Assembly: GCA_002749535.1 (NCBI GenBank)
Contig: MZZL01000401.1
Location: 1,059,165 to 1,123,164 of the forward strand
Length of the DNA: 64,000 nt
Direction of reading: 5' to 3'
Source of the DNA: Apophysomyces variabilis
Lineage: Eukaryota > Mucoromycota > Mucoromycetes > Mucorales > Mucoraceae
The notes under the pieces were generated by a model that made no database searches, was not told the DNA's origin, and worked only from the letters and a program-made list of their open reading frames with translations. Shown in pieces: positions 1 through 64,000 of the stretch; the stretch's first letter is position 1; the number at the start of each line of letters is the position of its first letter. Made by a program: the position numbers and the translations under genes.

Positions 1-150
1 CGGAGTGTGGTGGTGATCTGCTATGCTGCGTGTTTCCGCTGAAAAGAGAAAGGGTCTTTGTTGTTAAACAAAGATGGAAGAAAGAGAAATAACCTAAAAT
101 TTATATAAATGCATTGGCTCATAGGATGATGATTGATCTTAATATACAGT

Positions 151-478
151 ATGTTTGAACATAATGGCCAGCAATACAACTATCGGGATGCGCTTCGCTT
201 AGTGCATCCAGAAGGTACACCTGTTGCCGCACAACATAATGTGCGCCGAAGTAAGTGATAAAAAAAAATAAAGCAAGGTGTGAATACTCAAGCCCTATTG
301 CTCTTTAGCTGAAGTAAAGCTCGAATTTGAGAATGTAAACGATGCCGCTGGATTCTGCAAAGACACTTTACAATGTGCAGCCGCCAGGCCTGTATTTGTC
401 CCAGCAAATTCCTTTGTTCACCCAAGGAATCAAAAAGACCTTGCGCCCGATTGTAGCGAGACTTGTATTATTTTGTGA
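151..478 (+). CDS. Small hypothetical protein, two exons (89 aa)
   Basis: I do not recognise this protein. Exon 1 (151-250) starts at an ATG, reads MFEHNGQQYNYRDAL..., and ends at a GTAAGT donor. Exon 2 (309-478) begins after a CTCTTTAG acceptor and keeps the frame to a TGA, giving 89 codons. The intron is 58 nt, typical of genes in this window. The product is hydrophilic, with four Cys in the C-terminal half and no evident signal peptide or membrane segment. The splice fit is the main evidence; without the intron the frame closes after 35 codons. The true start could lie upstream. Confidence 0.45.
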
Positions 479-1094
479 TTCTTCTCATAAAAACGAAACA
501 AAAAATCTTTTTCATCATTCCACGAAGCCTATCCTTTGCTGCTCATGAAGGCTTCCAATCAGTGATAGTTTATACTCTCTTGTTATTGGTGCTTCTCCGA
601 GAATCTTGTGAATCTTGGCAATTTTGGAAAAAGCGCCTTTTTGTCTTTATTTTTTTCGACTACCACAATAACAATGACAGCTCTTTGAATCGTAAAAACA
701 GAACAGATCCTTATTCTTTGGCAATCAATAATACGAGCGGACGATGACTAATGCGGCTCCCAAAAAAGAAGAAAAAGAACAATGGGTGATGGGTAAAAAG
801 ACGGAAGATGATCTCGGGTAAAAGTGCCGCCGCAAATGGCCGTTTTGGCGCAGTCGAACAATGGGCGAATACGAGGAGCGTAAGCCGATCCAAAAAGGAA
901 GGTGGATTTGGACTCGACGTCATCAGAAGATACGTAAGTTCGATCGGACCTCTCTAATTGAGAGTACGTTCTTTTTTTTCTCTTTCCATCTTCACACTTG
1001 TCTTTGTAATCCACATCTCTGTTTCTTGTTTCTCTTGCTTTTTCATCTCTCTTCCCTTTTCATCTCAGTTTTTTTGCCTCTTTTATACTTGACC
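479..1094. other. Intergenic region and CT-rich leader of the AN1 gene
   Basis: No gene recognised. The last 120 bases before the next start codon are strongly pyrimidine-rich (runs of CTTTTTC/TCTCTT), a pattern repeated ahead of several genes here and typical of fungal core promoters/leaders. Confidence 0.5.
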
Positions 1095-1774
1095 ATGGAA
1101 GATAACAACACACCAGACATTCCTGTTCACTGTACGGCCGGCTGCGGTTTTTACGGCAACAAGATCTACAATAATATGTGTTCGAAGTGTTTTAAACAGC
1201 ACGCCGAGCGAAATAAGAGTGGTGAGATGGATAGCAACTTGAATTACCTGGATCAAGAAAAATTAATCGCAAGTAAAGAACTAGAAACCATTCCGAAGCA
1301 AGAATCACCAAGCGCCTTACCATCGGATGAGACTTCTTTGCGTTCAGAGAAGACTACAGAAAGTGAATCTGCTGCAGTAACACCAGTTGCAACAGAAGAA
1401 AAAGTAGAAAAAGCACCCAGTAAACCGATTCAGAAGAATATTGGTCGATGCTTTGTTTGCCGAGGAAAGGTAGTGTATCTTTGTATTCTGTTTTGGATAT
1501 TTTTAGTTTACTTGACGATTTTATATGATAGATTCCGCTGGCAAAGCAAGTAAGCAACAAGTGTCGCTGTGAATATGTATTCTGTGATGCACATCGGTAC
1601 CCTGATAAACATGAGTGTGGATTTGATCACGCTTCTTTGGACAAGGGTAAGGGGATTGGCAAATTGAATTTTTTATATCTAAAACATTTATTAGACATTC
1701 TGGCAAAAAATAATCCGAAACTCAACGAGCGACCGCGCGGAGGCAGATCATTTCAGCGCCTCGACAGCATGTAA
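1095..1774 (+). CDS. A20/AN1-type zinc-finger protein (ZFAND5/6-like)
   Basis: Predicted ubiquitin-linked stress protein of 189 aa in three exons (1095-1469, 1532-1646, 1695-1774). The N-terminus has an A20-like finger, with Cys pairs CTAGCGFYG and MCSKCFKQH, around residues 10-35. A Ser/Thr/Glu-rich linker follows. The C-terminal AN1 finger opens with RCFVCRGK, continues through NKCRCEYVFCDAHR, and ends with HECGFDH. The order A20 then AN1 and the length match the ZFAND5/6 and plant SAP families. The start is the first ATG after the CT-rich leader (CCATGG context). Both introns have GT-AG borders and keep the Cys/His spacing of the AN1 finger, which supports the exon joins. The function (ubiquitin binding, stress response) is inferred from the family. 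Confidence 0.9.
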
Positions 1775-3706
1775 TCCAAGATCGAAAAACAAAGAATTCC
1801 ACCAACTTTACAGGCAACGTTTTCTGTACCATGTCTTGTGGTGCAAGCAATCCCCATAAATGAATGTGTGCGTGTGTGTGCGTGTATGTATATGTGGTAT
1901 TAGCAGATTTCAAGTGCTGAGTCTGCTGATCGACGTTTCCAACTAACCGCCCCTTCCCGTCCCCGTTCCTCCCCTCACCCAAATTTTAACCTATATTAAT
2001 TGGCGTCAAACCATTTCTCTGCTTCCTTTTTTTTTTCCTTTTGCTTCATCACCCTCTTTTCCCTTTCTCTTTTTATTTCTTCAGATTCTTGGCTGTTTGT
2101 ACAAGTGGAATAAATTGACATGGAAAAGGGAAACCACATCAAGAATGATAACAGGATGATCAGGTTGTGCAGGAAAAGGGACGTCTTGCTCCTTACTTTT
2201 TTATCTCATGTGTCTGCAACGCGGTTCAAAGCGACATCATGGGGCTTCTGACCTGATGACATGTATAGCTTTTGCTTAATTATTATGATGACCTTAAAAA
2301 GTGTTTTCTATCGAAAAGTTACAGAATTCAAGACATGGCTTTTTCTTCTTAAAGAAAAGATGTAAAACGCGACAATGGATGATTTCGAATTTTTTCGGCA
2401 TGAAAATATCAGTTTGAATAGCATTCGGAGTACAGAAAGGGAAAAGAGTGGTATTTCAATCCTTTCTCACCAAAAAAAAAAAACAATTAGGCTATTTGTA
2501 AAGTGAGTAAAGGAACGAATAGGAAACGGAAGGGGGACAGATAGGAAAAGATGAAATCGAAGCCAATTATTGCCGAAACGGCTTAAAACAGTAGAGTTCC
2601 AATGGTCTAATGTTGTACCTTTTTTAATCTCCATTCGGCAAAAATAAGTGTACATCCTTTTTTTTTCTTGCGTAACCTATCGGAGAAGCAGAAGGAATTG
2701 ATTCTTCTTACCATTCCGTCATGCAAAATGACTCATTCTCCAAAAGGTACCGTTTGAGTCAAAGAAAAATAATAACAAATTTACGCCTTCACCATCCGAT
2801 GGCATCAATCGTTCTGGATATGAAGAACCTATTTGCATTTTTACTATCTGTTTTACAACATAAAACGTCATTCCCCATCCTTACGAACTTTTTGTTTGCT
2901 AAAGAAGAAGTGTTTCGACTCATCTAGTGGATTCATTCTGGAGGATAACAATAGTCTGTTCCAGAAAATGACCCGTTTAGTCATGAAGGAGACGTGTGGG
3001 CTTGCAGCATAAGTTTAGTTAAGCGCATCAAATGTGTGAATGCAAAACCACCGGGTCATTAGCAACGATGAATGAATCCTTGTTGTTTGACCATCCGAAA
3101 GTGGCGCCTAAAAAGGAGAAAATAGAAACACAAGTTAAAAAACCATTCGAGCATAGCAAGGACGATGACGAACAGTGAGCCAATCATGATTTATGTTTTG
3201 TCTCTCTTAAACAGAGCGGGATGACCTATCTGCTATCTTAATCGCATTCGGATAATCCCCGTTTTGGTCTTTACGTTATCTCTTTCTGCCCCACACCTTC
3301 ATATACATAAACACATACACAGTTACTCCTTAGATGGTTCCATATTTGTCAAATAAGGGGGGACGGAGATTTGTAAAGGTGGGATGAAGACTGAAACATA
3401 TACAATGGTGATAATTCGTATTATGTTAACTGATCATAGGGAAAAATAATTAGAGTGTTTGGCACGTGCTATAAGCCAGTAATAAAGTTGACTTTTTGAT
3501 GTGTAAGTGTGTGTGTCAATTCAATGACTCCATGTCTAGATATGGAGAAGGGAGAGAAAGAAGGACAGCACAGAAAGATTTTTTGGTTGGCTAATTATGG
3601 GAGGAAACGACGCAATTTATGCCATTTCCGATAAGCCTATGGATACACACATAACGCACAACACATCATGTCAAGGGCCGCGGAAAAAACCAAAGGAATT
3701 CTGACA
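1775..3706. other. Long intergenic region (about 1.9 kb)
   Basis: No convincing gene on either strand. It contains a short TG/CA tract near 1866-1895, poly-T and poly-A tracts near 2030 and 2468, and scattered open frames under 70 codons with no recognisable domain. Its length beside a gene with a strong TATA box may mean an extended 5' regulatory region for the acidic gene downstream; this is inference. Confidence 0.4.
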
Positions 3707-3716
3707 TATATAAAAA
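3707..3716 (+). promoter_or_regulatory. TATA box of the acidic-protein gene
   Basis: TATATAAAAA lies 77 bp upstream of the ATG at 3793. A nearly uninterrupted CT tract (CTCTCTTTCTCTCTCTCTC) lies between them. This TATA plus CT-block layout is a classic fungal core promoter and fixes the direction of transcription. Confidence 0.6.
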
Positions 3717-3792
3717 GGTCGTTTTCCCTTCCCCCTCCTCTCTCCCATGGCTTTGCTTCTCTCTTTCTCTCTCTCTCATATTCCCTTTCTTA

Positions 3793-4383
3793 ATGTCGCA
3801 ACGGACAAATACTGAACTTGCCAAACTATCCTTCACAAAGTTAAACTTCTTTAGTCTCAATAATTCAAGTCTCCTTCCCTTCGTTCTTATCCGGAATGCA
3901 CTGCAACAACAAGAAAACGATCCCATCGAGGAAATATGGCTGGACGCTTGTTTCGACGAATTACACCCCGGTGACGACGACACAGTTTATGACGGAAAAC
4001 AGTACGAAGACGAAGACGAAGAAGAAGAGGAAGAGGAAGACGATGACGAATATGAGTCCCCGCGCTCTCCAGAGGATGGGGTGGATCAAGGTCCACTCTT
4101 TTTGCAAAGAAATTCACCGACTTTCTATATCCCTTTAGACGACGATGAAATGGACCAGGATAACACCAATCATAATAACTCGTTTCCCTTCAATCAATCG
4201 TCCTATTTCATGAGCCAACGTCATGCAACATCATCATCGTCATCATCACCCTCACGGTCACCCTCCCACAACCCATGTTCCTCCAGCGACACCACCACCA
4301 CAACCGCTAACACTTGTAGTTCATCCCCTTCTCATCCAGAATGCATCATCACTTGGACAACCAAAGATCACTGGCTGCCTTGA
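3793..4383 (+). CDS. Acidic low-complexity protein, unknown function
   Basis: Single uninterrupted frame of 196 codons directly downstream of a TATA box and CT block. I do not recognise a family. Residues about 35-60 hold an ordered-looking stretch (EEIWLDACFDELHPGDD). An Asp/Glu-only run follows around residues 72-88, and then a Ser/Thr/His/Asn-rich C-terminal half with SSSSSSPSRSPSH. It has no signal peptide, membrane segment or zinc motif. The acidic block and disordered tail suggest a nuclear regulator or activation domain, but this is only composition. The strong promoter architecture is the best argument that it is expressed. Confidence 0.6.
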   Translation: MSQRTNTELAKLSFTKLNFFSLNNSSLLPFVLIRNALQQQENDPIEEIWLDACFDELHPGDDDTVYDGKQYEDEDEEEEEEEDDDEYESPRSPEDGVDQGPLFLQRNSPTFYIPLDDDEMDQDNTNHNNSFPFNQSSYFMSQRHATSSSSSSPSRSPSHNPCSSSDTTTTTANTCSSSPSHPECIITWTTKDHWLP

Positions 4384-4795
4384 TGCTATGTATAATTTCC
4401 CCTTGCATGTGTAATCTTCCCCCTCCTTTCTCCAATGTATATCATTCATACGCAGAAAACAACAAAAAAAAAGGAATTGGATCACAGCTAATTTGTGCAT
4501 AAACAAAAATTTTGGTCATGCTGCGCTAAAGTCTTTGCTTCGGTTCGACGCCCAATGATCATCTTTGTCTCTTTTTTCTCTTCCTTTTTTCTTTTTCACC
4601 GATATATCAGCATCCATCTGATAGTCAGCCGTCATCGAACAAAAAGCACGGGACACAATTTCCATGGGTTCCAACGATCGAAAAAGTCACTGTGCGCGAC
4701 CCCATGAGTATCCATCGCTCTTCATCAAGACATTCTTTTTCGATCCATTATCTTGTATCTTATCTAAACAAAAACAAATACGCTTTATTATCGCT
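4384..4795. other. Spacer between two convergent genes
   Basis: 412 bp between the ends of the acidic-protein gene and NDUFA9. It is AT-rich, and no further gene is visible. It must contain both 3' UTRs. Confidence 0.5.
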
Positions 4796-6690
4796 CTAAT
4801 CAATGAGATGGTAAACACCCTTCTTGATCTCGCCCTCTCCCTTCTCATAGGGAAGATCAAACACGGCGTTGCTACGGAATCGTCTCAGGAACTGAATAGC
4901 AACATTGTCAAACTGCATAGGCTCAATGTATAGGTCCTCAAAAGTGAGCGCACCAGGCGTGGGCTTATCATCCAGAGTCATCTTCAGAAAAAAAACCATT
5001 CCCGATTAGTTCTATCTGTGCACCCTTGAGTATAGAACTTACTCTCTCAATAAGGTCAGGGCTGATCATCTGATTGTAAGGCAACTTATCCAAAAGAGTG
5101 GCAGCGAACCTAACAATTTCCATCACCTGTTATTCTCCTCATCTTGTTTTTCCTTTGATCCACACAATGACTTACTTAGCAATCGGGGTGGGAATGGGAT
5201 AGATAGGAAGAGGCTTCAAAGAGATCTCACGAGCAACCTGGTAAATCTGCTCAATAGTGTATTCTTTGGGTCTGTATACGGTTTTCATGTGTCAGTCAGG
5301 TCGATCCATTATGGATTCGCATGCCAAATGTTATTACCCGTAAAGCTCGTAAGTCTTGCCGGCGGTCGACTCAGCAGTCAACATGACGTTCATTGCCTGG
5401 GCGACATCCACTGCCTGAATATAAAAAGTAAGCATAACGATCATCTGAGCATAAAATGTAACCTACCGAAACAGGACGAATCTTTGTCTGACCTTCGTTG
5501 ACCCAGAATTGCCATCCATCACCAGCTACCAACATCATTATTATTAGATATCTATCTCCTCCAGCAAAATAAGAAATGAAAACGAATCACTTACCACCAA
5601 TTCTGTTCAAGAAACGATCTTCGTGGCCCCACATGGTACCAGGACGGACAATGGTAGCATCAGGGATGACTTCCTTGACAGCCTTCTCACCAAGAGCCTG
5701 TTGTACATCATAATCTGTTTAGAGCCCATGGCATCCACGAATTAACTTATCTCACCTTGCTACGCAAGAACTTGGAGGTGGAATCTTCGGAAGCGTTCAA
5801 GGCAGAGACCTGGACAAATCGAGCAACACCAGCTTCAGCGCAGATCTCGGCCAAAGTGCGCGATCCATGGACATGCACGTCTTCAAAGGTAAAGTTCCTT
5901 TTTGTGTTCGAAAATGACATCATAAGCATCGACTATTCCTCTCATATATATATGTCGAATTATTTTCTAAAAAAAATACATACTTTGTCTCGTAGTCGCG
6001 ACCAATCAAGTTGTAAACGATGTCGGAATGTCTCACGCACTCCATCAGCTGCTGCTTGTTTCTCAAGTCGAATTCCTAACAGTCGGACGATCAATCACGC
6101 GTCATGTACCAAAGCGTAACATACAAGAGGCACAATTTGGCCCAAATCACCAGTAACCTTAAGATGTCTAGCCTCATCAGGATCACGGTAAGCGACTACG
6201 ACCTGCGTTCCTTCTCTTGCTGCAATACAGTATCATTCAGTGGGACCGACGTCGAAATGCGTGTGCTGTTTCGAGCTTACCAAGTTTGTTGACGACATAA
6301 CGACCGAGAAATCCAGTGCAACCAAAGACAGTGGCAATGTGACCGTTCGTTGTCGAGCTTTTTCAGTATTATCAGTATTAACTCAAAGGAACGACGTCCA
6401 TGGTATTTTGCGTTTCGTCATCAAAACTTACCGACCACCTCGACCGTATTTGATCATGGGCTGACCAGTCTTCTTTCTAAAGGTCAAATCGTGCATGGCG
6501 CGCTATAGAAAATCCCGTCGTTAGCCTCGTTTGCTCCCGTTTTCGAATAAAAACTGTTTACCGTCTGTTTGGCGAACGCGGCAGAGCGACAGCTAGCCTC
6601 TATAATTGATATTTAGCAAAAAGAAAAAAAGGCTCTCTTCGTTAAACGGGAATATAAAAGCGTACGTCTCAAAGAAGAATTGGCGAGCAT
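4796..6690 (-). CDS. NADH:ubiquinone oxidoreductase 39-kDa subunit (NDUFA9-like)
   Basis: Accessory subunit of respiratory complex I at the Q/membrane-arm junction of the inner mitochondrial membrane; an atypical short-chain dehydrogenase fold that binds NADPH. I read 13 exons on the minus strand. The N-terminus ([20 protein letters not shown]) is basic and Ser/Ala-rich, as in a mitochondrial presequence. A Rossmann nucleotide loop [11 protein letters not shown] follows, then [33 protein letters not shown] and [17 protein letters not shown], all characteristic of NDUFA9. The C-terminal exon ends with [11 protein letters not shown]. All joins use GT-AG borders. The start is the only ATG giving a presequence. 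The upstream region contains twin CRE sites. Identity is confident; exon ends are my reading. Confidence 0.92.
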
Positions 6691-6798
6691 ATTAGCAGTT
6701 AAAAAGAGAGGGGAATGTAATCAATATTGGAGACTGCAAGGACACGGCTGTCGGGCTGGCTGTTTTTTTTGGTCAACTGGATGTCTTTTCGATTTCAG

Positions 6799-6820
6799 TG
6801 ACGTCACAAAATTGACGTCA
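6799..6820. promoter_or_regulatory. Two perfect CRE/ATF octamers upstream of NDUFA9
   Basis: TGACGTCA occurs at 6799-6806 and again at 6813-6820, 14 bp centre to centre, about 110-130 bp upstream of the NDUFA9 start. The octamer is the palindromic site of CREB/ATF-type bZIP factors. The paired, near-helical-turn spacing and promoter position argue for real binding sites. Confidence 0.5.
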
Positions 6821-7114
6821 CGATTTTGCTGTAATACCCGCACTTCAATCCCCAAACGATTGGCGCACATCATTACTTTGTTCCTGAATCCTGTCACCGT
6901 TTTCCACTTACTGCGATCATGCTTAATTCTACTTTCAGGTCAAAAGCTGATCTGCGCCTTGCTGGCATCACTTATACAAGAGAAAAAAGGATTTATTATT
7001 TGTACTCTGTAACAAATATTGTCAAATTAGTCTTGTCTGTAAGCTTTCCATAGTGTATCCTGCTCCCAAAGGCAATAAGCAGGTATAACAGCATTATGAA
7101 TAAGAGTCAATTTA

Positions 7115-7740
7115 GTCTCGACCGAAAAACAGGAGAAGGGCACAAAAAGATTAAACATGAAAGATATACAACGTTTTGATTGCTCTTTCATTATGAAAAT
7201 GAAACGGAAAGAAGACAGCTGGACAATGTGGTTTATGAACGAAGAGCACAACTTTGTTATGGTCTATGATATTAACATATATCGTCAGCATAGAATTTTG
7301 GGCGAAGAGACTAGAAAGAATGTGCGAAACATGTAAAATGCTGGTGCAAGTAACAGAAGTGTCTACAATCGTTTACAAGAAACGGGCATTCATAGTGTCA
7401 TGATCAAGGATATTGCCAACTTTAGACAGCAATTACTCAAAAATGGCTCAGACCATGTTATCTACGACTTCATCACAGAGCTTGAAAAGCAAGAATACGT
7501 TATAGATTGGATAGTAGATAATGAGTCTAACATTTTACGAAGAATTTATTTCTCGCAAAAAAAATACAATGCTGTTGGCAAAAAGATTTTCTGAAGTGTA
7601 CGTCAGGACAATGATCGCAAGCTACGACGCCTCTGCCTCGATGATAACAAAAAAGTTCTGCACAGAAAATCTCAATATCCTGATAAAACCAAACTTGGTG
7701 TGACAATACCTTTCAGCTTCAGTATCTTGCAATCTGACTA
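7115..7740 (+). pseudogene. Decayed MULE-type transposase (FAR1-like N-terminus)
   Basis: Remnant of a Mutator-like element transposase. Around 7165-7330 one frame reads FDCSFIMKMKRKEDSWTMW, then HNFVMVYDI and HRILGEETRKNVRNM. This is the FAR1/WRKY-like zinc-finger region (Cys ... W ... HN) typical of these proteins. After an in-frame stop the same frame continues with NAGASNRSVYNRLQETG and IKDIANFRQQLLKNG, and then LRRIYFSQKKYNAVGKK, which matches the segment before the catalytic core. A frame change follows, and the last recognisable piece is KTKLGVTIPF near 7685-7710. The DDE core is missing, so the copy is 3' truncated and inactive. The family assignment rests on the motif order, not on a database search. 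Confidence 0.65.
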
Positions 7741-8225
7741 GCGTTTCCAGTATTAAACGACTGGTCCTTCTGCACTCGCTTCGCTCCTTCCGTTACAGCC
7801 GCGTGCGGCTGCAGGAAATGGATTTTTGGCGACTTCTAGCATATGTTTACGTTAACATAAGATATTGTTAAAAATGAAGTCTTTGTTTTAATGTAAGATA
7901 TTCAAGAGGTGTACGTAAGTGAGTGATATGATATGGTGTTGTGAAATAAAGATGCACTAAGTAAAATTAATAGTTTAAAACGTGAAAAACGATCTGGAGA
8001 CGTAAGAACATAAATAAGCCAGTATCGCTTGTGGACAACTATTTCAGACAGGCAGAAAAAAAGAGCAGAATGAATGTTTGAAGCCTAGGTATCTGCCTCG
8101 TATAACATAGCTTCCGAACCTTGATCTTACGTTAAAAAATTACAGAGCGAAGGACAAATTTAGCATAGGAATGATTACTTCTGTAGGCAATAGAATATGT
8201 AAGAAACAGAGATAAATTAACAGTG
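7741..8225. other. Non-coding stretch with a GC-rich hairpin
   Basis: No gene seen. A perfect 7-bp hairpin, CAGCCGC-GT-GCGGCTG, lies at 7796-7811 just past the MULE relic. The rest is AT-rich and full of stops. The hairpin could be part of a transposon end, but no partner repeat was found. Confidence 0.35.
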
Positions 8226-8589
8226 TTCACTGAAGGTACATGTCTCTAGGAACAAAGCAATAGTCCTCCATATAAGGATCTTATCATTGAGCACTTTTAT
8301 CGTATATAAAACGGATGGAGGTCAATTAGACAATATATTCAACTAATCATTGCACTTTTGCAAAGCACTTGACCCTTCTCATTACTGCTGAAGTTTTACA
8401 CAATGTCTATTTAACTGTCCTTCATAATATCTTGTACCCTCTTATTGCAGCTCAGCTCTCTTGACCCACACATCAAGTTTGCATACACATACCAAATTGC
8501 TACTGAGAACAACAGGACCCTTTGGCCTTCTTGGAAAGCGTCAGAAAATATCTCTAACGAATCTGTTCCTCTACTTCATTGCTGGACGT
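8226..8589. repeat. 364-bp direct repeat, copy 1 (abuts the gap)
   Basis: These 364 bases end exactly at the first N of the gap. They are identical, base for base as far as I can read, to 9153-9516, which begins at the first base after the gap. The flush position on both sides points to overlapping contig ends rather than a biological tandem repeat. Confidence 0.9.
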
Positions 8590-9152
8590 NNNNNNNNNNN
8601 NNNNNNNNNNNNNNNNNNNNNNNNNNNNNNNNNNNNNNNNNNNNNNNNNNNNNNNNNNNNNNNNNNNNNNNNNNNNNNNNNNNNNNNNNNNNNNNNNNNN
8701 NNNNNNNNNNNNNNNNNNNNNNNNNNNNNNNNNNNNNNNNNNNNNNNNNNNNNNNNNNNNNNNNNNNNNNNNNNNNNNNNNNNNNNNNNNNNNNNNNNNN
8801 NNNNNNNNNNNNNNNNNNNNNNNNNNNNNNNNNNNNNNNNNNNNNNNNNNNNNNNNNNNNNNNNNNNNNNNNNNNNNNNNNNNNNNNNNNNNNNNNNNNN
8901 NNNNNNNNNNNNNNNNNNNNNNNNNNNNNNNNNNNNNNNNNNNNNNNNNNNNNNNNNNNNNNNNNNNNNNNNNNNNNNNNNNNNNNNNNNNNNNNNNNNN
9001 NNNNNNNNNNNNNNNNNNNNNNNNNNNNNNNNNNNNNNNNNNNNNNNNNNNNNNNNNNNNNNNNNNNNNNNNNNNNNNNNNNNNNNNNNNNNNNNNNNNN
9101 NNNNNNNNNNNNNNNNNNNNNNNNNNNNNNNNNNNNNNNNNNNNNNNNNNNN
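8590..9152. other. Assembly gap (563 N)
   Basis: A run of N with no sequence information. Open frames crossing it are meaningless. Because the flanks are the same 364 bp, the true gap may be of zero or negative length. Confidence 0.99.
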
Positions 9153-9516
9153 TTCACTGAAGGTACATGTCTCTAGGAACAAAGCAATAGTCCTCCATAT
9201 AAGGATCTTATCATTGAGCACTTTTATCGTATATAAAACGGATGGAGGTCAATTAGACAATATATTCAACTAATCATTGCACTTTTGCAAAGCACTTGAC
9301 CCTTCTCATTACTGCTGAAGTTTTACACAATGTCTATTTAACTGTCCTTCATAATATCTTGTACCCTCTTATTGCAGCTCAGCTCTCTTGACCCACACAT
9401 CAAGTTTGCATACACATACCAAATTGCTACTGAGAACAACAGGACCCTTTGGCCTTCTTGGAAAGCGTCAGAAAATATCTCTAACGAATCTGTTCCTCTA
9501 CTTCATTGCTGGACGT
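9153..9516. repeat. 364-bp direct repeat, copy 2 (abuts the gap)
   Basis: Second copy of the sequence at 8226-8589. Only this copy continues into further sequence (ATTCTTTTCTCC...), while copy 1 runs into N. An open frame begins near 9372 within it, but no known domain is recognised in this part. Confidence 0.9.
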
Positions 9517-9623
9517 ATTCTTTTCTCCTAAATAAAGACTTCTATATATCAACTGAAGAGTACGACGGTCGAACCAGCTTGCAGGAAACTGGTGGTACTA
9601 CCGGCAAAATGTTTTTGCGCGCA

Positions 9624-9912
9624 AAAATTACTCGAAAATACAGTATACTAATAGAGAGAAGAGACAGCCGAACGATTGTCTATCCGATAAAAATTTGCAA
9701 CAATAATTTGTCGGAAGACACGTCCAGCTCGAATCGTCCAATGGTAAGGGCTTCTGCTCCTAAAAGATGTTCTTCGTGCCGACCATATATATTAGTATTG
9801 GAATAGAGACGTTGACGCTGGCCGCAATATACGAAGAATCTTCATTGAATATATGAAGGAAAATGACCTTGATTCCCGTCGGACCGAATTAAAACGTCCT
9901 TCCAAGCAATAA
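9624..9912 (+). pseudogene. Relic of a TnpB/Fanzor-like C-terminus (family A, copy 1)
   Basis: The reading frame carries RDSRTIVYPIKICNN, then KRCSSC, and after a one-base frame change WNRDVDAGRNIRRIFIEY, ending at a TAA at 9910-9912. A Cys-x2-Cys knuckle followed by W-N-R-D-V-x-A-x-x-N-I is the zinc-ribbon and RuvC-III signature of TnpB-like nucleases; the Asp is the third catalytic residue in active members. The same peptide pattern recurs at 63.3-63.6 kb, so the two are copies of one family, distinct from the longer Fanzor gene at 57-59 kb. Upstream RuvC-I and the N-terminus are not recognisable. The copy is fragmentary and frameshifted. Confidence 0.6.
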
Positions 9913-12279
9913 TGCATACAGCCCTTCGTTGGGTCAGGCTGGTAAAGTGCGCTTGGGAAAGTAGTGACGTACCTGTTGCGGTTAACTGGTGCGCGTAGAC
10001 AAGCCTGGTGATAGACGGAATCTCTTCAGCTTAAGAAAACTGAGCAATTCGGTAGAGTATTTGCTGGATGAATTCCATGTACGTGTCACCATAAACTGCA
10101 ACTACCAGACGTTGAGAGACTGCAACGTACTAAGGCCAGAAGATATATTGAAATGATGCGCTAAATATTGATGGGCTACTTAAGGCAAACTAGTCTTTAT
10201 ATATTTATATATCTGATTCAATGTCTTAACATAAACTGTATTTCTGGTGTGTTGGATAAAGATGTTTTCACTTTTTTAGCTACAAGTAAAAAGGAAAGTC
10301 TGACTGGAACCGAACTTTGAATTGGGAAGAATGCCCATTCAGTAGATACTTACTCATTCGGTACACCTATACTTAATAAGTACATTGTACTTATCCAATA
10401 CATTTGTTACTATTGGATACATTTGTTAAAATGTTAGTTAGAAAATTTAGTATAAATAGCCTCAACTTTCAATCAATAAACAAACAGGGTTCTTTAACTC
10501 ATAACTTTCTTCTCTCTCATTTTTCCCTCTTTGAGTTTGAAGCTTTCTCGTACGTCAACTTTTGAATTACTCGCCTATATTAGGACCTTAAGAAAGACAC
10601 AGTCTTTAAATCGATCGAGATTATTCTGCACCTCCGTTGGATCATAAAAGCACCCATCTTCAACCGGAATCCTACTGATGCAACGCATTTATTTTTATTT
10701 GTTTCTTTTCTTTTCTTACATTGTATCGTTGCCATAAAACTTTGGCGCAACCCATCGACAATCTTATTTGTTTCTTGCTTGATCAATATCAAGAGATCTT
10801 AAGCACAACCCGGAATAGACTTCAAGATATATTCCATTCACGTTTATTGTTAACTTATATATCGATAAACATCCTTAGTCTTGGTGTTAGACTTTAAACG
10901 TACACCTGGTGCTCACTTTATTCGAACCCTTATTCTTATTTTAGTCTTTATTTATTTTTATTATTCTTTTAACCTTTAGTCCTACTCACAGTTAACGGAT
11001 ACTATAGTATTTGGCACACACCTTAATACCACAATTAATACACACATATAGAAATTGTACCCGTTACAACGTGTTGCATTCATAGAATGAAAGGTCAGAA
11101 CTTGAGTAATAATTCCTAATGAGTAATATACACATCTTGGAGACAAGTGCATAATGTGTAACATGTAATGGTTTCCTTATGTAGAATTCTTTGTTCTACA
11201 GTGGTTTTTGTTTGAAAATATAATATTTAAGAGACGCAAATCCAAACTTGATAATCTGTAATAAACTTTTGTTCGCCCAGTATATTTCTTAGCGAGCTCA
11301 ATACAACTTTCCATTGACCAATCCAACCTGTAGTTGACCAATATAGTCATGCTCAGAGATATAATCTTTGCATAAACAGTATAGAGCTATCTGTGCGTAA
11401 AATACAATGAACTCATGCCTTAGTACCTATCAGGCACCACGTACCTGGCCAAAGAACGACACATTGATTTTAATCCTAAGCAGAAATTAGTAGTGATAAA
11501 AATTGCCGTTTATTTTCTATTTTTTTTCGGCCGAAATTGTACTTTGTAAATTATGGTATAAATGAGAAGAGTGAAGGAATGCTCAAACTAAAAGAAATAT
11601 ACAAAGAAAGGTGAATTTCATCACATTTGACAATGTAATAAAATTTGCATAGTACATAATCGTTAATGTGTATAAGAATAAAAACATTGAGCTTCTGTGC
11701 ATGTGCGGGTATTGGCATTTCAAACAGTGGCATTGATGTCGTAGTCGTCGAAAACATCCTCTTCGTCCTCTGTTAATAGACGTCTTCGTTTCAGGAGATT
11801 GTTTTTCGGCGTAAAAAGAATGCAAACGGTCCATGAAAATGTGTTACGATCGAAGACTGTGAAGAATATAATGATAGTATTGGAAAAATCTACGCAGAGA
11901 TGGTAGATGAGGACGAAAAATGCTTCTAAATATTCGAAGAGGTAGATACTAGAGCTATGGATGCTTCTGCAATGATTTGTGAATACGTGCCGACCAATCC
12001 TTGAATATTGTTTGTGCGTTTTTCATCTTGGCATCATGCAGTAAAGAAAGCTATATGGTACTATTAATATTAGCTCTTTTTATCCTGAACATCTTTAGCA
12101 TACCTTAAGCTTGAAAAGTGAATCTAATGTTGGCTGCACATACAAAATGTAGAATGCTTTAGAAGATAAAAAAGAAACTTCTCAAAGTGTAACACCTGAT
12201 TACCACAAAAAAGTAATTAATGTTGATTATAATTCTTCAGCTTAATTAACTGTTGATATTCCAGTTCACGCCAAATTTC
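9913..12279. other. AT-rich non-coding region (2.4 kb)
   Basis: No intact gene. The region has many stops in all frames and short hydrophobic frames without family resemblance. It includes the LTR-like promoter patch at 10376-10458, and probably old transposon debris. Confidence 0.4.
10376..10458 (+). repeat. Palindrome, direct repeats and TATA box (LTR-like patch)
   Basis: A perfect 8-bp stem ATAAGTAC-ATT-GTACTTAT lies at 10376-10394. Two direct copies of ATACATTTGTTA follow at 10398-10409 and 10417-10428. TATAAATA lies at 10451-10458, with ATCAATAAACAAACAG shortly after. This resembles the promoter part of a solo LTR, but no matching second LTR or terminal TG/CA pair could be defined. Confidence 0.3.
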
Positions 12280-13792
12280 TTTAAATTATTGATGATGATG
12301 GACGTGTTGAAGGTGTTTTAGAAAATCCAAAACATTAGAGCCAGCAATGTCTTGCTGCATTTCACCTCGCTTAAACCTCTCTGCCAGTACTCGACTTCGG
12401 GTAAAGTTAATGCTTGAAGTTTTGTTGGGGGATAGAGTGCTGCACGTCTCAGCCAGAATGCACCGGGGCGGGGGGGGCATAAAACCCAACCAAAGTGCTC
12501 ATCCCTTGCTTTGGAAGGCTGGACATATAACAGCCTACATTCCTGTCCCGGCCCCATCGACCAAGTCGCCGCAGTTGGCGCTCAAGTACTTCATCTTCGA
12601 TGATTTCCCAGAGAGCGCTGCCATGATTGATGTGCATTACCTTTGAAGTAATGATTTCTACTGCTTTCATGCCATTATTATATGCCCTTGATTGTGCATT
12701 GTAGGAGATCTGGCTTTCATTGCTCTTATCACCACGGAACACATAGATATTGTAGCAAATTTGGCGGTAGTCCTATTTGGAAATGGTTCTCCATCCATGT
12801 GCCACCGTGCAAACAAGCAAAACACAAGAGCGCATATTGCACATAGGTTGACGTCCTGATGGCGCATTGCAGCATCAAACTCCAAAAGACCGTGCTGGTT
12901 AGTCTTGCACTTGTTCATGGTAATGACAAGTGCAATGCACTTTGTCGGGCCTTCTCCAGGGCACTCGGTACAGAATAGATCTGGTAGCTGCATTGATCGA
13001 GTGGATTCGCCTCTTCCAAGAATAGCATGACCAAGTAGGTAGTCCAGACGGTTTTTAATCCCATCAATCGTATCTTGAGCTAGAAAGTGGACACTGACTT
13101 TCACAAGCTCTTTTTTTGTGTTCGAGCATTCAAAATGTTCACACCTCGGTCCTCAAGTGTGTCTCGTTTTCTCTTGACTTCCTTACGCTCAACTGTGTCC
13201 ATTATTGTATCCGCAAGTGATCAACAAGACTAGAAATGAAGCTCAGTCACAACTCCCACTCTAAATAAACGATATACCAAAGTCTCACAGTATTCTTACT
13301 GTTCTCTTTTTTTTTCTGACATTTACACACGTTACTTTCTCGATACTTACAGGCATATCGCATCCATGAGCCCATTTATAGCTGCACCGCGAGGGTGAGA
13401 GTGAGGGTGAAAATTTTTCCCAGTGCACCTTGTTGCTTCCACATATCCGTCATGACTTTTACATAGGCATATATCGATTCTTTTCCTAAAAGGAATAACC
13501 AGTCTTTCAGCAATTTGCGCTTTCTGCTTCCTCGGGGGATGACAAGTTCATTTAAAAAAGAAGAAGCTTTCCTTCGTATACAATAACCCCATCTGTGAAC
13601 TTCTTGTTGTCCAGGCATCAATTCTACAGAGAGAAACTTGTGAAGATAACAACATCTAACTTGACCGTGACCTACTCTAAATTCTTCTTGTCTGTTGAGA
13701 TATGCCTTAGTCGCATTTGTAAGGCGCGTCTTGGCGCTCTCTATCATCACAGATCGGGAAGGGAATTGACAGAAACAGACCCAGCATGCCAA
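12280..13792 (-). pseudogene. Ndc10/Crypton-like DNA-binding recombinase relic
   Basis: Broken copy of a fungal protein with the Ndc10 (CBF3-type, tyrosine-recombinase-derived) DNA-binding domain, as in Crypton-type elements. From the N-terminus on the minus strand: an N-terminal helical part (TKAYLNRQEEF ... ESIYAYVKVMTDMWKQQ, 13376-13792); GEGPTKCIALVITM ... KTNQHGLLEFDAAMRHQDV ... ALVFCLFARWHMDGEPFP (about 12800-13000); SYNAQSRAYNNGMKAVEI ... LRRLGRWGRD ... GCYMSSLP (about 12500-12700); and a final LRRAALYPP piece. These fit one ancestral protein but lie in different frames with several stops, and the segment between 13110 and 13370 is lost. Assignment is by remembered family pattern. The copy is dead. 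Confidence 0.65.
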
Positions 13793-15090
13793 TAGCTCAA
13801 TGCACGTACAGACTTAAATCGCCGCAGCTCAATGTTTGCGTATTATCCAGGCAAGCTAATGACGTTTTCGAATTGAAAGATGGGCTCTTTGGAGAGAAAA
13901 TAGAAATGCAAATATTTAGTACATTTGATCGTTATTTTTAATATGAAATTATAAAATAGTTGGCGTAAGCACAGCACATAAAAACTGGGCATCAGAAAAA
14001 GAGCGTACACAAAGTTTTGCAAAGACTGCTTTTTGGTTTCCGTCTGGTACTCAAAAATCTAGCAGTAATTGCGGCAAAGTACGTTCTAAATGTTCGACAT
14101 TTATGCTACTGTTAGCCTCACGGTCGGCCTCACTAGCTGCGCGTTGGATAGCTTCTATCTCCAAACAATTAGCATTCATATCTTAGATAGATGGGATAAT
14201 TCAACCTATTGTGAATAAACGAAGAAATTCAGAAGATAAAAGTAGTGCTTCTGGTTTGGCTAATAACTGAAATGAGCCTGTCAACGCAATTGGGTTGAAC
14301 TACCTTTAGTAGCAGAATCCTTCCAAGTATTCTTAAACACAGCCTGAATGGTTTCCTAGTATATGTTGTCAAATTGGGTGCTTGTCGTTCATTAGGAACA
14401 CTAACAGTTTTGAATTCCTCCATCATGTGTCTTGAAATGGCAAGGCAACTGAGTATAGGACGACTGCTGTTGACAAGAATTCGGAGTATAAATTGAAGAC
14501 GCTTAAAGTTCGCATGGAGAAGATTACAGTATACGCGCATTTCCATGTTACTGCAAAAAAAAGTTGACTGGAACAAGGCTACAACTGAAACTTAAACCAG
14601 TTTAGACTGAGAAGATACGTTGACTGTAGTGTGGTCTCAAACCGTCAAGCGGAAGAAGAGTGTGTTTTTTTATATTCATAGTGCACCCATTGTAGACGCT
14701 ATACAGATCATTGTTTTATTTTGCATAAGCTGCTTCCTAGTTGTCCTTCATACTTTTTAGCAAGACAATAGGTTGTGGAGTATATGCACTTTTTTTTACT
14801 AATTTATTTGGGTTTGTGATCGCATATGTTTGGTCATTCAGCTGATTTCGACCGAAAAATTGAATTGAAAACGGACGGCAACTCGTTGTTCTGTCAGGCC
14901 AGATAACTATCACCCATTGCTAGGTGAGACTTTTGATACTTCAGCGCATGTCATTCAAGGATGAGGAGGGTGCTGCGGTGGTGGTGAATGTAACCCAAAC
15001 ATGCCACCCGATATACGTCGGGAAGAAATATCTCTTCTCGGTACACTACTGGATGAAGAGCTGACCGAATCTATGCAAGCAAAGCATGAC
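13793..15090. other. Non-coding region (1.3 kb)
   Basis: A 115-codon minus-strand frame at 14229-14576 has no recognisable features. Around 14901-15080 a plus-strand frame reads HPLLGETFD ... LLGTLLDEELTE, with an internal stop. It could be degraded coding sequence but I cannot assign it. Confidence 0.35.
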
Positions 15091-16835
15091 TCAGCACCTT
15101 GCTAAACAAAAGACGTTGTCAAAGTGTGTTACCTGATCGTGATCGATTTGTATCTGGAATCGCTTGAGGAGCAACGGAACTATGGGACGAAATATGGTGC
15201 TCTTGCTGAATAGAACTCGTAGTCGAGGTTGAAATGCTGTTATCAAGCTGTAGCGGTGGGATACCAGATGCTTTGTCCGACGTAATTGATCGTTGCGATG
15301 ACGTGGATGTTGATCGCTTTCCCTAACCAAACCCCAGTGAACCGCGCGATTCTAGATACACTTAATACTTACTCTGACTGGTCTACCAGGAGACGGTGGT
15401 ACTGACCGGAAAACAGCGGGTATACTGTAAAAAATTTAGCCAGAACCCAATGGATATTGTGGAGTGTTTACCCTTCATCGGCAGGGATGTCGTCGGTCGA
15501 CATGTTATGCTCCTTACGGAAATGGATTAGTTCCGTCTTATACTTGTTGCATTGGTGATATTTGTTTAGGACTATGGATGGCATAAGTAAATTATATGAC
15601 TATGAAGTCCCCGTACATTCTTTTTCCATGTCAATAGTCTTGTTTTTCAAACTCGCCAGTTCGGCCTTCAGCACCTCAATTAAACCGGTGGGTGGCAAAT
15701 CTCCTGAAGCACCAGGAGAATGACTTGGTATCCATTTTTTTGCGCTAAGAGAAGGTGATGTACCCGCCCCTGTCACAGCAGGGCTCATTGGCAAGGATCC
15801 TGGGGCAGTGCCGGTATCCATCAAAAACGACGAACTTCGGGATGGTGACTGTGAGAGTGTCTGCTGGAGGCGCAGCGAGTCTAATTGCTTCTGTAGTTTA
15901 TTGACTATATATTCCTGCTCCTGCTCCAAAGCGTTTTCCAAATCGACTTTCTCTTTCTGCAACTAAAGGTGATAAAAGAAGGAGAAAAATCGCATGAGAT
16001 AATCCAAAAATATGTGCTCGTTACCTGACTGAGCTTCTTTTGCAGCATATTTGTTAAATATTCCTCTTCTTGCTCGACTTGAACAAGTAGCTCCCCCTTT
16101 TCTTTCTTTAATCCACTGATGCGCTTAAGAAGCTTGTTAGATATGTATTCCTCTTCTTGTTCTGCAAGTGCAGTCTAATTAAGACAAAGACGCGTTAGGA
16201 ATATCACTTTTAAACACTGAATCGGCAATCCTGAGTATCTTCTCACCATATTAACAGTCATTTGTCTCAACATCTGGTTATCATGCCGCAAGATATTAAC
16301 ATGACCTTGTTCCATCTCTAGATCAAACTCCAGTTTCTTGATCCGTGCTTCCTGCGCAGCACATTTCTCGTGCAACTTTTTGGTCTCCGCTCGGAGTACA
16401 TCCAGATCACTTATATCCATCAGCATTTCCACTGATTTATTTTCACTAAATATCCGGGTCAATTAAACCATATAAACCATGTAAACCAATTTATGACGCT
16501 TACCCTGATGGATTGGATTGCAATTGATCTAATGTTGCCTGAAATGCTTTCGCGCGAGATTCCAAATCTGCTTCTAACGTTGCCTTATCTTTGCGAGCCT
16601 ATACGTAAAGGTTATATAAATCACCACTCTCACTGTCTACCTTATCAAGCTGTTCCCGAAGTGACTGGGTAAATCTTTGTTCGTTGCGGTGGAGATCTCT
16701 GAGAGCTTCTGCGGTCTATATTGTAACTTCAGTCATGAGGGTATAGAAGGTCATTGGACCAACCAGTAAGTCATTCTGACGTTGCGACGGCGAATCAATA
16801 GGCTCAACAGGTGTTCCTATGTGATCACGGTCCAT
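15091..16835 (-). CDS. Coiled-coil protein of the CCDC6 family
   Basis: Predicted cytosolic coiled-coil scaffold, about 11 exons on the minus strand. After [20 protein letters not shown] the protein is almost continuous heptad repeat. Its repeated motif [15 protein letters not shown] / [16 protein letters not shown] / [16 protein letters not shown], separated by LKKEKGELL and [11 protein letters not shown], is the hallmark of the CCDC6 (H4) family. A Ser/Pro-rich segment follows ([10 protein letters not shown]), then a second short coil with [15 protein letters not shown], as in CCDC6. A disordered Ser/Thr tail ends with RSRSARC. The start is an ATG before the coiled coil. In animals CCDC6 is linked to checkpoint control; the fungal role is unknown. 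Internal exon joins are fair; the last short exon is the least certain. Confidence 0.82.
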
Positions 16836-19571
16836 TCTGGCAGTAAGTCGTTTGAAGGCAGGGTCTAAAGAATAAGTTTCTTTTTTCCTCGAAGCTAGCG
16901 TGCTTAAGGGGGCGTAAAATACAAAAGGAATTTACGGGATATTGGAGAAGAAAAATAGGCCAGGAATGTTAAGTTACTGAATCAACTTTGTTTGAGAGTG
17001 TAACTTGGACGAAGGGGACAGCAATGAAGAAAGAAACGGGAGCTGAATAGCACTATATCTGCATGTTCAAAGACGAAAGTGCATGTCGGCGAACGACACG
17101 TCACAGCCCGGTTGTCCGGGTCCGCACAATTAATCTGATTAATGAGTAACGGCTAATAACAAACAATCTTACCCCATTGTATGTTTATTACAAATGTCTA
17201 TCTTTATCTTTGCATAATACTTTGCTGTTGGTCTTCTTGCATGCTGTTTGTTCTATTTTTTTCTGAGATTATTCGAAGCAATTTTCTCGGACGTGTAGTC
17301 ACGAACCCGAAAAGGACATAAATGACGTTATTTAGCCAGTGATTGGATACTTGGTAGAGAAAACATGTGGCCTTTTCTAGACCTGTCATTTTGGGTAATA
17401 TCCACCCGAAAATTGTAAAATTTGGAGGATATTTAATTGCCGAAGTTTGGAGCCATTTGATATCTTTGCAAGGGAGTTAGTATACGGTGTCGAAACTCTG
17501 GTAAGGCTAGATATAAGACATCGTTAAGCATTCTCACTGTATTCATCAAAGCATTCGAAATCGCTGAAAAATTCCGGGTCGTAACTGACATGCTCTTGCA
17601 ACAATCGCGAGATATGGGTTTTTGATCAATTTGTCGATCATTTAGAATATCGACATCCTTTCAAATTTCTCTATCTACTTGGCTTGTTTCTCTACGATTG
17701 TCCACCTATCACTGGAAAGGTAGTTGACTAACTCTATAATTCAGGGGTCCTATACTGCTCATTTCATTCTGTGGGCGTTCTCGTAAGTTTCACATCTTAC
17801 CGCACGCTTTTACTGTACAGGAATATAATATCAAACCCAGAAAGTTTACATTTTTCTCATCCTATTTGAGAAACGTTGCATATGGCATAGTGCAATACAC
17901 GAGTGCCTGTGCGCTTTTTAATGAGTTACCATGGCTTAAAGATTCACAAAATGTCAACCAACAGTTTGGTGCCATAGAGCAGTATAACATAGTGTTAATT
18001 CCATTAATCAGGGCAACTGAAGCTTGAGAAAAAGGTCGGCAAACACCACACTGCGTTTTCCAAGTCCTGTCGCGTTGGTTACACCAAACTATGCGATTCC
18101 CATTATATGGCGTGACTTATATGTTATGTGTCAGGCTGTTCATGCGGCGACAATACTTCCTGATCCTTTAATATCAGTTGCTTCCATTAACCATGACGCA
18201 AAAGCATTCAAAAAACTGACCAAAAAATAAATTCAATGTTGACTGCCGCATTTTTCGAGTGTAATTACTGGTCAAGTCAAGCAAGTAAATGGACACTAAC
18301 AGAAAATAGCGATCGTCTTCCCTGCCAATAGTACCTGGTAATTCTACTCGCTCATGTATCTCACATCAGGATTGGCATGGAAAAATACTTGCGTTTGCTA
18401 GTTCGTAGTACCATCAAATTTCTATTTGCTTGACAGGAATACTAAAATCACTAGTCATAACATGATATAATTCTTGCGATAGCTTTTCTTGGCCATGTGG
18501 CTGCAATGAGCGTATCCCATAGAAGGTAACTATCGCTGCAGCATACTTTTAATGGTCTTGCACGCCATCGAAATGCATGCATCAGACAATGTGCTCTACG
18601 TGAAAGGGCCTCATATGGAAAGCGGACTTGTCAATATTGTTTAACCAAAGTCTGATTACCATTAAGTTAAATAATGCCAATGGAAGAAAAGAACAATAAA
18701 ATACAAACACAAAAAATTGGTGTATGCGTAGTTTACTTATCGAGCAGTTTACGCTCTCCAAATGATCGCAGGAAACATGCTTAAGTTTCAGCCAATACAA
18801 ATGGCACGAGTAATGTTTATTACCACAACTTGCGCGGTTTTGTTATGCACTCGAAGTACATTTATGTTGGCGTACCAACAGTTTCCTTTTCAAGTCTTGA
18901 AGAGCCTGATTTTCCTCTTTTGATTGATTTAGCACACTCGTTTATCTGCAGGGTAGAGAAGTTCATCACCCACTTTTTCGATTACCTTCGCCACTCGTTA
19001 TTTGACATAATAGGGGCAGCCGAATATTTCGGTAATGCGGAAGTAAATAACAATGATGTAAATTAGTACAGATAAGACACGCTGAGAGCTTACTTTTTTA
19101 TTAAATCGCCACAGGTCAACTAACGGCATGCTTTAATTGGATCACTAGCATGTCTTCCGTCAACGTGTCCGGCTCGAGTCAAAATCAGTTCCTTTTGAAC
19201 CTTTCAGATGCCCCATCCAAAGGAAAGCAAAACGACTTTTAAAAAAGAGGACCCCTGACAGATATAAGGGGTGTTGAAGAAGAAGAAGAAGAAGAGGGCA
19301 ACATGAATAAGGGGATAGCGGGAGAAAGGAAGAAAACAATAAAGGGCATTTAGAGACGAAACAGAAGTAAAGAAGTCGGTCCGTGTAACATTCGATCAGG
19401 AATTGAAACTAAGTAATTGACGATAGAAAAAGGTAATCGCTTTTGTTTGAAGATGAAAGGAGCGATAAACAAAGAATCACGATTCCAGATAGGAGCACAA
19501 GGGGGGAAAAACTAAAGTAAAAAGAAAAAAAGGAGATCCGCACTAATAATAGGTGCAAGCATCTCAATGAT
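16836..19571. other. Long non-coding region (2.7 kb)
   Basis: No intact gene. Open frames are short and unrecognised, for example 17630-17720 on the plus strand reading FDQFVDHLEYRHPFKFLYLL, and fragments near 18000-18230. A small inverted pair CCCGG-TTGT-CCGGG lies near 17106. These look like old coding debris. The right end holds a GAA microsatellite and the promoter of the LIM gene. Confidence 0.4.
19276..19295 (+). repeat. GAA trinucleotide microsatellite
   Basis: About six GAA units in tandem, roughly 350 bp upstream of the LIM gene. Confidence 0.8.
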
Positions 19572-19579
19572 TATATAAA
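19572..19579 (+). promoter_or_regulatory. TATA box of the LIM gene
   Basis: TATATAAA lies 65 bp upstream of the LIM gene start codon at 19644. A short CA repeat (ACACACACACACGCG) lies between them. Confidence 0.55.
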
Positions 19580-19643
19580 CCCCACAAAAGAATGAGTTGG
19601 ACTTCCTTACGAAAAACACACACACACGCGCCAATACAAGGAA

Positions 19644-20061
19644 ATGGATTGTTCTATTTGTACAAGAAAAGTTTACGTTATCGAAAAAGTGGAGGCTAAT
19701 GGACGACCTTATCACAAAACATGCTTCAAGGCAAGTACTAGAAAAAGCATCAACTACCTAGAAAATCAAACTCACCTCACCGTCATATATAGTGCACAGA
19801 AAACGGATGTCGACTGACCCTACAGAACTTTCATTATTGCGAAGGTCGACTTTTTTGCCCAAAACATGTGCCCAAATTACAAGCTGTAATTCGACGTATG
19901 TAGTCTTTTTTCTTTTTGATGTAAGCCCATATTACACTCCTTACACTCATACCCTGTTCCTCTTTTATTTACTCGTTTCCTTTCATTCAACCCTACCCCC
20001 AGTAGCGTTTTCAGCGGCAAGGGTGCATACTATTAAGCAGGAGCAAGATCAAGATAGTTAG
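19644..20061 (+). CDS. Single-LIM-domain protein (82 aa)
   Basis: LIM-only protein, probably a protein-protein adaptor. Three exons: 19644-19730, 19793-19895 and 20003-20061. Ligands are CSIC (residues 3-6), H and C in YHKTC (24-27), Cys 30 supplied by the first codon of exon 2, then the second finger from GC through HYC to FCPKH. The order C-x2-C-x17-H-x2-C-x2-C is a correct LIM first finger only if exon 1 is joined to exon 2 at TTCAAG|TGC. That join requires a GC donor (AAG|GCAAGT) rather than GT. The tail (AARVHTIKQEQDQDS) is charged. One LIM domain in 82 aa resembles CRIP-like and LIM-only proteins. Target and location are unknown. Confidence 0.8.
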
Positions 20062-20276
20062 TAATAATCAGCAGTTTTGTTAGGTAGAACTGTAACAAAA
20101 AAAATAATGCTTGCATACCAAACCCAGGGTTTATTTCATTGTGATGATGATGATGTCTTTAACAGTCTTTAGTGTTTCCTTCCACATAAAAGAAAAATGA
20201 AATAATAGCAACTCTGTTATTTCTAATTACAAGAAAATGTATGTACTATGATTCAAAAATGCAATAAACGATGTTA

Positions 20277-22166
20277 CTACTCAAAATCTTCACTCTGTTC
20301 CACACCATCTTCTGGATTTAGTGGTATCCAAACTAAATAGAAAACAAAGGCAAAATAACCAATGCTCAACATGACCAGGAGTAACGGCCAGTTCAGTTCG
20401 CCAAGATTATTAATGAATAGATATGTATTAAACCCGATCACCACCCATGAGATCGTCCAGCAAAGATACCGTGCAAAAGGCTTCGTCTTGAAAGTATGCG
20501 TCATCACTCTGCTAGACGAAGTTAATTTTAGAATAGGTATAATGGCTATAGGAAGACATAAACTATTTGCAAATTGCCAAAGTGAGATGGTTGAAAAGAT
20601 GAACATAGCTCATTTACCTTTGCAGCACGTTTAGGATTTCACCCATGGTATCGAAACGTTCCACAGCCAGTACCGCCACCATCATGCTAGGTACTAAAGC
20701 AACAGCACGTGTCAACGCTACGCGATGCCATTGCTTTCTAAATATTGCGCCAAAGAATCCTTCCACAACCTAAATTGAAGATATGGCAAGCTTAGCCTAG
20801 GACCTTTTCCTACTTTACTGATTGAATCTTACATATTGGCCAGCCAATGTTCCTGTCATAGTCGAGCTTTGGCCAGCTGCAAGGAGACCGGCTGCCCATA
20901 GGTACCGTGCATATTCACCAAGCGTGTTACTCAATACTCTAGAGGCGTCGTAAAGACCAGGAAGCTCTGTAATGATTTGGCCCGGTCGATAGAAAACTTG
21001 CGCAAACACAACGACAATGGCAAGATTGATGAAATAGGAAGTCAAGAGCGCCAATGCAGATTCAACAGCGAAATAGAAATTGGCTTCCTTAATCTTGAGT
21101 TTGCTTGGTTTCTCTCCTAAATCTCGTGTCATGACAAGAGCACTGTGCAACAATGTCAGCAGATGAAAACAAAGACCCCGCCCATCTCTCAATTACCTCT
21201 GCTTACCTATGAAGGAACATATTATGTGGCATAATCACTGCACCGACCATTCCGACTGCTTGTACTGTTGCTTCGCGAGGGATCTCTGGAACAATAATCC
21301 CCTCCAGTATCTGACTAAGACTGGGATGCGAGGAAACCATTTCGATCCAAAAGCACGCAATCATTACACCAATCAAAGACATAAAAAAAACCTCAATTTT
21401 TCGCACACCGTACTGTTGTAACCACATGAACAAAAACGTATCGGTGGCTGTAATCAAAACGCCAATCCATAGCGTGAAACCGAAAAGGATTTTGAGCGCG
21501 ATCGCGGTACCTATGATTTCCTGGATATCCGAACCAATGATAGCAAGCTGGGTAAATACCCAGATGGCCAAACCAACCGGACGGCTGTAATTTGATCGAA
21601 CAAGTTGGGCCAGGTGCTTGCCAGTAACAACACCTAAGCGGGCAGAAAGAATTTGGATTGCCAAGCCTTAGGACGGGGTTAATTATCGTCTGCTAATTAA
21701 TTCAAAAGCAAGGTATCCTACCAGCAGCATGAGACCATAGCAACAACCATAATAGTTTATATCCAGCCACTGCACCTGACTGTAGATCTGATTCAAGGTT
21801 TCCTGGATCAAGATAGGCAATTGACCTGCATGCATAAGGGTATAAGAATGTTATCAGCTAAACTTTTGAGATACTCACATCAGCCATCCTATTTAAACAA
21901 AGGATAGATTAAGTAAGCTAGTAAATATCGAGCCTGTCTCTGTATTAGTTACCAGGGCCAGTGTATTGTATCAACTTCCTCCAGGAGAATGATTGGTTCG
22001 TCTCGTCTCCAGAGGTGTCGATTTGTCCCTTTCCATCCATGTCAACCTGCCACTGGTGATACTTCCTTGGCGCGGACTGGACATTATCACATGCACTATA
22101 CGATGAGGTGGTCACGTCGCATAATGGCCTCCTTGAATTTCCGCTCTCATTGTCGTGGAGAGTCAT
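20277..22166 (-). CDS. Nramp-family divalent metal transporter (Smf-like)
   Basis: Proton-coupled Mn/Fe transporter of the Nramp family, multi-pass membrane protein, seven exons. The cytosolic N-terminus leads to [20 protein letters not shown] then [12 protein letters not shown], containing the TM1 DPGN metal-binding motif. TM6 carries [16 protein letters not shown], with the MPHN-type motif that supplies the Met ligand. Further typical pieces are [30 protein letters not shown] and [10 protein letters not shown] second exon of only about 10 nt (GATGGCTGAT) bridges TGPG and WLM and preserves the conserved sequence. The start codon is the ATG at 22166; a CRE octamer lies about 80 bp upstream. 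Plasma membrane versus endosome cannot be decided from sequence. Confidence 0.93.
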
Positions 22167-22788
22167 GGTGACGGAGGGACCCGGAGAAAGAAATGGACAA
22201 GGCTCAATTTTTTCTCTTTCGAAATTTGTCTACTTTTTATACATGACGTCAGTGGTAAGTTCCCCATGTGTATCAGCCGTGGATACACATGGATTATTTA
22301 GCTTGTATCTCATTGAAGATAATGCACTCTCAATTCACAAGAAATGACCTTCCGGATGATTCATTGCAAAATACTCATTTCATGTATCACATACACTGTA
22401 TAACCATTAAAATTTAATTCCGCCGAAAGTAACCTGTCTGGGTATATTGCTCTCGCAACAACAGAAGGTCAAATCACAGATGGTTCATTGGTGGCTGAGA
22501 TAGACCATCGCTAGGAGCCGGGATTAACATTCATTTTTGTGCGTAAACATCCTTTACCAACGTGAAAAACTATCACAGTCTTCCAAGGAAACTCTTTTCT
22601 GTAGCTGTCTCTTGAATTGTGATATGCACTTAAATAACGTTTAACACACCGGACTGATTATCGCTTTAATTGAAAACAATTGTTGAGTAGGTGAGGCGCA
22701 TTTTAAGTTATAAAAGATATACTGCATATCAGAATAGTTTGGTCATCACAAAGTTATATTACATAAGTATTAGGCAATTGAACAAATT
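22167..22788. other. Intergenic region upstream of the Nramp gene
   Basis: No gene recognised. It contains the CRE octamer at 22244-22251 and AT-rich sequence. It spans the Nramp 5' region and the 3' end of the neighbouring coiled-coil gene. Confidence 0.5.
22244..22251. promoter_or_regulatory. CRE/ATF octamer upstream of the Nramp gene
   Basis: A perfect TGACGTCA palindrome lies about 78 bp upstream of the Nramp start codon. It is the same octamer as the pair ahead of NDUFA9. Confidence 0.4.
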
Positions 22789-24035
22789 TCAAGTGCTGAG
22801 CATTTGTTTGGCTAGGTGGCGTCGTTCAACGTTCCATTCATCGATCTTGTAACCGAGTTCAATTTTCTTTTGGATGTTTGTTTCCATATTAGCTTGGACC
22901 TTATCAGCACACCATTTCATGAGTTCCTCTAACCGGCGGCGGACGTCCCAAAGATATCGTTGCATAGGTGAATAATAAGCTCCGGTGTCGTCAGCTTCAT
23001 TTACGTATCTGAAACAAAAAGTTTGGCGATGGTTTGTTTTTGAAGTTTATATTTTTCACTTACTTTTCCGGAGGGGCAATGGAAGGTAGCTCCGGGCAAA
23101 GCATGCGCGCTTCTTTTAACGCATCATATGCAATCTGAGGGAAGTAAATCTTGCCATCATCTACACTTTTTTCGCCTCCGTGACGCAACTCAACGATGGC
23201 TTCTAAAATTGCAATATCTGCTATATCGAGATGTTCTCGTACATGGGTGATTGTTTTGTCCTCTTCCTCGATCTAATTAATGTTTAGTATTTCTTGTTTA
23301 AGAGTGCGACAAGATTAACCTGTTCGAGAAGATATTGAATGTCGTCTACTTCCTGCCGCAACGCATCAATTGTACCCGTCATTTCCTTCGATTGCAGAAC
23401 CTAACACATCGTCAGTCCATTTTTGGACATAACAAATATTCTTTTTTTTCTGGGTACATACGCCGTCTAGAAGCTCAGTCAGTTCTTCACGGTATTTTTG
23501 CAACGTTCTGTGATCGATAGCATTCTTTTCGTTCTTAAAGATAGTTGAGCTTTAACCTCTAGCGAGCTTCACAACTTACGGGCCGCGTTATATCTTGGAT
23601 TCGCTCATTCATACCGTCCACCTGTACTCTAGCTTCTTTGACCTTTTCCTCAGCTTTTTTTAAGCCATTGCAAGCCCTCCGTTTCTCAGTGGCGACTTCA
23701 CACTATGGTATGCACCGATCAGCTTTACATAACTATCTCTTTTCTCTCGATAATACTTGCAGTGATAAATAAAAGAAACCATTGAAAGCTCCAAGACTCA
23801 ATGTTCTTAATCTCAGCATTCCAAACCCCCCTACATTATTTCTTGTGAATGGCTTTTTCATCAAGACAAGCTATTACACTTTGGCTTCCGCTTCCTGCAA
23901 CTCCTTGTCAAGCGGAGCCTTTTCCAGCAAAAGCTTTTTTAGTTCAAGCTGAGAGATTAGATAAGGTTTTTCCACATGAGAGATGCTAGCAATGGCATGT
24001 GTCAGCTCGTCGATTGAAGCCAACTGTTCAGACAT
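22789..24035 (-). CDS. Coiled-coil protein of unknown family
   Basis: Six-exon gene for a helical protein of roughly 300 aa that I cannot name. It starts MSEQLASIDELTHAIASIS. A long coiled coil follows (LKKLLLEKAPLDKELQEAEA, KRRACNGLKKAEEKVKEAR, DALRQEVDDIQYLLEQ) with a break at DITRP. The C-terminal third is more globular and looks conserved: HLDIADIAILEAIVEL, YFPQIAYDALKEARML, then YYSPMQRYLWDVRRRLEELM and GYKIDEWNVERRHLAKQ. All introns are GT-AG and about 50-170 nt. Coil plus compact C-terminal domain suggests a cytoskeletal, kinetochore or trafficking subunit, but I would not choose between them. It lies in tandem downstream of PUS1, 375 bp apart. Confidence 0.7.
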
Positions 24036-24410
24036 GGTTTTAAGCAATACAAAGTCTGAGCAAAGTCGGCCCGTCACTGAAATCGAGGGTCACATTAAGA
24101 CGCAAAACTGTTCATTGCAACTCCGGTGTTCATCCAAGAAAGCTGTCTATTCTCCTTTGAATCTTTTTTTTTTTTTTTGCACGTAATAAAATGCAGAATT
24201 ATACTAAGAATCGCTTACAACTATATCAGGAACATGCCTGATTTGGGGGGCGAGTATTGATTTGTACAAGAAATCCAATGATCCGGATCAGACGTGCATC
24301 GTAACTTTGAAATTCTTATTGGGAACATACTTCGTTGCTTAATCCATCAAACCTTGAGAGATAATTGATGCTAGACTTTTGATATCGTTCTAGAATCAAG
24401 ACAAACGCTG
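24036..24410. other. Spacer between PUS1 and the coiled-coil gene
   Basis: Contains the PUS1 3' end and the promoter of the coiled-coil gene. A 14-base poly-T tract lies at about 24166-24179. Confidence 0.5.
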
Positions 24411-26181
24411 CTAAATGATCTTTTCAATTTTACCTGCTTCACCGTTATCCTTTTCCTCATCGTCAAATTCTGTGGCTGTTGATGTTCGGCGTAGGACCAT
24501 CACAGCTTCCTCGGGGATAACCGCTTCCGGATTAAGATATGAGAATTCTGGACCAATATGCGAATCCAACATTAGTAAGAAATCGTCAAATCTACAGAAG
24601 GGTCATCGCTGTAAACAAGCCGGTCAGAAACAGAGGATTCACTACGCACACTTGTTTTCTTTTTTCATCCTCAAAGATTTTGGTATAAATCCAATCCATC
24701 TTGAATTTGTCTATTTCATCCTGCCCATCCCCATCCATGTTAACTCCAACGCAAAATCAGTCATAGCGTATATGTACCTGGTACTTCTCGAAGGTTATCG
24801 GTTGCCGCTGACCTTTTTCAGTAACGTGCTGATTATAACTATCAAACACCGGTTGCTCCAGTAGTAAGCCCAGTGCTGGTGCTTTTGGAATATTAATCTT
24901 GATGGAGCCAAACGTTTTTGATATGATAGATAACGGTGTGCTGCTACGTACCGCAAGCATTGCCATTGCTTTTTGATTGTCGAAATATGAGCTAAAGCAC
25001 GAAACAAAGTTCCCATCACTTACAAATCATTTTTCGAATCTGGTGCAGCATAAATGATTGACCATGAAGCTTAACGCTGATCCATTCCATTCCTTGTATT
25101 ATCATCGGCTCGCTCGCCTTAATATGGTTGATCAGTATCAAGATGATGTTTCTTTGTTCCTATTTTCACAAACTCACCTTGATTTCCATCATATAGCGTT
25201 TTGCTGAAATGTCGGTATAGTCGCGACGAATTGTGTAGTTGTGAAAGTTATGAGTTCCCACGAACATAGAAAGTGCTTCTTTAAACTTGTCATAGTTTTG
25301 TTGGGTAATACGGTATGCATGCTTCAAAGCGAGCTCTTCTTCGCTGCTACGTGTAATGTAACGAGGAACCGACTCATTTCTTCCACGGATTTCCAGGTCT
25401 GTGGTCGAACTTCGCTTTTCTTTTAATTCCCTCTGTGCGGGTGGCAGGAATACGTAAGTTGGTAGCAGATATTCGTAAATACGGGAATCACAAAGATTTT
25501 TTGCCTGAAATGATCGCCTTGTCTCAACATAGCCCCAGACACGAATCTGCGCAGGCAGGAAACTGTTGATCTTATCCACAACATCCTCATCCTCTACTAT
25601 CAGTTTCATGGATACAACGTTGCCTGCAGCATGAACACCCTTATCCGTACGTGCAGCTCTTTGCAATTGCACCTGCAAGAATAAGCCGTTTACAATGGTC
25701 TAACCTCAAAGGAAACGATTACCTTTTTAGGATCTACCGAGTTGTCTTTTGAGACTGCCCCAGCTTTGCACATCGCGTCAAATAACTCAGCTTCGATAGA
25801 TCTTGCTGTTGGATTGCTAGTACATGATGAATTAAGTCCAAATAATCCATAAGCCATGCATTCAATTTACATTTGCATGCCTTGATAGCCAGTGCCATTG
25901 TAACCAACAAGAACAGCTACCTTCTTCTTTGGTCTCCGTGGTTCACCCGATCGGAGAGGAACTGTCACCTCCTCTTTCTGTTCCATTGATTTCCAACTAA
26001 TTTGGTTCAGAAAGTGTTCTCGGCGCTCTTTTCCTGTCTGTACTTGTCTCAAATTTAGTATATATCTGTACTGACTGCGCTTTAAAACGTGCGTCAATAA
26101 TATGCGAGATGGACAGAGCATAAACTTCTTAACGAACAGGATAGGTAGTAATACGATTGCCCGGCGGTGAAAAACACGCAA
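24411..26181 (-). CDS. PUS1: tRNA pseudouridine synthase Pus1 (TruA family)
   Basis: Nuclear/mitochondrial enzyme that isomerises uridines in tRNA and other RNAs. Seven or so exons. The catalytic core opens with [20 protein letters not shown]. The nucleophilic Asp is in [19 protein letters not shown]. Further family blocks are [46 protein letters not shown] and [10 protein letters not shown]. The C-terminal part reads [20 protein letters not shown], then [31 protein letters not shown] and an acidic tail to the TAG at 24411. The join before FDDFLL needs the donor GTGCGT (at CAAGT|GTGCGT); the nearer GT would break the frame. The first ATG at 26181 gives a long basic N-terminus; a downstream start is possible. 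Confidence 0.9.
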
Positions 26182-26487
26182 TATGAGCGGGGTTGCGCAA
26201 CAGTACCAAATGAAACAAATTCTGGAAAATATTACATACGTGGAAATATCATTCTATTCACGTATACAGTATTCGACTAGTACCTGTTAGCCTCATATAT
26301 CTGGAGCGGCTTGAATATATGTACTGTTTGAAATATGCAAACCTGAAATCACTTTGCATTGTTGATGCACCTTTTAATCGCGGTTAATAATTTTCCCTTC
26401 GAGTCTTCGTTCACCAATGACAAAGTCACAGTGCAAGGTTGTGAAGTTCTTCAAGGTTCCTGGTATTTCTTCCCCTGCGTAAACTTA

Positions 26488-27177
26488 ATGTCTTTTGTGA
26501 GATCAGCAGCGCGTGTAATTACTAGACATACATTGGTACAATCAGTCGCATGGCCCAGAACAAGGGTCAATGTGGCACCAATCGCTTCGAAACCGGCGAA
26601 TGTGATCCTATCGTCGATCCGACCGATTTCAACGTCCCATGTCGCCAATAGCCAATATGAAATTGCGTACGTTTTGCACAGTCTTGACCTCTGTTTTCTC
26701 ATAAACACTTATGTATTGCAGTAACCTGTCAATGGAAGAATATCACCGTTTATCTGACAGGACAATGGATAATATGGTGGAAATACTGGAAAGCATTGGT
26801 GACGAAACGGACCTGAGCGGATTTGATGTCGAATATGCGGTAGGTTAAAATGTAGGCAATGTCTATGATATCAACGAGGTATTGTAGCAAGGTGTCATGA
26901 CATTGAAATTGGGAGCAAATGGAACATATGTAATAAACAAGCAACCGCCCAACAAACAAATCTGGCTTTCTTCACCTAAAAGGTAAAAGTATATATACTG
27001 TGGGATGTAACAACTCATATCTTCTATAGCGGACCGAAACGATACGATTATGACATCAAGCACCATAAGTGGTTCTACCATCGTGATAACCACACCTTAG
27101 ACGAATTGCTGAACGAAGAATTAAGCGAAATATTGCAAAAAGAGGTGAATCTGTTGGAAGGCATGGAGCAAAACTGA
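26488..27177 (+). CDS. YFH1: Frataxin (mitochondrial iron-sulfur assembly)
   Basis: Mitochondrial matrix protein that activates cysteine desulfurase in Fe-S cluster assembly. Four exons (26488-26666, 26722-26839, 26888-26982, 27030-27177) give 179 aa. Residues 1-60 are an Arg/Ser/Val-rich targeting sequence ([20 protein letters not shown] ... [11 protein letters not shown]). The frataxin domain starts at [20 protein letters not shown], has the acidic iron-binding ridge around [19 protein letters not shown], and the sheet block [19 protein letters not shown] then SGPKRYDY, the signature of the family. All introns are GT-AG and phase-consistent. It is divergent from PUS1, about 300 bp apart, and convergent with RER1. 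Confidence 0.95.
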
Positions 27178-27253
27178 TGAAACATAAAAGCAATATTTAT
27201 TATTTTTTCCCCTTACTTCTTAAAAATACATGTTCTAAGCATTTCTTCTTTTT

Positions 27254-28106
27254 TTATCGACTTCTACTGGCATTATAATTCCTCTTTCCAAGATCAAAAG
27301 GAATGTACTTGTATTTGATCATATGTCTGATCTGTCTTCGCATCGTGATGGCAAACAAAATGCAGAAATAAATCAACAAGATGGGCCAAAATACTGGAAC
27401 ATCGAAGATACTGAAAAAGCTGCAAAAGAGGGCAATCACGGAGGCCTTCGTAGCCGAATACCTAGAACGGATGGTGAATCTCAAGAGCAGATGAGGTGCA
27501 TATTGCTTACCAGAATTTGAATTCAGGAAGTCTGCGAATGAAAGGTTTAAATTCCTCATCAGCCTTCATAGGTAGAGATGGGCCTTCCTCCATTTCATTT
27601 TCTTGGGTATCCATTTCGACCGAAGGGTCGATCTTGGGTGTCAAGAACGCCAGGAACAAATTCAGTAGGTAGATTCCTGCATATCAAAGTTTAGTCACTC
27701 TGTTCTCTTTCTATCTTTCCCTTTGTGAATCGAAACAAGCATTACCAAGAGCGTAACTACATTAGACAAAGAAAAACCGTTAAGACAATATGACAATCAA
27801 TAGCACAATAAACAACTTTCCAAAAAGCAAAAAAAACGCACTTACCAGACAATGTACCAGCCTTCAGCATACACGATTCTGAACATGAATAAGACTAGTA
27901 ATATCACAGTGCCAACCCATCGGAATTCCGTATAAGGAGTTATCTCATCCAGGTACCGTTGCCATTTCTAAACGTCTCGTCAATATCACCAAGAATGTTC
28001 AACAAACAAAAACCAAAATCAAGAATAGTACCCTTTCCAAAGCAGTTTTCTGAGAAAGGAAGTTCACAGAAGTACCCTCATTTGTTTCACCCGAAAGATC
28101 GTTCAT
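27254..28106 (-). CDS. RER1: Rer1, Golgi-to-ER retrieval receptor
   Basis: Membrane receptor in the early Golgi that returns ER membrane proteins via COPI vesicles. Typical blocks are [78 protein letters not shown] and [20 protein letters not shown]. Together they give four hydrophobic segments in about 195 aa, the family's usual length. The gene has five exons. One is a microexon of only 11 nt (27746-27756), encoding part of CYALG, without which the frame and the conserved sequence around TM2 would break. The start is [11 protein letters not shown], with CT-poor context. It ends 76 bp from the end of the frataxin gene. Confidence 0.94.
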
Positions 28107-28476
28107 GGTCGTTGCAAAAGAGATGTGAGCGGGTCTCGCCCAGCAGTTTTACATTAATGTGACTGCATTGAAAATGACCTTCTATGGGACACGACATTCT
28201 GATTTCCTGATAGATTCCTGCACGACAGCACCTACGGCCTGGTGGTCGTGTCGTGTGCTATTCATGTGAGCAAATGCAATATCGCATATGAAGCCCTTCT
28301 CCTTATTATAATAATTTATAAAGTATACTTCTTACCGATAGATACATGAAACTGATCACACGATCAATATCGCAAGTTAGACTTGTATCATTAGGAAACG
28401 GTAATAACTATGTAGTAGAATGCTAGACATTCTTCCTAACAGGTATTTTCCTTTTATTCGCAAAAGTTTTTGGAGG
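28107..28476. other. Spacer between RER1 and AOS1
   Basis: About 370 bp. It contains the RER1 promoter and the AOS1 3' end. A short imperfect palindrome around CGGCCTGGTGGTCG near 28230 is the only feature noted. Confidence 0.4.
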
Positions 28477-29901
28477 CTACACTTTATAGGTTACTCCAGA
28501 GCCTATCAGAAAAAAAAAGTGAGAAAGACTTGGCATTTCCGTTCGCCCAACCTACCATCCAAACCATTATAAAAGAACCAGTTCTGAATAGGAAATTCTT
28601 TGCCGGACAGAGCTCTAATGATTTCCTGGGCCAAAACACCGCCAAGGATGGCAGCAACTGGGGCCAATTCCGTCTCGTAGGACCTTGCTAGATCCCTATC
28701 CAAATAAGGTTTGTATAAATAGACGTCGGTTACCCTTGGGTAGTTACATTATTAAGGAATCGTCCAATATATCGGGATCGGATACGCCCATCTGTTGAAG
28801 GTATTTTGCTTTGCTTTGTTTCAATAGATCTGCATCATCTTCAGTGGGAGAACGTTTATGTTCCTGCTGGAATTTCAGTAGGCCTACAGAAACATGTGTT
28901 ATACAAAGATTGTATGCCTCCTGCAGGCCCCGACTTACTGTGAGTTAAGAAATGTACAACCGGAACACGTTTCTTCAAAGCCTTTAGCGTCATGTTAGAC
29001 CAATCTCGTTGAAGCGATACTTCGAAACTATCATATTGTTCTATATGCTTTGTTCGCTTCACTATCGGCTCTTGTGTTGATTTTGCTCCAGGTGGTAAAG
29101 TTTTCTTTTCTCTAAAACACGCCAATAACTACGTTTGTTTCCCCTTAGCCCATGCAGGTCCTTACTCTGTGTAGGCATGTGTCATTAAATCGCAGAAGAT
29201 ATATCCAAACCATCCAAAGGCATCCGCCGCGTAAAAAGGCTTGTTTACTTCCCTCCGTAACCGATCTATGCGAGTCTATTATTCAGGCTAAGCCAAGTTC
29301 CAAATCAACCAAAAGATGAAGCGCGTACCACCAGCTCGGGATCAGAATGAATCAGGCAGACAATATCGAACGATTGGAAATACGCGTCATCCTTTGAATG
29401 GATATCCTCTTGATCAACCTGTACATTGACTCGTGGGTTCAATGCCTGGATTGCAGGCGCTGCAGCCACAGCACACTATGCCAACAGTTTTCTTTCCATG
29501 AATCATCACCGTTGCTCGCACAGTTTTTTTTCTTTCTGCTTTACGTTTTTACCGATATCTGCGTGGGTCAAAAAGAATTGTGCGCCCAGATCCTCTTCTC
29601 GGACAATCCCGTGATCCAACAACGTGATGCTACCCACTCCTGCCAATGCAAGATTTTTCAGCGCTTCATCACTTATAGCACGAATGCCTGCAACAAGTAT
29701 ATGCGAATCGCGGATTCTAGACGTCTAGCATTAGCATTCAATAACAGATTCCTGGTAACATCGTGCCTTTGCTGAGCATCCAGGCCCCATAGTCGAATCT
29801 GCCTGTCATATATCGCAGCTTCGTCTGTAGATTCAAATGTTAATTTCTTCCGACAAACAATAGGAGCATTCACAACCTTGTGTGAAAGTGTTGGCTGCCA
29901 T
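28477..29901 (-). CDS. AOS1: SUMO-activating enzyme subunit 1 (Aos1/SAE1)
   Basis: Non-catalytic half of the heterodimeric SUMO E1, working with Uba2 in the nucleus; supplies half of the pseudo-symmetric adenylation fold. Multi-exon. The N-terminus reads MAANTFTQ then DEAAIYDRQIRLWGLDAQQR, diagnostic for the family. The nucleotide-binding region is ILVAGIRAISDEALKNLALA then GVGSITLLDHGIV and EDLGAQFFL. Middle parts include FDIVCLIHSDPEL and WSNMTLKALKKRVPVVHFL. The C-terminus has ELAPVAAILGGVLAQEIIRA and FFYNGLDGSGVTYKV, with a last tiny exon after a GTAGGT donor. There is no E1 catalytic Cys domain, as expected for Aos1. The start was chosen at 29901 because the upstream ATG requires an intron-encoded segment. 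Confidence 0.88.
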
Positions 29902-30812
29902 GTTCTCGGAATCTGACGTCTTAACATTGAGTTTTGGCTTATACACCAATTGTGACGGTGAGATACGCATGAAGCCGATGCAGCTCAATAGCATCAACGC
30001 ATGCTGTAACAATAGGAGCCTTCTCTTTTCTCATATAACAAAAATATTCTTTAAGGCTGATTGGAAAATAAGCAAGTTGACAGCTCGTAACGCGTAAGAT
30101 TTATTACCTCTTTTCTTATGACATATGTTCATGCCAACCTAGTGTTGTCCTTTGATTTCTTAGCGTATTGTGGTATGACATATGGCACACATTATGGTAC
30201 AGAAGAAGCTACAGTCTTAGAGAGATTCAGGCGATAGGAATGTCTGCGTTAGCTATTTTGTTCTTTTGACGGTATCTAGTTGATAGTTTACGGGACGGGT
30301 TAGGGGCCAAAGGTACCATTTTAATTATGGCTTTTACAAACATAACCCTCGCGGCGCCGTGATAATCTGTTTGCCGTATACTTTATGTAGACATACTTAA
30401 AGGAGGAACATTTTGGGATAGTAACAATTTTCTTAAGCAGCGATATATGGTATGTCACGGACTTCTCCGCATATTCAATGTAGAATACCGAGATAGAAAG
30501 ATTATTTCGATTGGTGACACGGCGATCCCAGGCTTACAGATGTTATCAAATAACGGTGGCCCATTGCGAAGAGAAGAAGTTGGTTTAACAGAAGGCTAAT
30601 TAGATGCTATCCTTATGTATCATACTAAGACCAGTGAGCTTATTAAAAGTCTTCATTCCCCTTTTTCCCATTTTAATTGCATTCCTGCTTACAGCGCTTA
30701 TTGTGTACAGTTACCATCCCCAACGTATTTAGGAGCTCGAAAACAAAAAAGTCTTCACCAGTCAAAAGTATATGAAAGCTATACTGTTTATTGAACAATT
30801 TTTTACGCTACT
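29902..30812. other. Intergenic region with unrecognised coding debris
   Basis: No intact gene. On the plus strand about 30418-30790 one frame reads RYMVCHGLLRIFNVEYRDRK, IGDTAIPGLQMLSNNGGPLR and, after a single stop, LDAILMYHTKTSELIKSLH. This looks like former coding sequence of unknown origin, possibly a transposon. Confidence 0.35.
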
Positions 30813-31283
30813 CTAAAAAAATTTTGCATCCATACAAGGATCAAGTTTGCGCTGAAAGGGATAGAAATATGCGTCATTACTAAATGGATTATGCGGGAAA
30901 TATATTTTACTTACCTCAACTTGGTCCTCCAGTGGACACAAAATTCATTCGAGCAGCGTAAAAGAATGTTCATGGTTAGTAAATGGAAGGATAGCTTGAT
31001 ATCTTTTTTACTTACCCCCGAAGGGTAATCCTGCCCAAAGACAGGGGCAGGCCCCGCACCTGTGTCGGTGGGGGCGGCGAGAGAGAGACACAGCATCTGA
31101 GAGTGGCCGGTTCGTGTGTAACGCACTGCAGAGGACTTGAAGCGATGCAACACCTGGTGAGGACTTGGAAGCAGAAGATAATGAATAACACTGTGCATAA
31201 ACAGACAACATTTCTTTTTCACTTACCGAGTGGAGTGCAGGGAGCTTACTCACACAACCAAGGTGGTTCGGGACAGAGGTCAT
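30813..31283 (-). CDS. Small four-exon protein of unknown function (81 aa)
   Basis: I do not recognise the family. Exons 31227-31283, 31016-31153, 30915-30926 and 30813-30851 add to exactly 82 codons with all borders GT-AG. The protein begins MTSVPNHLGCVSKLPALHS, continues HRFKSSAVRYTRTGHSQM and has a Pro/Gly-rich piece APTDTGAGPAPVFGQDYPSG. It ends DQVERKLDPCMDAKFF. Basic, Ser/Arg-rich, acid-poor N-terminus suggests mitochondrial import. Exon 3 is only 12 nt (DQVE). The second exon is distinctly GC-rich compared with its surroundings, as expected for coding sequence. The alternative view is chance open frames; the four consistent joins argue against that. Confidence 0.5.
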
Positions 31284-31819
31284 GCAGGCTAAAGGTTACA
31301 GAACAGGGATATCAGTCATTCTGTACATATAATCAATGCGAAGTACATACCGGGGATGTTTTTGGAGAACAGAGCCAAAGAATTGAAAAGGTGTTGTCTT
31401 TTCGCTTTTAAATAGTACGGGATTACTGAAACCAAGAATCACAGTCATGGATAAGAAAATCGATGGATGTCTTATAGATGACAACAATTCAGAGATAAGA
31501 TAAAAATTGTCCTAAGAGTAAAAATGGACTCAGTCTGACAGAAAGTCTTGAACAGAATGGAACATCTGTAGAGGAAATAAACCCTCTTCGTTCGTTTCTA
31601 TACGTCATTGATGCTATCATATCCATTTCTGTCAGTTATGGTATCAGAAGCTGTCTGGGCAATGGTACCCCAGTTCTAGTTCTGCCCAATTGTATTGCCT
31701 TTACGTTCCACTTTTATTTTCCCTGCATGTAGTTATGCTCTTCTTTTCTTCTATTGTATTTTAAGCTTTGTCCATTAAGCAATCACAAAAGATTGGATTG
31801 CCACGGAATGAACGCTTAG
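31284..31819. other. Intergenic region left of the Tc1 fragment
   Basis: No gene recognised. It is AT-rich. A TGGTATCAGAAGC string at 31636 resembles a retroelement primer site, but no LTR flanks it. Confidence 0.4.
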
Positions 31820-32116
31820 TATCTTGTCATAGATAATGTGCCCATACATACACCAGTCAAGGTTAAGCAGTTGGTCGAAGAAAGAGGATACAAATGTCTC
31901 TATCTTCCTCTCCTCTCTCCCTTTCTCAACCCAATAGAAGAGTTTTGGGCCAAATTGAAGGCTGGGATGAGAAAGGAGCCCTTACGAGTTGACGATAACC
32001 TTCAAGAGCGTATTGTTCAAGCAGCGCGAAAAGTAAAGCGCTCAGACTATCCAGGATGGATTAGACACTCTGAGAGCGTTTTCGTTAGATGCAAAAATAG
32101 AGAACCACTTCTTTAA
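31820..32116 (+). mobile_element. Tc1/mariner-type transposase, C-terminal fragment
   Basis: The last third of a DDE transposase of the Tc1/IS630 superfamily. It begins abruptly after a stop with YLVIDNVPIHTPVK (second catalytic Asp in the DN-x3-H context), then YLPLLSPFLNPIEEFWAKLK with the catalytic Glu in NPIE, then DYPGWIRHSESVFVRC before a TAA. The spacing D-to-E fits DD34E-like enzymes. The N-terminal DNA-binding half and the first Asp are missing, and no terminal inverted repeats were found. It is a dead fragment, although this reading frame itself is intact. Confidence 0.85.
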
Positions 32117-32152
32117 ATAAATTCGTCTTGCTGTGGTTTGAAACAAACTATC

Positions 32153-32589
32153 TCAGTGATTGTGAACATGCGACACGACTGTAGTCTGACCGCAAGTATT
32201 TTGATCCAATCGTGCAAAAGCATTTTTTGGATTCCGCAAAAACTTGAACCCCAGTCCGCAAATAAACAATAGAAACACGCAGACAAATGGGAAAAACACA
32301 GTAAATGCAAATATAGCCTTCTTGATGGGTCGTAAAGTGGAAGAGAGCAAAGAGTATGTTAGAACGATTCATATTACTGCCTAGACCATAGCGATGTTGT
32401 AAATACGGATTTCTTAGACAACTCCATCGGTGTAATTGACGACCGTTCATTACTCGGAGTCTCGACCCTTCCCGGTGGCCCGATATTTTATCATAAGGAA
32501 TCAATTGTCGCTTCGGAGATCTGGCCAGTTTTGTCAGCGACATTCGTCACCACCCCAGCTGTGTTTCTCAACATGCCATAGCCCTCGTC
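32153..32589 (-). pseudogene. Broken gene for a small two-TM membrane protein
   Basis: Three protein-like segments follow each other on the minus strand. The first is DEGYGMLRNTAGVVTNVADK ... GQISEATIDSL, then in-frame TGA-TAA. The second is PPGRVETPSNERSSITPMEL ... SVFTTSLWSRQ, then TAA. The third, in another frame, is SSTLRPIKKAIFAFTVFFPF ... VFLLFICGLGFKFLRN and NAFARLDQNTCGQTT, with one or two hydrophobic helices. I found no intron set that removes the stops, so the simplest reading is a gene recently disabled by stops and a frameshift. An unusual exon arrangement remains possible. Family not recognised. Confidence 0.4.
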
Positions 32590-33613
32590 CTGTATGAACA
32601 CGAATTAGCGCTCTCTTTTCAGCTATAAATACTACTATATATAAATATACGACCTGAGCTGGTTTTTGGTTAGATACGATCATTCATCGATATATTGATT
32701 GAGCTAAACCTCAAACGGAACGATAACGTAAATGGGTAGCAAGAGCTGCATTCTATACATAGCAGTGAATTTCCTTCTTTTGACCCCGATCCTTTTCTTC
32801 GGCAGTTGTTTCTTTATTTTTCATATCGTATGAATAACATTAATAATATAGAATTGTTTTGGATAAAAACAATAACATTTCTGTATAGGGAAAAGTAAAA
32901 AGTGGGAATTGGAAAGTATCCAGGCACAGAATCACGTAAACGGGAAAATGGACGAATTTATCACTATCTTGTGTTGGTCCCAAACTGCTTTTGATCGACC
33001 GGGTCTCGTCCTTTCTGGATTTTTTACCATATTTGGTGCATGATTAATTGGTGTCAGAAAAAAATATTATTGATTGATTCCCAGCTGCCAAGAAAGCTAG
33101 GTGAGGCTTTGGTCCTCAAAAGCTCTACATGATCGGAGAACTTGTGCACACTGAGGGTTGTAAATACCCGACATATCCCTAATGGCGTCCGTGTAACATG
33201 ACGCCTAAAACCTAAAAGTCGGGTCCAAACAATCGAAATAGCTTCCGGATACAATTTATGGACCCAACCTACCGCCACACTATAACTCAAGTCCCTTGGT
33301 ACAAAGTAGGATAAATAACCGTAGCCATATCCATAGTAAATAGCTCTATAGATACGTGCCTATTAAGCCCGATGACGATCATGTAGGAATAGGTTTATCT
33401 GGGATACGGGTATCATGGCAATCAGTCCATCCAAGAGAATGATCGGATTAGAGTGCCCAACCCCCATTTTTAAACTCCACGACCTTACTTTTTTAAAGCA
33501 TACTAATTTACGGGTCACCGCACTCTATCCATTTTACAAAAAACGTCTTTCATTTTCCTTTCCCTTCTCCCTTTTTTCTTTCATTTCTTTGTATATCTTT
33601 TTTTTCTTTCTTC
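32590..33613. other. Intergenic region upstream of the pepsin-like gene
   Basis: 1 kb without a recognisable gene. The last 100 bases before 33614 are CT-rich (TTTCCTTTCCCTTCTCCC), the expected leader of the next gene. Confidence 0.5.
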
Positions 33614-35037
33614 ATGCGCAGTTCTACATTGTTTTTTATTGCATTTCTTACCGTCTCTTCTTGGGCCGAACCCTTGAAAATCCCGCTTTATAGACGAAGT
33701 GAATCTGGCTTGGCTGTTGCAGCTGGCAAACAGCTCGAAAATGGCATCCTTGCTGGCAAGGTCCAAATTGGCGAGCCTCCTGAAGAATTCACTTTAGCCT
33801 TTGACACTACTACAGGCTATTCATGGGTCCGTGGTAGTCGCTGTAAATCCGAAAATTGTCTCGACCGCTGTACCTACTATGCGCGACGCTCCTCAACTTC
33901 AAAACCTACTCCACATAAATTTTCAGTCGAATATGGAGACGCGTGCGTTGATACAAAAGTCTACCTCGATACGTTCCGTTTTGCCAACCTAACCGTGCGC
34001 GATATGCCATTCGGAGGTGCCTATCGTATGAGCGGCTTCGGTCATGGATTCGATGGCTATCTTGGTCTCGGCCGTAATGTGGACTTTAATCTCACTAAAA
34101 TTCACACTTCAAGTTCCGCCGGTCTCGCTAAAAGAGACATGACCTTACCTGATTCTGCTTTTGTCCCCAATGCCTATCAACAAGCCTCCGGTATCGACAG
34201 TGCTCAATTTGGCATGTACACCACAACTAACACCGCCGATGGATTTGGTGGAGCTGCCGCTCAACAGCAGACAACGACTTCTGGTGGCATTGGCTTCGTT
34301 AAACGTACGATAAATGCGATACAACCTGACGAACCTGTTGGCGGCTACCTCGTCATAGGTAACTTAAACGAAATAGACATGCTAAAGAATGGAGTTTATT
34401 TAACCATCAAATTATATTATTAGGCGGTGTTGACACCAGTGCTATCCAGGGAGACGTCACTTACATTGACCTTGCTCGAACAGGTGATTCCAAGAACTGG
34501 GACGTCTGTATCCGTGATGCCAACTTCGATGGCGAGCTGGATCTCAAGCAAAAGAAGAATGCGCTTGCTTCCATCAGCACATCGAGTAGCCAAATCATTA
34601 TGCCCCGCGAACAAGGTATATTATACATAAAAAGCGTACCTTCTATTTTACAACAATACTAAATTATATGACGCGTAGCCGATAAATTCCACGACGTATT
34701 TGGTGGAAGATATAATCACACTTCGCGTGGTTATCGATTCGTGTGCTGTGAAGCACAGAAGTTGCCAAGCCTTAAGCTTACATTAGAAGATACTATTGTC
34801 GAGTTGCCATCCAAATACTGGGTTCAAAAGATCGCAGATGGTGAAGACGGTTGTTGTGATACTTGCGCTACCCGTATTGCTCGCGGCAACACCGATCGCG
34901 ATTGGGTTCTCGGCACTGCCTTTACGAATGCTTTCTACACTACCTTTGATTCTGAAGGCGAACGTATCGGTCTTGCACTCAAGAAAGACAACAATGACGA
35001 AGGACTCCGTGTTTACAAAAAGACTGTCCATCATTAA
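33614..35037 (+). CDS. Secreted pepsin-fold protein, probably catalytically dead
   Basis: Homologue of A1 aspartic proteases in three exons (33614-34358, 34424-34615, 34679-35037; 431 aa). MRSSTLFFIAFLTVSSWA is a clear signal peptide. The N-lobe has KVQIGEPPEEFTLAFDTTTG YSW, with the first catalytic Asp in D-T-T instead of the usual D-T-G. The C-lobe contains VTYIDLARTGDSKNWDV and ends IGLALKKD. The segment corresponding to the second active-site motif (normally D-T-G-S/T) reads ASISTSSSQIIMPREQ, so the second catalytic Asp is Ser. Cys pairs (CKSENCLDRC, CCDTC) suggest extracellular disulfides. With one Asp missing, proteolysis is not expected; a binding or inhibitory role is possible. CT-rich leader upstream. 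Confidence 0.85.
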
Positions 35038-38000
35038 TAGCTATTAAAGCCTCTGTATCCTAAGTTTATACGCAAAGAGAAATTAGTGAATAAAGTAGAA
35101 TATTTCAGTTTTTACTTATTGAAAGAGATCTGTATCCAGTTTCATATTGTTTCTGAAAACAAGGTAACGTAGATATTCTGCCACTTGAAAACATTAAGCT
35201 GATTTATAGAGCGATATTCTATGTCAGTTGCTTCAAACAGGCTTCCTGTAGCTAAGCTGAAGAATTGTTGATACGCTACATGAATCAACTACACCTCTTG
35301 TGTTGTTGATAATGGAAGACCTGCGCCGTTTGCGGAATAACAATAGCCGCAAGTTAAAAATATCTCAAGAGAACTCTGAACATAAATATTGCTGCACCAA
35401 ATATCAGCGACGACTTTGTTCTTGGAGCGCAAGGGATCTGTTATCAACGGTAGTGCATTTTTTTGGGTTTCCACTTACTAAGACAAGTAAGATCATGTTC
35501 TGAAAGTCGTACACAATGTGGATGGCTCACATGTGTCACATAGAACAAGAATGGTTGGGTTACACAACATGGATCTTTAGTAAAGATCGAGATGTGTCGC
35601 TCCTGGATGTCCATGTCAAGAAGTCACCTGCTAAGTTGTCATTTGTATTACATGGTCCAGAACTATTGCCGAGAATTGGGAACCTTTCATGCCCTTCACA
35701 AATAAACTTCTGCATTAAGCCGTACCAATAAATGCAAGAGATCTGTACTGTAACACGCTTGGGCAGGCATGCATTTTTTCTTCTTCCATGCATCAAACGT
35801 ATCTTTCATTAACACTAATTATAACAAAATATTATTACAGAGATCTTGCATTCCTTAGCCTTAAACATTGTTTGTACGATTTAAGGTTTTATTGACTAGA
35901 TCGATTTAAAAACACGCCTTTTTAATCCAACGTTAGCCCTATTAATGAGCTTCTCTGGTTGATACATATGTAGCAGAAACCGTAAAGCAAAAAACAGCAG
36001 AACAGTGAGGCAAGAATCTCAAATTCCCTGATAGATACGGTTAATATATTATTTTATAAATTATGTCATCAGACTCACAAAATTATACCTGTCTATTCGA
36101 AAGCTTCTTATAGCGGCATGACAAGTGGAAGTGTTTTATGTTCTTAGGCTACAACTGCCAGTAATGCACTATGTTCACCGTAACACTAAAATAATGACAG
36201 GTGCTAACAGGATTTTTTTTTTCGGTGAATTTTTAAAATCATTCGAATCAAACAGACCGAGTCGATAGCTTACACTTTGAGAATTTAAACGGGAATACCT
36301 TAGCCATCTCTGTGACCTACGGTTAAGACACAAATAAAGAACGCATGTGTATTACCTCATGTATGAGCATTTTCTGTTGTTCAAGAGGATTTAGTCCCTT
36401 ATAAGCGGAGGAAAGAACGCTCCTGTCCATTCAAACCAGTTAAGAAAAAAAAGCAAGGAACGACAACAAAAAGCAGAGCGTCGTAGGCTTGCGGTGACCA
36501 AGAATAATGATCTTAGTACGACTGGATATTCCTTAAAGACATCTGAAAGGAGAGTTTATCAGAATGTAAGAAATACTTAACGGATGAAGAATTTAATTTT
36601 TGATCGGCTCACTCCATGGTTCAGTTGCTTGGCATCTGGTTTCCCACTTACCGAAAAATAAATTTAACGTCCCTATTTGAAGGCTGTCAGCGCCCGTGAC
36701 GGTTATACAGAGTTCTGCATATGTGGTCACTGTTATTCTGTAATTGCTTTTTTATTGTTTATCTTGTAAGAATACGCGTTGTCCCAAGTGGATCAAGGTA
36801 ATCATGCCAGGCTTACGAGCAGTCATGACTCGATGGACTGCGGACTGGTTGCGAAATTGATGGGTAGGTAAATAAGTACTCGCTTTTTTGGATCAACGTA
36901 TGTAACGAGGAAAGACTGCAGTCTTGTTTCTGTTTCCTAAGGATAGAATTTATGTGATGTTCTTATTACTGCTTTTAAGTAGGTCCGAACAGTAGTCAGA
37001 TATACAACATCCTTTCTGAAAACATAATATAACACCAATTACACCTAATAAACATAATACAGAATGAAAATTAGATAGACGGAACAATTGTACGTTCCGG
37101 AACCGTTGATGTTTTTGTTAGAGGAACAAACGGTTCTGAGAAGAAAAATAGAAGGAGCATTAGCATGGGATCTAGGGTGGGATAGTACTATATCATTTAA
37201 TATTCCGCTTCGACGAATCTCAAATAAAGCGCGTTGTATGCGACGATTCGCATGAAATATTAAGAACGGTCGCGTTCCTTAATTGAGAGTGGCGTCCATC
37301 ACAGAAAAGGAAGGAATAAAGGTGGAGCAATCTGGGTTACCATGCGGAGCGATCAATGTGTTCATGTGGTCTGTTTGCCGAAAGGCTTCCGTGACAGGTT
37401 TGGTTAACTGGTATGGCATCATAGGTCGCATGCCGATCATCGCAATAAAAAATCCTCTAGAGCCACATTGGGTGTAGTAATGGCAGGTAATGGCAAGTCA
37501 ACGGGTGAACCTCCGATGCACAATGAGCTTTGCGAAGAGACGCCATGATCCTTGCTATCGAAAATTCCTGATATTTTCCATAAGGGCAACCGATCGATAG
37601 AGAGATATCGGACGTGACAAAGCACAACGATGATGTATCATGACAACACATACTTGCCCGTTTTTGGGCGTTTACCCCGGTGGCAAGCTATACCCGATCG
37701 CGAGGTGACAAGGTCATCGCAGATAAGGAATACGGAAGCACATTGATCCCAGATTAATGCAGAGTTGCATGGTAAGCAAGAAGAAAGAACATGACATTGA
37801 TGATAGCATGAATCAAGGTGCACGTTTTTCCCGTTAAAACATTGATATCTTGGCCAATCAAAAACAGGAGAGGGACTAAGGGGTCAACATGCAAAATAAG
37901 AAAAAGAAAAAGTTATATGGAAATAAAAAAGAAGAGAAAAAAAACACGCGTGCAATCCAGCGGACGCAATAACGGCTTTTGGGGGAAGAAGGGAGGAAGA

Positions 38001-38162
38001 AAGCAAGCAAATCACAACACATAAAGCGATCAATGTTTGTATCTTATTGGATCTATTTTCATTCCAGCATGTCATGGCTCTCTTAAAAACTCAATCGTAC
38101 AAATTCATCTCGTCCCATTCTCTCTTTTCCCTCAAGTTTCTATATCCTTTTTTCTATCAGTC
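35038..38162. other. Long non-coding region with faint coding remnants (3.1 kb)
   Basis: No intact gene. A plus-strand frame at about 35516-35731 reads MCHIEQEWLGYTTWIFSKDR and LSFVLHGPELLPRIGN and looks protein-like; another at about 36450-36570 reads KERQQKAERRRLAVTKNN. Neither could be assigned. They may be pieces of transposons or a dead host gene. The right end (37900-38160) is the purine- then pyrimidine-rich promoter of the MFS gene. Confidence 0.4.
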
Positions 38163-40160
38163 ATGGATCGATCCTTGTCGTTGGACATATCGACAGAGAA
38201 TGCAAATAGGGTAGACAGGCCGCCGTCTGCTTCCAGGCATTCCTCCTCGGAAAGGTCCACCTTACCGACACCGGAATATGCCCATGTCTCTTCGGTGACG
38301 AAGCCAAATGTCAGCGAACAGGTCTTGGAACCAATGAAAACCTACTCCACAGCGTGGATTGTCCTTTTCTTCTTGGTCCTCTTACGTACTGCTGTCGCGA
38401 TTTTCCAAAACACTTTCAATCCCATTCCCTCGATCACTGCTAATTATTTGGGTGTTAGCTTGACTGCTGTCAATTGGCTCATCAATGTACAGAGTATTAT
38501 CTACATTTTAGCAAGCTTCTTTACAAGTTGGATATTTGAAGCGGTTGGCGTTAAATATTCGGTCGGTTGGCTTACGGAGCGGGGGAATCACTTTCAAAGA
38601 AAAGGCTAATATCGAAGCCTTTTTAGCTGATTCTTGCGGGATCGTTTTTGTCCCTTGGCTGCTGGATCCGCTGGCTCGCGGTTCGTTTCAGCCCACCATC
38701 CTTTGCAGTAATGGTCATTGGCCAGGCCATTGCCTCTGTAGGAATTCCATTGTCATTGAATATCATGACAAAGGTAAAGAGACAAAGAGAGAAAGAAAAA
38801 AAAGTGCCAAAATATAGTTACCAGTAGTAAGAAGGCAAAAGGCTAAAGCAAACTAGGTTGCTACTGTATGGTTTACACCCAATCTACGAGCCACTGCGGG
38901 AATGTTGGTTGGTAAGGAATCGATATGGCATTGCATGAGCGATGTCTTGGCATAGTAACCGTAAATGAATCTCTCTTTCTTTCCCATAATAAAAATGGAA
39001 TGTAGCGGCTAATTACGGCGGTATCATTGCTATGTTCTTTGTACCTTGCATTGCAACGGGAGAAGATAAAATTGAGTTCGCGGTGAGTTAAGCTAGGAAT
39101 TTCTGATCACTTATCGTATAGCTGACGTTCCACCCGCTTTCTAGCTCATTATCATTGCTGTGCTATGTACTATCACCTTGGTGCCTCACATATTTCTACC
39201 AGCCAGACCAGCGAAAGCACCCGCTTTGGAACCATCCCAAGCGAGACCTTCCTTGTTGCGTGGAACCGCTGTGTTGCTAAGAAATGGGCATTTTTGGATT
39301 CTTTGTGCAGTGCACGGAATCAATGTCGGCTTGAGCGTGGCATGGGGTGGTCTGTTTAATCAAGCAGTGACACCGTATGGCTATTCAAACGAAGAATCCG
39401 GTAATATCGTTGCCGTGGGGATGGTTGCCGGTGCACTAGGATGCTGTAAGTACAACAGAGCAAATTGCGCAAATACAAACCATTGACTCTATTAATGCCT
39501 AAAGTTGTCGCTGGCCCGATACTGGATGCTACTAAGCGACATGTCTTATTTCTGAAATTTATGGCACCGTTGATGTGCAGCACATATGTGGCATTGATCT
39601 TCATTAGTAAGGCTCAAGGACACTAAAAGAAGGAGACAGAGGTACTTATTTCGATTGACTTTTCTGTTTAGTCAATCGTGGATCGCTTGCTGCAATTCTT
39701 TATGTCAATGCTCTTAACCAGTTTTTCTTATCTTTTATGGTACCGGTTGTGATCGAGCTCGGCGTTGAAGGTAATTGATATGGATCCTAGCGCAAGTCAA
39801 TTGAGCTCACTAAGCTATGCACTAGTCTCTTACCCAATTGCTGAGTCTATATCAACGTCCATCCTTTGGCAGTTTTCGCAGCTTATCGGGTTTATCCTCA
39901 TACTGGTTATGGATAACTTCCGTGACGAGAACGGTATACCGCACAACAACATGTTCAAAGGTCTAATATTTCAAGCATGCACTGCTGGTGTGTGTATGCT
40001 GCTTTGTTTTGCCTATAATGGGCCTATGAAACGTTCTGATGCAGAGAAGTCAGAGACGCTTCCTCAAAAACCTCCAATGACTCATCGTGAGTTGTCCTAT
40101 GGCCAAGAGTCTACAGAAACTTTAGCTATCACAAATGAGAAAAATGCAGAAAAAGTGTAG
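38163..40160 (+). CDS. MFS transporter of the FLVCR-like family
   Basis: Multi-pass carrier related to FLVCR-type major facilitator proteins (haem/choline export in animals). Eight exons. The cytosolic Ser-rich N-terminus (residues 1-60) precedes AWIVLFFLVLLRTAVAIFQN and FNPIPSITANYLGVSLTAVN, then WLINVQSIIYILASFFTSW. Further typical blocks are FTPNLRATAGMLVAANYGGI, GLSVAWGGLFNQAVTPYGYS, LNQFFLSFMVPVVIELGVEV and SYPIAESISTSILWQFSQL. About 12 hydrophobic helices are readable across the joins. The intracellular Glu/Gln-rich tail ends EKNAEKV. All introns are GT-AG; exon 2 requires the donor TCG|GTCGGT. The substrate in this fungus cannot be told from sequence. Confidence 0.85.
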
Positions 40161-40564
40161 TATTATTGTACTGTAATTTTTTTCCATTAAAAACTAAAGG
40201 AAAAAGGGAGATATCAGGAGAAAGTTTCAGTCCACAAACAAGCTTAACTGTCTCTGAGACGACGGCGCATGGAAGCTGTTTGATACGTTTTATGATTACC
40301 ATGTTTTTCCTTACATGCATTGTACTATTGTGTTTTTGCTGTGTTCTGTTTTTGGCATCATAGTTTATAACGCTTGCTATGGAAAGGTTTATCTGGTAGC
40401 ATAGCCATATTACCTATCATAATGCACTCAGAGCGGAAATACCATGATGCGTTGCACGTTTGTCCATTCTTGGTAATGTTTCTGGCCAAACATCCTCCGA
40501 CCGGAGTGGCAAAAGCCACTGGCGCAACTGATATGTCCCACACTGCTTTCTTCTGCTTTCGAAT

Positions 40565-40838
40565 ATGTTCCAACGTCTTGCAAACTTCTGGTTGTCGTCT
40601 TTCATTACCGAAAAGCTTCTGTCGAGCCCTGCCTTTCACCGTGCTGCTGCCAAGACTCATCAGCATGTTTCCGCATTCACTGACAAAGGTTTGTCGCTCT
40701 TTCATATTCTTCCTTTGATCTTATTGCATGGGGACCCTGGCTAATGCTACGTACTTAGGTCAAAAAGTTGGCAATGAATTCATGAAATCATTCAAGGAAA
40801 ACCTTCAAAAAGAGATGAAGGATGCTACACGTAAATAG
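40565..40838 (+). CDS. Small conserved-looking protein, two exons (67 aa)
   Basis: Exon 1 (40565-40688) encodes MFQRLANFWLSSFITEKLLS followed by SPAFHRAAAKTHQHVSAFTD. Exon 2 (40759-40838) completes KGQKVGNEFMKSFKENLQKE and ends MKDATRK. The intron is 70 nt with GT-AG borders, and the frame is preserved. The protein is amphipathic and basic and lacks a membrane helix; the N-terminus could be a mitochondrial targeting helix. Not recognised. An ATG lies further upstream (40533) in another frame and is not used in this model. Confidence 0.5.
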
Positions 40839-40983
40839 GCGAGCTATAAAAAATATCTAATTTCTGTAAACCGTTATTTGGTTTTTTCGTAAATATATAT
40901 CACTCGACATCTGGTATGTTCCAAAAGAGAAAGCAAAACATGGGTGGATTTCAACAGATGAGGAGGAAAGGGTATGCTTTAAT

Positions 40984-42206
40984 CTATACTAGAGACTCAG
41001 CGTTTGGCTCTGCAGCAATGATTCTTTCCATTTTCTTTGCTCTAATATAATCAGCGACCGCCCGGATGATAATAAACCATCCCAACATCATCAGGAAATA
41101 GGCAACGATATTGGCATTAGCATTTGTATCCTCATTCTGAGGTGGTTGCTCTTCATCGTCGTAATATCTGTCTTCTATAGCACCTCCTAAGATAAATCAT
41201 AAGTCATATAAATAAAAAAAGAAAAGGTATATGCTGAGATACTTACGACTTCGGATGTAAAATCCATATTGAACCAATGATACACCCAAGCCAGCTCTAG
41301 AGCCATGCTAAAATCAGGTATTAATATAACAGATAAGGGAGAAACATATCGTCGTCGTCATCATCTTACCTTGGCAGCATGTGACGTGTGAAGAAGATAG
41401 GTTAACATGAATCCAACGAATTGGAAGCTGGCAGATACTTTCGAATAAGGTAAATTTTAAGTATCCCCTTAACCGTGATTTAGGAACTTACCCAGCAAAT
41501 TCCAAAAGAAATTGAATAAATGGCCTACTGGTAATCCCTCTACAAGTATGATATCCCCCATGCCAGCCGGCGCAATAATTGTTGTCTGCCAGTACGGTGG
41601 CGTAGAGTCTGCTGCGGCTTCTTCGTATGCCTAAAATTAACAAGAAAAAATCAAATGTTAATATATATAGGCAAAGGTCATTCAAAGAGGAAGGAAGAAA
41701 ACTTGCGGGAGGGGTTTCATCGGTTTTGGCGCTTTCTGATTCAGGTTTTGCGGAAATGTTAGAGAAGACACCGTCATTGGTTACAGGCAATATAGCAGGT
41801 TGGTTTGTTGAGGATGTATGACGGGTGGGTACGGGTAGGGATGGGGTTGGAGTTGGGGATGGTTCGAGTAGTCTATGGGATTCGGCATATTCGATATCGT
41901 CGTTATGTTCATCATCGAAGGCTATTTCCAAGTCATTCTGCTGCTGTTGTTGTTGTTGCTGTTGTGTAAGTGATGGTGGAGGAGGATAGGACGGCGGAGG
42001 AGACGAAGGTGATGAGGACCGGGAAGTGTGGGAACTGGTTTGGTTAATGGAGGAGGATTGTGCCTCGAGTGGATCGTCGTCCGAAGTAGGAAGCTAAGAA
42101 GTGGGATAATAGCATATGCACAATAAGCATAGTGATAATGAATGGGTATTCATAATTATTAGTGAGTATAGGAAGAGGAACTTACTTTATGGTATTTATT
42201 GGACAT
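40984..42206 (-). CDS. BSD2: BSD2/Ndfip-type Rsp5 adaptor (metal homeostasis)
   Basis: Membrane adaptor that brings the ubiquitin ligase Rsp5/Nedd4 to transporters; yeast Bsd2 sends the Nramp proteins Smf1/Smf2 to the vacuole. Six exons. The N-terminal cytosolic part has two PPxY ligase-binding motifs (SSPPPSYPPPP, and PPAYEEAAADS formed across an exon join), nine Gln in a row and acidic stretches. The membrane part reads GMGDIILVEGLPVGHLFNFF, WNLLVSASFQFVGFMLTYLL, HTSHAAKHGSRAGLGVSLVQ YGFY and IVAYFLMMLGWFIIIRAVAD, the Ndfip/DUF2370 signature with three helices. The second PPxY motif depends on a GC-AG intron (CCC|GCAAGT, 41631-41706). Start at MSNKYHK because its first exon ends in a perfect GTAAGT donor. 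Confidence 0.9.
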
Positions 42207-43019
42207 GGTCAAAGAAGAAGAAGAAGAGGGAAAAATATAGTCCTCGCCTTTTTCAAAAAGAAAGACTGGAAAATCTGACATTCCCTTTTAGGAAAATAGA
42301 TGAACTTACTGTTTCTCACCTACTCTCCCTTTTGTTTCCCTAAGGGACCCCTTGTGTAGACTATCATTACCCATTTCGCCTGCGTGATATGGCCAACTAT
42401 CAAAGTAATGCTTTGTACAAACCCGAGATGATGTTGAACAGGTCGGTGACCGCTCTCTCTTTCTCCTCCCCACAAAAAAGGCTAATCGGAAATTCATGCC
42501 CTTCCTATTGCAAGACAACTTGGAAGGAAACAGAACAAGTTGTGCATAAATCAAAAGTCAGATATGCATTCATATTAAGTAGCCACTTGGCGAGAAATTC
42601 AACCTACAGCAACTGACAACCAAATCATTCACGGCGCCAAGAAAACTGAAAGAAAATGTAAAAACTTTTCATCTTGCATCCAGCTGTGCAATTACGCACA
42701 GACTAGGACACAAGCAATAGAAAGCCGCCGTAGATGCAACGGAAGGAATTCAAACCTGATTATTGGTCTGTTTTAGGAAACTGTAGAGCAACGCAATGTT
42801 GATTCTTGAGTATATATTGTTACCCATTGCATGTACTCAATCTAGTCGCTACTCTTTTCACTGAACCTCATGGGATGTTTAATACTGTTTTACGGTTCTG
42901 GTCAAAAAATGAAACTAAGTTTTAAAATAAAAAAAAAGGATAAATGCAATTGGTAAACATACGCTCACATAAAGAAAGGGACACAAGAAGAGGAAAATAA
43001 AGAGTAAAAAGGACTACAT
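42207..43019. other. Intergenic region between BSD2 and the DUF4203-like gene
   Basis: 0.8 kb. No gene recognised. It includes an AAG/AAGAAG purine run just upstream of BSD2 (42210-42232) and probably the BSD2 promoter. Confidence 0.5.
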
Positions 43020-44450
43020 CTACTTTTCTCCCTTTTCCGGTGACTGTTGGACAACGTTGATGCCAAAATACCGTTTCAGTTGGATGATGTTCCAATAATA
43101 CTGCCATCCCATGGACACAAGAGTCAAAAACATGACAAATGCTAGCATCACATAGACTGGAGTGCGCAGGATGTAGACATTGTAATGGTAAGGATTGCCG
43201 TCAAAAATGAGTAGGAAAGCATTGATAAAGCCGGTATGGATAAACAGGTCCAGTCCCATGATAAATAAGTAGGCACCCATAAATGCAGTGGCAAATATCA
43301 CCGTGTAGCTTTCAATTAAGAACACCAGCACAGCTAACACCACGCCCATGCCTACGATGAAGCAGACGCGTGCAATTTTCTAGGAAGAAACAAAACGGGC
43401 ACAGAGGTCAGCCAAGCAGGAATCGCTAGAAAAAAAACACCTACAATTTGGATCACTAAAGAAACCTGCCAGGACATGATAAACACAGCGAGGAAAAAAC
43501 CTCCCAATGCTTAAAAAGGCCAAAAAAATGAATTGAGCTTATTGCGATCAACGGTGCTTGCCATGGGTGTTACCTCCAACAAAATACAGTGCAATAGGAT
43601 AGAAAAACATAAAGATCACAGCACCAATTAGTCCGAGACCAACGCTTACACAGATATAGACAATTTCGGTATGGGGATATCCGTAGGGTGGCTCGTTGTT
43701 TACCAACCCGATCCATGTCATGGTTGCTATTAAAACTCGGTTTAGTCTTGTGCAAGCGAGCGTAATTGTGATGGATATTATTGTTATAGCTTACCAAAAA
43801 ATACGAATCCAACGAGAGCTAATGTGGGCCGGAAAAACCGATAACCAAACAAAAGAAAGTAGAGTCCAATAAGAATAAGAACAATACCAGTAAAGCCTTG
43901 AGCAATACTAATGCCATAACCATACGTATCTAACATCGACCTGTTTAAGTGTCTTTGTTACTGATCAGTTTCTTGAACACATACGCCATAAATAATCGCT
44001 CCAACATTGATCGTTGCATTGTAGCTGTCCATCAGGCAAAGCGGTTGCAGTGGCGGTCGTGGTGGCAGTGATTGTCTTGGTGATGGTCGTGATATGACCA
44101 TTCCCGCAATAAACTGTCGAGGTTACTGTTTGCCAAAGCATACGTACGCTTTGGTCAGTAGCAATCATTGCTGCCATATTATTCTTGTTATTATTATTGT
44201 TGTTGTCATTATCGTTGTCATCGTTGCCGTTGCACACTTTAGCCCAATCTTGATAGAGATCTAATGTAGCTTGGACCCCGCGTTTGGCTAGGACATGTCT
44301 GGCTTGAGGGGCAGGCGTAGGTGCTACTTTCTGGGCGATAGGACCCACTGAAGCAGCGGTGGGTGTAGGACGTACTACAAGGCCATCGATACGAACGATA
44401 AGGCAAAAGATGGCTAAAAAAAATAATGGAAGGTACTGGCGAAAAAACAT
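43020..44450 (-). CDS. Multi-pass membrane protein, DUF4203/TMEM198-like
   Basis: Five exons. A signal peptide (MFFRQYLPLFFLAIFCLIVR) is followed by a lumenal/extracellular domain with an Asn/Asp run (NDNDNNNNNNKNN), a Thr-rich stretch (TITKTITATTTATATA) and several Cys. Seven or eight helices follow, for example GFTGIVLILIGLYFLLFGYR, ICVSVGLGLIGAVIFMFFYP, ALGGFFLAVFIMSW, VCFIVGMGVVLAVLVFLIES and PVYVMLAFVMFLTLVSMGWQ. The glycine-rich seven-helix core with an N-terminal ectodomain is the DUF4203/TM7SF3 pattern. The second exon starts at ATACGTATGG, the only acceptor giving an open frame. Function unknown in fungi. An upstream in-frame ATG (44486) exists, but the chosen one gives a normal signal peptide. 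Confidence 0.78.
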
Positions 44451-44878
44451 GTGGACCAGACGTAGTGGAGAAGAAAGCAAGATCAAGAAAAAGAACTAGC
44501 AAAACACTCGGACGGGCAAGTTTAAAGATCGTTGAATAAAAAAAACCTCGCTTTGTTTTCAACTTTCCATTAAAACGATGCCTCGTCTGTTGAGATCCCT
44601 CTTGATCTTTTCTTAGATCACATAGTCAAGAATACGAGGTTGCACATTTCCTTTTTTAGCCGTTGTTTTCACTCATCGAAAAGGGCAAGAAATAGCATCT
44701 CACTGACTTGTTATTGTTTGTTGCTATTATCAATCACGGTAAGCGATACTTTGTGCATTAGCTAGCAGAAAAAAAAAAGAGACAGATTGAATAAAATGGT
44801 CAAAAGTTTTATTACTGGTGCTTTTTGTCACATAAGAAATTGTAGCCCATAGGATGGTGTTCAATCCGTTTGACCATA
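44451..44878. other. Spacer between the DUF4203-like gene and the metacaspase gene
   Basis: About 430 bp. It holds the promoter of the DUF4203-like gene and the metacaspase 3' end. Nothing else seen. Confidence 0.5.
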
Positions 44879-46694
44879 TTAACAAACAAACTCTACATTT
44901 ACATCAATAGGATGCGAGGAACTCAGCTGAGGTCGTTGGGAATATTTGTTTTGCAGAATGTCGCGTAGGCCATTGAGCAATTCATGGTATGTCGGGTGAG
45001 GATTCTCGTAGAGAATGCCTACATTTGAGAGTATGGTAAGAGGGGCGGAGCGGACAAACATCCAAGATTATCTTTCTTACTGATAAGAGCATGACTCATG
45101 GCACCTGTTGCCCTGCCAGCCTCATGGGCATCGGCAGAGGTCTGATCATCTTTACAGCTACAAAATACAACGAGTTCAGAGTGCCTTCTTTTTCCGATAA
45201 TCTTCCTATTTGCTTTACCCGGAAAACATAATAACATCTGCCTTGGAGCTGTTTTCCTGTCGGTTTTGTTCTTCCAGCTGGCGTGTGCTTATCAGTTGTT
45301 GTCCGAGTGAAAACAATGAACTGAGTGCACGGTCTTTATCCCCTGACGCATATGCAATACCAGCGGACAAAAGACCCATACCAGCATCTTTGAACAAGTT
45401 TTTAGACTTAATCACACCCTTGGTTGAATAAACGTATGGCAGATCCAGGGCTGTGCCAGAGTGGCAACTGTCAAATATGGCCGTTAGGCGACTGCCTGGA
45501 CAAAGAGGCTCAACAAGCAGATCATGCATCATCTACACAACAAGAATACATATTAGGAAATAAGATATTTTGGCTTTCGATCGTAGCCAACAAAATACTT
45601 GCATCATCTATAATTTGACCCGAATCGCCTTCGTACTCGTCAAAGTCCATTGGGTATATCGTTTCATCATTACCGTCCGCTTCGTCGCCGCTAACATCCA
45701 TGACCTTCCAACCAATATCGTGAGACAGATATTTGCCTTTACATTCTCGTGCTTACACTGCCACCATGGCCACTGTAATGGAAGAAAAACCTTTGTATGG
45801 ATAACAAGGCTGGCGTCAGTCAACCTAGTAAAAATGTAACAGGCTTTTGCTGCAAACTTACGAATCATTCGGCTGCGAATCATGTACAAGCCACTGCATT
45901 GCAGAAATGATGTTTGCTCTTGTTGGCAGGAAATTGGGGTCTTCTTGATCATCCGTTAAAATGACCATATCTTCCTATTTTTTTTTCAAGCATTTGATGG
46001 TTTAGTTCTTAGACTAAAAGCTGGCTATGGTTTCCAACCTCTTTAAAGTTATATAGCGATGTCAAGAATTGTCTCACGTTATGGACGTCGTTGATGCATC
46101 CTTTGTATCATGCTGTTAGTCTCGCCACAAGTTGTATACTGTATCCTTTACCTTGGAGTTCATTATCTGTACCAAAGTAATTGATGCCTATCAATAGAGC
46201 GCGTTTTCTTCCTTGACCTGATAAAAAAGGGTTGTGTTGTGTCACCAAACCATCCTACACTTCAGTGGTTCTTACAGTTGGAAAGTTGAACTTCAGGTGG
46301 AGGCTGATTTTTAAGTTTTGGATTGACATGAACATAAATATCATCTGAATCCGATGGTACTAAGTGCGTAATCTGTCAGATTGGCCTGCTGTCAACCCGT
46401 CTAATGATCATACCTGGTGTGGCTGGTCCATTCTCGTTTGAGAAGTAATACTTGAAAAGACAAGTAACGCAATTTGCGGAATCTTAGTATACTCCGCAGC
46501 AAGCTCCGCTTCAGTTACGGGTGACTTACCGATTCATGGGAAGAGTAAGATACTTCCTCCTATGATTGTATTTTCCATTAGAAATTACAAACACTTCTTC
46601 TTTTTCTATCCCCATAGTCCAACTTTGTCTGATATATATACCCTTTGACAACTCAGAAACGTACCTGTTGGTATCTGTAGTGTTCTTTTTCCAT
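44879..46694 (-). CDS. MCA1: Type I metacaspase
   Basis: Calcium-dependent Arg/Lys-specific cysteine protease acting in proteostasis and regulated cell death. I read 13 exons, several introns only about 35 nt long. The N-terminus is short and Tyr/Ser-rich ([10 protein letters not shown] ... [12 protein letters not shown]), as is usual for type I. The p20 domain starts [20 protein letters not shown]. The catalytic His is in [11 protein letters not shown] and the catalytic Cys in [20 protein letters not shown]. The p10 part has [20 protein letters not shown] and [10 protein letters not shown]. Calcium-site acidic residues lie in [20 protein letters not shown]. The joint IIDD|MMHDLL uses a GC-AG intron (45533-45602). 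Its start codon shares the CCATGG at 46691-46696 with the candidate gene on the other strand. Confidence 0.92.
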
Positions 46695-47048
46695 GGGTAA
46701 CAGTAAAAGAAAGCAGTTTGCAGGTAAAAATAAAAGAAGAAAAGATGAAGCTTCAGGACATGTCTGTCATCATTTTCAGCATGTAGCGTTTTAGGTACAG
46801 TCACACATCGGCGTTCCAAAGCGTCGAAGATCGCTGAGCCAAGTGCCGTCGTGTGCCACCTTGTTGCCAGGGAAACAACTACGGAAACTTCATTTGTGCA
46901 ACAGAAACCATCCGGCTACACGAAAGTGGCTAATGTCAATGTAAGGGATACGCAGTAATTCTTCCCTTTCTATTCAAATATTTGTGTGTTCCAGGCGCAG
47001 TACTTCGATAGTAGTACCTTGCTCAGTTTGGCTTCTACAAGTGCTTGA
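46693..47048 (+). CDS. Candidate small gene with N-myristoylation-like start (81 aa)
   Basis: Three exons (46693-46723, 46780-46940, 46995-47048) add to exactly 82 codons. Both introns are GT-AG and 54-56 nt, the local norm. The protein starts [10 protein letters not shown], a Gly-2 N-myristoylation-like sequence followed by basic residues, then HLVARETTTETSFVQQKPSG, and YTKVANVN across the last join to AQYFDSSTLLSLASTSA. I know no family. The start overlaps head to head with the metacaspase ATG in the same CCATGG, so its leader would run inside that gene's first exon and intron. This is unusual, and it lowers confidence; the actual start might be different. Confidence 0.35.
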
Positions 47049-48052
47049 CACCGTAACAAAAGGGACGCTCTAGTAGTCGAGTGGTGAACCATGCGCAACG
47101 TACAAGCAAATTTTATACAAAACATTGTCCTGTAGGTACAAATCGTCCAGGATATTGTGCAGGCTGTTGATTCTGGATCTTACAGTAAGGCTGAGCAGCC
47201 TCAACTTGCTTAAAAAGAAAGTGTGTCGATCTTCGGAAGTAAAACCTCAGCACAAATAGCATGTGTGCGCCCATGTGGATAGCAACCAACTTTTACCATG
47301 TGTCTACTTGATCCGCCAGGTGTACTCAGACGTGCCACTGTGTGTTACGGCCTGAATAAAGTTTTTGGGAAGAGAAGGCATGAAAAAATGGAATACTAAT
47401 ATTATCACAACGGTCCTCATTAAAAGCTTTTCTATGTATATACTCTCCCAAAGGTTAGATTGTAACTTATAGCAACGATATTTGTGGATGGCAACTGTGC
47501 TTTGTCTATTTTATCTTTGATTGATTCATCCTGTGCTGGCATAGAAATGCAATAACTAAGTTGCTTTGGATGCAAATTGAGCGAGTTGTAGCCATGGACT
47601 AATACAGTGGGTTTATTAACAGCAGATGGAGAGACTAGCAGTGCTAAAGTGTGTTTTGCCATAATTTAACAATAGGTTCTAACAGTAACAAATCCACTGT
47701 CTGCTCTTGACCATTCATGGCCGGTGAAGATTTCAATGAGCTGACTTGTTGCAGGACGAAATAGGCGCTTATTTCGCGGTTATGTTGGCGACATTAATCC
47801 TAGCAAACATACATAAAATCCGTTAAAGGCGGCTTGAGCGATAGCATAACCCCATGAACCGAAAAAAGGAATGATGTGGTTGTTGTTTTGCAGCGTTTTG
47901 ACTTATTCCATGTCAAACTCAGTGCCCCGAAGTTTATCGTGTTATTCCCTCACTGCAAACGATGAAAAGCGAGTATATTGCTTTAGCTTCATACGATTAC
48001 TTGATGAAGCTGTCTAATTTTGATAATAACAAAACATGTGTTTTGATATTCT
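47049..48052. other. Intergenic region (1 kb)
   Basis: No intact gene. A plus-strand stretch at about 47130-47390 (IVQDIVQAVDSGSYSKAEQP ... VSIFGSKTSAQIACVRPCG) carries stops and looks like decayed coding sequence. A minus-strand 76-codon frame at 47432-47662 is not recognisable. Confidence 0.35.
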
Positions 48053-48415
48053 TTACTTGCGACTCGTTTTATTGCACTCTTGGGCATCGTCCTCAGAAGG
48101 TTTTTTATCCTGATCTTGCTTCTGCCGGTTGTACATTACTTTCTCAAATGCTTCTTCAACATCAGACTTTGACCGATCTTCTTTATCCCGTGGGGTTTTA
48201 TCGAACTCTTTTAAAGAATCGTGCAGAGCTTCTGGGTTCTGACCAGTTGAGTCTTCATCATCTTGAATATCCATCCCGGATAGGCCTTCTTCAGCCCTTT
48301 CTCGACTATTTTCTCCTTTAGTGGTCTTCTTGAGGAACTTTTCTGTTATTTTTTGGTTGTAGTTATCATTGTTTTGCCATATGCGATTAATATGGAGCAG
48401 GCGTCGACGAGCCAT
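48053..48415 (-). CDS. Small charged protein of unknown function
   Basis: Intronless frame of 120 codons from the ATG at 48415 (an in-frame ATG at 48463 would add 16 residues). It begins MARRRLLHINRIWQNNDNYN, basic and possibly a mitochondrial targeting helix. It then becomes strongly charged and polar (ERAEEGLSGMDIQDDEDS, SLKEFDKTPRDKEDRSKSDV, FEKVMYNRQKQDQDKKPSED). No family recognised. It is divergent from the universal stress protein gene with about 100-150 bp between starts, suggesting a shared promoter. Codon use and composition favour a real, largely disordered protein. Confidence 0.5.
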   Translation of the reverse strand: MARRRLLHINRIWQNNDNYNQKITEKFLKKTTKGENSRERAEEGLSGMDIQDDEDSTGQNPEALHDSLKEFDKTPRDKEDRSKSDVEEAFEKVMYNRQKQDQDKKPSEDDAQECNKTSRK

Positions 48416-48563
48416 TGTCGGTGGGAAAAAGAAGGTATCGGGCGGGAATTTTGTAGGCTGCATGAATCAAAGGAAAAAAAGGGAAAAAGGTAAAACTGAC
48501 ACCCCTTCCCGTGCCCGATGTTTCATTTTGTTTCTTTCACACTCTGTTTGAACGCTCAATCTC

Positions 48564-49260
48564 ATGGACGATCCAAGGAAAAAAAGAGAATCGCTTGTAC
48601 AACAGTTTAGGCACAATGATGATGCCCAGAATAAATTGGACAGGGTTATTGTTATTAGCGTGGATGAAAAATCGGCCGAGTATATCACCGATTGGGCTCT
48701 CACCAATTTCATTGATAAGCAACGGGACCTTGTTGTCCTGGTCCACGTTCGTAACGTTGATCTTCCTCTGGCCCCTTATATCAATCCCACTGGTTTCGTT
48801 GAAGATCTGGACGATAAGAAACGTGAAGAGAGCCATCGTCTATTGGAAACGTACGCTCCCAGATTTCTCAATCAAAAGGTACAAGGAAAAAGGACGCAAC
48901 TCAAACTATCAGCATCTGCCCCTAACTTTGTCCGTTTCTTTTTAAAACTGAAAAGATTGCTTTCAAGGCCGTGGCAATGATAGGTGAACCAAAGGTGGAG
49001 ATTATCCGCAAAGTACAGGAGATACAGGCGGATGTATTGATCATGGGGTCCCGCCACCATGGTCTGATTCAAAGGTAAAATAACTGATACAGGATCGCTT
49101 CACTGCTTTTGACACTTTGAAATTTAGGACATTGCTGGGAAGTGTAAGCGATTACTGTGTGCATCGCTGTCCTTGTACCACCATTGTTGTAAGACCAGAG
49201 AAAGAGCAGACAGAGCCGCCCAGAAGGCGTTCTATTTTCTCAAGAAGAGAAAGTCGCTAA
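48564..49260 (+). CDS. Universal stress protein (UspA domain)
   Basis: Cytosolic ATP-binding UspA-fold protein in three exons. The first strand is KLDRVIVISVDEKSAEYITD, followed by WALTNFIDKQRDLVVLVHVR. The second half has GEPKVEIIRKVQEIQADVLI. The nucleotide loop spans an exon join and reads MGSRHHGLIQRTLLGSVSDY, matching the G-x2-G-x9-G-S consensus of ATP-binding members. It continues CVHRCPCTTIVVRPE, the canonical end of the domain, then a basic Arg/Ser tail (RRRSIFSRRESR). Both introns are GT-AG. Role in stress signalling is inferred from the family. Confidence 0.9.
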
Positions 49261-49395
49261 TTAAGTTATACAAAGGTACTTCATTCTATAATAAATCTAT
49301 TTAGTTTTACATGCTTCACAGTCTGACTTGTCATTTGCCAATCGCCTAAGCAGAATGTGAGCACGAAATGTCGCATTCGATTATTTATTCTTCTT

Positions 49396-49533
49396 TTACT
49401 TCTTCTCACGGCAAGCACGTTGGAAGTCTTCCCACTCTTTCATGCATTTGGAGCGGTCATTGTTGTTCTTTAACAGACATTCCTGCAGGGGTTTGTGGTC
49501 GCACGATACTGCTTTCTTTTGTTGTTCTGACAT
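49396..49533 (-). CDS. CX9C/CHCH-type mitochondrial protein (45 aa)
   Basis: Intronless 45-codon gene. It reads MSEQQKKAVSCDHKPLQECL, then LKNNNDRSKCMKEWEDFQRA ending CREKK. Four Cys form two helices, C-x7-C and C-x10-C, close to the twin CX9C fold of intermembrane-space proteins imported by Mia40. The pattern PLQECL ... W/F..C resembles the COA4/CHCHD8 group of cytochrome oxidase assembly factors, though the spacing is not exact. It sits about 135 bp from the end of the universal stress protein gene, on the opposite strand. The small size makes chance possible, but the Cys pattern is convincing. Confidence 0.65.
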   Translation of the reverse strand: MSEQQKKAVSCDHKPLQECLLKNNNDRSKCMKEWEDFQRACREKK

Positions 49534-50905
49534 GGGAGTTGAGCTGAGTTACGACTCTGTTGGGCTTTCTGGTATATCCAGCCTGAATTAAGCCCCGACG
49601 GACACCATCAAAAGCGTTGTTTTGCTTGCAGCTCTTGGAAAGCGAAGTTCTCTGTGTCCCAAACGGTCAACTATGTATGCGGAAAATTGGGGTCAGATAT
49701 GCATGTGGAGCAGACAATTGAATGGCAGGTCCTTACTGCCTTTTACTTTACAAATCGATACAGGAAAAGCTTAGCCGACAAGGCCACTCTGTCATTGTTG
49801 GTGGATAACACCTCCATCAACGCATACTAAACAGCACACTCGTTCTAGTAAAAGCCACTGCAGCTTGTACCGAATAATAACACCCCGATTCAGAAATGCT
49901 AGACACGATGTTGACCGTCTTTTCAGTGGATATCCGTAGTCAAGCATGTACTATGTCTCGGAGAGAACCAGAACGTGATTAGGTCAATAAGACATGTTTC
50001 GATTTTCAAGGGCCCTTAAGAATATCGGGTTTAATAGCAACCTTATATGTTCGATGGAGTGTATTCTCTGCTGAACCTAGCAGGCCGCGGCCAAGGCTTT
50101 CGATGAAACCACAAACAGATTTCTTTTCAATAAGTTTGTTCCGGTCATGCAACGATCTTTACCCTATCTATGCAGAAATTTAGCTTACGGCTTAATAGCG
50201 ATAAATAAGCAGTGTCATAAGGTCAAATCAGAATACAGTTATATAGGCTACACTTCACTTTTAGCTGTTTCTCGTTAGTCATTCGTGAAACTTTTTGGGA
50301 GAGTAGTGGAAAAAATCATGGAGGGAGAGATGAATAGATCAGCTTCATTTATAGCGGTGTCTGGTTTATTAGGGCATTACTATTGTCCTGCTAATAACTA
50401 GCAGTAGGAATCACTAAAAGAAAGAATTCACAAACTTGCTACTGTATGCCAGCATCTAACAGCCAAACTGTTTTCTGTGCGCCGTGAAACCGGGCTCAAA
50501 CTATAGGCTAAGAATATGGTGTTCCTGTGTTACAACAGTCAGTTCTACACCCACTCTTCGCAAAGTAGCCGTTTCCATTGGATTAGTTCCAAAAGAATAA
50601 TATAATATAACACTCTTGCAAGCTAATGTCGAACAGACATCGTGAAAACAGCAGTCCTTCGGGAACACGATGTCCGAGTCAAATGACGTTCTTTAATATA
50701 AAGGACCTTTACATGACAAGCTGATGGTCATTTTTCTTTAGCCAACGATCACGCACGGATCGCTCATACATTGTATAGCTTGAAAGCATGGAATACTGTA
50801 TCAAACCAGTTACTAGCAAAGTCCAAACAAAAGAAAGAGTAAAAAGTAATATCACAGCAAGCCCTGCTATCCGTGTTGTCATTATGAAAATACAGAGTAA
50901 AATGA
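49534..50905. other. Non-coding region (1.4 kb)
   Basis: No gene recognised. It is stop-rich in all frames and may hold old transposon debris. The last part is the 3' region of the Zn2Cys6 gene. Confidence 0.4.
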
Positions 50906-53709
50906 TTAAAAATTATAACTTTTAGCGAACTGGTCGGAATCGAATAAAAAGGCTGGAGTGATACCATCCAAGTTAATATTATCTTCAAAACCCATGAATC
51001 TTTTGAGTTACCTTGTAAATCAATGCCGGTATTTCTATCTGTAAACGGTGTACCCGCTGTTGAGAAGAGCTGTTGCCATGTCAATTGGTGGAGGTTAGCA
51101 TTATAGGTGGAAGAGGGGGATATGGTTGGCAGCACAGGGGTTGGCGTATCTGCTGCAAACTGATTGTCCAGGCCGGAAACAATTTGGTGGACACTCATGG
51201 GTGAAGCAGTAACTGTTGGATGGTGGCTATTAGAAGACATGCGGTTCGAAGATGGCTCAGTATTTCTTTTTGTTCGATCATCTTCTGCTCTTGATTCCGT
51301 TAGCTTTAGAAGATTCTGGATGAATGGCTTCGCAGGAGGAGCATGCGGGATATCTTTGGTGATTGGCGTAATACATTCGTCCAAACTGATCTGCACATAT
51401 TCCCGAGCACTTTTCGCTATGAGTGGGTCGCTGCTAGTGGTGTTGTAGACATGAATTAAGACCGCTTGAAAGATAGCATACGCTATTTAAAAACGTACTC
51501 AGTCTCATCCATTCTCGTCCATCGTATGATCTTACCAGAGAAGTTCCAGCCAAAATGTACAATGTCTAAAGTGTCCATACGGCGTGCAAAGTCTATAGTT
51601 GTCTTGGCAGCATTGGTGCATCGGCGCGCTGCTTCTTCATAAATACCAGATGCAGATGGATCATTTTCCAGTACGATGAAGGGTCGATGCAATAAGATGG
51701 TTACTGCATAATAGCACACAGCCAGTGATCCGCTATCCCTAACTTTTGATGATGAAGGGTATGTTTCTGGGTCTGCTCTACAGTTTTCAGGCAATGCTTC
51801 GAACCATTCCGTCAACATGCGCTGTATGCTTCTAACTGTTTGTTGCATTGCCAAAGACTTGTAGCCAATGACCTTGGCTTTCGGTGAGTATATTCGGCGC
51901 AGCACTTCTCCCAGAATACCGGATAGTTTGATGAAATTCACAAAAATAGTATGGTCCTCATTTTCGAAGATCATCTGCGGTAAATCGATGTCGCAGTCAG
52001 AATCGGCAATGGCTAGGGGTCTTCCCATGGCAGCACAACACCATCGATCTGTTATATCTGTGATACAATTTAAGTCACTGAACTTCTTTGTGTATATGTG
52101 TTGGACAAGTTACATACACACACTGTACCACAGCCTTTTAAGAAGTTCCTGTTTTCGTTCGGAAACCGGCATGACCACCAAGGTTCTATGTAAGCCGAGG
52201 TCTTGAGCCTGGCAACCATATACTCATTGTAAGCATTCCTGATTCCTTTCTCTAGTGCTCTACGTTACCATTCTCACGGCCATGCCTGCTCGCACCCAGT
52301 TACGATAAGTGTCCGTTGAAAGCGTAGGATGTCCGCATAGAAGCATCAACGCTTGAATGGTAGCGAGACGGGGTGTGAGATATTCTCGACGGATAAGTTC
52401 GGAGGACCTCTCTAACAAGGCTTCAAATACTTCATTGCGGTCAACACCAGCGTTTTTAAAAAGTGGGTCATCGGCAAGCAATGTAAAACACGTGTGAGCA
52501 CAAATGGCATAGGTTAGAAGCGGCGGCGGTGGGTGCTCCGTGCGACCTTCAAAGGCGTTTAAAAATTCTGTCTTGTCCAGAATAGGCAATGTGGGGTGGT
52601 CATATCGGAAATAGCTTTAGGAGGAAATTAGATCTCTGCGCTTTTCAAATTCCAGCTTCGTGTTCCCTTACGCCTGTATCAATGCTTCGATCACCGGTCG
52701 AGGTGCCACGTCCTTTTCTTTGCTATCTGCTTCCAGCTGAAACTTGTGTTCATCTTCAGTTTTATCCCTCATGACGACCATATCATCATCGTACACTGTC
52801 ATCTTCCGCATTCGAATCACACCTTGGCCGTTTGCGGTAGGTAGAGTCAGTTCATTCTCAGATTTTTCGGAGGTGGTATCTTCCTTGCAAAGGATATTAC
52901 TGACAAGATAGTAGCCGGAAGAACTTCCGTGGTATCTGACAACTTTGGCATAGTCCGAAGGTGGTGTTTCTTTAATAGATTTCTGGACTCGATCGGTCGT
53001 ATCTACGGAGATCGACCTTTTCCGCTTCGCATTATGACCAGATGTTTCTGCTATGTCATCTGGCTGCAACTGTTCGAGCAAATGTTCCATCTTCTTTAAC
53101 CTGGCTTCTAAACTCTCTATATAGCTACTCAATAATTCCATTGAGCTTTTTTCTCCCTTCATGGATACTGATATATATTGTACGACCTACCCTTTTGGTG
53201 GACCCCTCTTTTTGGCAGTCTATATCAAAAAGCGCCATATCGGATTAAACTTTATCCATAAGAGAGTTGCTATACACAAAAAAAAGCTTACGTCGTTGAA
53301 GGTACATTCCCATTCATACTGTTTACAAGTCGAACATGGATGTGTGCTGTCCACGTCGCACCTACATTAACAGTTAGTAATTCATTTGATGGTATAGTGA
53401 TCCAAATCACTGACTTAATTTTCTTGCGCCGGCATGTATCGCCTAAGGACAACCAAAATTTAGAACCAAAAAACTTTTTCCTTTTTTAAGAAACAATTTA
53501 CATGCTCGGGTGATCCTTGTCCTTTTGATCGATGCATTTTTCGGAGAAGAGTGGGTCACTGGTGCTGCATATGGTAGGTAAGTGGGTGTGGAGTGTGAAG
53601 GATACCAGGGCTGCGAGGTGCTTGAAGGCCCATTCTGTAATGAAGCATCATTCCTCCCCAGAGGCAGGTAATGCTTAGCCGATGTATTTTCGGTAGGTCG
53701 CTGATTCAT
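50906..53709 (-). CDS. Zn2Cys6 fungal transcription factor
   Basis: Nuclear DNA-binding regulator. The N-terminal 65 residues are Ser/Pro-rich, then KRTRITRACDTCRRKKIKCD with DSTHPCSTCKQYEWECTF gives the six-Cys binuclear zinc cluster, spread over three exons. KKRGPPKGYIESLEARLKKM is the linker and coiled-coil dimer element; it appears only if the intron from GTAGGT to GAGTAG is removed. The middle region is the fungal-specific transcription factor domain (FLNAFEGRTEHPPPPLLTYA, LATIQALMLLCGHPTLSTDT, YRNWVRAGMAVRM, TEWFEALPENC, LHRPFIVLEN). The C-terminus is disordered (SPSSTYNANLHQLTW) and ends DSDQFAKSYNF after a last 58-nt intron. Targets unknown. Start MNQRPTEN; the last join is the least certain. 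Confidence 0.85.
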
Positions 53710-54291
53710 CGTGCGATGAGCGAAAAGGAAAGGACAGAGAGAAGAAGTACAAGGAAACCCAAAACAGCCACTGTCCCTAGTAAATTGTACAATGGGATGT
53801 TTTTGCCGACGGGACATTCTGAAGTAGCCTAAATTGTTTAACCGTACTTTCGGCTACGTTCACCCGGCTGCAATCTCTGCAAAGGGAGAATTTCTTTAGC
53901 CTTTACGGTTTGTAACACCGCAAGGTACAACTTTCCCGCGGTATTCCTATAATGAAATGCGTGCCACAGAATATCATAAACAATAACTTAAATAGTCAGA
54001 TATGTTCCATACAACACTCAAAGAAAGAAGGGAGAAATATTGTTAATGGCGGATCCAATGCAAAGCAGTGGATTAACTACGTTGACTTACCATTTCGAAT
54101 GTATAATATTAAAAAAATGCATGGACCACTTCTTTGAAAAAGGAACGATTAATAATCCATAGTGTTTCTACACAGTCAGCAGAATTACGACGGAGTTTGT
54201 TCATGCTCTATAAAAACCTAGTAGATCAATCAAAGAAAAATCCTACTTTCACACAAACACATACGTATATTAATCACTCAAACATCTCACC
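53710..54291. other. Spacer between divergent regulator and reductase genes
   Basis: About 580 bp. AT-rich; TATAAAAA lies at about 54210 and could serve the reductase, 80 bp upstream of its ATG. Because the two genes diverge, the region probably holds both promoters. Confidence 0.45.
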
Positions 54292-55500
<1,209 letters not shown>

Positions 55501-55696
55501 GATGCTGTACACCAACTGTCTTGCCAAATTAGGATCCATAGGGGTCAGAGATAGCCTTTCCTTCTTTCAGACCTTGAAGCAGTCAAAATAAACAAACAAA
55601 AGCAAAAAAAAAAGAATAGAAAAAGGACATTCATGATTTAAGAGTGCGTTAACCAATACATATGATATTTACAGAACTTTTACGTCCATTGTTCTT

Positions 55697-56472
55697 TTAC
55701 CGGCGATGAAAGGTCAAAGCCGCTCCAGCTCTTCCTTGACTTGTATTCAACACAGCATGCTTTCTAGGTACCTGCTTCCGTGCCATATGTCTATCTCTGA
55801 AAGAAATGATCTTTTGGTCTGCAGGCTGAGCTTTTGGACGATGGTTCAGAACCTTTACGGTGTATTCTCCCACTCTTCTGCCTTCCACGGCTTCTTTTCG
55901 CTTTTTCCTCTTGTTTGCTTCTTCCTTTTCCTCTTCAGCCGCCATACGTTCAAAATCCTCTTGCGTCAAATGATTTCGTTTTCTCGACTTTTCTTCCTCT
56001 GCGACCTGAGCCAACAAATCCATGGGTAATAGGTTTTTGGCAGGTTTCTCCACATCCTCCTGTTCTTCTTGTTCAATGTCTCTCTCAGCTGATTCTGTCG
56101 TATCCTCTGTTTCAACAGGTTGCTTGGTCTTCTTCTTCGTTTTATCGCTTTTACTCCCCGCTTTCTGCTGCTTCAGGATCTGATCGCGATGTCGACGTTT
56201 CTCCTTCTCAGCAGCTGCAGCTCTGTAAGGTAAAATAAGGTTGCTGTAACCAATAACGTACGTATTCACTTTTACCTCGCCGCTGCCTCTCTCTGTGCTT
56301 TGGCTTCGGTCAATGCAGCAGATTTTGCTGCTGAGGTTGATACAGCCTCAGGTGCTTCGTCGTCGGAATCATCAGAATCGGACAGATTTGTAATAGGTTG
56401 TGCTGCCTGCAAGTCGGATTCAAGCTCTTGCTCTATCGCATCGTCGTCTTCGGGAAATATCTTTTTTGGCAT
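55697..56472 (-). CDS. UTP16/BUD21-like nucleolar protein
   Basis: Two exons (56275-56472 and 55697-56223). The protein starts MPKKIFPEDDDAIEQELESD, then has the block SDDSDDEAPEAVSTSAAKSA, which is what relates it to the yeast U3-snoRNP component Utp16/Bud21. Long Lys/Glu helices follow (AAAAEKEKRRHRDQILKQQK, EEEKEEANKRKKRKEAVEGR). The C-terminal end is conserved-looking and basic (HMARKQVPRKHAVLNTSQGR AGAALTFHRR). Its charge pattern and DEAPE motif indicate a small-subunit processome role in the nucleolus. I am fairly sure of the general class, less of the exact orthologue. Its start lies about 220 bp downstream of the end of the Fanzor tail. Confidence 0.6.
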
Positions 56473-56689
56473 GGTATATCAGCAAAAGGTGTGTGACAGT
56501 CAAGAACTCGAGCGTCTACTCATAACCTCTAAGCCACTAGCTTTAGAGTCCATGTGCTTGTTCTCCGACTGCATGCGAATCAGCTACTGGTTTATTCAAA
56601 GTTTTTAAAGATTTCATCCAAAATTGTTTGAAGATTTGGATATAAAAGTTATAAAGAATTTTCCAACAACTGTTAGTGATTATCCTCTT
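56473..56689. ncRNA. Candidate region for a Fanzor guide (omega) RNA
   Basis: In described Fanzor and TnpB systems the guide RNA is encoded at the 3' end of the nuclease gene, overlapping or directly after it. Here that corresponds to the space between the Fanzor tail and the start of the UTP16-like gene. I see AT-rich sequence with short stems only and could not define an RNA boundary. This entry marks a place to look, not a proven gene. Confidence 0.15.
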
Positions 56690-56869
56690 TTAAAACGTGA
56701 TAATGAGCTTACTGGTGTGCCCACCTGCGAAAGATAAACGTTAGTAAAACAATTCTAACTAGAAAAATTGACTAATACACTTACCGTAAAAATCTAAACC
56801 CTTTCGGGTCCCGTATTTAGCGATGATTTGTGTCGGCCGGCGGAACGCGTGCGGGCGCCCATGGCCGTT

Positions 56870-59525
56870 TTATATAGATTGAGCAATGTAGAACATATTC
56901 TTGCTTGCATTAATATCACGATTCCATCGCATTCTACAGGTTTTGCAGTCTTGAATGCCATGGTGTTTGATACCGTCTTCAGTAACCACATTGCATAAGC
57001 TCTTCGTTTTGAACTTGTGACAAATCTATTTGTATTTCATACTCAGTCAAGCATGGATGAAATAACATTGCCTCAGTTACCTGTGATGTGAGGTACTCGT
57101 CTATCTTCACTACAAGCACCTCGCCACGAGCCTCGCGTCTCTTCAAAATCCTCCATAATTTGTTAACGGCCGCTTTTCGATGTCCTTTGTATCTGCACTT
57201 GTCCTTCCCAAACATCCCCGTCCCAAATACAAACAATGGCATCTTTCCATTATTATCCGGATTTGGTTGGGATTGCTTCCAGCTTCTGGCTCGACGGCTT
57301 TCATTTACTGTAGAACGCACGGCAGATAATGGCTGTTCGGGTATCCTATCATTGTGGGAATAATTAGTACTTTTATCCTGATATTTGTTCCTTTAACACC
57401 TTCCAGTGTTCATCTTCTTGTGCCTTCTACGCTGCTCGCGATTCTTCTTCCGTTTCTTTCGGTTTGCACCACGATGTTTCCGTTTGCGATAGTTGTATTT
57501 ACGGCGTCTGTCTATCAAAATATTTGCCAACTCTTCTACCGCTCGTTGCCTGCCTTGATGGTCGCGGCACCGCCTCTCTCGGTCATTTGGCCCGTAGAAA
57601 TTGAATAACACATCTTTGTGCAGGAAAAAGTAATCCACTCGTCCATTGTATTTGCGGATATCGCATGTTTTTGCACTTGGAAAATTACTCTCGATGGTAT
57701 CAATGCCCTGATGTCGTTTTTGTTTCAGTAGCTGCTGACCCCTTTGAGGCGACCCAGTCATGCAGTAATACTCTGCAGACGAACAGCGGCGGATTTCATG
57801 CTCTGTTTCACCAGCACCATATGACGCAGTATATAGATGCCGCACGCCAGGGTCAATCCCACACACACGATAATATCTGTTGATGTCCTCAGTGATAAAA
57901 TCTTCGAGTTCAAGCTCAACTGTGTTAAGCTTTGCACTGCGAGCAAAGTGAAAAACAACACTAAAACCGTCCGTGCAGATTTCATTTGTGAACGTTCCGC
58001 AATTCATGCTAAAAGTGATGCTTAGCTTTCGTACATTATTCTCAGATAATAGGTAATTGACCTTCGGAAGCCGTACTTGTTCAAGTCAAAGACTTGGTTA
58101 AAAATCTCCAAGTTACCTTCATAGTCGTCTGTATCGTTTCTGACTTGAACCAACGCCCTCAATGCCTTTGCATTAATGGTGACGAAGCGAAAGTGAAAGG
58201 AAGGTTGAGGGGCTAATGAAAACAGCCTAGGCAAATTGCCTGATTCCTCGTCGTCGTTCTGTTGGTGCTCTTGCTCGTACATCTCTACTATAGCACGCAA
58301 TACAGGGATACATACCCCAGGTCGTTCCGATAAAGCCTCGAGAGTGCACGTTTGGGGCATCAAGGAAATAAGAAAATCACGGAGGTTAACAATTGCAAGG
58401 AATAGGTCGAAGGACGCATTTTCCAAGCATGAGGGCCAAGCTGGCTCACCGCCGGCAATGCTTTCGTACAGATAATCATACGTGATCCGATTTGCAGACG
58501 ATTTAGATAGATCCTGCAGTGGGAAACAATAAGAATGTCATTGAATCAGGCATATAAATTTCTGTTGTGCTGCCTTACTGGAACAAGCATTTGAAGCCTA
58601 TGAATGATGAATCCGCAAACTCTCTGTTGAAGATTTTCAACAATGTCGTTTGTATAAGTATCTCGCAATGTCTTGCAAGCCGCAGAAAGAGCATCACTGT
58701 ATCCAGTGAAGTTGTTTCTCGGGAAAACAATAGCAGGATGCCGCTCGCGAAATTGATTCCAAAAATCATAAATGTTGTCTGGCATATGAGGATTGGTGTG
58801 CGTCACAGAGATATTCATCACCAGTTGTGCGATCGAATACCAAAAGTTTTGCGAGTACAGATACACTGGGATTTCTCTCTGGCTATATTCGATTATATAT
58901 GCATTGACAAAGAATTGCATTCGGATTATAAGGTTGCGCATGAATTCCGATAAAGACGTGATGCGACTTTGCAAGAGAATTGCGTACTCTGGACGGACGA
59001 AATTTTGAAACGGTATTTTTCGTGAAAATCTTTCCACTTCGTTCCCATATCGCGCTTGTATTTCTTGTTTAATCGTACGGTTCCGGCGTTGTCGACGAGC
59101 GGCATCAGGCTTCGCGTTCAACGCATCCCTTGAGGTACGCCCTTTCTTTTTTTCAGCCTTCTGTTCTTCTGTGTCAACCTCAGTTGCTTTTCGTTTTTTC
59201 CCAACTGCAGTAAAGTATCAGAATCAGTGTGAAATTATCGGGCGTTAGTAAGAAGATACTGACCTCGTTTATATGATCCATGAAGGCGACATTTCTTACT
59301 TGTCTTTAGTTTATGGCCGTGTTCACCACAATGAGGACAAGCAGCTTTCAAGTTCAATTTAGTATGGCTTTACGACAAACCTTTGCTTTTGGCCTCCTCT
59401 TCTTTTTGAAGCTTTTCTGCCTTTTTAAATGTTGCAAATAGCAAAGGTGGATAGACTAATATATTTATTGAAATGAAAAGAATCGATAGAAAGTTTACAA
59501 AATCGTAAAATAGGGAATCAGTCAT
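56870..59525 (-). CDS. Fanzor: eukaryotic TnpB-type RNA-guided nuclease
   Basis: Predicted OMEGA-type nuclease. I read eight exons, about 763 aa; the core exons are 59264-59345, 58579-59204, 58062-58513, 57400-58008, 57081-57345 and 56870-57025. The proposed N-terminus (MTDSLFYDF plus a basic NLS-like KRQKSFKKKRRPKAK) uses two very short introns and is less certain. A zinc knuckle C-x2-C-x4-H-x7-C follows (CPHCGEHGHKLKTSKKC), then helical guide-binding parts. RuvC-I is CGIDPGVRHLYTAS (Asp codon 57852-57854). FVFGTGMFGKDK and the acidic VVKIDEYLTSQ (57093-57101) precede the ribbon and probably supply the Fanzor-type Glu. RuvC-III is RWNRDINASKN (Asp 56915-56917). The zinc ribbon is ICHKF ... 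CKTC: one Cys is Phe. A TAA (56870-56872) ends the frame; tail-like sequence (NGHGRPHAFRRPTQ) continues in frame beyond it. Confidence 0.8.
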
Positions 59526-60990
59526 TGTGGAGAACGATTGAAGGGAAAGAGAAAGGAAAAGCAAAAGTAGACTTAAGAAAAAGGGATTATATTCTCGTTT
59601 GTCAAAATCATTGTCTTCTGTGACTGAGTACGAAGTAGGTTTTGCGTTCGACAACATTTCGTTTTACACCCCATTCATGTGTACCTATGATTTGGAACCC
59701 ACAGTTTTGCCAAACTTCATCTATTGCACAAGTGGTGAAAATGGATCCAAATAAAAACAATATAACGGTCAAAGTTAGAGAAATCGCATAGGAAGATGCG
59801 GTATGTGGTGCCTCGTATCGGGAACAATTGCTTGACTGCCGAAGAGAAGGGAGCAATCATTTGACGGCCACTGTCAGTAAGGTTTCATTTGCCTGATTTA
59901 GGAGGATGTACCAGTGTGTATGAGATCAGAATGAATTCATCTAGAGATGATACAGGTATGATGTGTCATTCGTGGTCATCATCTGCTCAAAGAAGGGCCA
60001 TTGATACTATTCTTTGTACACTCATTGTTAACTTTACCACTAAAATATGAATTAATCGTTGTTTTCACTAGAAAGAACAATCAAACTTTCCTTGATATGC
60101 ATTCTGGATCGCACTTTATAAACAAAACAGGATCATATTTAATGGAATTTTTGAAGCCTTTCATTTTCTAATTTTCTGTCACTTATTGTTGTAATGACTG
60201 ATTACGCCATGAATAGCGGTCCCAAATAGGAAGTGCTACTCTCATTTGTTGAACACAGAGGGGCAGCTATGGATGAGACCTCACGTATTGAGGAAGCTGA
60301 TATGGTAGAATGGTCAAAAGTTCCGTGATTATTTTGTTCGTGACAAAATCAACAGGATATTGAGAACAAGGATCAGATGGTTGGGGAACCATGGCTTGCT
60401 TTAAATTTAACGTAAGCCTCCATAAGATGTGTTATAGAATTAGCCGAAAGTAGAAAGTAGAAGTAGAATTGACAGCCAGCTATTTAATTAGTCCGCGCTT
60501 AGGAGAATAAAGAAGAACTCTTTTTCAGCTGTATCAATTCTGACCCTGGAATTGTAGCCCTATTATCCTCTACTACGATCCTAATCTAGTAGTCAATAAA
60601 CAGTATGTCTCGATGTAATACTCAGTAATTCGAACTATTTACGTTGAAAATTACTACTGAGTTTGTTTTGTTATTGTAATTGATGTATTTGATAAAGTTC
60701 AACCTTTACTTACTGTCTTTCCATACATCATACAGACATCTGGCGTTTTGCATTATACAAACAAAATCGGCTACACTGTTTTTGGTGATATTTTCCAGTA
60801 TTCTCAACTGTTTTAACCACTGGGTCGTTTAGAATTATCTTCTAATTAGTAGGATGGTTATCTATGACTTTGGGATGTAGTTGCACTTACACTCTTTTCG
60901 GAAAGTAATTCGCCCAGTGATGAGAACAAAATTCGGGTTGCACGAAAAGCAAATTCGCGCTGGTGGAAAATCAGTTCGGCTGATCGCGAG
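59526..60990. other. Non-coding region between Fanzor and the DIRS element
   Basis: 1.5 kb without a recognisable gene. Minus-strand frames at 59608-59856 and 59370-59657 contain hydrophobic stretches but no family signal. No terminal inverted repeat matching the other side of the Fanzor gene was found by eye. Confidence 0.4.
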
Positions 60991-61031
60991 TCATCTAGTT
61001 GATGTGAGCGAGCCTGAAGATGTGGTTGGCT
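60991..61031 (+). repeat. 41-bp inverted repeat, left arm
   Basis: Perfect reverse complement of 61259-61299. Read on this strand it encodes HLVDVSEPEDVVGFP followed by a stop, the same peptide as the end of the recombinase on the other strand. So it is a second, oppositely oriented copy of that 3' end. Confidence 0.9.
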
Positions 61032-61199
61032 TCCCATAGCCGCGCCTGATTGGCTTGTTTATTCTCAGAATTAAATAAATTACTCTATTTTTCTCTTCAG
61101 CCTTCCGAAAGCAAGTGTGTGAGAGACATTCTTTTCGCCTATCTGCTCTGGGTGGGGAAAAAACACAGGAAACAAGTTGACTAACAAACTTTAAAAAGC

Positions 61200-63237
61200 T
61201 TAAGAAAATAAAAAGGAAAACATGTCACGGTCAAAGAAACGAGATACCCAGGGTCGGGAGCCAACCACATCTTCAGGCTCGCTCACATCAACTAGATGAT
61301 TGTGAGGCGTACCTATCACAACCCCCGTTGATGCTCGCTCACCCTCCGATGTGGTTTCCTTCTCCGTAACCGGCGAAAAGATGGCTGTGGTAATGCTTGC
61401 TCCTCGTTCGTGTTGTCTTGATGGTTTTAAGTAATATTTTTCTAAACTATCAGTCTTCAAGCTCCAATTCGCATGTAATTTCACTGTCTTAATAGGAACT
61501 CCTTGGATAACTGCCTTGGTTGCTGCTGCTGCTCTCACTGAATGAGGTTTATATTTGCTTGTGTCTATGTTGGCTTCTGCCACTATTTTCTTGATCCAGT
61601 TTGCTACCGTTTGTGGCTTGATTTCAATTCTCTTAGTTGGCTTGTCTATGTATCCCAGAAAGAACGTGTGTGTATCATCCAATTTCTGAACTCGTATTCC
61701 ATCCACTATATGTGTTTCTCGAATTTTCCTGTTCTTTCGATGAATGCCAATGTCGTAGCTACCGGACATAACTCTCGGTCTTGGACAGGTCCCAAATTTG
61801 ATACCTTTGCTTGGCTCTCTTTCGGTTCTCTAATGATCAGAGAAATACCTTTTACTTCTCCTTTCTTATCCCGTACAACCCGTACGTCTCGAAACTGTAG
61901 TCTACCGAGGTCTGAACGTATTCTCCACATCGTTGCTACGGCTAGTACAACCAACGTCTTTAATTGCAGCTTGTCAATTTTTAGAAACTCTGTCGGACCC
62001 CATCCGCGCACGGTCTGTAGTATCTCCTCTACATCCCAAATCTCTTCAGTGGTATTCGGAATCTTGAACTCTAATCGTTTTGCAGATTGAAACACTGCAT
62101 GAATCATAGGTTGTCTGCCTAGATTGCCCTTTACAGGTTCCAGTTCTCTGAACACCGTTCCCAAGGCTGCTCTGATCGTGTTCATATAAGATGTCGAAAC
62201 GCCATTTCTTTGTAGGTAGTATAAAAATTCAGCAATTCTTTGGATATTACATTCTCTTGGGTCTACCGGTGTAACTCTGTTTACGCACCATTCTGCCCAA
62301 CGTCTCCATCCGCCGTCATAAGTTCGTCTTGTACTCGCGCGAACTTGGCCTGCTAAAAATTCTTGCATTTCCGTCGTTACACCCTTCTTTTCTTGGCTTT
62401 CCCTGATAAGCGCCATACGATTAAAGACAATTTTTGGGAAATTCTCATTGTTAATGCCTTGGTCCTTGTCATTTGCAACACCATCGGCCACCAAAATTGG
62501 GTCGGCCAATTTGGGGTCACCAGTATCGCTGAGTGTACTTGATCTGTCTGAAATTTCCGTAGAACCGCTGGTATCAATTTCCAAGGGGGATATAGATATA
62601 ACCCCTTCGCTGGCCATTTCTGTTGGAATGCATCCGTTGCACTCGCTTCCGGATCCACCTTGTAACTCCAATAATGAGGTAGTTGATGATTGTGACGGGC
62701 TCCAAAAGCATCTATTGTCATCTTCATCTTCGGCCACGTCTTCTTGATCTTCTGAAACGCCCATTTTGGCAATTTGTCCTCGTAGACTGGCCTGGAGAAG
62801 CGACTGAGCCGATCGGCCACTACGTTCTTGATTCCCGGAATGTGTCTGTATTGTACTGTCAGATTTGTGTTTGTTGCAAATTTCCTGGATTTCTATCGCC
62901 AAAATCTGGAGCTCGCGAGATGCTGTTCCGCCTGCTCGAAACGCGTATTTTATTGCGGTTATGTTGTCTGACATCACCAGGATGGTAGCATTTTTGTATC
63001 TTTCGGCATGGATTTGCTATGCAATCTTTATCGTTATCAGTTCCCGGACGTTGGTGGACAATCTTTGTTCTTTTGGGTTCCAATATCTCGCCGTGGATAC
63101 CATCGGAGAGTAAACTCCCCATCCCGAGTTCGACGCATCGATCGAATGCGACGCAACGAGAACAGAAAGCGGCAGTATTGCATGGACAACGACAGGAAGC
63201 AGATCCTCCACATCACAAACACGTGTCCGTCAAGACG
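61200..63237 (-). mobile_element. DIRS-type retroelement: RNase H and tyrosine recombinase, 5' truncated
   Basis: Order on the minus strand: RNase H-like start (DASNSGWGVYSPMVSTARYW, 63020-63170), SDNITAIKYAFRAGGTASRE, ADRLSRFSRPVYEDK, then LPHYWSYKVDPEASATDAFQ, LYLYPPWKLIPAVLRKF and VTPNWPTQFWWPMV, the pattern of the reverse-transcriptase/RNase H C-terminus of DIRS elements. In an overlapping frame the recombinase begins near TRRTYDGGWRRWAEWC. Its catalytic residues are seen as MWRIRSDLGRLQF (Arg), KPHSVRAAAATKA (His-x2-Arg) and HANWSLKTDSLEKYY (His/Tyr). A frameshift near 61710-61740 splits the recombinase, and the reverse-transcriptase palm is absent, so this copy is inactive. The overlap of the two frames is normal for DIRS. 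Confidence 0.82.
61259..61299 (-). repeat. 41-bp inverted repeat, right arm
   Basis: Partner of 60991-61031; the loop between the arms is 227 bp. It lies within the recombinase C-terminus (HLVDVSEPEDVVGSRP). Inverted repeats near the 3' end are a structural feature of DIRS elements, though a simple local inversion-duplication would look the same. Confidence 0.9.
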
Positions 63238-63288
63238 ATCGCTTGGTATGAGCGACGCTATTAGTAATCTTCTCTAATACGCATATAG

Positions 63289-63563
63289 GTGCGAACGATT
63301 ATCGAAACATCGTATATCCTATTCGGTTGTGCCCCCAGTGCGAGTATGATAGACGACAAACAAGGTCACGACCACAAATCAGGACACCTTTGGTAAAGAT
63401 TATTGATAAACTCACTATACTGCCAATCTAAGCATTTACTCAGTTTTGGAATCGGGACGTCAATGCTGGGAGAAATATCCGGGATGTACTTGTTCGGTAT
63501 ATCCAGTCCGGTTGCCAACTGTCTTCAAATCCAGAAGCGCTGTCAAGGACAGCTCGGCAGTAA
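63289..63563 (+). pseudogene. Relic of a TnpB/Fanzor-like C-terminus (family A, copy 2)
   Basis: The frame reads YRNIVYPIRLCPQCEYDRRQ and, after one in-frame TAA, FWNRDVNAGRNIRDVLVRYI, ending with SRTARQ and a stop at 63561-63563. It matches the relic at 9.6-9.9 kb (RTIVYPIKIC ... WNRDVDAGRNIRRIFIEY), so these are two members of one family. The Cys-x2-Cys knuckle and the W-N-R-D-V-x-A motif (RuvC-III) are as in TnpB-like nucleases. Only the C-terminal 90 codons survive; the left boundary abuts the DIRS relic in the opposite orientation, which suggests one inserted into or beside the other. Confidence 0.55.
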
Positions 63564-63912
63564 GGAACTGTCATCTCGTCACTTGTTTGACACGTAAGTA
63601 GTCTCATCTGCATTAAACCTTTCTAATAATAAAGCAATCTAAGGGCTACAGACATGGTCATGGAGCCTAAAAAAAGGCGTTGTTCAGTCGTTTACAGTAT
63701 TTTCAAGGAATATAAAAATGGCAGCAACAAATATATAGGATGATAATGATGATATTATATTATATTATAAGAAATGAGACAAATAAAAAAAAAGATGAGG
63801 GAAGGGAAGAAACTATAATACATGACGGGATGGTATTATAAGTGGTTGGGGAATAGGGGAGGAAGGGAGGTCAATGGAAGTTCAAACTCCAATACCGTCC
63901 ATATTTCACCAG
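63564..63912. other. AT-rich spacer with TA/GAT repeats
   Basis: Contains GATGATAATGATGATATTATATTATATTATA-like simple sequence around 63739-63770 and a poly-A tract. No gene. Confidence 0.5.
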
Positions 63913-63974
63913 TTACAGCACCCAAAGGCCACCACCCCAGAGAGGACGGATTCGCTTTTTGTCACTTCGGTAAA
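63913..63974 (-). CDS. Possible last exon of a gene running off the right edge
   Basis: Directly after a good acceptor (TTTTCTTTTAG, read on the minus strand) the frame YRSDKKRIRPLWGGGLWVL ends at a TAA. The upstream sequence is a pyrimidine tract, as expected for an intron end. The rest of the gene lies outside the window, so the product cannot be named. A chance frame is possible. Confidence 0.35.
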
Positions 63975-64000
63975 CTAAAAGAAAAGAAAAAAAACTAGAG

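Follow-up and report, generated by a model that had tools for sequence, protein, structure and literature searches.

The window (the whole 64,000-nt stretch of Apophysomyces variabilis DNA analyzed here, positions 1059165–1123164 of contig C87) carries on its minus strand a seven-exon Fanzor1 gene, situated in the remnant of a transposable element with ends of the Tc1/mariner type. Splice sites were deduced from reading frame and homology. The features are as follows.

56585..60895, minus strand: remnant of a Tc1/mariner-type element (terminal inverted repeat, TA-bordered), family A; 4.3 kb, with the 5' end and the 5' terminal repeat missing beyond 60895
59525..56870, minus strand: Fanzor1 gene of family A; seven exons giving 777 in-frame codons, then TAA
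59381..59525, minus strand: candidate exon 1; ATG, hydrophobic stretch of about 20 residues, KK, charged helix; joined in frame to exon 2
59264..59344, minus strand: exon 2; zinc knuckle CPHCGEHGHKLKTSKKC, CPHC starting at 59339
58579..59204, minus strand: exon 3; N-terminal helical region
58062..58513, minus strand: exon 4
57400..58008, minus strand: exon 5; RuvC-I, GIDPGVR from 57860, catalytic D at 57854..57852
57081..57345, minus strand: exon 6; IDEYLTS, alternative RuvC-II glutamate at 57098..57096
56870..57025, minus strand: exon 7; zinc ribbon with Phe for the second Cys (57013..57011), D of WNRD at 56917..56915, TAA at 56872..56870
56725..56784, minus strand: putative 3'-UTR intron of 60 nt (GTAAGT ... 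CTAAC ... CGCAG)
56585..56724, minus strand: candidate omega-RNA scaffold, by analogy with SpuFz1; ends at the element border, so that a guide would start at 56584
56585..56666, minus strand: 3' terminal inverted repeat, ending in ACCAG followed by TA; 76% over 84 columns to the 5' repeat of copy L030

Once five introns of 53–65 nt with GT..AG ends are removed, 737 codons lie between stops (59369..56870). Adding the exon that begins at ATG 59525, across an intron of 36 nt, brings the frame to 777 codons, so the coordinates proposed in the initial annotation fit. This first intron is short; copies L011–L016 and L019 have 10 extra bases there that are missing from L010, L017 and L020, and the region is absent from L018 and L021. 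The coding status of exon 1 itself is uncertain, pN/pS being about 1 among copies. All elements by which the gene had originally been recognized were found: the zinc knuckle, a helical N-terminal region, GIDPGVR of RuvC-I, IDEYLTS, WNRD and a multi-exon frame exceeding 700 codons. Sequence comparison reveals similar zinc-knuckle N-termini in relatives from Mucor and Parasitella.

A database search with the window protein returned a single Pfam family above cut-off, PF07282 (E 1.9e-8), and no match in NCBIfam. At least nine relatives were retrieved (7995 candidates scored; best E 6.3e-152), the best among the matches listed being from Apophysomyces ossiformis, with 64% identity over 57% of the query. 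From their organism names, the nine listed relatives are presumably all Mucorales. The Pfam score, these relatives and the ten other copies described below exclude a chance match. When the window protein was searched as a single sequence against the PDB, nothing scored below E 0.18; a profile built from P0004 and relatives (17 sequences), however, matched the solved Fanzor1 structures SpuFz1 (E 2.3e-9) and GtFz1 (E 3e-5), aligning the glutamate of its DE[FY], which corresponds to that of IDEYLTS in exon 6, with DEYKTS of SpuFz1. The predicted structure of P0004, a relative 31% identical to the window protein, has a pLDDT of 74.2 and a pTM of 0.68. Its top seven PDB matches are all Fanzor1 chains (SpuFz, PpFz and GtFz; E 8e-21 to 3e-17), so that the comparison with the REC, WED and RuvC parts of solved Fanzor1s concerns this relative rather than the window protein. 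Profile and model together back the original description of an intron-containing Fanzor (TnpB-type) nuclease gene, and we conclude that the window gene is a Fanzor1 gene whose fold class is assigned through its relatives.

The motifs agree with this assignment. The window protein has the DPG and, six residues before the first zinc-ribbon Cys, the displaced glutamate (DE-YLTSQI-C) that are given as a Fanzor fingerprint in passages of PMC10711439. The gaps between the D and TS (236) and between zinc ribbon and RD (5) both fall inside the Fanzor motif as stated in PMC3627910. The C4 zinc ribbon plus RD is incomplete: the window copy reads CHKF...CKTC...RD, with Phe at the second Cys, and CHKC is present in each of the ten sisters that can be read there.

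Element ends, sister copies and a transposase element with similar ends

Ten other near-full copies of the element are present in the genome, with matches of 2.4–2.9 kb at 88–97% identity, together with fragments. These matches end at 56584–56591 and extend up to 60810–60895, some with internal gaps. Sisters whose 5' end was fetched run up to about 136 bp further and reach a terminal repeat mirroring that of the 3' end. The missing 5' end of the window copy was sought in the window as far as 64000 and was not found. Genome-wide, the terminal repeat pattern gave 91 matches, against 0 for the reversed control. Of 54 right ends, 49 could be anchored on a border TA by script, as could 32 of the 61 left ends (the window copy retains the right end only); the TA is putatively a target duplication.

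Two neighbors of the element may be mentioned. Beyond 60895, a different repeat family (window 60991–63016) adjoins the break of the Fanzor element; it contains 44-bp internal inverted repeats and a weak, below-cut-off match to a tyrosine recombinase (PF00589, E 3e-5). On the other side, at 54795–55154, lies a piece of a zinc-binding dehydrogenase gene (PF00107, E 5.7e-17) that probably belongs to the host. The product of a neighboring host gene is matched best, at 52%, in Phycomyces nitens, followed by Umbelopsis and others, which points to a Mucoromycota host, probably of the Mucorales, with no close relative in the database searched.

An element with similar ends and its own transposase exists in the same genome. 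L091 is 1.6 kb long, has terminal repeats 78–79% similar to those of L030, and contains a 473-codon ORF with DDE_3 (PF13358, E 1.3e-23) and HTH_Tnp_1 (E 1.1e-7) domains. Eleven copies of at least 1.5 kb are 92–100% identical. Six of the transposase copies (C86, C95, C94, C43, C59 and C35) lie 5' of family-B Fanzor copies, forming composites of roughly 7 kb. The transposase of L091-type elements may mobilize the Fanzor elements in trans.

Different nucleases on shared ends

The outer parts of the family-A element, namely 1.5 kb at the 5' side (to 59368, in intron 1 of A) and 0.2 kb at the 3' side (from 56798, the stop codon of most family-A sisters), recur at 84–92% identity in a second family (B) that encodes another Fanzor in its central part. 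Copy L049 of family B has seven exons and an open frame of 867 amino acids with DPG, DEY, CHSC..CKNC and RD; its protein and that of the window share 40.7% identity over 806 columns. At least nine B places, L049 included, are 99–100% identical over the full query (C94, C93, C86, C95 twice, C87, C89, C43 and C41), and at least 20 more are at 91–97% over 1.7–3.2 kb, both counts coming from 40 of 108 candidates scored. A relic of exon 1 of A is retained in B, with a stop within it in eight of the ten copies read, which suggests that the gene of B replaced that of A. Further families, represented by L092, L144 and L145, use the same ends. In the 38.7-Mb genome as a whole, PF07282 has at least 73 matches with E up to 0.001 (150 of 164 candidates scored), and at the eight best places (L001–L008) the DNA does not match the family-A region, which shows that the genome contains additional Fanzor families. 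In contig C41 (88400–97211), a family-A and a family-B copy stand head to head (L020 and L033), the terminal repeat of A meeting B at the junction that the transposase element occupies in other B copies.

A first exon that combines a hydrophobic run of some 20 residues with KK and a charged helix occurs in three Fanzor families (window 59381–59525; L092, about 1400–1530; L144/L145). Block shuffles reached the score of the observed likeness in 0 of 2000 cases for families A and C, 5 of 2000 for A and D, and 65 of 2000 for C and D. Purifying selection on this exon was sought among the copies through pN/pS and gave no signal, the pooled ratio being 1.13 within family A and 0.97 when A is compared with B. 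With these ratios, and with the first exon of B itself insufficiently hydrophobic, the exon was rejected as an established membrane anchor. Among the papers listed for Fanzor and transmembrane segments, titles and abstract openings mention no membrane-anchored Fanzor.

Left-flank motif and 3' end of the element

The two flanks of the Fanzor elements differ. A total of 61 left and 54 right ends were fetched, and 32 and 49 of these, respectively, could be anchored on TA by script. The dinucleotide RC precedes TA at 26 of the 32 left ends and at 2 of the 49 right ends (Fisher p 2.4e-13). Among held-out left ends, 5 of 15 were anchored by script and four of the five had RC. A count by eye, which takes in ends where the script misplaced its anchor and covers 43 of the 61 Fanzor-element left ends, found RC before TA in 3 of 6 for family A, 11 of 15 for B, 5 of 6 for composites and 15 of 16 for the others; the remaining 18 comprise damaged left ends, ends lacking a border TA and ends that could not be located, and they include L140, which contradicts the motif. 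At ends of elements carrying the transposase only, RC was present in one of five. This set leaves out L112, which is truncated, and the two ends of C81 (L114, with AC before TA, and L115, with GA), because the right flank of C81 matches the body of a B composite; with C81 included the figure is 2 of 7.

In SpuFz1 elements, a conserved CA precedes the left repeat and the TAM is CATA, according to passages of PMC10432273. By analogy, the TAM of the Fanzors studied here is predicted to be 5'-RCTA. Doubt over this prediction stems mainly from the weak signal in family A and from the small transposase-only control. There is a real, if lesser, chance that RC before TA has no link to a Fanzor TAM and instead reflects the target choice of the transposase or forms part of the element end. 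A shared transposase would more easily explain why nucleases only about 40% identical, those of A and B, go with one motif; the control comprises just five ends, one of the excluded C81 ends does read AC, and in principle the RC might be element sequence. Against this alternative, the bias is confined to one end although the terminal repeats are inverted copies of each other, and the mixture of A and G at position -2 within one family is more what a preferred target would give than an inherited sequence. C precedes TA at one of the five counted transposase-only ends, whereas it does so at all six readable outer ends of transposase-plus-Fanzor composites (seven fetched, one truncated). The SpuFz1 precedent likewise argues for the TAM.

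A guide RNA from the 3' end of the element is plausible by analogy. The last 140 nt (56724–56585) are kept in families with different nucleases, and this stretch would fit the omega-RNA lengths of 75–150 nt reported in passages of PMC11423790. Because the element border is at 56585, a scaffold is possible only upstream of that position. The putative intron at 56725–56784 sits just past the stop codon of most sisters and directly before the would-be guide-RNA stretch. In a strict scan of 37 ends, an intron-like stretch was present in 13, the window copy included; seven of the 13 are family B, and in L017 the stretch lies elsewhere.

Searches for structure in this region were negative. The consensus fold of 32 sequences (9 pairs, -2.79 kcal/mol) had one pair with two-sided change and gave no covariation support, and a conserved omega-RNA structure was dropped as a candidate. 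Rfam had 0 matches over the whole window and the tRNA search found none. The guide RNA that the initial annotation had placed in 56473–56900 can thus be narrowed to a candidate scaffold at about 56724–56585 with a guide reading from 56584 down, whereas the covariation analysis brought it no support. One might take the element for a relic whose 3' end is merely a terminal repeat, the omega-RNA never having been made and the Fanzor acting guide-free or in some other role. The lack of a detectable conserved fold would fit, as would the units of about 22 bp that differ in number between copies inside the would-be scaffold. We nevertheless judge this improbable: the 3' end is conserved while the nuclease differs, and the biochemically described Fanzor1s SpuFz1, GtFz1 and PpFz1 use an omega-RNA, as passages of PMC10432273 and PMC11423790 relate.

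A broader proposal, speculative and on balance doubtful, is that the fixed ends, the 3' guide-RNA module and the RCTA TAM act as a chassis on which Fanzors are exchanged, A having given way to the 41%-identical and apparently intact B with borders in intron 1 of A and at the stop codon of most A copies, and that several Fanzors gained a membrane-tethering hydrophobic N-terminal exon.

Decay, overall reading and known systems

The window locus is a decayed Fanzor1-bearing copy. Its TAA lies 26 codons ahead of the tail ends of most sisters, and Trp occupies that position in 11 of 11 readable copies. Every one of the ten near-full sisters shows one or more frameshifts or stops in its exons when read in the frame of the window copy, which is itself free of frameshifts by construction, the frame having been taken from it. 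Values of dN/dS between the window copy and 11 others (L021 left out) range between 0.46 and 0.65, with a median of 0.68 for 66 pairs, in keeping with past constraint on the sequence followed by neutral decay.

The initial annotation had leaned toward an OMEGA system possibly still expressed. Considered as a working system or as a nuclease domesticated by the host, the window copy could draw on those dN/dS values, and on its being the only one of 11 near-full family-A copies with all seven exons open to the final stop (in frames derived from the window copy); but the 5' end with its terminal repeat is lost, the stop is early and the zinc-ribbon Cys is gone, and we regard a working or domesticated copy as very improbable. 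A standalone or domesticated gene was moreover rejected, the copies being dispersed and bearing terminal repeats rather than confined to a single locus.

Altogether, we favor, with a probability of about 0.8, the reading that the locus is a decayed, non-autonomous Tc1/mariner-type Fanzor1 transposon, which in its living state would have been moved by a transposase, guided by RNA, directed to RCTA and capable of homing. In the cycle that we envisage, the DDE transposase would act on the shared terminal repeats and move the element into TA sites. The omega-RNA would be made from the 3' end of the element, its guide read off the right flank. Fanzor and omega-RNA would then recognize the reconstituted empty site through the left-flank motif (TAM 5'-RCTA) and cut it, and repair from a filled copy would retain or spread the element.

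The genome offers a test of the role of Fanzors in transposition, as decayed and young families occur on the same ends alongside a transposase element with similar ends. The RCTA prediction is drawn from insertion flanks alone, and for such work the elements of family B are preferable to the window copy. Should the nuclease indeed have been exchanged while the 3' end was kept, compatibility between scaffold and nuclease would be directly testable.

Among known systems, the closest likeness is to SPu-1/SpuFz1 of Spizellomyces punctatus, also a fungal Fanzor1 in an element with terminal inverted repeats, putative TA duplications and a conserved dinucleotide ahead of the left repeat; it is the RuvC and zinc-ribbon part of SpuFz1 to which the family profile aligns. 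SPu-1, as passages of PMC3627910 and PMC10432273 describe it, is about 2.1 kb long, with a single ORF, repeats of 30–33 bp and TAM CATA, whereas the element studied here has 4.3 kb, seven exons, imperfect repeats of about 80 bp and a predicted RCTA, and shares its genome with a transposase element whose ends are similar. PpFz1 of Parasitella parasitica belongs to the same fungal order, judged by the relatives, and is matched by the P0004 model (9cf1, E 9.3e-19); features described as its own are a TAM of ATN and a cyclophilin-binding insertion in RuvC. PGv-1, PUl-1 and PUl-4, in the relevant parts of Bao and Jurka 2013, are similar in being Fanzor-only elements with mariner-family terminal repeats and TA duplications, and some there carry a transposase. 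The Mucorales Fanzor elements that appear in those parts are MuDR-like where classified, MCi-2 being unclassified, whereas here several Fanzors are associated with Tc1/mariner-type ends in one genome. In conclusion, mariner-type elements that carry Fanzor1 and have TA duplications are known already, as passages of PMC3627910 document; what the present elements add is a testable TAM prediction and a possible exchange of nucleases.
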